A DNA stretch of 35,524 nucleotides from positions 1 through 35,524 of the forward strand of contig JAJDOF010000086.1 in assembly GCA_022340305.1 (NCBI GenBank), given 5' to 3'. The notes beneath the pieces were generated by a model, which saw nothing but the letters and a program-made list of their open reading frames with translations, did no database searches and was not told the origin of the DNA. This document shows, piece by piece, positions 1 to 35,524 of this stretch. Both the position numbers and the translations under genes were made by a program. This DNA is from Gammaproteobacteria bacterium. GTDB taxonomy: Bacteria; Pseudomonadota; Gammaproteobacteria; GCA-001735895. Position 1 is the stretch's first letter; every line of letters begins with the position of its first letter.

Positions 1-191
1 ATGCGTTTTACGGTGAGCATCAGGGGGTGCAGATCGCGCGTAAGCATATCAACTGGCAACTTGCCCATAACGACAGTTATGCCAAGGTCAAGCCGCTGTT
101 AATGCAGGCACAGACAGCAACGCAGCAGCTCGACACGATCAATGCTTACTTTCACGACTGCAACTGGGACAGCTTTGATTTGGCGTGTTGA
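1..191 (+). CDS. dusB: tRNA-dihydrouridine synthase B, 3' end only
   Basis: This is the last 62 codons of a gene entering from the left edge, read in the frame beginning at base 3 and ending at TGA 189-191. DusB reduces uridine to dihydrouridine in the tRNA D-loop using FMN and NADPH. The visible tail carries the typical C-terminal helical-domain signature, FYGEHQGVQIARKHINW, where the family reads YGE..G.RIARKHI.WY. The catalytic barrel lies outside the window. The stop overlaps the start of fis, and dusB-fis is a long-known conserved operon in Gammaproteobacteria, which supports both calls. Confidence 0.9.
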   Translation, partial: AFYGEHQGVQIARKHINWQLAHNDSYAKVKPLLMQAQTATQQLDTINAYFHDCNWDSFDLAC

Positions 192-472
192 AATATGCCA
201 GTGGTTTAACGTGGTTAGAGAGTGTGGCGATCAAGAAAAACACAAGTTTGTTGCAGCAATCGGTAGAACAGACGATTCGAAAATACCTGAATGACCTGGA
301 CGGCGAGGTACCCTGCAACCTGTTTGAAACGGTGATGTCTGAAGTCGAGCAGCCGATGCTGAAAACTGTACTCCACCATTGTGACAACAACCAATCCAGG
401 ACGGCCTCCTGCCTCGGCATCAACCGCGGTACCCTGCGCAAGAAACTTAAGCAATACCATATCGAACACTAA
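185..472 (+). CDS. fis: Nucleoid-associated DNA-binding protein Fis
   Basis: Fis is a homodimeric nucleoid protein that bends DNA and activates rRNA and tRNA promoters during fast growth. The product has 95 residues, close to the usual 98. The C-terminal helix-turn-helix is clear: NQSRTASCLGINRGTLRKKL against NQTRAAL.MGINRGTLRKKL in enteric Fis. The N-terminal part (about 1-45) is more divergent, as is usual. The start is GTG at 185, 7 bases inside dusB; a TTG follows immediately at 188 and could be used instead. No ATG is available before the conserved region. The overlap implies translational coupling with dusB, matching the known operon. No separate fis promoter can be judged because its upstream DNA is dusB coding sequence. 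Confidence 0.93.
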   Translation: MLKYASGLTWLESVAIKKNTSLLQQSVEQTIRKYLNDLDGEVPCNLFETVMSEVEQPMLKTVLHHCDNNQSRTASCLGINRGTLRKKLKQYHIEH

Positions 473-493
473 TACTGCCCATTTTCAATACAG

Positions 494-517
494 CCGATTT
501 TCACAATCGGATATAAT
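494..517 (+). promoter_or_regulatory. Candidate purHD promoter with an inverted repeat abutting the -10
   Basis: A perfect -10 hexamer TATAAT lies at 512-517, 33 bp upstream of the purH ATG. Immediately before it is an inverted repeat, CCGATT (494-499), 5-nt spacer, AATCGG (505-510). No good -35 is seen at 17-bp spacing, so an activator may be needed or the repeat may be an operator. It does not resemble the enteric PurR box. The repeat could also serve as a weak hairpin behind fis, although no T-run follows. Confidence 0.4.
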
Positions 518-549
518 GCCCCCTTTCTCAATATCGACACGGACCCGCA

Positions 550-2106
550 ATGCCCCAAGCTATACGTCGCGCGCTGATCAGCGTCTCAGATAAAACCGGC
601 ATCATCGAACTGGCGCAAGCTCTAGTGGACAACGATGTCGAACTCCTGTCTACCGGCGGCACCGCCGCGCTGCTCGCCGAACAGGGTGTCGCCGTCACGG
701 AAATTTCCGACTATACGGGCTTTCCCGAAATGATGGCTGGTCGTGTCAAAACCCTGCACCCGAAAGTGCACGGTGGCATTCTCGGCCGCCGCGGTATCGA
801 TGAAGCAGTCATGGAGGATCACGGTATCAAACCGATCGACCTGGTCATCATCAACCTGTATCCATTTCAGAAAACGGTGGCTAATCCGGATTGCAGCCTC
901 GAAGATGCAATCGAGAATATCGATATCGGTGGTCCGGCGATGGTGCGTGCCGCGGCCAAGAATCACGCCAGCGTTACTGTTGTTGTCGACCCCGGCGACT
1001 ACTCCCAATTACGGCAGGAGATGGCAGCCGACAATTCGGTTAGCGATAGCATGCGTTTCTCGCTGGCGATCAAGGCCTACGAACATACCGCCCAATACGA
1101 TGGAGCCATTGCCAACTACTTTGGTCGGCTGACACATGCTGGCGCACAGCAGGAATTCTCGCGCACGCTGAATATGCAGTATCATCACGCCATGTCGATG
1201 CGCTATGGGGAAAACCCGCATCAAACCGCGGCTTTTTATACGGCAGCGAATAACCGCGAACCGAGTGTATCCAACGCCCGACTGATCCAGGGCAAGGCAC
1301 TGTCCTTCAATAACATCGCCGATACCGATGCAGCACTCGAGTGCGTCAAGCAATTCAGTGACCCCTGCTGTGTAATCGTCAAACATGCCAATCCCTGTGG
1401 CGTGGCCATCGCTGCAGGCATCGAACAGGCTTACCAACGGGCTTTCAGCACCGACCCTGAATCGGCTTTTGGTGGCATAATTGCGTTTAACCGTCCGTTA
1501 GACGCCGTCACCGCCAGCGCAATTATCGAACAGCAGTTTGTCGAGGTCATCATCGCCCCCGGCATTCTGGAAGGTGCCACTGCAGCGGTCGCCAGCAAGG
1601 AAAATGTGCGCCTGCTGTGTTGTGAGCCATGGGATGAAGCGCAGTCTCGCTATGACTACAAACACGTCAACGGCGGACTGCTGGTGCAGCAGGCCGACCA
1701 GCAGCTTTACCAGGGTCTCGATGTCGTCAGTGAAATCAAGCCCGATGAACAGCAAATGCAGGACCTGGTGTTTGCCTGGCAGGTCGCCAAATTCGTCAAG
1801 TCAAATGCGATCATCTACGCACGTGACAACATGACCATCGGTATCGGCGCTGGACAGATGTCTCGCATCAACAGTGCGCGTATTGCCGCCATCAAAGCGT
1901 CACATGCGGGATTCGAGGTGGCCGGTGCGGCGATGGCTTCGGACGCGTTCTTCCCATTTCGTGACGGTATCGATGCCGCCAGCGAAGTCGGTATCCGCGC
2001 CGTCATCCAGCCGGGTGGGTCGATGCGTGATGAAGATGTCATCGCCGCGGCAAATGAGCACGGTATGGCGATGGTATTCACCGGCATGCGCCACTTTCGA
2101 CACTAG
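550..2106 (+). CDS. purH: Bifunctional AICAR formyltransferase / IMP cyclohydrolase
   Basis: PurH catalyses the last two steps of IMP synthesis: 10-formyl-THF-dependent formylation of AICAR, then ring closure. At 518 residues it is close to the usual 520-530. The N-terminal cyclohydrolase (MGS-like) domain starts with [10 protein letters not shown] and carries [17 protein letters not shown] at about 65-81. The transformylase domain has [13 protein letters not shown] (218-230), the catalytic Lys-His in VKHANPCG (278-279), [12 protein letters not shown], and [11 protein letters not shown] with a GAGQMSR motif near the C-terminus. All key motifs look intact. The ATG at 550 is followed at once by the conserved N-terminus. 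purD follows 18 bp downstream, so the two are almost certainly cotranscribed. Confidence 0.97.
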
Positions 2107-2124
2107 CCAGACCAGAGCAATCGA

Positions 2125-3399
2125 ATGAAGTTGTTAATTGTCGGGGGCGGTGGGCGTGAACACGCGCTGGCATGGAAAGCGATTCAGTCCAGCCTCGTCG
2201 AACGGGTGTATATCGCGCCCGGTAACGCGGGCAGCGCGCTCGAACACAATGTCGAGAATATTGATATCGGCGCGGAGGACATCGATTCGCTGTTGGCATT
2301 CGCCGAGGCCAACGGGGTCGGCCTGACCATCGTCGGACCGGAGGCACCGTTGGTGGCAGGTATCGTGGATCGCTTCGCAGCGGCAGGCCAGATCATATTC
2401 GGCCCCACGGCAAACGCCGCACAACTCGAAGGTTCGAAGACCTTTACCAAGGAATTCCTCGCACGCCACCAAATTCCTACTGCCGCTTACCAGAGCTTCA
2501 CCGATCTCGACGCGGCCTGCGCCTATGCAGCCCGGCAAACTATACCGATAGTCATCAAGGCGGACGGCCTGGCGGCCGGCAAGGGGGTCATCATCGCTCA
2601 CAGCCACGCCGAGGCAGACGCCACGATTCGCGATATGCTCGCGGATAATCGCTTTGGTGAGGCAGGACACCGGGTTGTCATCGAAGACTTTCTGGTTGGC
2701 GAGGAAGCAAGCTATATCTGCATCGTCGACGGTGAGCAAGTGCTGCCCATGGCAAGTTCGCAGGATCACAAGGCACGTGACGACGGTGATCTCGGGCCCA
2801 ATACCGGTGGCATGGGCGCTTACTCACCGGCACCCGTGGTAAGCGCGGATATCGAAGCACAGATTTTGCGTGACATCATTCGCCCGACGGTGATCGCGAT
2901 GAATGCCGAAGGCAATCGGTACCGAGGTTTTTTATATGCCGGGCTGATGATTGGCAACGACGGCATCGCGCGCGTGATTGAATACAATTGTCGCTTTGGC
3001 GATCCCGAAACCCAGCCTATTCTAATGCGCCTAGAATCGGATATCGTCGATCTTTGTCTCGCGGCATGCCAGGGCGAACTTGCAACCCGCAGCGCGAGCT
3101 GGGACAAACGCGCCAGCGTCGGCGTGGTCCTCGCGGCCCGAGGATATCCCGGTGACTATGCCAGGGGCGACCTGATCGAAAACATCCCGGCTGATTCGGA
3201 AAACGGCAAGGTTTTCCATGCCGGTACTCGTGCCGACGCCGATGGCAATATTCGTTGCGATGGTGGGCGCGTATTATGCGCTGTCGGGCTCGGCAAAGAT
3301 GTGCGCGAAGCGCAGCAACGCGCTTATGAACTAGTGGCAAAAATCAACTGGGATTCGGCAATTTATCGTACCGATATCGGCAACAAGGCAATTAAATAA
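2125..3399 (+). CDS. purD: Phosphoribosylamine-glycine ligase (GAR synthetase)
   Basis: PurD joins 5-phosphoribosylamine and glycine with ATP to make GAR, the second step of purine synthesis. The 424-residue length is typical. The N-terminus MKLLIVGGGGREHALAWK is the family hallmark. The ATP-grasp core shows KADGLAAGKGV near residue 150, a DHKARDDGDLGPNTGGMG block near 217-234, and metal-site residues in EYNCRFGDPETQ. The gene sits 18 bp behind purH in the usual purH-purD order. The following 140 bp is AT-rich and has no convincing intrinsic terminator. Confidence 0.97.
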   Translation: MKLLIVGGGGREHALAWKAIQSSLVERVYIAPGNAGSALEHNVENIDIGAEDIDSLLAFAEANGVGLTIVGPEAPLVAGIVDRFAAAGQIIFGPTANAAQLEGSKTFTKEFLARHQIPTAAYQSFTDLDAACAYAARQTIPIVIKADGLAAGKGVIIAHSHAEADATIRDMLADNRFGEAGHRVVIEDFLVGEEASYICIVDGEQVLPMASSQDHKARDDGDLGPNTGGMGAYSPAPVVSADIEAQILRDIIRPTVIAMNAEGNRYRGFLYAGLMIGNDGIARVIEYNCRFGDPETQPILMRLESDIVDLCLAACQGELATRSASWDKRASVGVVLAARGYPGDYARGDLIENIPADSENGKVFHAGTRADADGNIRCDGGRVLCAVGLGKDVREAQQRAYELVAKINWDSAIYRTDIGNKAIK

Positions 3400-3540
3400 A
3401 CTTCAGTTATATGCGAAACATAATGTGCTTTGTCAGCATTATCCTGTAAGCCACTGAGCCAGAATGTAAAAAATCACATCCCTGTGAAATCGACACAACC
3501 ACTATATATTGTATGTGTATAAATTTAATACCGCAATATA

Positions 3541-3568
3541 TTGTGATTTCATGACAAATCACTATACT
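3541..3568 (+). promoter_or_regulatory. Candidate sigma70 promoter for the zinc-ribbon gene
   Basis: TTGTGA (3541-3546), 16-bp spacer, TATACT (3563-3568). Both hexamers are near consensus and lie in an AT-rich stretch. Transcription would begin about 20 bp before the ATG at 3596, leaving room for the AGGGA ribosome site. This separates the small genes from the purHD operon. Confidence 0.5.
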
Positions 3569-3595
3569 ACGCCGAACCAATTCAGGGATTTGCAT

Positions 3596-3802
3596 ATGAA
3601 GTGCCCCAATTGCAGCTCGCAAATGTTTATCGCCGACGAGAATGTCAGTTCAAAAAGTCACGTGACCTTTTTTAGCTGCAGCCTTTGTGTCAGTAAACAC
3701 GTGTCATCGGAACCGATTATCGAAGCCCTGAGCCAGTCGAAAAGTCAATCGACTGACACATTATTCGCCCAGCCCGCAGCGCGGGTTCAATACGCAGTCT
3801 GA
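3596..3802 (+). CDS. Small four-cysteine zinc-ribbon protein, unknown function
   Basis: A 68-residue protein. The first 31 residues form a treble-cysteine-pair zinc-ribbon pattern: CPNC at 3-6 and CSLC at 28-31, i.e. C-x2-C-x21-C-x2-C. The remaining half (SEPIIEALSQSKSQSTDT...) is polar and probably partly disordered. I chose the ATG at 3596 because it starts directly at the first cysteine pair and is preceded by AGGGA at a good distance. The frame is open upstream to about 3509, but that extension crosses the predicted promoter and does not look protein-like. No specific function can be assigned. Such ribbons occur in small nucleic-acid-binding proteins and in zinc-sensing or zinc-storage peptides. 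Confidence 0.7.
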   Translation: MKCPNCSSQMFIADENVSSKSHVTFFSCSLCVSKHVSSEPIIEALSQSKSQSTDTLFAQPAARVQYAV

Positions 3803-3849
3803 GACTTCACGACTGCCGCTCAAAGGCGACTGGGTTGATGTTTTACAGG

Positions 3850-3861
3850 CCTGATATCAGG
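3850..3861. repeat. 12-bp perfect palindrome overlapping a Shine-Dalgarno
   Basis: CCTGATATCAGG is self-complementary over 12 bp. Its right arm supplies the first G's of the AGGAGG ribosome site at 3859-3864 of the next frame. It may be a protein-binding site or may partly occlude the ribosome site in the mRNA. The true role is unknown, and GATATC cores are common in this genome. Confidence 0.4.
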
Positions 3862-3870
3862 AGGTTAGTA

Positions 3871-3987
3871 ATGGAGAGGCTAAACTATCAATTTCGTATC
3901 GACTGGTCAGGCATTAAAGACAGGCTCGTCTATTTGCCCGGTGCGGCTATCATGGCCTACGGACTCTGGTTGACGCTAACCGTCTGA
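3871..3987 (+). CDS. Putative 38-residue small membrane protein
   Basis: An ATG preceded by a near-perfect AGGAGG at 6-nt spacing opens a 39-codon frame ending in TGA at 3985-3987. The N-terminal half is polar and charged (MERLNYQFRIDWSGIKDR). The C-terminal half from about residue 19 is hydrophobic (LVYLPGAAIMAYGLWLTLTV) and long enough for one membrane pass. It lies 68 bp behind the zinc-ribbon gene in the same direction and could be cotranscribed. Its 3' end faces the sensor-kinase gene. I do not recognise a family. The evidence is the ribosome site plus composition, so it remains a prediction. Confidence 0.5.
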   Translation: MERLNYQFRIDWSGIKDRLVYLPGAAIMAYGLWLTLTV

Positions 3988-4033
3988 TTCGTATTCGAGA
4001 AACAGCCACGCAGCCGGGTTCATTGTCTCAGCG

Positions 4034-4060
4034 GCTGAATCATCAAGCCGTTCAGCTTTT
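4034..4060 (+). terminator. Weak intrinsic terminator candidate behind the small genes
   Basis: GCTGAA (4034-4039), 11-nt loop, TTCAGC (4051-4056), then TTTT. The 6-bp stem and four T's make it marginal. It overlaps the last codons of the convergent sensor-kinase gene. Confidence 0.3.
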
Positions 4061-5401
4061 CTGAAATTTAAGACTGACCTGCAACCCCCCCAGTTTGCCA
4101 CGGCCAAAGCCGAGCTCGATACTGTAGGAATCGACGATGTCGGCGACCACTGCCAGGCCGATGCCCTGCCCCTCGGTCGCTTCGTCGAGGCGCGTGCCCC
4201 GGTTCAGAATTTGTTCAATTTCCTTATCCTCCAAGCCCTCGCCGTCGTCCTCTACCACCATATTTATCGAGCGGCTCATCTCGTCCATTTCTACTAGCAC
4301 CGAAATCCGGCTGTTGCCATACTTGAATGCATTGTCGAGCAGATTACCAACGATCTCGAGACAGTCGCCCTCATCCATGCGCAACGCCATCGTCGCCGGC
4401 AGACTGCGTTCCACCCGCACCTGCTTTTCCCGGTAAACCTTTTCCAGCGCTGATAACAATTTTTCGATGATCGCAATCAGATCCACCGGCTTGCTGATAC
4501 TCATTTCGGCAACGCTACTCGCCTTTTGCAACTGGTAGGAAACAATCTGATTCATGCGATCCGTCTGCTCTCGCAGTGTTTCAATCTGTGACTGTTCGAG
4601 CTGTAACTGGTCGCCAAGCCCGGTCAATACCGCAAGTGGGGTTTTCAGGCTATGTGCAAGATCATCCATCGCGTTGCGGTAGCGCTGGCGTTGATACTGT
4701 TCGCGTTTCAGCAGTATGTTGAGGTTTTCGGTTAATGGCGCGATTTCAGACGGGTATTGCTGTTCAAACCCGGTTTGGCGCTGATCCTCTATCGCCTTGA
4801 CTTCGAGCCCGATCTTCTGCAACGGTCTCAGACTCCAGCGGGTTACCAGGTACATCACCACCAACAACAGCAGCGTGGTGACGATCAACCAGGCCCACAG
4901 CGTTTGGCGAAACCGGTTCAACTGCTCAAAGTAGTCAACCGCGTTGCGCCACACCACGACATCATAACGGCGTAACTTGTTATTGCTATCCGGCCACTGC
5001 AGGGCAAAACCCAGGCGGAAATAAGGCGTTGCAAGATGCTGCGTGGTCTCAAACTGCCATTCGCCAAGTTCGCCCGGTGCGATCGCGGGAAAGCCGATGG
5101 TGATCGATCTGGAGCGCCAGATTTCACGATTGTCGCGATCGTATAGCAGTGCATACAATCCGGAGTTACGCGTAATCAGGTCGGGCTCAAACAGGCGATC
5201 CGCAGAAACGGTAATTTCGAGCCCATCAGCATCGCGATTGACCGCCGCCAGCAGGCTGTAGATGAGCAGTTGCAGGCCATCCTCTTCGGCCTGTAATGCA
5301 CGCTCGACTACGGCTCGCTCCAATGCGACCGCGGTCAGTACCATGAAGATCACCAGTACCACCATCGATACCAGCGTCAATCTCGACTTTATCGATTTCA
5401 C
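4052..5401 (-). CDS. phoQ: PhoQ-like sensor histidine kinase
   Basis: An inner-membrane sensor kinase of 449 residues. The first membrane helix is about 7-28 and the second about 169-187, enclosing a periplasmic sensor of about 140 residues. A HAMP-like linker follows, then the phosphoacceptor His250 in DDLAHSLKTPLAVL, which is the PhoQ-type H-box. The N-box is NLLDNAFKYG (353-362), and the ATP lid has EDDGEG (384-389) and GQGIGLAVV (411-419). All catalytic motifs are intact. The periplasmic domain has no obvious acidic cluster like the one that binds Mg2+ in enteric PhoQ, so the signal may differ. It is the second gene of an operon with the regulator, 31 bp downstream of it. The symbol rests on kinase-core and partner similarity. 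Confidence 0.8.
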   Translation of the reverse strand: MKSIKSRLTLVSMVVLVIFMVLTAVALERAVVERALQAEEDGLQLLIYSLLAAVNRDADGLEITVSADRLFEPDLITRNSGLYALLYDRDNREIWRSRSITIGFPAIAPGELGEWQFETTQHLATPYFRLGFALQWPDSNNKLRRYDVVVWRNAVDYFEQLNRFRQTLWAWLIVTTLLLLVVMYLVTRWSLRPLQKIGLEVKAIEDQRQTGFEQQYPSEIAPLTENLNILLKREQYQRQRYRNAMDDLAHSLKTPLAVLTGLGDQLQLEQSQIETLREQTDRMNQIVSYQLQKASSVAEMSISKPVDLIAIIEKLLSALEKVYREKQVRVERSLPATMALRMDEGDCLEIVGNLLDNAFKYGNSRISVLVEMDEMSRSINMVVEDDGEGLEDKEIEQILNRGTRLDEATEGQGIGLAVVADIVDSYSIELGFGRGKLGGLQVSLKFQKS

Positions 5402-5432
5402 CTAGTACTCCTGCAGTGGTATCTGCTGGTAT

Positions 5433-6119
5433 TCAGTGTTGCTCAACACGCTTCAGGGTGAATCGGTAGCCGCGTCCGCGCAGCGTTTCGATGGGTTTCA
5501 AATCTTCAGCAGGATCCAGCTTTTGGCGCAGGCGCCTGATGAATACCTCGATGACGTTACTGTCATTGTCGGATTCATCGTCGTAGAGGTGTTCGGTCAG
5601 TACCGACTTCGAGATGACCTCGCCCGCGTGCAACATCAGATATTCGAGTACCTTGTATTCGAAGGCGGTTAAATCCACCTCACGCTCGTCGACATAGGTG
5701 CGTTGCGTTGCCGTGTCGAGAGTGACCGGCGCACACAGGATGCGGGAATCCGACCAGCCCGATGCCCGCCGTATCAGGACCCTGATACGCGCCATCATTT
5801 CCTCGTGATGGAACGGTTTTACCAGGTAGTCGTCAGCGCCTGCATCGAGCCCTTCGACCTTGTCCTGCCAGCGTCCCCGCGCAGTCAATATCAGGATCGG
5901 GACCTTATTGCCCCGCTCGCGAATACGCTTGATCACTTCGAGTCCAGACATGCGTGGCAAACCCAGGTCGACGATGGCAACATCGGCCGGGAATTCCTGC
6001 ATCAGGTAAAGCCCTTCATCACCGTTATCGGCACTATCCACTGCAAAACCTTCGGACTTCAAGCGCGTGACGATTTGCTGCTGGATATCGATATCATCTT
6101 CTATGACTATCGCTCTCAT
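5433..6119 (-). CDS. phoP: PhoP-like response regulator (OmpR family)
   Basis: A 228-residue two-domain regulator. The receiver domain (1-115) has the acidic pocket EDD at 7-9, phosphoacceptor Asp51 in IVDLGLP, Thr79 and Lys101 in LVKPFH. The stretch LTARGRWQDKVEGLDAGADD and the following FHHEEMMAR are strikingly close to enteric PhoP. The C-terminal winged helix (about 130-222) ends with the RGRGYRFTL wing. GAGGA precedes the ATG at a suitable distance on the minus strand. The kinase gene follows 31 bp downstream. It is expected to control envelope or cation-homeostasis genes, by analogy only. Confidence 0.85.
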   Translation of the reverse strand: MRAIVIEDDIDIQQQIVTRLKSEGFAVDSADNGDEGLYLMQEFPADVAIVDLGLPRMSGLEVIKRIRERGNKVPILILTARGRWQDKVEGLDAGADDYLVKPFHHEEMMARIRVLIRRASGWSDSRILCAPVTLDTATQRTYVDEREVDLTAFEYKVLEYLMLHAGEVISKSVLTEHLYDDESDNDSNVIEVFIRRLRQKLDPAEDLKPIETLRGRGYRFTLKRVEQH

Positions 6120-6132
6120 TACTTTCCTCGTT

Positions 6133-6144
6133 AGAGATATCTCT
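6133..6144. repeat. 12-bp palindrome upstream of the response-regulator gene
   Basis: AGAGATATCTCT is a perfect 12-bp palindrome, 14 bp upstream of the regulator's start and inside the 56-bp gap to the next gene. It could be an operator, for example for autoregulation. No direct-repeat PhoP box was found with confidence in this gap. Confidence 0.35.
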
Positions 6145-6175
6145 CCTGGGGTTGTACAGCTCTGTTTAGCAAAGA

Positions 6176-6760
6176 TTAGATCACAGGCGTAAACTCGATG
6201 CGCATTTTTATATGCTTACCTGGATCGTAGGGCATGACCAGTTGGTATTGCCGACCACGATACTCGTAGGTCACGTCATATCCGTCCTGCACTTCTTCGT
6301 AACTAACCCGCTGATGGGTCTTGCAGTGTTCCTCGTATCCGGCCAGCACAGACTCCGAGTGTACATTGGCGTTGACTGCCTGATGGCCGATTTGTGCGCC
6401 GATGAGGGTGCCCATCGCTGTTGCCACCTTATTGCCTCGACCTTTGCCGATCTGGTGTCCGATAATGCCACCGATCAACCCCCCAGCGAGCATGCCACCA
6501 GCCGACTTATGCTCACCGCGAGTATGATAAACCGGCTCATCCCAGCATTCGCGCACCGGCGTCGATACTTTGACTTCGCGGTATAGTGGTCGAGCCTCTA
6601 GCACCGTGGCATATTCATACAGATCGTGCCGTGGTTCATGGATGCTCTTTTTGTGCCCCTGCTGTTTGTCAGCGGCACTGGCGACTCCGGCAAATACCAG
6701 CGCTGCGATCACTAGCGTCGTCGAGATCATGGTGGGCATTTTGGCTTTGTGGAATTTCAT
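6176..6760 (-). CDS. Periplasmic glycine-zipper (2TM, 17-kDa-antigen-like) protein
   Basis: A 194-residue exported protein. The N-terminal signal peptide has a basic start, a hydrophobic core TTLVIAALVFAGVASA and an ASA cleavage site near residue 30. There is no lipobox cysteine. The centre carries a glycine zipper, GGMLAGGLIGGIIGHQIG, typical of the Rick_17kDa_Anti/glycine-zipper-2TM family of envelope proteins. The C-terminal part has repeated aromatic strands (YEEVQDGYDVTYEYRGRQY). The ATG at 6760 has a GGAG about 7 bases upstream and begins the signal peptide; the frame continues 19 codons upstream without a better start. It lies just upstream of the PhoP/PhoQ-like operon in the same direction, a plausible envelope-stress context. 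The exact function is unknown. Confidence 0.75.
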   Translation of the reverse strand: MKFHKAKMPTMISTTLVIAALVFAGVASAADKQQGHKKSIHEPRHDLYEYATVLEARPLYREVKVSTPVRECWDEPVYHTRGEHKSAGGMLAGGLIGGIIGHQIGKGRGNKVATAMGTLIGAQIGHQAVNANVHSESVLAGYEEHCKTHQRVSYEEVQDGYDVTYEYRGRQYQLVMPYDPGKHIKMRIEFTPVI

Positions 6761-6867
6761 GTCATGCTCCTGCCTGTTGTGGATGATTAGCACTATAGGG
6801 AGAGATAACTTAATCACGCCTTAATGCCCCGGACAGGGCGATGCACAGTGAGCTATTTACGCATTTC

Positions 6868-6891
6868 GCGGGCTAAAACAGTTTTGCCCGC
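6868..6891 (-). terminator. Hairpin behind the antiporter gene
   Basis: GCGGGC (6868-6873) pairs with GCCCGC (6886-6891), and the inner AAAAC/GTTTT can extend the stem with one bulge. It lies 18 bp past the antiporter stop on the minus strand. No T-run follows, so it is either a weak terminator or an mRNA 3'-end stabiliser. Confidence 0.35.
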
Positions 6892-6908
6892 CATGAGTTG
6901 CAGGCCGA

Positions 6909-8078
6909 TCAATCCCGCCGCAACTTGTCGTTCAGGGCAATCGGTGTCGGGTATCGCGCCACGACGTAATAAGATGAGAATACGAAGCTGACCAGAGTTG
7001 CTATCTGAATCAGGTAAGAGACTTCGGCACGAATGATCGCCAGCTGGGCTGCCAAAACCGCAATCAACAGCGAAAATTCGCTCATCTGGCCCAGGCGCAT
7101 GGCGACCTCGGTGGAGCGCTCGGGCGTTTCCCTGGCAAGGCGCATCAGTGTCTGATACAGCAACGGTTTGACGGCTATTGCAATCAGGCTCAACCCCAGT
7201 GCCGCAAGCCAGATCTGGGGTAACACGCCGAGATTAAAACCAGCCCCGAGCGCCACGAAGAAAATAATAAGAAAGAAATCACGCAGCGGCTTCAGGCTCT
7301 CTGCAATAAACAGCGCGATGGGGCTGCGGGCCAACGACACTCCGGCGACAAAAGCTCCTATCTCATAGGACAGACCCAACTGCTCGGCAGCTTCGGCCAT
7401 GCCCAGACACCAACCCAAAGCAAGCAGAAATATATACTCCTGAATGCGATCGAAACGCGCGATAAGCCTGGCCAACAGATTTTTTTCCAGCAGGTAGGCT
7501 GCAACCACCAGTAATGGAAAGGCCAGCACAGGTTTAAGTACTGTCCACCAGCCGGCTTCACCAGCAACGCTGCTTTCGATCAAGACCAGCAGAAATATCG
7601 CGATGATATCCTGCAGTAACAGCACACTGATGATAATTTCCCCCGTATGCTGATGATGCAACACCGTGGTCGGTATCAATTTCAAGCCGATGATGGTGCT
7701 GGAAAACATCAGTGCTGCACCGACGATCAGCGCTTCCGTGGTGGTGTAGCCGAACATCAGGCTATAACCAAAACCGAGCACCAACAGTGCCAAGGAACTG
7801 ACCCCGGTTACGACCGTGGCCTCGCCCGCCAGCCGTATCAGCTCCTGTGGGTGCAGGTTCAGACCCAGCAGAAACAGCAGAAAAACAATGCCAACCCCGG
7901 AAATATTCTGAATCAGGCTGATATCCGTGATCAGCTGTATTCCCCAGGGGCCAATCAGCAAACCCAGTCCGATGTAGGCGATGATCAGCGATTGACGCAC
8001 CGTCATCGCCAGGGTTGCGAGGAACGCGGCCCCGCAAAAAATCAGAAACAAAATATAAACGATCGAACTGTCTTCCAT
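6909..8078 (-). CDS. Kef/CPA2-type cation:proton antiporter, membrane domain only
   Basis: A 390-residue integral membrane protein with about 11-13 hydrophobic segments, in the Na+/H+ exchanger (monovalent cation:proton antiporter-2) family. Typical features are an early glycine-rich segment (YIGLGLLIGPWG), the LLFLLGLNL segment and FSSTIIGLKL, followed by ALGWCLGMAEAAEQLGLSYEIGAFVAGVSLA. There is no C-terminal TrkA-N/RCK nucleotide-binding domain, unlike KefB/KefC (about 600 residues), so regulation by glutathione adducts is not expected. I started at the ATG at 8078 because the hydrophobic region begins there. The frame runs 64 codons further, but that part is basic and overlaps the divergent gene. 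Ion specificity cannot be read from sequence. Confidence 0.8.
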   Translation of the reverse strand: MEDSSIVYILFLIFCGAAFLATLAMTVRQSLIIAYIGLGLLIGPWGIQLITDISLIQNISGVGIVFLLFLLGLNLHPQELIRLAGEATVVTGVSSLALLVLGFGYSLMFGYTTTEALIVGAALMFSSTIIGLKLIPTTVLHHQHTGEIIISVLLLQDIIAIFLLVLIESSVAGEAGWWTVLKPVLAFPLLVVAAYLLEKNLLARLIARFDRIQEYIFLLALGWCLGMAEAAEQLGLSYEIGAFVAGVSLARSPIALFIAESLKPLRDFFLIIFFVALGAGFNLGVLPQIWLAALGLSLIAIAVKPLLYQTLMRLARETPERSTEVAMRLGQMSEFSLLIAVLAAQLAIIRAEVSYLIQIATLVSFVFSSYYVVARYPTPIALNDKLRRD

Positions 8079-8250
8079 ACGCTCGAGGTTATCATGGGCA
8101 GGCCGGGGCATACAGTCGGTATGACACAATCTCCCGCTCGCGACAACCGACAGCCTGGCGCACGACCTGCGGCATCTGGCAACGCGGCGGGGCTTGCTTT
8201 TTATAAACGTTTGCCTAAGCTTGTCGGCTGTTTCTGCAACGGCCCCATGA

Positions 8251-9183
8251 ATGTTAGCGCTCGAAATCACCGATTTATATAAGACTTACAGCAGCGGGCT
8301 GGAAGCACTCAAGGGCATCAGCTTACAGGTTAAACAAGGCGACTTCTTTGCCTTGCTGGGGCCGAACGGTGCCGGCAAATCGACCTGTATTGGCATCATT
8401 TCGGGCCTGGTAAACAAGACCAGTGGTACGGTCAGGATATTCGATCACTCCATCGACGATGAATTTATCGTCGCCAAGTCACTGCTCGGTTCGGTACCCC
8501 AGGAATTCAACTTCAACACCTTCGAACCGGTCGAGGAAATCGTTATCAATCAGGCTGGGTTTTACGGCGTCACTGCGAAACACGCGCGCATCGAAACCGA
8601 ACACTACCTCAGGCAACTCGGTCTCTGGCAGCATCGCAGATCACAGGCCAGGCGACTCTCAGGCGGTATGAAACGACGCCTGATGATCGCCCGCGCGTTG
8701 GTTCATAAACCAAAGTTGCTGATCCTGGATGAACCCACAGCCGGCGTCGATATCGAATTGCGGCGCTCCATGTGGGACTTTCTCGAGCAGATAAACGACC
8801 AGGGCACGACGATTATTCTAACCACCCATTACCTCGAAGAAGCCGAGCGCATGTGTCGCAACATCGCCATTATCGACGAGGGCAACATCATTTTGAACAG
8901 CAGCATGCAACACCTGCTGAAGCAGCTCAACAGCGAAACCTTCGTGCTCTACCTGCGTAACGAACTCGAACAGGCGCCACTGCTCAACAGTTTTGACAAC
9001 GTCGTGAGACTCGACCAGCAGAGCATCGAGGTGGAAGTACCCGACAGGCTTTCGATCAACGATTTGATTCGCGAACTCGAGGCCCAGGGTATCGTCGTCG
9101 AGCGCATGCGCAACAAGGTCAACCGACTCGAGGAGCTATTCGTCAAGATGACCAGCAAACCCGAGCAAAGAGGACTGGGCTGA
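8251..9183 (+). CDS. yadG: ABC transporter ATP-binding protein, YadG type
   Basis: The 310-residue ATPase of an ABC-2 exporter. Walker A GPNGAGKST at 37-45, signature LSGGMKRR near 134-141, Walker B LLILDEPTAG, and the switch His in TTHYLEEAERM. The roughly 80 residues beyond the nucleotide-binding domain match the YadG/CcmA-like C-terminal extension. The stop overlaps the ATG of the permease gene (TGATG), implying coupled translation. The start ATG at 8251 has only a weak ribosome site but opens the conserved N-terminus. The substrate of YadGH-type transporters is not established. Confidence 0.88.
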   Translation: MLALEITDLYKTYSSGLEALKGISLQVKQGDFFALLGPNGAGKSTCIGIISGLVNKTSGTVRIFDHSIDDEFIVAKSLLGSVPQEFNFNTFEPVEEIVINQAGFYGVTAKHARIETEHYLRQLGLWQHRRSQARRLSGGMKRRLMIARALVHKPKLLILDEPTAGVDIELRRSMWDFLEQINDQGTTIILTTHYLEEAERMCRNIAIIDEGNIILNSSMQHLLKQLNSETFVLYLRNELEQAPLLNSFDNVVRLDQQSIEVEVPDRLSINDLIRELEAQGIVVERMRNKVNRLEELFVKMTSKPEQRGLG

Positions 9184-9953
9184 TGCTCTACCAGTTCTGG
9201 ATTGCCTACCTGACCATCGCCCGCAGGGAAGTACTGCGCTTCAGCCGAATCTGGGTACAGACCATCATCCCGCCAGTAATGATGGTGGCGCTGTACTTCA
9301 TAATTTTCGGTAACCTTATCGGGCAACGCATCGGTGAAATGGATGGCATGAGCTATGTCGATTTCCTCATGCCGGGACTGGTTATGATGTCGATTATCAC
9401 CAATTCCTACACCAACGTCGTATCGTCTTTTTACGGCGCGAAATATTCGCGTCACATCGAAGAGATGCAAATTGCACCGGTACCGGACCTGGTTATCCTG
9501 CTGGGCTTCGTCACCGGCGGCATGGCCCGGGGAATCTCTGTCGGTATCGCCGTTACCCTGGTATCGCTAGTGTTTACCGAATTCCGCATGCACAGTCCCC
9601 TGGTGGTGTTGCTGGTCGCCTTGCTAACCTCCTGCCTGTTTTCACTGGCCGGTCTGATCAATGCGATATTCGCCAACAGCTTCGACGATATCACCATAAT
9701 TCCCACTTTCGTGCTCACGCCGCTGACCTATCTCGGCGGCATTTTTTATTCGATCAAGCTGCTGCCCGATTTCTGGCAAACCGCCTCGCTCGGCAATCCG
9801 ATACTCTACATGGTGAACAGCTTTCGTTATGGTTTTCGCGGCAGCAGCGATATCGACCTGTCCACTGCATTGCTGGTAATCCTTTTCTTCATCACCCTGC
9901 TGTTTAGTATTTGCCTGGCCTTGCTGTCACGGGGTACTGGCATCCGTCAGTGA
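9183..9953 (+). CDS. yadH: ABC-2 type permease, YadH type
   Basis: The membrane partner of the preceding ATPase, 256 residues with about six hydrophobic segments. ABC-2 family signs include IIPPVMMVALYFIIFG in the first helix, the block YSRHIEEMQIAPVPD, and FVLTPLTYLGGIFYSI followed by NPILYMVNSFRYGF near the C-terminus. All of these are characteristic of YadH/NodJ-type permeases. The 1-base overlap with the ATPase gene and the 4-base overlap with tatD (GTGA) point to one operon. One permease chain and one ATPase chain suggest a homodimeric 2+2 exporter. Confidence 0.88.
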   Translation: MLYQFWIAYLTIARREVLRFSRIWVQTIIPPVMMVALYFIIFGNLIGQRIGEMDGMSYVDFLMPGLVMMSIITNSYTNVVSSFYGAKYSRHIEEMQIAPVPDLVILLGFVTGGMARGISVGIAVTLVSLVFTEFRMHSPLVVLLVALLTSCLFSLAGLINAIFANSFDDITIIPTFVLTPLTYLGGIFYSIKLLPDFWQTASLGNPILYMVNSFRYGFRGSSDIDLSTALLVILFFITLLFSICLALLSRGTGIRQ

Positions 9954-10741
9954 TCGAGCTGGTCGACATCGGCGTCAACCTGACCAACAAGAATCTGCTG
10001 GGGGATCTTGATGGCGTTTTGCAACGTGCCGCGAATGCCGGCGTCACTCGGCTGGTAGTCACCGGGACATCACTGAGCGATAGCGCGCAGGCAATTGAAC
10101 TGTGCGCTCGCCACCCGGCCAGACTAGTCTCGACCTGCGGCATGCATCCGCATCACGCCAGCGACTGGAATGCTGATAGCTATCGGGATCTGGGCAACCT
10201 GGCGCGACAGTCCTGCGTGCGTGCGATCGGCGAGACCGGCCTGGACTTCAATCGCAACTATTCGCCGGCGGCAGCGCAGGAACTGGCCTTCGAACAACAG
10301 ATGGCGCTTGCCGCCGAGCTGCAGTTACCACTGTTCTGCCATCAGCGCGATGCACACCAACGGTTCGCCGCGATGCTGAGGGAAAATCGGGACCGCCTCG
10401 GTCGAGTCGTGGTCCACTGTTTTACCGACAACCGAGAGGCCCTGATCGAATACCTGAACCTCGATTGTTACATCGGCATAACCGGCTGGATTTGTGACGA
10501 ACGCCGCGGTCTCGAACTTCGTGAGCTGGTCAAACTGATCCCCGAAGATCGATTATTGCTGGAAACCGATGCCCCTTATCTGTTACCGCGCAATCTGGAC
10601 CCAAAACCGAGCAGCCGCATCAACGAACCCGCCTATCTGCTACATATACTCGGCGAGGTTGCGAGGCATCAACAGCGGCCAATCGATTCGCTGGCGCAGG
10701 CTGTTTTACTCAATAGCCGCAGGTTTTTCGACCTTCGCTAG
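9950..10741 (+). CDS. tatD: TatD-type 3'-5' DNase
   Basis: A metal-dependent TIM-barrel hydrolase of 263 residues; enteric TatD has 260. TatD is a 3'-5' exonuclease linked to DNA repair. It starts at GTG 9950 inside the permease stop, giving VIELVDIGVNLTNKNLLGD. An in-frame TTG at 9911 would add 13 unconserved residues. Motifs: GMHPHHASDW, IGETGLDFNRNYS (metal Glu/Asp), CHQRDAHQRF, VVHCFTDN, the very distinctive YIGITGWICDERRGLELRE, and LLLETDAPYLLPR. These match TatD itself rather than its paralogues YcfH or YjjV. No tat genes are nearby, so the name reflects homology only. Confidence 0.94.
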   Translation: MIELVDIGVNLTNKNLLGDLDGVLQRAANAGVTRLVVTGTSLSDSAQAIELCARHPARLVSTCGMHPHHASDWNADSYRDLGNLARQSCVRAIGETGLDFNRNYSPAAAQELAFEQQMALAAELQLPLFCHQRDAHQRFAAMLRENRDRLGRVVVHCFTDNREALIEYLNLDCYIGITGWICDERRGLELRELVKLIPEDRLLLETDAPYLLPRNLDPKPSSRINEPAYLLHILGEVARHQQRPIDSLAQAVLLNSRRFFDLR

Positions 10742-10750
10742 GGCTCAAAA

Positions 10751-10783
10751 GAGGGTTTCCGACGAGCGGTCGTCGTAAACCTC
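10751..10783. repeat. Imperfect inverted repeat between tatD and bpt
   Basis: GAGGGTTTCCGACGA (10751-10765) pairs with TCGTCGTAAACCTC (10770-10783) with one bulge and one mismatch around a GCGG loop. It begins 10 bp after the tatD stop. No T-run follows on the plus strand, and a short one is present on the minus strand. It is probably an inefficient terminator or an mRNA 3' stem. Confidence 0.4.
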
Positions 10784-10814
10784 AAAAATCAGCGCTGAAA
10801 TTCCCAAATTTTCG

Positions 10815-10842
10815 TTACAACTCCCTGTTTACGTTCTAAACT
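10815..10842 (+). promoter_or_regulatory. Candidate bpt promoter
   Basis: TTACAA (10815-10820), 16-bp spacer, TAAACT (10837-10842), 26 bp before the bpt ATG. Four of six bases match in each hexamer. It is placed after the tatD hairpin, so bpt may be its own transcription unit. Confidence 0.35.
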
Positions 10843-10868
10843 TAACCTCAAACCCAGGTGTTTGGAAC

Positions 10869-11576
10869 ATGAACGATCAGGTAAAAGTCAATTTCTTTGC
10901 GTCAACTCCGGAAGCCTGCAGCTACCTGGCGGATCGTAAATCGGTCAGCGCCTTTGCCAACCCCCATATGGATATGGACATGAAGACCTACAACGAGCTG
11001 ATTCGTCATGGTTTTCGCCGCTCTGGCGGGTATATCTACCGTCCGCATTGTCCGCAATGCCAGGAGTGTGTCTCGGTACGGGTCACAATCAAGCAACATC
11101 ACTTTTCGCGAAATGAAAAACGCGTGCTGCGGCGCAATTCGGACATCGATATCAGCATTATGCCCGGGCGGTTTCGCGACGAACACTTCGACCTGTACCG
11201 ACGTTACATCAACAATCGGCATAACGAAGGCAGCATGGCAAATCCGAGCAAGTCCGACTACCACCGCTTCCTGATTTGCGATTGGACCGACACCTTGTTT
11301 TTCGAGTACCGGTTGAACCGAATATTGATCGCGGTTGCCGTCTGTGACCTTACCGATAGCGGCCTGTCGGCGGTTTATACTTTTTTTGACCCCGACTATA
11401 TCGAGCGCAGTCTGGGTCACTTCGCCATCCTCAGTCAGATCGACGAATCGCGAAAACGCGATCTCGATTACCTGTACCTGGGTTACTGGATTCGTGACTG
11501 CAACAAGATGAGTTACAAACGCCGCTATAAGCCCCTCGAAGCCTACCTCAACGAACAATGGGTCGCACTCGACTAA
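10869..11576 (+). CDS. bpt: Aspartate/glutamate leucyltransferase
   Basis: Bpt moves Leu from Leu-tRNA to N-terminal Asp or Glu of target proteins, making them substrates for ClpS/ClpAP (the bacterial N-degron pathway). The product has 235 residues, the usual length. The N-terminal ATE domain has the cysteine cluster CPQCQECVSVRV at about 62-73. The C-terminal GNAT-like domain has LDYLYLGYWI, then the closing KMSYKRRYKPLE, both hallmarks of the ATE1/Bpt family. Leucyl rather than arginyl specificity is inferred from the bacterial subfamily. The ATG at 10869 gives the standard N-terminus. No aat or clpS is visible nearby. Confidence 0.92.
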   Translation: MNDQVKVNFFASTPEACSYLADRKSVSAFANPHMDMDMKTYNELIRHGFRRSGGYIYRPHCPQCQECVSVRVTIKQHHFSRNEKRVLRRNSDIDISIMPGRFRDEHFDLYRRYINNRHNEGSMANPSKSDYHRFLICDWTDTLFFEYRLNRILIAVAVCDLTDSGLSAVYTFFDPDYIERSLGHFAILSQIDESRKRDLDYLYLGYWIRDCNKMSYKRRYKPLEAYLNEQWVALD

Positions 11577-11582
11577 ACCTCC

Positions 11583-11863
11583 TGCAGGTTGCACCAGTCG
11601 GTCTCGGTTCTTTATTTATCTAACTGAACGGCAGGCGTAATCTGCCGATCTCACAGGCGAAACCATGCGCGCCGGACCGAGCCCTATCCCGGTCCTGACT
11701 TGTCCAGATACGTCTGAACCTGGTCTTCCCTCAACCCATAGCTAAAGCTATGGATTTCACTCCAGACCGGCGTTCTGGCACATCTGTGCTGCGACGGAAT
11801 GCCGCATCACAGCATCCGTGATGCTGTTACAACATGCAGGTTTTCTGCACCAGCCGGTCTCGG
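11583..11863. repeat. Non-coding, hairpin-rich stretch bounded by an imperfect direct repeat
   Basis: The gap between bpt and ampD (11577-11925) has no supported gene. Two imperfect direct copies lie about 250 bp apart: TGCAGGTT then GCACCAGTCGGTCTCGG (11583-11607), and TGCAGGTT, a 4-nt insertion, then GCACCAGCCGGTCTCGG (11835-11863). Between them are several short hairpins: GGCAG/CTGCC, GGACCG/CGGTCC, CCATAG/CTATGG (11736-11753), CCAGA/TCTGG (11762-11778) and GCATCAC/GTGATGC (11804-11824). The density of stems suggests a structured RNA or a decayed mobile element rather than ordinary spacer. Confidence 0.5.
11736..11753 (-). mobile_element. Possible right-end hairpin of an IS200/IS605-type remnant
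   Basis: On the minus strand the sequence reads CCATAGCTTTAGCTATGG, a stem around CTTTAG preceded by GTGAAAT and followed by GTTGAGG. This resembles the conserved subterminal hairpin of many IS605/IS1341 elements, which read roughly GAATCC...CTTTAG...GGAGG. No intact tnpA or tnpB is present. It is a resemblance only; an unrelated hairpin is possible. Confidence 0.3.
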
Positions 11864-11925
11864 GCCTGGCTCGAATAACCGGTTTCCAGACGGCGTTAAA
11901 TCCCCAGGCTGATAAAACGGGCGCG

Positions 11926-12483
11926 CTAAATCTTGAGATATTCCGCGAGTCTGGCCCAATCGAAGGCGGGACCGGGATCGGTTTTTCGCGCAGGCGCAAT
12001 GTCACTGTGACCAGTAATGGCGTCGTCAGCGATCTCGGGGTAGGTTCGACGCAACGCGGCGACCAGACTCGCCAGGCTCGCGTACTGTGCTTCGTCGTAA
12101 GCCTGGTCATCACAACCTTCGAGCTCGATACCAACCGAAAAATTGTTACAGACCGGTTCACCGCGCCACTGCGATTCGCCGGCATGCCAGGCACGGTCCA
12201 GAAACGACACGAACTGAATAATATTACCGCCGCGTTCGACCAGGCAATGGGCCGACACGGTCATGCTGCAGATCGAGGTAAAATACGGATGCTGATCGGG
12301 ATCGAGATTATTACAAAAAAACCGTTGAATATGGCCACCCCCGTATTCGCCAGGTGGTAAACTGATGCCGTGTACGACGACCAGCTTTATCGGCTCATTC
12401 TCAGGCCTCGAGTCGAAATTGGGTGATCGAAACACTTCGACGGACTGCAACCAGCCCGCATCATCAATGCAAAGATTTGTCAT
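11926..12483 (-). CDS. ampD: 1,6-anhydro-N-acetylmuramyl-L-alanine amidase AmpD
   Basis: A cytoplasmic zinc amidase that cleaves the peptide from anhydro-muropeptides during cell-wall recycling; its loss derepresses AmpC where ampR is present. The product has 185 residues; enteric AmpD has 183. Zinc ligands are visible: His in VVHGISLPPGE, His in ITGHSDIAP, and Asp in RKTDPGPAFDWARL. Other signatures are VSAHCLVERGG, RAWHAGESQW and FSVGIELEG. I use the ATG at 12483 (MTNLCIDDAGWL), which lines up with the known N-terminus; the frame is open 14 codons further. It diverges from rep across 66 bp that must hold both promoters. Confidence 0.94.
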   Translation of the reverse strand: MTNLCIDDAGWLQSVEVFRSPNFDSRPENEPIKLVVVHGISLPPGEYGGGHIQRFFCNNLDPDQHPYFTSICSMTVSAHCLVERGGNIIQFVSFLDRAWHAGESQWRGEPVCNNFSVGIELEGCDDQAYDEAQYASLASLVAALRRTYPEIADDAITGHSDIAPARKTDPGPAFDWARLAEYLKI

Positions 12484-12549
12484 ACGCCCACAACTCATGT
12501 TCGCTAATCCGAAATCATTACTCACCTTTGGCCCGATAGTCTAACACCC

Positions 12550-14565
12550 TTGAACCTGAAAGATCTCAACCCGCCCCAGCAGCAGGCTGTCACCTGCGTC
12601 GATAAACCATGCCTGGTACTGGCCGGAGCCGGTAGCGGCAAAACCGGCGTCATCACCCGTAAAATCGCCTGGTTGATTCATAAAGGTCATGCCGCCGGGC
12701 ATATTTATGCAGTCACCTTCACCAATAAGGCTGCACGGGAAATGCGTCAACGCGTCAACCGCCTGCTCGACCGCAAGACAACCAGGGGCCTGAGTATCTC
12801 CACATTTCACAGTCTCGGACAGCGCATCCTGCTGCGCGAATCATACCGCCTCGGCTATCGACGTGGCTTCAGCATCATGGATGCACGCGATGTCGAAAAT
12901 TGTCTCGATGGTCTTGCACATCGTATCGACCTGGAAACGGATTATATCCGCCAGGCGATGTACCAGATCAGTCGCTGGAAAAACGATTTTATCGCTCCCG
13001 AAGCCGCCATGGCGAGTGCAGAAGACGCTGTTAGCTCAGACCAGGCACGCCTCTACCACGCATACCAGCAACACTTGTTGGCCTGTAACTCGATGGATTT
13101 CGACGACCTGATCATGCTACCGGTACAACTGTTTCGCGAATATCCGGAAGTGCTCAACAACTGGCAGGATCGGGTACGCTACCTGTTAGTCGACGAGTAT
13201 CAGGATACCAATATCAGTCAGTATGAAATGGTCAGGGCACTGTGCAACATCCGCCAGAAGTTAACCGTAGTGGGTGACGACGATCAATCGATCTACGCCT
13301 GGCGCGGAGCCCGCCCTGAAAACCTGCAGCGGCTCCAGCAGGACTTCCCCAGTCTCGAAGTCATTAAACTTGAACAGAATTATCGCTCCACCAGCCGCAT
13401 TCTCGGTGCCGCCAACCAGCTTATCGCCAACAATCCGCACCTCTATGACAAGCAACTCTGGTCAGCTTCAGGTGCTGGCGATCTGATCCGTGTATTTCCC
13501 TGCAAAAACGCCGACGATGAGGCCAGCCAGGTCGTGGTTGATATTCTCAGCAAACGCTTCCAGGAAAACATACCCTGCAGCCACTTCGCGATCCTGTATC
13601 GCAGCAATTTCCAGTCGCGCAACTATGAGAAAGCCTTGCGCGACCATTCGATTCCCTACCAGGTAGCTGGCGGTAATGCGTTTTTCGAGCGCCGTGAAAT
13701 CAAGGACATCATGGCTTACCTGCGGCTGTTGACCAATCCCGACGACGACCAGGCACTGCTGCGCATCATCAACGTGCCACGCCGTGAAATCGGCACCACC
13801 AGCATTCGCAACCTGGCCGATTACGCAAATACGCGCAAACGCAGCCTCGACATTGCTATCCGCGAATTGGGCATGCTTGAATCGCTTAATCGGCGTGCGC
13901 GCATCCGTATTCAGGAATTTACCGAGTTGATCACCGAATTGCGTCACCAGGTCGAGCACGACGATGCGATGTCCCTGTGCAGGACACTGTTGGCAAGAAT
14001 CGACTATCCAGCCTGGCTGCAGGAAACCTGCACTTCGGCAAAGCAGGCCGAGGCAGCCCTCGAGAATGTCATGGAATTGGTTAGCTGGATCGGTAATCTA
14101 CAAAAAGACCGTGAAGACCCATCACTGCATGGCGTGATCTCGCATCTCTCGTTGATGTCCATACTCGAAAACAGCGAAGATCAAAAGCCACAGGATGCAG
14201 TGCAATTGATGACCATACACGCCGCCAAGGGTCTCGAGTTTGACCACGTTTACCTGGTCGGTTTCGAGGAGGACAGCCTGCCGCATCACCAGTCGCAGAA
14301 CAACGACGGTATCGAGGAAGAACGTCGCCTGGCTTATGTCGGCATTACCCGGGCCGCCGTTAGCCTGACACTCAGCTATGCGAAAACACGGCAAAAGTTT
14401 GGTGCATTGCAGCACTGTGAAGCCAGCCGCTTCCTCTACGAATTGCCCGAGGCCGACCTCGAAGGCGCCGAACACACCGCCAGCAAGCTCAGCGAAAGCG
14501 AGAAACACCAACGCGGCCTGGATACCTTTGCCGACCTGAAAGCCTTGTTGGGTACAACCGACTAA
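12550..14565 (+). CDS. rep: ATP-dependent DNA helicase Rep
   Basis: An SF1A 3'-5' helicase that clears proteins ahead of replication forks and restarts forks. The product has 671 residues against 673 in E. coli. Motifs in order: LNPPQQQAV (Q motif), GAGSGKT (26-32, Walker A), AVTFTNKAAREM (Ia), LLVDEYQDTN (II), VVGDDDQSIYAWRGA (III), LEQNYRS (IV), MTIHAAKGLEFDHVYLVG (V), EERRLAYVGITRA (VI). The LDRKTTRGLSISTFHSLG stretch and the length point to Rep rather than UvrD or PcrA. The start is TTG at 12550, forced because the conserved N-terminus begins at residue 3 and no ATG or GTG precedes it. The rare start and poor ribosome site suggest low expression. Confidence 0.95.
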   Translation: MNLKDLNPPQQQAVTCVDKPCLVLAGAGSGKTGVITRKIAWLIHKGHAAGHIYAVTFTNKAAREMRQRVNRLLDRKTTRGLSISTFHSLGQRILLRESYRLGYRRGFSIMDARDVENCLDGLAHRIDLETDYIRQAMYQISRWKNDFIAPEAAMASAEDAVSSDQARLYHAYQQHLLACNSMDFDDLIMLPVQLFREYPEVLNNWQDRVRYLLVDEYQDTNISQYEMVRALCNIRQKLTVVGDDDQSIYAWRGARPENLQRLQQDFPSLEVIKLEQNYRSTSRILGAANQLIANNPHLYDKQLWSASGAGDLIRVFPCKNADDEASQVVVDILSKRFQENIPCSHFAILYRSNFQSRNYEKALRDHSIPYQVAGGNAFFERREIKDIMAYLRLLTNPDDDQALLRIINVPRREIGTTSIRNLADYANTRKRSLDIAIRELGMLESLNRRARIRIQEFTELITELRHQVEHDDAMSLCRTLLARIDYPAWLQETCTSAKQAEAALENVMELVSWIGNLQKDREDPSLHGVISHLSLMSILENSEDQKPQDAVQLMTIHAAKGLEFDHVYLVGFEEDSLPHHQSQNNDGIEEERRLAYVGITRAAVSLTLSYAKTRQKFGALQHCEASRFLYELPEADLEGAEHTASKLSESEKHQRGLDTFADLKALLGTTD

Positions 14566-14589
14566 ACCACCTCCACTATTTGGCTCCAT

Positions 14590-14605
14590 CCCCGCGCAAG
14601 CGGGG
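14590..14605. repeat. REP-like hairpin CCCCGC-GCAA-GCGGGG
   Basis: A perfect 6-bp GC stem with a GCAA tetraloop, 24 bp after the rep stop. It is the first of three similar GC-rich hairpins in the 324-bp non-coding interval 14566-14889. It could also help end rep transcripts, but no T-run follows. Confidence 0.55.
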
Positions 14606-14737
14606 ACCTTGCAGCACAGCTGCCAGGATTTGAACTTCCCTGGACCAATACCGGAGCCTCGAATGATAGTCCGGCAGCCAACGTATGAAGGGAATTTAAA
14701 ACCATCGGTTCCAGTTACCTCGTCAATACTTTGCAAG

Positions 14738-14757
14738 ATTCCCGCTTTCGCGGGAAT
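14738..14757. repeat. REP-like repeat, copy 1
   Basis: ATTCCCGC-TTTC-GCGGGAAT, a perfect 8-bp stem with a 4-nt loop. It is flanked by AG before and GAC after, exactly as in copy 2 at 14776. Dispersed hairpins of this form (ATTCCCGC...GCGGGAAT) are common in many proteobacterial genomes. Confidence 0.7.
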
Positions 14758-14775
14758 GACTGCAAATAATGCTAG

Positions 14776-14795
14776 ATTCCCGCTTCTGCGGGAAT
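14776..14795. repeat. REP-like repeat, copy 2
   Basis: ATTCCCGC-TTCT-GCGGGAAT, an 8-bp perfect stem in the same orientation as copy 1 and 38 bp from it. Conserved flanks (AG...GAC) show that the unit is longer than the stem. A further AGATTCCC at about 14814 may be a broken third unit. Confidence 0.7.
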
Positions 14796-14889
14796 GACGG
14801 CTAATCGAGGGATAAGATTCCCAATGCGCCGGACAGCGCAAACCGCCGGGACTTCGCTACGACCGACAGGAATATCAGTCTTCAGCAAT

Positions 14890-14938
14890 AAAAAAGGCCG
14901 GTATGGAATGCGCTCGTCGAGCGTATTCCATACCGGCC
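14890..14938 (-). terminator. Strong intrinsic terminator of the aap operon
   Basis: The stem arms at 14896-14916 and 14918-14938 pair over about 20 bp with one G-T pair near the loop. On the minus strand the stem is followed by six T's (14895-14890). It sits 12 bp past the aapP stop, so it ends the amino-acid transporter operon and shields it from the REP interval. Confidence 0.9.
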
Positions 14939-14950
14939 CTATCGCAATGG

Positions 14951-15727
14951 TTAGTGCGCGAGTATCTGGCTCAGGAACAGCTGGGTACGCTCGTGCTGCG
15001 GATTGTCGAAAAATTCATGCGGCTCATTTTCTTCGATGATTTCACCGCCATCCATGAAGATTACGCGGTTGGCCACGGTCTTGGCAAAACCCATTTCGTG
15101 GGTCACGCACAACATGGTCATACCTTCCTGGGCGAGTTCGATCATGACGTCGAGTACTTCCTTGATCATTTCCGGATCGAGAGCCGAGGTCGGCTCATCG
15201 AACAGCATGATCCTGGGGTTCATGCACAACGAGCGCGCGATGGCGACACGCTGCTGCTGGCCACCAGACAACTGGCCGGGAAACTTGTCCGCCTGCTCGG
15301 GAATTTTTACGCGCTCCAGAAACTTCATCGCCGTTGCTTCGGCTTCCTTGCGTGGTATCTGCTTGACCCAGATCGGTGCCAGCGCGCAATTCTCCATCAC
15401 CGTCAGGTGCGGGAACAGGTTAAAGTGTTGAAAACACATACCGACCTCGCGCCGAATCGCGTCGATATTTTTCAGATCGTTGGTCAGCTCGACATTCTCT
15501 ACGATGATATCGCCCTGCTGATGTTCCTCGAGCCGATTAATGCAACGAATCATGGTCGATTTACCCGATCCCGACGGACCGCATATTACGATTCGCTCAC
15601 CCCGATTGACTTCCAGGTTGATGTTCTTGAGGACATGAAATGCACCATACCACTTGTGCATATCCTTGATCTTGATGACTACCTCATCGGATACTTCAAG
15701 TACGGGGGCTTCTGGTTGACTACTCAT
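14951..15727 (-). CDS. aapP: General L-amino-acid ABC transporter, ATP-binding protein
   Basis: A 258-residue ATPase of the polar amino-acid importer family (GlnQ/GltL/AapP). Walker [10 protein letters not shown] is at 50-58; the signature is [15 protein letters not shown], Walker [14 protein letters not shown], and the switch His is in [33 protein letters not shown] is typical of the AapP group. It is the last gene of aapJQMP, 22 bp after aapM, and is followed by a strong terminator. It energises uptake through AapQ/AapM. Confidence 0.92.
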
Positions 15728-15749
15728 AAATTTATACCTTGGTTAACTT

Positions 15750-16874
15750 TTAATGTCCGGTATGGAGTTTCTTTTCTAGATACAGCGAGTATCGAGCCAT
15801 CGAGAAGCAGGATACAAAGAAAAAGATCGCGACAAACACATAAATTTCCGTCGACAGCCCTTGCCACTTGGTATCTGCAAGCGATGCACGCCCCATGCCG
15901 AGCGGGTCGAACAGGCCGATGATAATGACCAGAGTGGTGTCTTTATACAGGCCGATGAAAGTATTCACGATCCCAGGAATCGAAATTTTCAACGCCTGCG
16001 GCAAAATAATCAAACGCATCGATTGCCAGTATTTCAATCCCATCGAGTCGGCCGCTTCGATCTGCCCCTTGGGTATGGCCTGCAAACCGCCCCTGATGAC
16101 CTCGGCAATATAGGCCGATGAAAACAGCGTGACCATGATCAATACGCGTAACAGCAGGTCAAAGGTCGTGCCCGGCGGCAGGAAGTAATTCAACATGGTC
16201 GAGGCGACAAACAGCAGCGTAATCAGCGGTACACCGCGAATGAACTCGATGAACGCGACACAGACCATCCGCAGTGCGGGCATGTGGGACTGCCGCCCCA
16301 GCGCCAGGGCGATACCGATCGGCAGAGAACCGACGATACCGGTGACACCGATAGTGAGGGTGAGCATGAAGCCGCCAAACTTGTCGGTGGGTACCGGGGT
16401 AAGGCCCATGCCACCGATCAGCAACCAGCAAATGATGACCGGCGCAGCTAACGAAAACCATAATCCTTGCTTGCGATTGGGGACATTGTCGAACAGTACC
16501 GGTATCAGTGCAGCGATCATCAGGACGAACGAAATATTGACCCGCCAGCGTTCTTCAGCTGGATAGAAACCGTACACGAAAATTTCGAAACGTTTGCCGA
16601 TGAAAGCCCAGCAGGCGCCGAGTTCATCGCCAGCTGCCTCGGCTATGGCGCGACAATCATCACGGGAATCGGCCGAAAATACCGCATCGAGAAACAGCCA
16701 GTTCAGCATTGGCGGGACAATGACGTAAAGCAGGTACAGCGTCAGAACCGTAATAACGATGTTGGACGTCGATGAAAACAGATTGTGACGAATCCAGCCG
16801 ATAACGCCGACTTCGGTGACTGGAGGCGGCAGGTCCGGGTGTTCGCCTACGACGTGAGATAGTTCAGTGCTCAT
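15750..16874 (-). CDS. aapM: General L-amino-acid ABC transporter permease AapM
   Basis: A 374-residue inner-membrane permease, long for the HisM family because of an extended N-terminal half with extra membrane segments and a periplasmic loop, as in AapM/BztC. The C-terminal half has the coupling-loop EAA motif in IEAADSMGLKYWQSMRLIILPQALK. FIEFIRGVPLITLLF and VNTFIGLYKDTTLVIIIGLFD are HisM-family blocks. The ATG at 16874 has GGAGAG about 8 bases upstream and lies 1 bp past the aapQ stop, so the two are translationally coupled and form the heterodimeric channel. Confidence 0.92.
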   Translation of the reverse strand: MSTELSHVVGEHPDLPPPVTEVGVIGWIRHNLFSSTSNIVITVLTLYLLYVIVPPMLNWLFLDAVFSADSRDDCRAIAEAAGDELGACWAFIGKRFEIFVYGFYPAEERWRVNISFVLMIAALIPVLFDNVPNRKQGLWFSLAAPVIICWLLIGGMGLTPVPTDKFGGFMLTLTIGVTGIVGSLPIGIALALGRQSHMPALRMVCVAFIEFIRGVPLITLLFVASTMLNYFLPPGTTFDLLLRVLIMVTLFSSAYIAEVIRGGLQAIPKGQIEAADSMGLKYWQSMRLIILPQALKISIPGIVNTFIGLYKDTTLVIIIGLFDPLGMGRASLADTKWQGLSTEIYVFVAIFFFVSCFSMARYSLYLEKKLHTGH

Positions 16875-16875
16875 G

Positions 16876-18069
16876 TTATCTCTCCACCAGTTTCATGCGT
16901 TTGTTATACCAGTTCATAAACGCCGATATCATCAGGGAAAACGCCAGGTATATGCCCAGGACGATGGTCATACATTCCATTTCGCGTCCCGTCTGATTCA
17001 ACGATATTCCACCGATGGTCGCGACGATATCCATGTAACCGATGGCAATCGCAAGCGACGAATTCTTGGTGATGTTGAGGTACTGACTGGAAAGCGGCGG
17101 AATGATAACGCGCAAGGCCTGCGGAATAATGATTAACTGCATGGTGCGACTGGGCTTGATGCCGAGGGCGAATGCCGCCTCGGTCTGACCGTGACTGATT
17201 GCCTGGATACCAGCACGAACGATCTCCGCAATAAAGGCAGCCGTATAAAGTGACAGTGCAATCCACAGGGCCACAAATTCCGGTCTTAGTACCAATCCGC
17301 CCTTGAAGTTAAAGCCCTGGAGCAGTGGATAATCCCAGCTCAGCGGCATACCGGCGAGAAAGAAAACAATGATCGGGAACAGCAGGATCGCGCCCAGGCT
17401 GATCCACAGGACGGGGTATATTTTACCGGTCGCGTCCTGGATTTTCTTGGCGTAACCTTTAAACCAGATGGTAAATGCAATGCCGATGACGAAGGCAATC
17501 AACACGGCCCACATGGCAGGTTCAAATAAGGGTTTCGGCGTATAAAAGCCGCGATTGGTGAGGAACAAGGTACCATCGAAGGCCATCATCGCGTTTTTCG
17601 GAACCGGCAGATTGTTCACGATAATGCCGTGAACCAATAAGATATGAAGCAACACCGGCACGTTGCGCACGTATTCGATGTAGACGTAGACGGTTCGATT
17701 GATCAGCCAGTTGCTGGACAGGCGTAACACACCCAGTAGAAAACCAACAATGGTCGAGAGAATAATTCCGGCGACGGCTACCAGCAGGGTATTCAATATA
17801 CCCACTACGGCAGCCTTCCAGTGCGGGCTGCGGGAGTCGTATTCGATCAGGGTCTGGTTGATATCGTAGTTCGATGCATCCCAGAGGAAGTCAAAGCTAT
17901 AGCCCTTGCCGATCGTTTCGAGGTTGGTGATGGCGTTGCTGACTATGAAAAAGAAAAAGGCGATGATCAGGGCCATGGTAATGACCTGTATCGTGACCGA
18001 ACGCAGTTCCTTGTCAAAAAACAGGCGATACAAAAGTGAGGTGTTGCCGGATGAAGTTTCTGCCGTCAT
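16876..18069 (-). CDS. aapQ: General L-amino-acid ABC transporter permease AapQ
   Basis: A 397-residue permease with about eight hydrophobic segments. Family blocks are YVEYVRNVPVLLHILL-like YIEYVRNVPVLLHIL, the EAA loop in QTEAAFALGIKPSRTMQLI, and SQYLNITKNSSLAIAIGYMD. I start at the ATG at 18069 (MTAETSSGNTS). The frame is open for 27 more codons, but that stretch translates the intercistronic hairpin (MKRRSYRPP...) and cannot be coding in other relatives. It is the first of the two permeases after aapJ. Confidence 0.92.
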   Translation of the reverse strand: MTAETSSGNTSLLYRLFFDKELRSVTIQVITMALIIAFFFFIVSNAITNLETIGKGYSFDFLWDASNYDINQTLIEYDSRSPHWKAAVVGILNTLLVAVAGIILSTIVGFLLGVLRLSSNWLINRTVYVYIEYVRNVPVLLHILLVHGIIVNNLPVPKNAMMAFDGTLFLTNRGFYTPKPLFEPAMWAVLIAFVIGIAFTIWFKGYAKKIQDATGKIYPVLWISLGAILLFPIIVFFLAGMPLSWDYPLLQGFNFKGGLVLRPEFVALWIALSLYTAAFIAEIVRAGIQAISHGQTEAAFALGIKPSRTMQLIIIPQALRVIIPPLSSQYLNITKNSSLAIAIGYMDIVATIGGISLNQTGREMECMTIVLGIYLAFSLMISAFMNWYNKRMKLVER

Positions 18070-18119
18070 TTTGAGTAGGTCCCCGAATATTGAGTCATCT
18101 CGTGTCGCCTTGATATATT

Positions 18120-18148
18120 GAAGCGGCGGTCTGTAAGACCGCCGCTTC
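18120..18148 (-). promoter_or_regulatory. Perfect intercistronic hairpin between aapJ and aapQ
   Basis: GAAGCGGCGGTCT (18120-18132), loop GTA, AGACCGCCGCTTC (18136-18148): a flawless 13-bp GC-rich stem 11 bp past the aapJ stop and about 50 bp before aapQ. No T-run follows on the minus strand. Such stems after a binding-protein gene typically protect the upstream mRNA or partly terminate, giving excess binding protein over permease. Confidence 0.75.
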
Positions 18149-18159
18149 ATTACTACGGT

Positions 18160-19185
18160 TTAACGAACCGGGGGTGAGTACAGGATACCGCCCTTGGTCC
18201 ACTGCGCGTTCAAGCCGCGTGCAAGACCCAGCGAGGTATTGACACCGATGTTACGCTCGAAAATCTCGCCGTAGTTGCCTACCGCAGAAATAGCGCGTAC
18301 CGCCCATTGCTTGTCGAGTCCGATCATCGAACCAAAATCGCCTTCGGTACCGACGATACGGTTGATATCCGGATTACTGCCGGCTTTACTGGCATGTTGT
18401 TTAACGTTGGCCTGGGTGATGCCCGCCTCTTCGGCCGCAATCAGAACATTCAGTACCCAACGGGTAACGTCGGCCCATTCATCGTCGCCCTGACGAACGG
18501 CTGGTCCGAGGGGTTCCTTGGAAATAATTTCCGGAAGGAGGATGTGCGCATTGGGGTGATCGAAGGTACTGCGGGTAGCCGCGAGGCCTGACGCGTCAGT
18601 GGTGTAAACGTCACAACGACCGGCGGTATAGTTGGTTTGCCCTTCTTCGTTGGTTTCAATCGTCACCGGCTCGTATTTCATGTTATTCGCACGAAAATAG
18701 TCGGCAAGATTCAACTCAGTTGTGGTACCGGTCTGGATGCAGACTGAAGCACCGTCAAGCTGCTTGGCGGAGGTTACGCCGAGTGCCTTGGGCACCATGA
18801 AGCCCTGGCCGTCGTAGTAGTTAACGCCGAGAAAAGTCAGTTTCAGGTCGACATCACGGCTCATGGTGATCGTAGTGTTGCGATACAGTATATCGCCTTC
18901 ACCCGAGTTCAATACGGTAAAACGGGTTTTACCGGTGGTCGGAACAAACTTGACCTTTTCCGGGCTACCCAGTACCGCGGCAGCAGTGGCACGACAAAAA
19001 TCGACGTCAAAACCTGCCCAACGACCGGAGTCATCGGGTGCGCCAAAACCGGCTACACCGGTCGTTACCACACAGTTAAGTTCGCCGCGGGCTTTTACGT
19101 CTTGAAGCGTACCTGCATTGGCGACACCTGATGTAGACGCAAGTGCAACTGCCGCAGATACTGCCAGCGTTTTAAAAAGTTTCAT
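18160..19185 (-). CDS. aapJ: General L-amino-acid periplasmic binding protein AapJ
   Basis: A 341-residue exported solute-binding protein of family 3. The signal peptide is MKLFKTLAVSAAVALASTSG with cleavage after VANA. The mature protein begins GTLQDVKARGELNCVVTTG, and FDVDFCRATAAAVLG and NTTITMSRD are Aap/BztA signatures. The C-terminal DKQWAVRAISAVGNYGEIFERNIG is also typical. It captures a broad range of L-amino acids and delivers them to AapQM. GGAGAGAG stands about 8 bases before the ATG. It is the first gene of the operon. Confidence 0.94.
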   Translation of the reverse strand: MKLFKTLAVSAAVALASTSGVANAGTLQDVKARGELNCVVTTGVAGFGAPDDSGRWAGFDVDFCRATAAAVLGSPEKVKFVPTTGKTRFTVLNSGEGDILYRNTTITMSRDVDLKLTFLGVNYYDGQGFMVPKALGVTSAKQLDGASVCIQTGTTTELNLADYFRANNMKYEPVTIETNEEGQTNYTAGRCDVYTTDASGLAATRSTFDHPNAHILLPEIISKEPLGPAVRQGDDEWADVTRWVLNVLIAAEEAGITQANVKQHASKAGSNPDINRIVGTEGDFGSMIGLDKQWAVRAISAVGNYGEIFERNIGVNTSLGLARGLNAQWTKGGILYSPPVR

Positions 19186-19274
19186 TGGTTACTCTCTCCA
19201 AATTGTTATTACTTGATGAATTGTCGGTGTGACTTTTTGGTGGGCTGATCACCCTTTTATTAAACCGTTCCGAC

Positions 19275-19293
19275 CAATAAAGGAGCTTTATTG
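19275..19293. promoter_or_regulatory. 8-bp perfect inverted repeat in the aap upstream region
   Basis: CAATAAAG-GAG-CTTTATTG, perfectly symmetrical, 90 bp upstream of the aapJ start within the 236-bp gap to the divergent acetyltransferase. It may be an operator or, on the minus strand, part of a small leader hairpin (GGAGC/GCTCC overlaps it). No clear -35/-10 pair or sigma54 site was found here. Confidence 0.4.
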
Positions 19294-19421
19294 TTTGCTC
19301 CGTGGCAGAAAAGTAACATAACCGAGGCGTCCAGCCAAGATATTGATCATTTACTTTAACCGCGTATATCATGATAAATACACCGCATCAGCAGCTAACT
19401 TCATGGATAAATGCAAAAAAG

Positions 19422-19907
19422 ATGATACGTAACCTCGTGGAATCGGATGCCGCCGCGGTTCTTGTTATCTACCAACAGGGGCTCGACAGCGGTGAAGCGT
19501 CCTTTGAAACCCGCGCCCCGGAATGGCGCGTCTGGAACAGGAAATATCTCCCGGTATGTCGATTGATCGCGCAACGGGATGACCAGGTTCTGGGTTGGGC
19601 GGCGCTCGCAGCGGTGTCGGCACGGGACTGTTACCGTGGCGTAGCCGAAGTCAGCGTCTACGTGGCCAGCGAACATCTTGGCAGGGGAATTGGCAACGAG
19701 CTGATGGCAGCCCTGGTAGCCGCTTCAGAGAATAACGGGATCTGGAGTCTCTATTCGTCAATTTTCCCGGAAAACAAGGCCACCCTGCGATTGCACCTGC
19801 GCCACGGATTCCGCGAGGTGGGTATTCGCGAACGCATCGCTCAACAGGGCGATCGCTGGCGCGATACCATGATCCTCGAACGTCGATCTACGGTGGTTGG
19901 CAATTGA
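19422..19907 (+). CDS. GNAT-family N-acetyltransferase, phosphinothricin-acetyltransferase-like
   Basis: A 161-residue GNAT enzyme related to Pat/Bar (MIRNLVESDAAAVLVIYQQG and SFETRAPEW at the N-terminus). The acetyl-CoA-binding motif A is VSVYVASEHLGRGIGNELM, and the region SIFPENKATLRLHLRHGF with GIRERIAQQGDRWRDTMIL is typical of the MnaT/PhnO-like Pat subgroup. Natural substrates of relatives are often methionine derivatives, but nothing here fixes it. Family alignment favours the ATG at 19422; an in-frame ATG at 19371 would add 17 residues. Neither has a strong ribosome site. It diverges from aapJ. Confidence 0.8.
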   Translation: MIRNLVESDAAAVLVIYQQGLDSGEASFETRAPEWRVWNRKYLPVCRLIAQRDDQVLGWAALAAVSARDCYRGVAEVSVYVASEHLGRGIGNELMAALVAASENNGIWSLYSSIFPENKATLRLHLRHGFREVGIRERIAQQGDRWRDTMILERRSTVVGN

Positions 19908-19943
19908 GTGCAGCAGCGCTGCCCTGCTCGAGACTAATGCAGG

Positions 19944-22253
19944 CTAGCTCAACTGGAATTCGAATCCACTGAAATCCTCAACGCTGCTGCCCAGATTGTC
20001 GAGCGGTTGCAGGTCGCCAAGGTAAAAACCCTGGGCGTAGTCGATGCCGATCGATTTAAGCCGGGTTAGCACCAGCTCATTGTCCATGTTTTCAGCGACC
20101 GTACGAATATTCAGCAAATGCGCCATCTGGTTGATTGCAGTTACCATCGTCAGGTCGACGTCATCGCTGCTGATATCGCGAATCAGCTGTCCTTCAATTT
20201 TGATGAAATCCAGCGGCAAATCCTTCAGTGCCGAGAAATTTGCCAGGCCACTGCCAAAATTGTCGATGGAAACCTCACAACCCATGTCATGCAGACGCTC
20301 GATCAGACGACTGGCATTTGCCAGGTTATGGCTAAAACTTGCCTCGGACATTTCAAAACAGACCTGCTCCGGATTGACCACCGAATTGCCAAACACCTGT
20401 AGCAGGTGCTCGACCAGTGATTCATCGGCGACCGAGGCGGATGACAGATTCAGACTCACCACCAGATCCGGATTTTGCATAAATACATGCGCGTAACCCC
20501 GCAGTACCCGATTGATCACCCAGCGATCTATCTTGGTTATCAAACCAAACCGCGATGCGGCAGGCAGGAAAGCGCCCGGTGTTATAACCTGGTTTTCTTC
20601 GTCCAGCATACGTAACAGGACTTCGACACGCCTGTGTAACAGGGTTTGATCGCAGTCGAGGGCGATTATCGGCTGGTACATTAGCAGGAAACGCTCCTCG
20701 GCAAGCGCGTTGTCGATATCCTTGCGCTGCAGCTTTTCTCCCGGCCGGCTGACCAGCGCAGCCTCGGCCTCGGTGTGGGTATAGGAACAGCCACGGCCGA
20801 GATCTTTTGCCTTGTAACAGGCCTGATCGGCATCGTGCATCAATTGCTTGCGCGACACCGTCTCGGCGCGAATCGGTACAATACCGATGCTGACGCCGAC
20901 CCGGTAAGTCTTCTGATCCCAGACAAACCGATACTCACGGACAGTATCGATCAGCATCTCGGCCACCTTGCCCGCCTTGGCGAGTGGGCAGTTTTCCAGC
21001 AACACGGCGAATTCGTCACCGCCGAGGCGCCCCAGCGTATCGCGCCCGCGCAGCTGTCCCGCGAGTAGCGACGATATTTGCTTCAGTAATTCATCACCGG
21101 CGACGTGGCCGGCGCTGTCGTTGACGATCTTGAACTGATCGAGGTCGAGGAACAGCAGTGCATGGGTGTTTTCGAAATCCTTGGCTGATTGCAGCGCCGA
21201 ATCCAGCCTTTGCTCGAACTCGACGCGGTTGGCCAGGCCGGTCAGCGGATCATGAGTAGCCTGGTGTGCCATCATTTTCTGCATGCGCCGTGAGGCGGAC
21301 ACATCCTTGAACACCAGCACCACGCCAATGCTATTGCCCTGCGCATCGATCATCGGCGCGGCGGTTCCCTGAATCGAGTAACGCTCCCCGCCGCGGGATA
21401 TCAGGACATTGTCGGTCTTCGGTGCAATCACCCGCTTTTCCGTCAGGCAGTGCTGCGCTGGATCGGGAATGACCTTCCCGGTCTGCTCGTCCTCGAGATG
21501 CAGCACGGCCTCCATCGACAGCCCCATGGCCTGGTGATAACGCCAGCCGGTCAGCGCTTCGGCGATTGGATTCATGTAGTCGATGCAGCCTTTGCTATCG
21601 GTGGTGATGACGCCATCGCCAATCGAATGCAAGGTGATCTGGGCGCGCTCTTTTTCCATCAAGGTCTCGCCTAGCGCCTGTATGCGTTCGAGCTCCGATG
21701 AGGCGCGCGCGACAAACAGTTTGATCATCTGTATATCGCTTTCCTCGGGATGCAGCGATGAGCGGTTCAGCCCGGCCAGTATCCCGATCTGGCGTCCCGA
21801 CGAATCCTGCAACTTGACGGCAAAAAAGCCGGACACCGGAAAGCGTTCGCGCAACAGGGAAGCATTCGGAAACAATTTACCTGCCGAATTTTCCATGTAC
21901 CAGAAACTGCCGCCTTCCCCGCAAAGGCTGTGTTGCAGGGAAAGCCGGTGATTCATGATGTAGCTGCCGTCACACCAGTAAGCCAGGCTTTGATACCCAT
22001 GGACTTCGTCGTCTATACAACTCGCCAGAAAGACGGCGTCAACCTTGAGGAACAGCGCCAGTTCCCTGACCAGCGCATAAAAATAGGTTTCACCCGTGGT
22101 ACCGACGGTCGCCTCGATCAAACCGTGCAGGCGACTGCGATCATCCGGCTCTGGCACGGAAGACTGGCGCGATGATTTTCCCTTCATCGAGTACCACACC
22201 AGCCCCGCAGCGGCGAGCGCGGATATGGCCGCGATAAAAATTGCTTCGGGCAT
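19944..22253 (-). CDS. Membrane-anchored GAF-PAS-GGDEF-EAL cyclic-di-GMP protein
   Basis: A 769-residue signalling protein. One N-terminal membrane helix (about 4-21) is followed by a GAF-like domain (about 40-190) and a PAS domain (about 205-320, with YMNPIAEALTGW). The GGDEF domain (about 330-490) has an intact GGDEF at 411-415 and the inhibitory RxxD at 402-405. The EAL domain (about 510-755) keeps the Asn602, Glu634, Lys685, Glu721 and Gln741 equivalents. However, EAL reads EVL (544-546) and the metal-binding Asp-Asp pair reads DN (664-665). Diguanylate cyclase activity is likely; phosphodiesterase activity is doubtful. It is monocistronic, convergent with the GNAT gene and divergent from ilvD. 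Confidence 0.88.
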   Translation of the reverse strand: MPEAIFIAAISALAAAGLVWYSMKGKSSRQSSVPEPDDRSRLHGLIEATVGTTGETYFYALVRELALFLKVDAVFLASCIDDEVHGYQSLAYWCDGSYIMNHRLSLQHSLCGEGGSFWYMENSAGKLFPNASLLRERFPVSGFFAVKLQDSSGRQIGILAGLNRSSLHPEESDIQMIKLFVARASSELERIQALGETLMEKERAQITLHSIGDGVITTDSKGCIDYMNPIAEALTGWRYHQAMGLSMEAVLHLEDEQTGKVIPDPAQHCLTEKRVIAPKTDNVLISRGGERYSIQGTAAPMIDAQGNSIGVVLVFKDVSASRRMQKMMAHQATHDPLTGLANRVEFEQRLDSALQSAKDFENTHALLFLDLDQFKIVNDSAGHVAGDELLKQISSLLAGQLRGRDTLGRLGGDEFAVLLENCPLAKAGKVAEMLIDTVREYRFVWDQKTYRVGVSIGIVPIRAETVSRKQLMHDADQACYKAKDLGRGCSYTHTEAEAALVSRPGEKLQRKDIDNALAEERFLLMYQPIIALDCDQTLLHRRVEVLLRMLDEENQVITPGAFLPAASRFGLITKIDRWVINRVLRGYAHVFMQNPDLVVSLNLSSASVADESLVEHLLQVFGNSVVNPEQVCFEMSEASFSHNLANASRLIERLHDMGCEVSIDNFGSGLANFSALKDLPLDFIKIEGQLIRDISSDDVDLTMVTAINQMAHLLNIRTVAENMDNELVLTRLKSIGIDYAQGFYLGDLQPLDNLGSSVEDFSGFEFQLS

Positions 22254-22398
22254 GATGAATCGTATCAGCTGCGAATAACATTCAAGTATAGGCGGAAATT
22301 CAATTTATGGGGCCTGGCTGAGGCATTTATTCGCTTGCATCGCTTTGCGGCATTGCCTACCCTAACGCGACTTATTCACTGCCGATTTCTGACTTCTC

Positions 22399-24111
22399 AT
22401 GGCCATAAAAAAGACTGCATCCGCCAAACCCAATCCCCGTAAATTCTCGTCACTGGTTGTCGACGGGGTCGAACGCGCCCCGAGCCGCTCGATGCTGCGC
22501 GCCGTCGGCTTCAATGATGCTGATTTCAAAAAACCGCAGGTCGGCATCGCTTCGACCTGGAGTATGGTGACGCCGTGCAATATGCACATCGATCAACTTG
22601 CCCTGAAGGCCGCCGAAGGCGCCAATGCGGCAGGTGGCAAGGCCGTGGTGTTCAACACCATCACCATCTCTGACGGTATTTCAATGGGTACCGAGGGCAT
22701 GAAGTATTCGCTGGTATCGCGCGAAGTCATCGCCGATTCGATCGAGGCAGTTGTCGGCTGCCAGGGTTTTGATGCGCTGGTGACCATCGGTGGCTGTGAC
22801 AAGAACATGCCGGCCTGTATGATGGGCATGGCCCGCCTCAATCGTCCCTCGGTTTTCGTCTACGGCGGCACCATCATGCCCGGTTGTCACAAGCAAAAAC
22901 CGACCGATGTAGTATCGGTGTTCGAAGCGGTCGGTGCCCAGGCGCAAAACAAAATCAGCAAGAAAGAGCTCAAGGATATCGAATGCACCGCGATACCCGG
23001 ACCCGGTTCCTGCGGTGGCATGTACACCGCCAACACCATGGCATCGGCGATCGAGGCGATGGGCATGAGCCTGCCCAACAGCTCGGCGCAGGCGGCGATT
23101 TCCAAAGACAAGACCGAAGATTGTATCGAGGCCGGCAAGGCGGCGATGCGCCTGCTCAAGGCCAACATCCGCCCCAGCGATATCATGACCAAAAAAGCGT
23201 TTGAAAATGCGATCACTATCGTCATTGCGCTCGGTGGTTCAACCAACGCGGTGCTGCACCTGCTCGCCATGGCATCGTCAATGGGGGTCAATCTCAAGCT
23301 CGACGACTTCACCCGCATCGGTAAGCGCGTGCCGGTACTCGCCGACCTGCGTCCGAGCGGACGCGCCATGATGTCGGAATTGATCGAGATCGGCGGAATC
23401 CAGCCATTGATGAAAATGCTCCTCGATGCCGGCCTGTTGCACGGTGACTGCCTGACAGTGACCGGCAAGACGCTGAAGCAGAACCTGGCAAAAGTTGAGC
23501 CCTATCCCGCCAGCCAGGATATCGTGCACGCGCTCAGCGACCCGATCAAAAAGGACAGTCACCTGGTCATTTTGCGCGGCAACCTGGCTCCCGAGGGTTC
23601 GGTCGCCAAAATTTCCGGCAAGGAAGGCCTGACCTTTACCGGCAGGGCGCGCGTGTTTGCCTCTGAAGAGCAGGCGTTGAAAAAGATCCTCGATGGTACG
23701 GTGAAAAAAGGCGATGTCATCGTGGTACGTTACGAGGGCCCGAAGGGTGGTCCCGGTATGCGTGAAATGCTGTCACCGACCTCGGCCATCATGGGCAAGG
23801 GTCTCGGCAAAGATGTCGCGTTTCTAACCGACGGCAGATTCTCCGGTGGTTCGCACGGTTTCGTGGTCGGCCACGTCACACCTGAAGCCGCCGTGGGCGG
23901 ACCGATTGCGCTGCTCAAAAACGGCGACACCATTACCATCGACGCCGAAAAACGGCAGGTCAATGTCGACCTGAGCGATGCCGAACTGAAGCGGCGCGCC
24001 AAAAACTGGAAAGCACCGAAACCTCGCTACAAGCGCGGCGTGCTGGCAAAGTACGCGCGCCTGGTGAGTTCCGCCTCCGCGGGTGCGGTGACCGATCTGC
24101 AGGACGACTGA
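22399..24111 (+). CDS. ilvD: Dihydroxy-acid dehydratase
   Basis: IlvD dehydrates 2,3-dihydroxy acids to the 2-keto precursors of valine and isoleucine. The product has 570 residues, the size of the shorter IlvD class (about 560-570) rather than the 610-residue enteric form. Fe-S and Mg-site motifs: [24 protein letters not shown] and [14 protein letters not shown], with [12 protein letters not shown] and the C-terminal [18 protein letters not shown]. All three cluster cysteine regions are intact. The ATG at 22399 has little upstream complementarity to 16S rRNA, and the first 14 residues are lysine/alanine-rich. It lies 13 bp before argE, so they are probably cotranscribed. Confidence 0.96.
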
Positions 24112-24124
24112 ACAAGAAACTACC

Positions 24125-25270
24125 ATGGCGACAGCAATACCCTCCAGCCGCGAAATGATTGCCGCGTTGATCGCAACGCCATCGGTCAGTTGCGTGCACG
24201 CCGATCTCGACATGAGTAACCGTGCCGTGATCGACAGGATTGCCGAGTGGAGCGAGGGCCTCGGGTTCGAAGTCGAAATACAGGCGGTCGACGAGGGCAA
24301 ATCCAATTTAATTGCGCGCGCCGGAAAAGGCAGCGATGGCCTGGTGCTGTCGGGACACACCGATACCGTGCCCTGCGATCCGACACTGTGGTCCAGCGAT
24401 CCATTTAGCGCCCGTGAAACCGATGATCGCATCTATGGCCTCGGCAGCTGTGACATGAAAAGCTTTCTCGCCCTGGCGTTGACCGCCAGCAGCGGTTTCG
24501 ATCTTGACAATCTCAAGCGCCCATTGACGCTGGTCGCCACCGCCGACGAAGAAACCACCATGAGCGGCGCCCGCCTGATTGCCGACAACGGCAACAAGCT
24601 CGGCCGCTTTTGTGTGATCGGCGAGCCCACCGGCCTGGCGCCGATTCGCCAGCACAAGGGCAACCTGACGATGTCGGTGGAATACCTGGGCCAGTCCGGC
24701 CACGCCAGCGATCCAGCGCTCGGCAACAATGCACTGGAGGGCATGTATCATTTGATGACCGCCCTGTTCGCCTACCGCGCGCGCATCGCCGGACAATACA
24801 ATGATCCCGCCTTTACCATTCCGACCCCGACCATGAATCTCGGCCATATCCACGGCGGCGACAACTCGAATCGCATCTGCGGCGCCTGCGAACTGCTGAT
24901 CGATATACGCTTTCTACCATCGATGAGCTATGCGGCCCTGCAATCCGATCTCGAACAGATGGCGGCCTCGGTGGCCACGACGCGCGGCCTGGAAGTGCAC
25001 ACGCAGACTTTCGGCGAAGGCCGGGCGATGGACACCGACGAGGCCAGCGAGCTCGCACAGTACCTGACCCATTTGACCGGCAAGCAAACCGGTAGCGTCG
25101 CCTTCGGTACCGAGGCGCCCTACTTCAACTCGATGCAGACCGAGACCATCGTCATCGGCCCGGGCTCCATCAAGCAGGCCCATCAGCCCGATGAATTTCT
25201 GCCGCTGGCGCAGATCGACCCGACTATCCACCTGCTCAGGAGCCTGATCGACCGCTTCTGCGTTTCGTGA
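24125..25270 (+). CDS. argE: Acetylornithine deacetylase (M20 family)
   Basis: A 381-residue metalloamidase that removes acetate from N-acetylornithine in arginine synthesis. Metal and catalytic motifs: LSGHTDTVP (His and Asp), GLGSCDMKSFLAL (bridging Asp), ADEETTMSGARL (catalytic Glu-Glu), and CVIGEPTGL. The dimerisation domain has GQSGHASDPALGNNALEGM, and a late metal His lies in IKQAHQPDEF. GACELLIDIRFLP and INGGDNSNRICG-like HIHGGDNSNRICG support ArgE over DapE. It starts 13 bp after ilvD and its TGA overlaps the GTG of pdxB. Confidence 0.9.
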   Translation: MATAIPSSREMIAALIATPSVSCVHADLDMSNRAVIDRIAEWSEGLGFEVEIQAVDEGKSNLIARAGKGSDGLVLSGHTDTVPCDPTLWSSDPFSARETDDRIYGLGSCDMKSFLALALTASSGFDLDNLKRPLTLVATADEETTMSGARLIADNGNKLGRFCVIGEPTGLAPIRQHKGNLTMSVEYLGQSGHASDPALGNNALEGMYHLMTALFAYRARIAGQYNDPAFTIPTPTMNLGHIHGGDNSNRICGACELLIDIRFLPSMSYAALQSDLEQMAASVATTRGLEVHTQTFGEGRAMDTDEASELAQYLTHLTGKQTGSVAFGTEAPYFNSMQTETIVIGPGSIKQAHQPDEFLPLAQIDPTIHLLRSLIDRFCVS

Positions 25271-26427
25271 AGATCCTCGCCGATCAAAATATCCCCTGTG
25301 TCGCGGATGCCTTCGGCGATCTCGGTGAAGTCGTTGTTATGCCCGGTCGCGATATCAGGCCGCAACATCTGCGTGACTGCCAGTGCCTGATCACGCGCAC
25401 CGTTACGCGGGTCGACGCGGCGCTGCTCGCCGACAGCCCGGTTGAATTTGTGGGCACCGCGACCATCGGCACCGACCATCTTGATCTCGACTACCTGAAC
25501 GCGGCCAATATCGGTTACAGCAACGCGGCCGGCTGCAATGCCGAGGGCGCGGCCGAGTACGTGGTCAGTGGTCTGTTCGAATTATCGCGACAGAAAAATT
25601 TCAACCCGCTGCAACTGAAGGCTGGCATCGTCGGCTTCGGCAACGTCGGCTCGCGTCTTTATGCCAGGCTCGATGCGCTCGGCATCGACTGCCTGGTCTG
25701 CGATCCGCCGTTGCAGCAAAGCGCTGAGTCGGAGCAAACTTTTGTAGCGTTGGACACGCTCCTCGCCGAATGCAATTTCATCAGCCTGCACGTGCCGCTG
25801 GTGCGCGACGGCGAGCACCCGACCTTTCACTTGCTGGATGCGGCGCGACTGCCTGCGCTGGTCGAGAATTGTGTCCTGGTGAACGCCGCGCGCGGCGAAG
25901 TGATCGATAATGCGGCGCTGCTTGAAGTGCTGCGGCAACGCGACGATCTCTGCGTCTATCTCGACACCTGGGAGAACGAGCCGCTGGTATCACGCGAATT
26001 ATTGCAGCGGGTCGATCTCGCCACGCCACACATCGCCGGTTACAGCGTCGAGGGGCGCCTGCGCGGTACGCAGATGGTGCTCGACGCCGCCTGCGCTCAC
26101 TTCGGCAAATCCTCCGGTTGGCACATGTCCCAACAATTGCCTGCGCCATGTGAAATCGATTGCGGCGCATTCCCGGCTGGCCTGAATTTCTGGCGGATGC
26201 TGTTTCGCAGGCACTGCGATATTCGACGTGACCACGATAATTTTCTCGCCGGAGGCAAGCTGGATGACACTGGCTTCGCGGTGCATTTCGACAGCTTACG
26301 CAGGATTTATACCGACCGGCTCGAATACCCGCGCTTCAGTTTAGCGAATTTGCCCTTCGGGGCACCCAAGAAGACTTTGCAAGCGCTCGGATTTCACACG
26401 GATAGCGCCACAGCAAGAGACGCCTGA
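25267..26427 (+). CDS. pdxB: Erythronate-4-phosphate dehydrogenase
   Basis: An NAD-dependent enzyme oxidising 4-phosphoerythronate in the DXP-dependent pyridoxal-phosphate pathway. The product has 386 residues, the usual 375-385. GTG start at 25267 gives MKILADQNIPC. VGTATIGTDHLDLDYL is a strong PdxB signature. The Rossmann fold shows GIVGFGNVGSRLYARL; the catalytic triad is Arg in NAARGEVIDN, Glu in WENEPLV and His in TPHIAGYSVEGRLRGT. The C-terminal PdxB dimerisation domain is present. The 4-base GTGA overlap with argE implies coupling, an unusual pairing of arginine and vitamin B6 genes. Confidence 0.94.
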   Translation: MKILADQNIPCVADAFGDLGEVVVMPGRDIRPQHLRDCQCLITRTVTRVDAALLADSPVEFVGTATIGTDHLDLDYLNAANIGYSNAAGCNAEGAAEYVVSGLFELSRQKNFNPLQLKAGIVGFGNVGSRLYARLDALGIDCLVCDPPLQQSAESEQTFVALDTLLAECNFISLHVPLVRDGEHPTFHLLDAARLPALVENCVLVNAARGEVIDNAALLEVLRQRDDLCVYLDTWENEPLVSRELLQRVDLATPHIAGYSVEGRLRGTQMVLDAACAHFGKSSGWHMSQQLPAPCEIDCGAFPAGLNFWRMLFRRHCDIRRDHDNFLAGGKLDDTGFAVHFDSLRRIYTDRLEYPRFSLANLPFGAPKKTLQALGFHTDSATARDA

Positions 26428-26452
26428 CCTGGAACCCACGCGGGATTCGAGG

Positions 26453-28603
26453 CTAAGGCGCCAACAGCACCGAGGAATCGGTCACCACGAGCGCGTTGCC
26501 GTCGCTACCAAGAAAGTTAGCCATCTGCTTCTGCATCTCGGTCGTCACCGCAATGTCGGCCGACGGATCCAGGAACGAACTGTGATCGCCCGAGATAAAC
26601 TTGGTGCTGACCTGCAGGTTTGCGCCGGCAAACGTCGCGTTGCGATGGGTTAGCCCCAGTATTGTCAACATCGGCTCGGTGCCCGCCAGTGGCGCCGGCA
26701 CGGTGCCCGACGAATCGTTGCCATCGGGCACCCGATTGGGCAGCGTCAGGTCGGACGGCGACGAGTTACCGCCAACGACTTCGAAAAAGAGGATACCCTC
26801 GCCTTTCGCCGCCAGGTCGACGGCGTAATTGACCGCATCGGCATCGTCGAGCACGGTCTGCGCCGCACCGAGAAAACTCTCATAGTCGGGAGTGCCCTTG
26901 TCTATCCCGGCAGCGGCCAGTCCACCAACAATGGTCGACGAGAAATTCGCGGAACCATCGAGGATCTTGGCGATGCCGCCACCGCCATTGGCGAATACCA
27001 TATCCTTGAGCGTCGGCTCCAACAAGGCGAAGGGCGTGCTGACGATGGCACCGAGCGAATGCGCAGCGAGGTAGAGGTTATTGACATCCAGATCCCCGCC
27101 AATGGTGTCTCCGTCGACATCTATAATGGGTACCGCCTTGGCCAGCGCAAATAAATCAGCGGTGGCCTGGCGTGCGTTGTCGCGCGCTACCAGCAGATTC
27201 CGCAGGTTGATAAAGTGCACCCCTGAACTGTCGGAGATGCCGTCCGGACCCTCCGAAATGATATTCCCGTCGGCATCCTCACCGACAAAATCGACATCGA
27301 AGGTGCGCTCCAGGCCCGCCTGGTAAAACGGGCTGCTGCTGTTCAACCCGTGTAGCGGCAGGTCGATTGCGACGACCGCGAAGCCCGCCGCGGCGAGCGC
27401 ATCCGCGATCGCCAGAACATCGCTGCGAAAGCGCGTGATGCCATGCTGGTATATCACTGTTTTCCACGGTTTCGGAAAGGTAACGGTATCGACCGGCGCC
27501 GTCACCATGATCGGAATCGTGACCGCGCCGGTGACCATCGGCAACGGATTGGCCCCGGTCAGATTCCTGAGACCGCTACCGGGCGGAAACTCGTTGGCCG
27601 CCTGCCACGGCCTGGTCAGAATCGCTGTCGGGTCGGCCAGTGAGGGTGCCGAGAGATAGTAGTTGGACAATTGCAACGAGCCGACAAAGACATTGGCAGC
27701 ACCCAGCGGTGAACGTCCCGGGCCGGAAGCGCCGACCGTGACGGTAGACGCAACCAGCGACGTTGCCGGCGGCACTGGTGTGACTGCCCTGACGGTGGTT
27801 AGCACGTCGCCAATCGACTGCGTGGTAAAACTCCAGCTGACAATAATATCGCTGACTTCGATCGCGGCATCGGAACCGGCGGCGGTTCCCTCGCTGACGC
27901 GGACGATCTGGCGCAATTGTTCGAATGAGGCCAGATCGGCCATATCCAGTGAGCGCAGCGCACCCGGCAGGCTCGGATCGCCAAACACCAGCGGGTCGGG
28001 CAGATTCTTGATCAGCCGATAGGTTACCGACGGGCCGAAGGCCTTGCCGCTGGTCGATTTCAGGTCATCGGTGACGACGACCATGTACGACGTACTGGAC
28101 GCCAGCGGTTTCAGTGGCAGGATCGCCAGTGTCGACTGCGACGGATCGATGCTGGAAAGCGTCGCAAAATAATCCACACCAAACGTCAACTGGCTATTGA
28201 TGGCAATCACTGCGCCGCCGATACCCGACAACGTCACCTGGTAAACCCGTACGGAGTTTGCATTCACCGTGGACGAGTCAATCGAGGTACTGAACCCGCT
28301 CGACATCGGCGCGACTGGCGAAAATCCGTCGAGGGCGTTCAGCGCGACCTGCGGATCGGACAGATCGTTGCTGTCGGCGACCGGAATATTCAACGTGCCG
28401 TCCGTGGATCCGCCGAACAGCAGGTTATTCGGAAACGGGATCACGCTATCGGCCGGATCAAACAGGGCTGTCGGAGTGCTCGAACTTGCCGTTTCCGGCG
28501 TTACCTCGTCGATCGAGTCCTTCAGATCGGTGGAGGGCTCGGAGCTGCAGGCAACGACCATAAAAGCCAGGAGTATCCGAGAAATCAGTTTAATATTTTT
28601 CAT
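26453..28603 (-). CDS. VolA/Pla-1-like surface lipoprotein (lyso)phospholipase
   Basis: A 716-residue lipoprotein. The signal peptide ends in the lipobox VVAC with Cys19, followed by Ser-Ser, compatible with outer-membrane sorting. Residues about 45-350 match the N-terminal domain of Pla-1/cef-type bacterial lipases (opening ALFDPADSVIPFPNNLLF). An alpha/beta hydrolase follows: oxyanion YQHGITRFR (385-393), AIDLPLHGLNS (about 413-423), nucleophile Ser516 in AAHSLGAIVS (Ala instead of the first Gly of GxSxG), and a late His in SGDHSSFLDP. Vibrio VolA, of this family, is a surface lysophospholipase next to fadL; here fadL lies 10 bp upstream in the same direction. Function is inferred from family and context. 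Confidence 0.82.
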   Translation of the reverse strand: MKNIKLISRILLAFMVVACSSEPSTDLKDSIDEVTPETASSSTPTALFDPADSVIPFPNNLLFGGSTDGTLNIPVADSNDLSDPQVALNALDGFSPVAPMSSGFSTSIDSSTVNANSVRVYQVTLSGIGGAVIAINSQLTFGVDYFATLSSIDPSQSTLAILPLKPLASSTSYMVVVTDDLKSTSGKAFGPSVTYRLIKNLPDPLVFGDPSLPGALRSLDMADLASFEQLRQIVRVSEGTAAGSDAAIEVSDIIVSWSFTTQSIGDVLTTVRAVTPVPPATSLVASTVTVGASGPGRSPLGAANVFVGSLQLSNYYLSAPSLADPTAILTRPWQAANEFPPGSGLRNLTGANPLPMVTGAVTIPIMVTAPVDTVTFPKPWKTVIYQHGITRFRSDVLAIADALAAAGFAVVAIDLPLHGLNSSSPFYQAGLERTFDVDFVGEDADGNIISEGPDGISDSSGVHFINLRNLLVARDNARQATADLFALAKAVPIIDVDGDTIGGDLDVNNLYLAAHSLGAIVSTPFALLEPTLKDMVFANGGGGIAKILDGSANFSSTIVGGLAAAGIDKGTPDYESFLGAAQTVLDDADAVNYAVDLAAKGEGILFFEVVGGNSSPSDLTLPNRVPDGNDSSGTVPAPLAGTEPMLTILGLTHRNATFAGANLQVSTKFISGDHSSFLDPSADIAVTTEMQKQMANFLGSDGNALVVTDSSVLLAP

Positions 28604-28613
28604 GATGGCTCCC

Positions 28614-29972
28614 TCACTCGTAGTGCCAGTTCAATTGTGCGCTAAAAATATCAACGGATGCTTCGTAGTCGCCCGTCAGAGTGGCCTCGAGGGTGGGTAT
28701 ACCGCTTTCGAATTCATTGTTGATTTTCGGATCGTCCACAAACAGGTGTGAATATCCGACGTCGAAACTCAGTTGTTGACTGTACTGGTAGCTGGCGCCA
28801 AAAGACAACCAGGTCCTGTCATTACCCGGCAGGCGTGGCGTGCGCCGCTCGGGGCTCGGCACCGGAGTTTCGTCGTAGGCGATACCGGTGCGCAATACCA
28901 GCTTGTCCGTGTACTGGTAGTCGATGCCGACGGAATAACGCATGGTGTCGTTCCAGTCTTCCGTCGTGACCGAATCTGGCTGGTCCGGGTTGTCGTACTT
29001 TATGCGCAGTTCGTCGAATGAACTCCAGCCGGTCCAGGTGATATCCGCGAGATAGGTAATCTGCTCCATGCGATGAGACAGACTGACCGAAAGACTCGCC
29101 GGCGTGGTCACCTCCGCCTTGATACCCGTGTCGATGAAAGCGTTGTTGGCGAACACGAATGAAGAGCTTGCCGGGACCGCAAAGCTGGCATCGCCCTTTA
29201 CCTTGAGATCGACTTCGGAGCGAAAGGCGACACCGACGCCGGTCTGGCTCGAAATTTCGTAGAGCAAGCCAAAATTAAACCCCAATCCCAGGTCGTCAAA
29301 GTTATCACCTTCAAGCTCCGCCAAACCGTCCGCCTCCTGAGGTTTAGAGCCCAGAGCATCGCAGGTGGCCGGATTGAGAGAAGCATAGCAAATCGCGCCA
29401 AAATCGATGGCGCTGCTCAAATCGACATCGGCCAGCATTACATTAAGCCCCCCACCGACAGACATCTTGTCATTAACCCGGTAACCGAGGCTTGGATTGA
29501 AGTTGATTGTTCTGAGATCGGAGATAACACCGTGGTACCGACCACGCCAGGTGTCATCATACTTGGTCGCGAGACCGAAAGGCGCGTTAAACCCGAGCCC
29601 AAATTTCATGTCTTCGCTCAAGGCGGTAACCCAGTAAAAATTGGGTATGAAAGCATTGGATCCACCGTCATCATCCGTGCCTGTCAGCGGCGCACCACCC
29701 AATAAATCCGACGCCCTCGAGCCGTCGTCATTAAAGGACGATTTCGGCATGACCACGTGCGCGGCGGCCGTCATCTGGTCGTCCTGCAACAACATCATGC
29801 CCGCCGGATTGAAATATACAGTGGAGGCATCGGGTGTATAAGCCGATGCCCCGGCATAGGCGTTACCCTGCCCGCGCGCATTGAGCTCGATCAGCGCAAA
29901 GCCGGATGCCAGTGACAGCGTTGGCGTCGCGCATAGAAGCGCGAGGCCGAAAATCAGGTTTTTATTAATCAC
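28614..29972 (-). CDS. fadL: FadL-family outer-membrane long-chain fatty-acid transporter
   Basis: A 452-residue beta-barrel. The signal peptide MINKNLIFGLALLCATPTLS is cleaved before ASGFALIELNARGQGNAYAG, a FadL N-terminal hatch. Further hallmarks are STVYFNPAGM (NPA motif), FGLGFNAPFGLATKYDDTW and GRYHGVISDLRTINFNPSLGY. The C-terminal strands alternate and end in aromatic-rich FSAQLNWHYE, as expected for barrel assembly. The first gene of a two-gene operon with the lipase, it would carry the released fatty acids across the outer membrane. Broad FadL homologues also move hydrocarbons, so the substrate is not certain. Confidence 0.92.
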   Translation of the reverse strand: MINKNLIFGLALLCATPTLSLASGFALIELNARGQGNAYAGASAYTPDASTVYFNPAGMMLLQDDQMTAAAHVVMPKSSFNDDGSRASDLLGGAPLTGTDDDGGSNAFIPNFYWVTALSEDMKFGLGFNAPFGLATKYDDTWRGRYHGVISDLRTINFNPSLGYRVNDKMSVGGGLNVMLADVDLSSAIDFGAICYASLNPATCDALGSKPQEADGLAELEGDNFDDLGLGFNFGLLYEISSQTGVGVAFRSEVDLKVKGDASFAVPASSSFVFANNAFIDTGIKAEVTTPASLSVSLSHRMEQITYLADITWTGWSSFDELRIKYDNPDQPDSVTTEDWNDTMRYSVGIDYQYTDKLVLRTGIAYDETPVPSPERRTPRLPGNDRTWLSFGASYQYSQQLSFDVGYSHLFVDDPKINNEFESGIPTLEATLTGDYEASVDIFSAQLNWHYE

Positions 29973-30059
29973 TTTTGAAAACTCCCCCTGGGTTAGGCAC
30001 GGATTACCGCGTGGCGATGATCGAGACGATTACGTCAGCGCGGCCGATTTCGTGCTGCA

Positions 30060-30088
30060 TTCACGGAATACTATATTTTTGTTATATT
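30060..30088 (+). promoter_or_regulatory. Candidate promoter for the SET-domain gene
   Basis: TTCACG (30060-30065), 17-bp spacer, TATATT (30083-30088). An alternative is TTCGTG (30049-30054), 17 bp, TATATT (30072-30077). The upstream one leaves room for the GAGGA at 30091. GGAATA and TATTCC (30065-30090) also form a loose inverted repeat. Confidence 0.35.
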
Positions 30089-30098
30089 CCGAGGACAG

Positions 30099-30440
30099 TT
30101 GCAAAATAATACTCTTAAGCCGTTGAAATTCAAAACTCCATTTCCACCTCCCTTTTACGTCGCCGCTAGCGCAATTCATGGCAAAGGTCTGTTTGCCAGC
30201 GTTGCAATACCTGCCGGGACCGTTATCGGCCACATTCGGGGCATCCCGAGCCAGGTCGATGGCAGCCACGTGCTGTGGATCAACGCGGACGAGGCCATCG
30301 AAGTCACCTGCGACCTCAGGTATATCAACCATTCGGACCATCCCAACGCCTGCTACTACGATGATCTCAGTGTGGTCGCCTTGTGCGATATTGAGCCGCA
30401 TGCCGAAATAACGCACAATTATGCCAGCAACGACTGGTAA
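30099..30440 (+). CDS. Free-standing SET-domain protein (putative protein lysine methyltransferase)
   Basis: A 113-residue protein that is essentially one SET domain. HGKGLFASVAIPAGTVIG (28-45) is the SET N-terminal strand set. RYINHSDHPNACYY (74-87) matches the cofactor-binding RFxNHS.xPN motif, and AEITHNYAS (102-110) matches the GEELTxDY catalytic tyrosine motif. SET proteins methylate lysines with S-adenosylmethionine; in bacteria the targets are mostly unknown (ribosomal or nucleoid proteins, or host histones in pathogens). The start is TTG at 30099 behind GAGGA at close spacing; TTG 30123 is an alternative. It stands alone, divergent from fadL. Confidence 0.8.
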   Translation: MQNNTLKPLKFKTPFPPPFYVAASAIHGKGLFASVAIPAGTVIGHIRGIPSQVDGSHVLWINADEAIEVTCDLRYINHSDHPNACYYDDLSVVALCDIEPHAEITHNYASNDW

Positions 30441-30500
30441 TACCGGGCGTGGCAATGTTATAAACTGTAACGCATCCATCCATCACAGCTAGCGTTGCCC

Positions 30501-31133
30501 ATGAACAATACTGAAATCGCCAAGTTCAACATGATCGAACAACAGATCCGACCCTGGGAAGTGCTGGATCACCAGGTACTCTCCGTTATCCAGGGACTCA
30601 ATCGAGAGGATTTTGTCGATCCGGCTTACCGCGGGCTTGCTTACGCCGATTGCCAGATTCCGCTCGGCAATGGGGTGCGCATGCTGCCGCCGACCGTCGA
30701 GGGGCGGATGTTGCAGGCACTGTTGCTCGCTAGCGATGATCAGGTTCTCGAAGTCGGCAGCGGCAGCGGCTATATCTCGGCCTGTCTCGCCGCCCTGGCC
30801 GGCCATGTCCGCAGTATCGATGCCAACGCCGCCACTATCGAACGCGCACGCGCGAATGTCGATCGCCTTGGATGCGAGCGGATTGAATTTGAACAAATGC
30901 CGCTCAGTCAACTCGACGCCCCCGAAAGCTACGATGCCATCGCAGTTACCGCCTCGCTGCCGGCGGTGCCGCAAAACCTTAAGCAGGCACTCAAAATTGG
31001 CGGCAGGTTGTTTATCATCTGTGGCAAGTCACCGGTGATGGAGGCGCTGCTGATCACGCGTGTCGGCACCGGTGAGTGGACCACGCAGTCGCTGTTCGAA
31101 ACCGATTTGCCGCGTCTGCAAACAGCCGGATAG
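30501..31133 (+). CDS. Pcm-like methyltransferase lacking the isoaspartyl active-site motif
   Basis: A 210-residue protein of the protein-L-isoaspartate methyltransferase fold. The SAM-binding motif I is VLEVGSGSGYISACLA and the N-terminal block is IPRE/DKFV-like NREDFVDPAYRGLAYAD. Authentic Pcm carries a TISQP motif whose Ser is needed for catalysis; here the same place reads VRMLPPTVEGRM, with no Ser. This variant is a known subfamily often encoded just before tolC, with undefined substrate. Start ATG 30501; a TTG at 30495 is possible. The rhodanese gene follows 3 bp downstream. Confidence 0.8.
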   Translation: MNNTEIAKFNMIEQQIRPWEVLDHQVLSVIQGLNREDFVDPAYRGLAYADCQIPLGNGVRMLPPTVEGRMLQALLLASDDQVLEVGSGSGYISACLAALAGHVRSIDANAATIERARANVDRLGCERIEFEQMPLSQLDAPESYDAIAVTASLPAVPQNLKQALKIGGRLFIICGKSPVMEALLITRVGTGEWTTQSLFETDLPRLQTAG

Positions 31134-31136
31134 TTG

Positions 31137-31451
31137 ATGTCGTCAATGAGCGCATCCGAACTGGCGGCACACCTGCAGCAGGCCAAACCCATGCTGCTCG
31201 ACGTCAGAGAACCCTGGGAATTTGATATCTGTCATATTGCGGGCAGCAGTAACCTGCCCATGGGGCAGATTCCGCAACGCATCGATGAACTGCCGCAATC
31301 CGCAGAGATTGTTGTCATTTGTCATCACGGCGTGCGCAGCCGGCAGGTAATCGGCTTTTTGCAAGGGCAAATAAATGCCAGTCTGATCAATCTTGACGGT
31401 GGCGTCGATGCCTGGGCGCGCGAGGTCGATCGTGACATGCCCCTTTATTAA
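31137..31451 (+). CDS. Single-domain rhodanese-like sulfurtransferase
   Basis: A 104-residue rhodanese domain. MLLDVREPWEFDICHIAGSSN is the CH2A region, and the active-site loop is Cys62 in CHHGVRS, the GlpE-like six-residue loop carrying an intact Cys and Arg. INLDGGVDAWA is the usual C-terminal motif. It would carry persulfide sulfur to thiophilic acceptors. ATG 31137 is preceded by TTG 31134. The gap from the Pcm-like gene is 3 bp, and tolC follows 62 bp later behind its own promoter. Pcm-like/rhodanese/tolC is a recurrent neighbourhood, though the functional link is unknown. Confidence 0.85.
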   Translation: MSSMSASELAAHLQQAKPMLLDVREPWEFDICHIAGSSNLPMGQIPQRIDELPQSAEIVVICHHGVRSRQVIGFLQGQINASLINLDGGVDAWAREVDRDMPLY

Positions 31452-31483
31452 ATGACCGTGTATTAATCGGCCTGCAGTTTCTT

Positions 31484-31489
31484 TATAAT
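31484..31489 (+). promoter_or_regulatory. Perfect -10 hexamer before tolC
   Basis: TATAAT at 31484-31489, 25 bp upstream of the tolC ATG. The best -35 is weak (TATTAA at 31461-31466, 17-bp spacing). It suggests that tolC-lpxL-waaA can be transcribed independently of the Pcm-like and rhodanese genes. Confidence 0.4.
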
Positions 31490-31513
31490 TCGCTACGCTC
31501 AAACAAACCATCG

Positions 31514-32842
31514 ATGGAACCACCCTTGTCAAAGCTTGCTCTACTATTCACCGGGTTTCTGGTCACGCTCTCCTGGTGGCAAACCTCATCCGCCGAAGAT
31601 CTACTCAGGGTTTACCAGCTCGCCCTCGAAAACGATGCCGAATTAATGATTGCCGAATCAAACTACCTGGCGGCAATCCAGGCACTGCCGCTGGCCAGGT
31701 CGGGAAACAAGCCGCAGGTATTCTTCAATGCGGACGGCCGTATCACCGAATCGGATAACTCGAATACCGGCACCAACAGTTCCGACAATATCGGCTATGC
31801 TGTTAACCTGACGCAGTCGCTTTACAACACCGTGACCGATGGCGATATCAACATCGCCGAGGCCAACACCAGGGCCGAAAAGGCGCGCCTGAATGCAGCA
31901 CGTCAATCGCTGATACTGCGCGTTTCACAAACTTATTTCAGTATTCTCGCGGCCGGGGACAACGCTGAATTTGCCTACGCCGAGCGCAATGCCATAGCGC
32001 GGCAGCTCGAAGAAGCACAGAAGCGTTTCGAAGTCGGGCTCATCGCCATCACCGACGTGCACGAGGCCCAGGCCAGTTTCGACAACGCAGAGGCCCAGGT
32101 TATTCTCGCCGAAAACATACTTGAAAACTCGTTCCAGTCCCTGGTGGTGCTCACTGCCGACACCTCGATCAGGAACCTGGATCCGCTTGGCGAAGACCTC
32201 AAGCTGGTGCTGCCCGACCCCGCCACCATACAGGCCTGGGTGACCCTGGCACTGAACAACAATCTCGATCTGCGCGCCGCGCAGGAAAGCCTCAATGCGG
32301 CACGTTATGACCGCGACAAGAACTACCGTAACCGCAATCCCACCGTCGATCTCTTCGCAAGTTACCAGGGCAGGGATAGCAACGATGACCTGCTGGGTGA
32401 TTCGCAGCAGGATGATTTGTCTGTCGGCATCTCATTGGAAATCCCGTTGTACAAGGGGGGCCGCATCTCCGCCGAACGCGCCCAGTCCGCATCGAGATTG
32501 CTCGCGGCTCAAAACACCGCTCTGTTGCAAACCCGGCTCGCGGCCCAGCAATCGCGCACCGCTTTTCTCGACGTGGTTTCGGGCATCAGCCAGGTGAAGG
32601 CGCTCGAGCAGGCATTTGAATCCAGCAAAATAGCACTCGAGGCAACCCAGGCAGGGTTCGAAGTCGGCACGCGAACTTCTGTCGACGTACTGATCTCGCT
32701 GCGCGAAACCTATCGTACGCAGCGCGATTTCGCCAGTGCACGTTACCAGTACGTACTGAACAAGCTACGCCTGAAACAGGCGGCTGGCATCCTGCGTGAT
32801 GAAGACTTGATCGATGCCAATGATTCTCTAGTCAAGCGGTAG
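31514..32842 (+). CDS. tolC: TolC-family outer-membrane channel protein
   Basis: A 442-residue outer-membrane efflux protein with two OEP repeats. The signal peptide is about residues 1-27 (LALLFTGFLVTLSWWQTSSA, then EDLLRVYQLALENDAEL, the canonical TolC mature start). Repeat 1 includes QSLYNTVTDGDINIAEA, and repeat 2 EIPLYKGGRISAERAQ. Long helical stretches such as RNAIARQLEEAQKRFEVGL and SLRETYRTQRDFASARYQYV build the periplasmic tunnel. It works as a trimer with inner-membrane pumps or type I secretion systems encoded elsewhere. lpxL begins 3 bp after the stop. Confidence 0.92.
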   Translation: MEPPLSKLALLFTGFLVTLSWWQTSSAEDLLRVYQLALENDAELMIAESNYLAAIQALPLARSGNKPQVFFNADGRITESDNSNTGTNSSDNIGYAVNLTQSLYNTVTDGDINIAEANTRAEKARLNAARQSLILRVSQTYFSILAAGDNAEFAYAERNAIARQLEEAQKRFEVGLIAITDVHEAQASFDNAEAQVILAENILENSFQSLVVLTADTSIRNLDPLGEDLKLVLPDPATIQAWVTLALNNNLDLRAAQESLNAARYDRDKNYRNRNPTVDLFASYQGRDSNDDLLGDSQQDDLSVGISLEIPLYKGGRISAERAQSASRLLAAQNTALLQTRLAAQQSRTAFLDVVSGISQVKALEQAFESSKIALEATQAGFEVGTRTSVDVLISLRETYRTQRDFASARYQYVLNKLRLKQAAGILRDEDLIDANDSLVKR

Positions 32843-32845
32843 GCG

Positions 32846-33775
32846 ATGGGCGAGCAAAGCTCCGTACTATTTAAAGCGAGCGATTACCTACACCCTAGAT
32901 ACTGGCCGATGTGGTGCATTTTCGCCAGCCTGCGCCTGGTGTCGCTGTTGCCCTATCGCGCCGCGCTGGGGGTCGGTCGGCTACTCGGACAGCTGCTTCT
33001 TCTTATCTCCGGATCCCGTCAGCAGGTCATCGATACCAACCTGGCACGCTGCTTCCCGGAAAAGTCCAACGACGAAAGAAATCACATCAAGTTCGAATGC
33101 TATCGCAACATGGGTATTTCGCTGATCGAAATGGCGATGTGCTGGTGGTGGAGTGACGACAAACTGCGTCCACTGGTCGAAATCGAGGGGCGCGAACACC
33201 TTGACGCGGTGCTGGAAAGTGGTCGTGGCGCGATCCTGTTGACGGGGCACTATACCAGCCTCGAAATCGGTGGCCGCCTGTTGACCCTGTTCATGCCTTT
33301 GCAGGGTATGTATCGCACCCAGCGCAACCTCATGTTCGACAGTTATCTCTACACGCGCCGACACAGTTACCTGGTCGATATCGTGTCACGCAAAAGTACC
33401 CGCCAGTTGATGAAGGGTATTCGCAAACAGATCCCGACCTGGTACGCCCCCGACCAGGATTTCAAGCGCGAGCGGAACGTATTCGCGCCATTCATGGGTG
33501 TCGCCACGGCAACAATTTCGGCGAGTTCGCGCATGGCGCAGGCGACCAACGCGGCAATGCTGCCGTACTACCCCGAGCGCAAGCAGGACGGCACCGGGTA
33601 TATCCTGCACATCGGCGCCCCGCTCGAAGACTTTCCAAGCGGCGACGAAATCGCCGATGCCAGCGCCATCAATCGGTCGATTGAAACCTGGGTACGCGAA
33701 TTTCCCGAAAATTACATGTGGATACATCAGCGCTTCAAGACCCGCCCACCGGGTGAGGCGCCTTTTTATCCATGA
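32846..33775 (+). CDS. lpxL: Lipid A biosynthesis acyltransferase (LpxL/HtrB family)
   Basis: An inner-membrane late acyltransferase of 309 residues that adds a secondary acyl chain to Kdo2-lipid IVA. The catalytic HX4E is LLTGHYTSLEIGG (His135, Glu140). Other family blocks are GMYRTQRNLMFD, WYAPDQDF and ENYMWIHQRFKTRPPGE, the last diagnostic for LpxL/M/P. It has an N-terminal hydrophobic anchor (about 24-55). The chain specificity (laurate, palmitoleate or other) cannot be read. It lies between tolC and waaA in the same direction; waaA provides the Kdo groups that LpxL needs. Confidence 0.92.
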   Translation: MGEQSSVLFKASDYLHPRYWPMWCIFASLRLVSLLPYRAALGVGRLLGQLLLLISGSRQQVIDTNLARCFPEKSNDERNHIKFECYRNMGISLIEMAMCWWWSDDKLRPLVEIEGREHLDAVLESGRGAILLTGHYTSLEIGGRLLTLFMPLQGMYRTQRNLMFDSYLYTRRHSYLVDIVSRKSTRQLMKGIRKQIPTWYAPDQDFKRERNVFAPFMGVATATISASSRMAQATNAAMLPYYPERKQDGTGYILHIGAPLEDFPSGDEIADASAINRSIETWVREFPENYMWIHQRFKTRPPGEAPFYP

Positions 33776-33806
33776 GCATCCGGACCTGAGCGGTGAGCGA
33801 CTGCAG

Positions 33807-35036
33807 ATGACTGCCACTGCCCCGGGATTGGCCTATCGCCTGCTGGCTCTGTCGCTCTACCTGTTCTGGCTGGCGCACGCACGGCAACATGGACGCAAGC
33901 ACGCACTCCGCCGCTACCTCAAACTGCGCATGGCGCGAGACACTGCGGATCATGAATCCCGCATCTGGGTACACGCCGCATCCGTCGGCGAAGTTCGTGC
34001 CGTAGCCCCGTTGGTACAGGCGCTAATGGAGAGCGGCGAAAGGATCCTGTTTACCAGTTTTACCGCCACCGGCTACCGGGCGATTCAACGCGAGTTTGCC
34101 GATTCGGTGCGCATTGCCGTCATTCCCATCGATTGTTACTGGCACTGCCGGCAATTTTACACGCGCCATAACATCAAGCTCGGCGTGATCATGGAAACCG
34201 AACTCTGGCCCGAGTTACTCTACCAGGCCCGTCGACAGGATATCGACCTGCTTCTGGTCAACGCGCGCCTGTCGAAAAAATCCCTGCAGTCCAATAAGTT
34301 CGTGCGCGGGTTGTTAACCGACACCCTGGCATACTTCGCGCAGATTCTGGTCCGTGGTGGTGTTGATCTCGAGGCGTTTGAGAGCCTCGACGCAAACCTC
34401 GAACAGGTTCGCATTCTCGGCAACCTGAAAGCCGCTCCGCAGGCGCCGGCACCCTCGGCGCGCCTGGTCGATCGCGATTATTTACTGCTGGCCTCCAGTC
34501 ATACCGGCGAAGAGCGCGACTTCCTGGCCGCGCGCCCCGCCGCCCTGCAATCCATGCTGATGGTGATCGCTCCGCGCCATCCCACGCGCAGCAAAAGTAT
34601 CCAGGCCGATATCGATAGCCTCGGAATGAATTACGCGGTGCGCAGCAAGGCACAACCAGTGACGCTGGAAACCGAAGTTTACCTGGCCGACACCCTGGGA
34701 GAACTGGGGTCGCTAATGGCTCACGCGCGGATAGTCATCATGGGGGGTTCCTTTGACGATACCGGCGGACATAACCTCATCGAACCGGCGAGCATCGGTT
34801 GCGCAATTATCACCGGACCTTCCGACAGCAATATCAGTGCCGATATCGAAATGCTCGGTATCGACCAGGGCGTGCTTCAGGTCAAATCGATCGATGCCTG
34901 CTGGAGCGCGGTCACCACATTGCTGGCGCAGCCTGAACGCGCGCGTGCCCTGGCGCTGGAGGCAAAATCCCGGCTGGCGCGCCAGCCTGACATCCTGCGC
35001 CAATATCTGCAGGTGCTGCAAACCTATCTCGATTAA
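33807..35036 (+). CDS. waaA: Kdo transferase WaaA
   Basis: A GT30 enzyme of 409 residues that adds Kdo to lipid IVA from CMP-Kdo. One N-terminal hydrophobic anchor (about 8-23) is followed by WVHAASVGEVRA with the catalytic Glu62, then ILFTSFTATGY and GVIMETELWPELL. The C-terminal domain has the CMP-Kdo site around VIMGGSFDDTGGHNLIEPAS. All match the family. I chose the ATG at 33807; the same frame is open back into lpxL but those residues are not conserved. lpxL ends 31 bp upstream. The insertion element begins soon after the stop. Confidence 0.93.
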   Translation: MTATAPGLAYRLLALSLYLFWLAHARQHGRKHALRRYLKLRMARDTADHESRIWVHAASVGEVRAVAPLVQALMESGERILFTSFTATGYRAIQREFADSVRIAVIPIDCYWHCRQFYTRHNIKLGVIMETELWPELLYQARRQDIDLLLVNARLSKKSLQSNKFVRGLLTDTLAYFAQILVRGGVDLEAFESLDANLEQVRILGNLKAAPQAPAPSARLVDRDYLLLASSHTGEERDFLAARPAALQSMLMVIAPRHPTRSKSIQADIDSLGMNYAVRSKAQPVTLETEVYLADTLGELGSLMAHARIVIMGGSFDDTGGHNLIEPASIGCAIITGPSDSNISADIEMLGIDQGVLQVKSIDACWSAVTTLLAQPERARALALEAKSRLARQPDILRQYLQVLQTYLD

Positions 35037-35169
35037 TTAAGCCGCAATCGTCCCTCTATATTCACTCCATACGGTCCATACAGGGACACACGTATATGTA
35101 CACCTCTCTTCTTGCAAGCATTGATTGGTGGGTGGCAACAGGTCAATTGCGTACGTATATTCGGCCTTT

Positions 35170-35330
35170 GAGTTGAGCAGATGTGGTGCTCTGGCCCTAA
35201 TGGGAACCGCGCCTCTGGAGCTCATCACTTTCGCGGGATTGTCATCCCTTGTGTGTCCTCAGCTTCGCCAGAGGCCGGTGTAACCTGTTAATCCATTCTC
35301 ATTCAATGTCTCGCACTAGTGTGGTGGGTA
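35170..35330 (-). ncRNA. Candidate guide (bridge/seek) RNA of the IS1111-type element
   Basis: Downstream of the transposase stop the minus strand folds readily. An 8-bp pair GCCTCTGG/CCAGAGGC joins 35211-35218 with 35268-35275. Inside it is a 5-bp GGGAT/ATCCC hairpin with a 4-nt loop (35235-35248). The minus strand also contains CATTAGGGCCAGAGCACC, a pattern I associate with IS1111-type ends. IS110-family elements encode a non-coding RNA that pairs with target and donor DNA, and in the IS1111 subgroup it lies on this side. The limits given are approximate. Confidence 0.5.
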
Positions 35331-35344
35331 AACCGGTTTTTCGT

Positions 35345-35524
35345 TCAGGGCCGATACTCGCTCTGGTGATACGACATCGCCCAGATGATGCGCGCCAGTT
35401 TGTTGGCCACCGCGACCGCGGCGACCTGCTTGCCGCGCCGCTCGATGAGCTGCCGGGCCCAGCGAGATAGCCGGTCGTCACCGCGGTGCGCATAGCGAAT
35501 GACGGACCAGGCCCCCTGGACCAA
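35345..35524 (-). CDS. IS110/IS1111-family transposase, C-terminal fragment
   Basis: The last 59 codons of a gene running off the right edge, TGA at 35345-35347. The sequence LVQGAWSVIRYAHRGDDRLS, then RWARQLIERRGKQVAAVAVA and NKLARIIWAMSYHQSEYRP, matches the C-terminal helical end of the Transposase_20 (IS110/IS1111) domain. Members combine an N-terminal RuvC-like DEDD fold with this Transposase_20 domain holding the catalytic Ser. The DEDD domain and the catalytic Ser lie outside the window, so activity cannot be judged. Frame and stop are clean in the visible part. Confidence 0.82.
   Translation of the reverse strand: MVQGAWSVIRYAHRGDDRLSRWARQLIERRGKQVAAVAVANKLARIIWAMSYHQSEYRP

Follow-up and report, generated by a model that had tools for sequence, protein, structure and literature searches.

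The closest described systems to the locus reported here are the IS1111 elements ISEc11, ISPa11, ISKpn4 and ISPst6, for which a seekRNA has been described (Siddiquee et al. 2024, PMC11187229). According to that study, such elements possess a non-coding region downstream of the transposase gene and subterminal inverted repeats, and their right end extends 3 bp beyond the subterminal repeat. Within the IS1111 seekRNA the match to the top strand is located 5' of the match to the bottom strand, and the two share part of the target; the same study states that the IS110 and IS1111 families carry these matches in opposite order. Durrant et al. 2024 (PMC11208160) report a predicted bridge RNA for 93.0% of the IS1111 elements, mostly within the right end, and describe how IS110 elements (IS621) recognize target and donor by two loops. 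IS621 and ISPpu10 are known to insert into REP sequences from works cited in PMC11187229.

Here we investigated a stretch of gammaproteobacterial DNA of 35,524 bp (the window), whose terminal part carries the right end of an IS1111-group element. It is very likely that the 3' non-coding region of this element encodes a bridge/seek RNA directing insertion into a REP-like motif. The element is of the seekRNA/bridge RNA kind known since 2024, an ordinary though unusually readable example that holds no surprise for the specialist. It shares with the IS1111 seekRNA elements, as documented in PMC11187229, the long non-coding region downstream of tnp, an 11-bp subterminal repeat, the 3-bp right extension, an RNA in which the bottom-strand match follows the top-strand match in the 3' direction, and the overlap of both in the target. 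It differs from them in its target motif, in a donor loop that is also backed by family statistics, and in being known from the right half of its anatomy only, with the left end missing. The comparison with the bridge RNA of IS621 (PMC11208160) reveals the same two internal loops, one for the target and one for the donor, whereas the RNA of the IS110 group is mostly located in the left end. Insertion into dispersed extragenic repeats would be a common trait with IS621 and ISPpu10, but the motif is about GAAAG-YG-TSTGTCCC in our case, where a REP-transposase-like gene lies between one pair of its copies. Judged by literature listings on IS1111/IS110 seekRNA, bridge RNA and REP target sites, no published work on this very element was found. 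Its relevance lies in the fact that sequence alone sufficed to read the guide loops of a hitherto uncharacterised IS1111 element well enough to predict a target motif, several copies of which then turned up in the genome.

Anatomy of the element right end behind waaA

The window represents an entire contig (C4), the last base of which (35524) falls within the mobile element. The right end of the element occupies positions 35093..35524 on the minus strand, and the contig ends inside it. Its neighbor is waaA for the KDO transferase (33807..35036, plus strand; PF04413, E 7.2e-47; stop codon TAA at 35034-35036), whose 3' end converges on the element. Judged by eye, the ORFs upstream of waaA (31514-33775) may code for an outer-membrane channel of the TolC type and for a lipid A acyltransferase. 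The original prediction of about 300 bp of non-coding DNA with nested inverted repeats proved accurate: the two stop codons of waaA and the transposase gene are separated by 308 bp, composed of 56 bp of host flank (35037-35092) and 252 bp of the element (35093-35344), and the latter portion constitutes the long non-coding region downstream of tnp that is typical for IS1111.

The boundary at position 35093 was set on three grounds, namely, the limit of identity with a second copy of the element, the position of the subterminal repeat and the rule of a 3-bp extension. The second copy is located on contig C39; it is identical to the window from 35093 up to 35230, the point at which C39 breaks off, and the bases directly beyond 35093 differ. 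Both copies have the same right end, which sits in GGGACAGAC on C39, within GGGACAGACA and 69 bp downstream of another gene's stop codon. The right terminal extension of 3 bp (ATA, 35093..35095, minus strand) follows the length rule given in PMC11187229 and adjoins the right subterminal inverted repeat GAGGTGTACAT (35096..35106, minus strand). Subterminal inverted repeats, usually of 11-13 bp, with extensions of 7 bp on the left and 3 bp on the right define the IS1111 group, and the close relatives L048 (Shewanella aquimarina), L050 (a gammaproteobacterial MAG) and L053 (Shewanella sp.) carry GAGGTGTCCAT on the right and the matching repeat ATGGACACCTC on the left. The stretch originally singled out starts at 35100 and thereby 7 bp inside the right end as placed here; the rest of it lies within the element. 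The DNA abutting the right end, GGGACACACG (35083..35092, plus strand; CGTGTGTCCC in element orientation), represents the right half of the occupied target and recurs at the C39 copy as GGGACA[C/G]AC.

The only coding sequence of the element in the window is the transposase C-terminus of 59 aa plus stop (35345..35524, minus strand; frame 35524-35348, stop 35347-35345). It matches positions 288-342 of the 343 positions of NCBIfam NF033542 "IS110 family RNA-guided transposase" (E 3.5e-14), and the score of 52.7 bits is below the whole-protein cut-off of 140, as expected of a fragment. The identity to the C-termini of the elements in L048-L054 is 62-78% (71% for L050), and the assignment of an IS1111-type 3' end to this stretch has thus been confirmed. 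A Pfam search with the 59-aa fragment returned sub-threshold, unrelated matches only. The domain criterion of the IS1111 group is a DEDD N-terminal domain together with PF02371, of which the window can hold no more than the last 59 aa; the transposases of L048, L050, L053 and L054 contain both PF01548 and PF02371. Plasmid records yielded 36 hits with short transposase-coding matches for the DNA of the region (10-11% of the query among the matches listed), 1665 hits for the 59 aa, every one below 60% identity, and eight hits for the relative L048, none of them covering 80%. A scan of viral_contigs retrieved no relative, and the DNA of the region produced short matches only (27-50 bases) in 95 relative genomes outside of its own.

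Neither a search with the N-terminal half of L050 nor a degenerate repeat pattern located the left end of the element, the remaining transposase or the left target half in the assembly, and recovery of the whole element, as envisaged in the original prediction, did not succeed. That the right end alone has been assembled at both sites, with no left end or N-terminal half, would be in agreement with a dead remnant, i.e. with an RNA region that is the fossil of an IS1111 element no longer moving. However, no difference separates the two copies within 35093-35230, and each is cut off by the end of its contig, as happens with near-identical repeats that collapse during assembly; moreover, neither the fold nor the guides nor the 59-aa frame is disrupted. 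We regard the fossil as unlikely, and the copy in the window is presumably still mobile.

A covarying RNA fold in the 3' non-coding region

A structured RNA was predicted on the minus strand between 35293 and 35131, comprising two guide loops at the location where the original prediction had placed a guide RNA. The minus strand of the region folds with a z-score of -2.69 and none of 100 shuffled sequences was as stable, in line with the folding check that had been proposed, and the plus strand reached a z-score of -1.70 with five of 100 shuffles as stable. The fold consists of a closing stem and two arms, each interrupted by an internal loop; the first arm is also topped by a hairpin. Both inverted repeats that had been noticed initially are exact and find their place in the first arm: GCCTCTGG/CCAGAGGC (35268-35275/35211-35218) forms its stem, and GGGAT/ATCCC (35244-35248/35235-35239; strand orders as in the RNA) its apical hairpin.

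The structural conservation of this fold is documented by its covariation. A MAFFT alignment of seven 3' regions (the window and six relatives), built without any model, contained 37 consensus pairs, and double changes occur in at least one sequence at 13 of these. In the target-loop stem the 5' strand (35268..35275, minus strand) covaries with the 3' strand (35211..35218, minus strand); all eight pairs exhibit changes on both sides and 95.5% of the cells are paired. The hairpin between the two target guides (35235..35248, minus strand; GGGA/TCCC, 4 pairs) is paired in 97.9% of the cells. Both helices hence covary in related elements, and altogether seven covarying helices, the hairpin being one of them, are united in a single fold. 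Two sequences were treated separately: L052, which is cut at a contig end, is included in alignment A1 and was dropped from A2, and L055 was kept out of the alignment on account of an in-frame stop codon and a 3' region that is unlike the others by eye.

The seven aligned sequences (the window and six relatives) served to build the covariance model R1. It recognizes the RNA core of 163 positions in the window (35131..35293, minus strand) with 143.4 bits as the sole match at E up to 1, the window being among the seven training sequences. The wider search set encompassed the window, L004, L005 and L012-L108 (L001-L003, L006-L011, L109-L126 and L127-L145 were left out) and provided 94 matches at E up to 1 in 88 of the 100 sources, seven of the 94 being the model's own training sequences. 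In the 82 distinct model-aligned rows (A3), whose fitting to the model structure leans in the structure's favour, 88.0% of the cells pair compared to 63.6% after shuffling, 691 double-change cells are opposed to 214 in shuffled alignments, and the covariation score amounts to 0.542 versus 0.048-0.069 for slid versions. Covariation is accordingly present in the seven initial sequences as well as in the 94 wider matches. Among the 95 relative genomes, 17 contain R1 matches, the window's own included and judged by the RNA-model match alone.

Rfam 15 contained no match for positions 34900-35524 of the window at E up to 5 and none for L048, L050 and L053 at gathering scores; with matches in 88 of 100 sources, R1 could aid the annotation of such RNAs, for which Rfam 15 was without a match where tried. 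The RNA is presumably transcribed from the minus strand. A consensus scan of 34900-35524 for sigma-70-like promoters detected none on the RNA strand and one on the other strand.

Guide loops, putative donor loops and the adjoining DNA

The first arm of the RNA contains two target guides. Guide 1, GAGGACACACAA (35249..35260, minus strand), is complementary to the right target half: eight contiguous bases pair with GTGTGTCC within CGTGTGTCCC, the DNA abutting the right end. Compared with 69 other guides this match attains rank 0.05, and the closest relatives score weakly for guide 1 (ranks 0.40 for L048, 0.30 for L049, 0.23 for L051, 0.12 for L054 and 0.92 for L053). Guide 2, GCGAAAGTGATG (35223..35234, minus strand), is read as the left target half plus core according to the rule that has been established on other elements, and the left half at this locus is a prediction from that rule.

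The general validity of the guide-target rule emerges from the whole family. The 94 matches comprise 70 distinct guide pairs, 67 of them with enough flanking DNA on the right and 61 on the left, and for the permutation tests similar guides were clustered and each cluster was represented by one element (42 clusters, of which 39 were usable on the right and 36 on the left). Guide 1 reached rank 0.05 or better against the right flank in 25 of the 67 elements, and guide 2, read as identity, did so against the left region in 19 of 61, the window not being among them. Own versus swapped guides resulted in z-scores of 8.7 for guide 1 (n=39 clusters), rising to 10.0 when only the stretch 31-75 nt behind the RNA is considered, and of 9.3 for guide 2 (n=36 clusters, the window itself standing outside the left-side tests). 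The observed value was reached in 0 of 20,000 permutations in each test, and the wrong-strand controls gave z-scores of 0.1 (guide 1) and 1.3 (guide 2). Several IS1111 elements of other bacteria in A3, among them L036, L085 and L105, exhibit guide 1 scores of at least 10 against the right flank and represent good material for a target survey.

These results also bear on another explanation, according to which the inverted repeats are a mere transcription terminator for waaA or the transposase gene and the guide match arose by chance. The hairpin indeed coincides with a terminator-like site on the plus strand (35235-35248; two sites in the region versus 0.4 expected from shuffles), and it may double as a terminator besides its role in the RNA. 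Yet the same hairpin is one of the seven covarying helices of a fold that recurs in 88 of 100 sources, and the z-scores of 8.7-10.0 for own versus swapped guides contrast with wrong-strand controls near zero, which renders a terminator with a fortuitous match extremely improbable. The guide RNA remains our preferred reading.

The second arm harbors two putative donor loops. For donor loop A, GTTCCCATTAG (35197..35207, minus strand), a pairing with the complementary left-end terminus is proposed, with a family z-score of 3.4 and a wrong-strand value of -0.7. Donor loop B, GAATATACGTA (35152..35162, minus strand), reads as the right-end terminus plus core, with a score of 8 in the window; its family z-score is 8.5, yet the wrong-strand control of 2.7 is not null. 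The donor arm points in the same direction as the guides, albeit less cleanly.

In our preferred reading, the closing stem of the RNA supports two arms, and each arm has its own internal loop. Guide 1 of the first arm would pair with the top strand of the right target half and guide 2 would read the left half, both running into a 2-bp core, and the second arm would read the element's own ends. Together with the DEDD transposase, which is expected to bind it, the RNA would direct insertion into a dispersed REP-like motif of about GAAAG-[T/C]G-T[G/C]TGTCCC, one copy of which would have been located 46 bp behind waaA.

A predicted REP-like target motif and other IS1111-type elements

The target was read from the guides and the known right flanks ahead of the genomic search as about AAAGTG^TGTGTCCC, corresponding to GGGACA[CG]ACACTTT on the other strand. 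The pattern searched was GGGACASACAYTWTC with one mismatch allowed, where S represents the two observed flanks and Y and W loosen the predicted part. This loosened pattern retrieved 13 matches in the 4.35-Mb assembly and none in the reversed control; the flanks had already revealed the GGGACA[C/G]AC half, and the true prediction is restricted to the CTTT half from guide 2. Four of the 13 matches contain the written 14-mer exactly (C64, C41:4003 and two on C128), and three more differ at the core base only (C41:2708, C80:281 and C80:2519; TCGAAAGCGTGTGTCCC). One site on C128 (L145:1898) reads GGGACACACGTATATGT, i.e. the letters of the C4 junction, without the element's repeat behind it, and is possibly the decayed right end of another element.

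The recurrence of GGGACA[C/G]AC in both right-end flanks might also be taken to mean that this stretch belongs to the element and not to the target, and the match of guide 1 would then be internal to the element. This is very improbable, given that the flanks differ inside the motif (CACACG on C4, CAGACA on C39) whereas the element is identical from 35093 inward, that the motif is present elsewhere in the genome, and that the differing flanks of other elements match their own guides. We accordingly continue to treat the shared flank as target DNA.

An ORF of 322 aa on C41 (L135:1501-2810) lies between two inverted copies of the motif; it weakly matches NF047646, the REP-associated tyrosine transposase (48.1 bits against a cut-off of 80, E 1.1e-12), and has no Pfam match. 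Because this inverted pair flanks a REP-transposase-like ORF, we infer that the target is a dispersed REP-like repeat, and the name itself has the same conditional status. A search with PF01797 identified five loci, one of which (L189) contains GGGACAGAC.

The original prediction had expected the guide to match the target next to waaA. The match as such has been verified by the eight contiguous bases of guide 1; the address, however, is not specific for waaA and appears to be the dispersed REP-like motif. The second copy on C39 in the same motif and the motif pair flanking the REP-transposase-like gene suggest that the insertion most likely followed from a repeat formerly present behind waaA and not from waaA itself. 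A waaA match was detected in 30 of the 31 genomes of the genus, the window's own included. The comparison with the same locus devoid of the element, which had been put forward as a check, provided no empty site: GGGACA[C/G]AC or its complement was found in 0 of 26 relative waaA loci (L195-L220, some with little downstream DNA; L221-L223 were left out of the scan). Two of the 26 loci, L195 and L197, show a looser GGGGACA/TGTCCCC match.

The genome harbors additional elements of the same type. Contig ends of C80, C141 and C64 (L132:1-420, L130:1-620 and L133:1400-1671) represent left ends of a different IS1111-type element with the repeat ATGGACGCTCC and the N-terminus MSEHNLISVDLAKN. They were considered as the missing left end of the window's element and rejected, as ATGGACGCTCC does not match GAGGTGTACAT. 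The N-termini on C80 and C141 were likewise dismissed with 39% and 42% identity to L050 compared to 71% for the C-terminus in the window, a strong argument and not a proof, considering that different parts of the protein are compared. The search with the N-terminal half of L050 had recovered six places in total (C92, C124, C52, C141, C114 and C80; 39-51% identity), which were assigned to other IS1111-type elements.

The left ends on C80, C141 and C64 abut the motif, with GGAAAGCGTG, GGGGAAGTGTG and GAAAAGTGTC, respectively, directly before TGATSAG. If the 7-bp left extension applies, the reading of these junctions implies an insertion point for the second element some 4 bp away from that of the element in the window. 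The assembly yielded no RNA for the second element, R1 matching at C4, C39, C92 and C124 only. Whether two IS1111-type lineages have converged on the same REP-like motif about 4 bp apart, with right ends on C4 and C39 and left ends on C64, C80 and C141, is in our judgment evenly balanced. Such a convergence, if true, would make repeats of the REP-transposase type a common insertion site that guide RNAs evolve to recognize. The R1 matches C92:1992-2157 and C124:10753-10918 belong to two further IS1111-type elements with identical guides (GCGAGTGTCCGC / GTCAAAGCAATA), which are apparently aimed at a different sequence.
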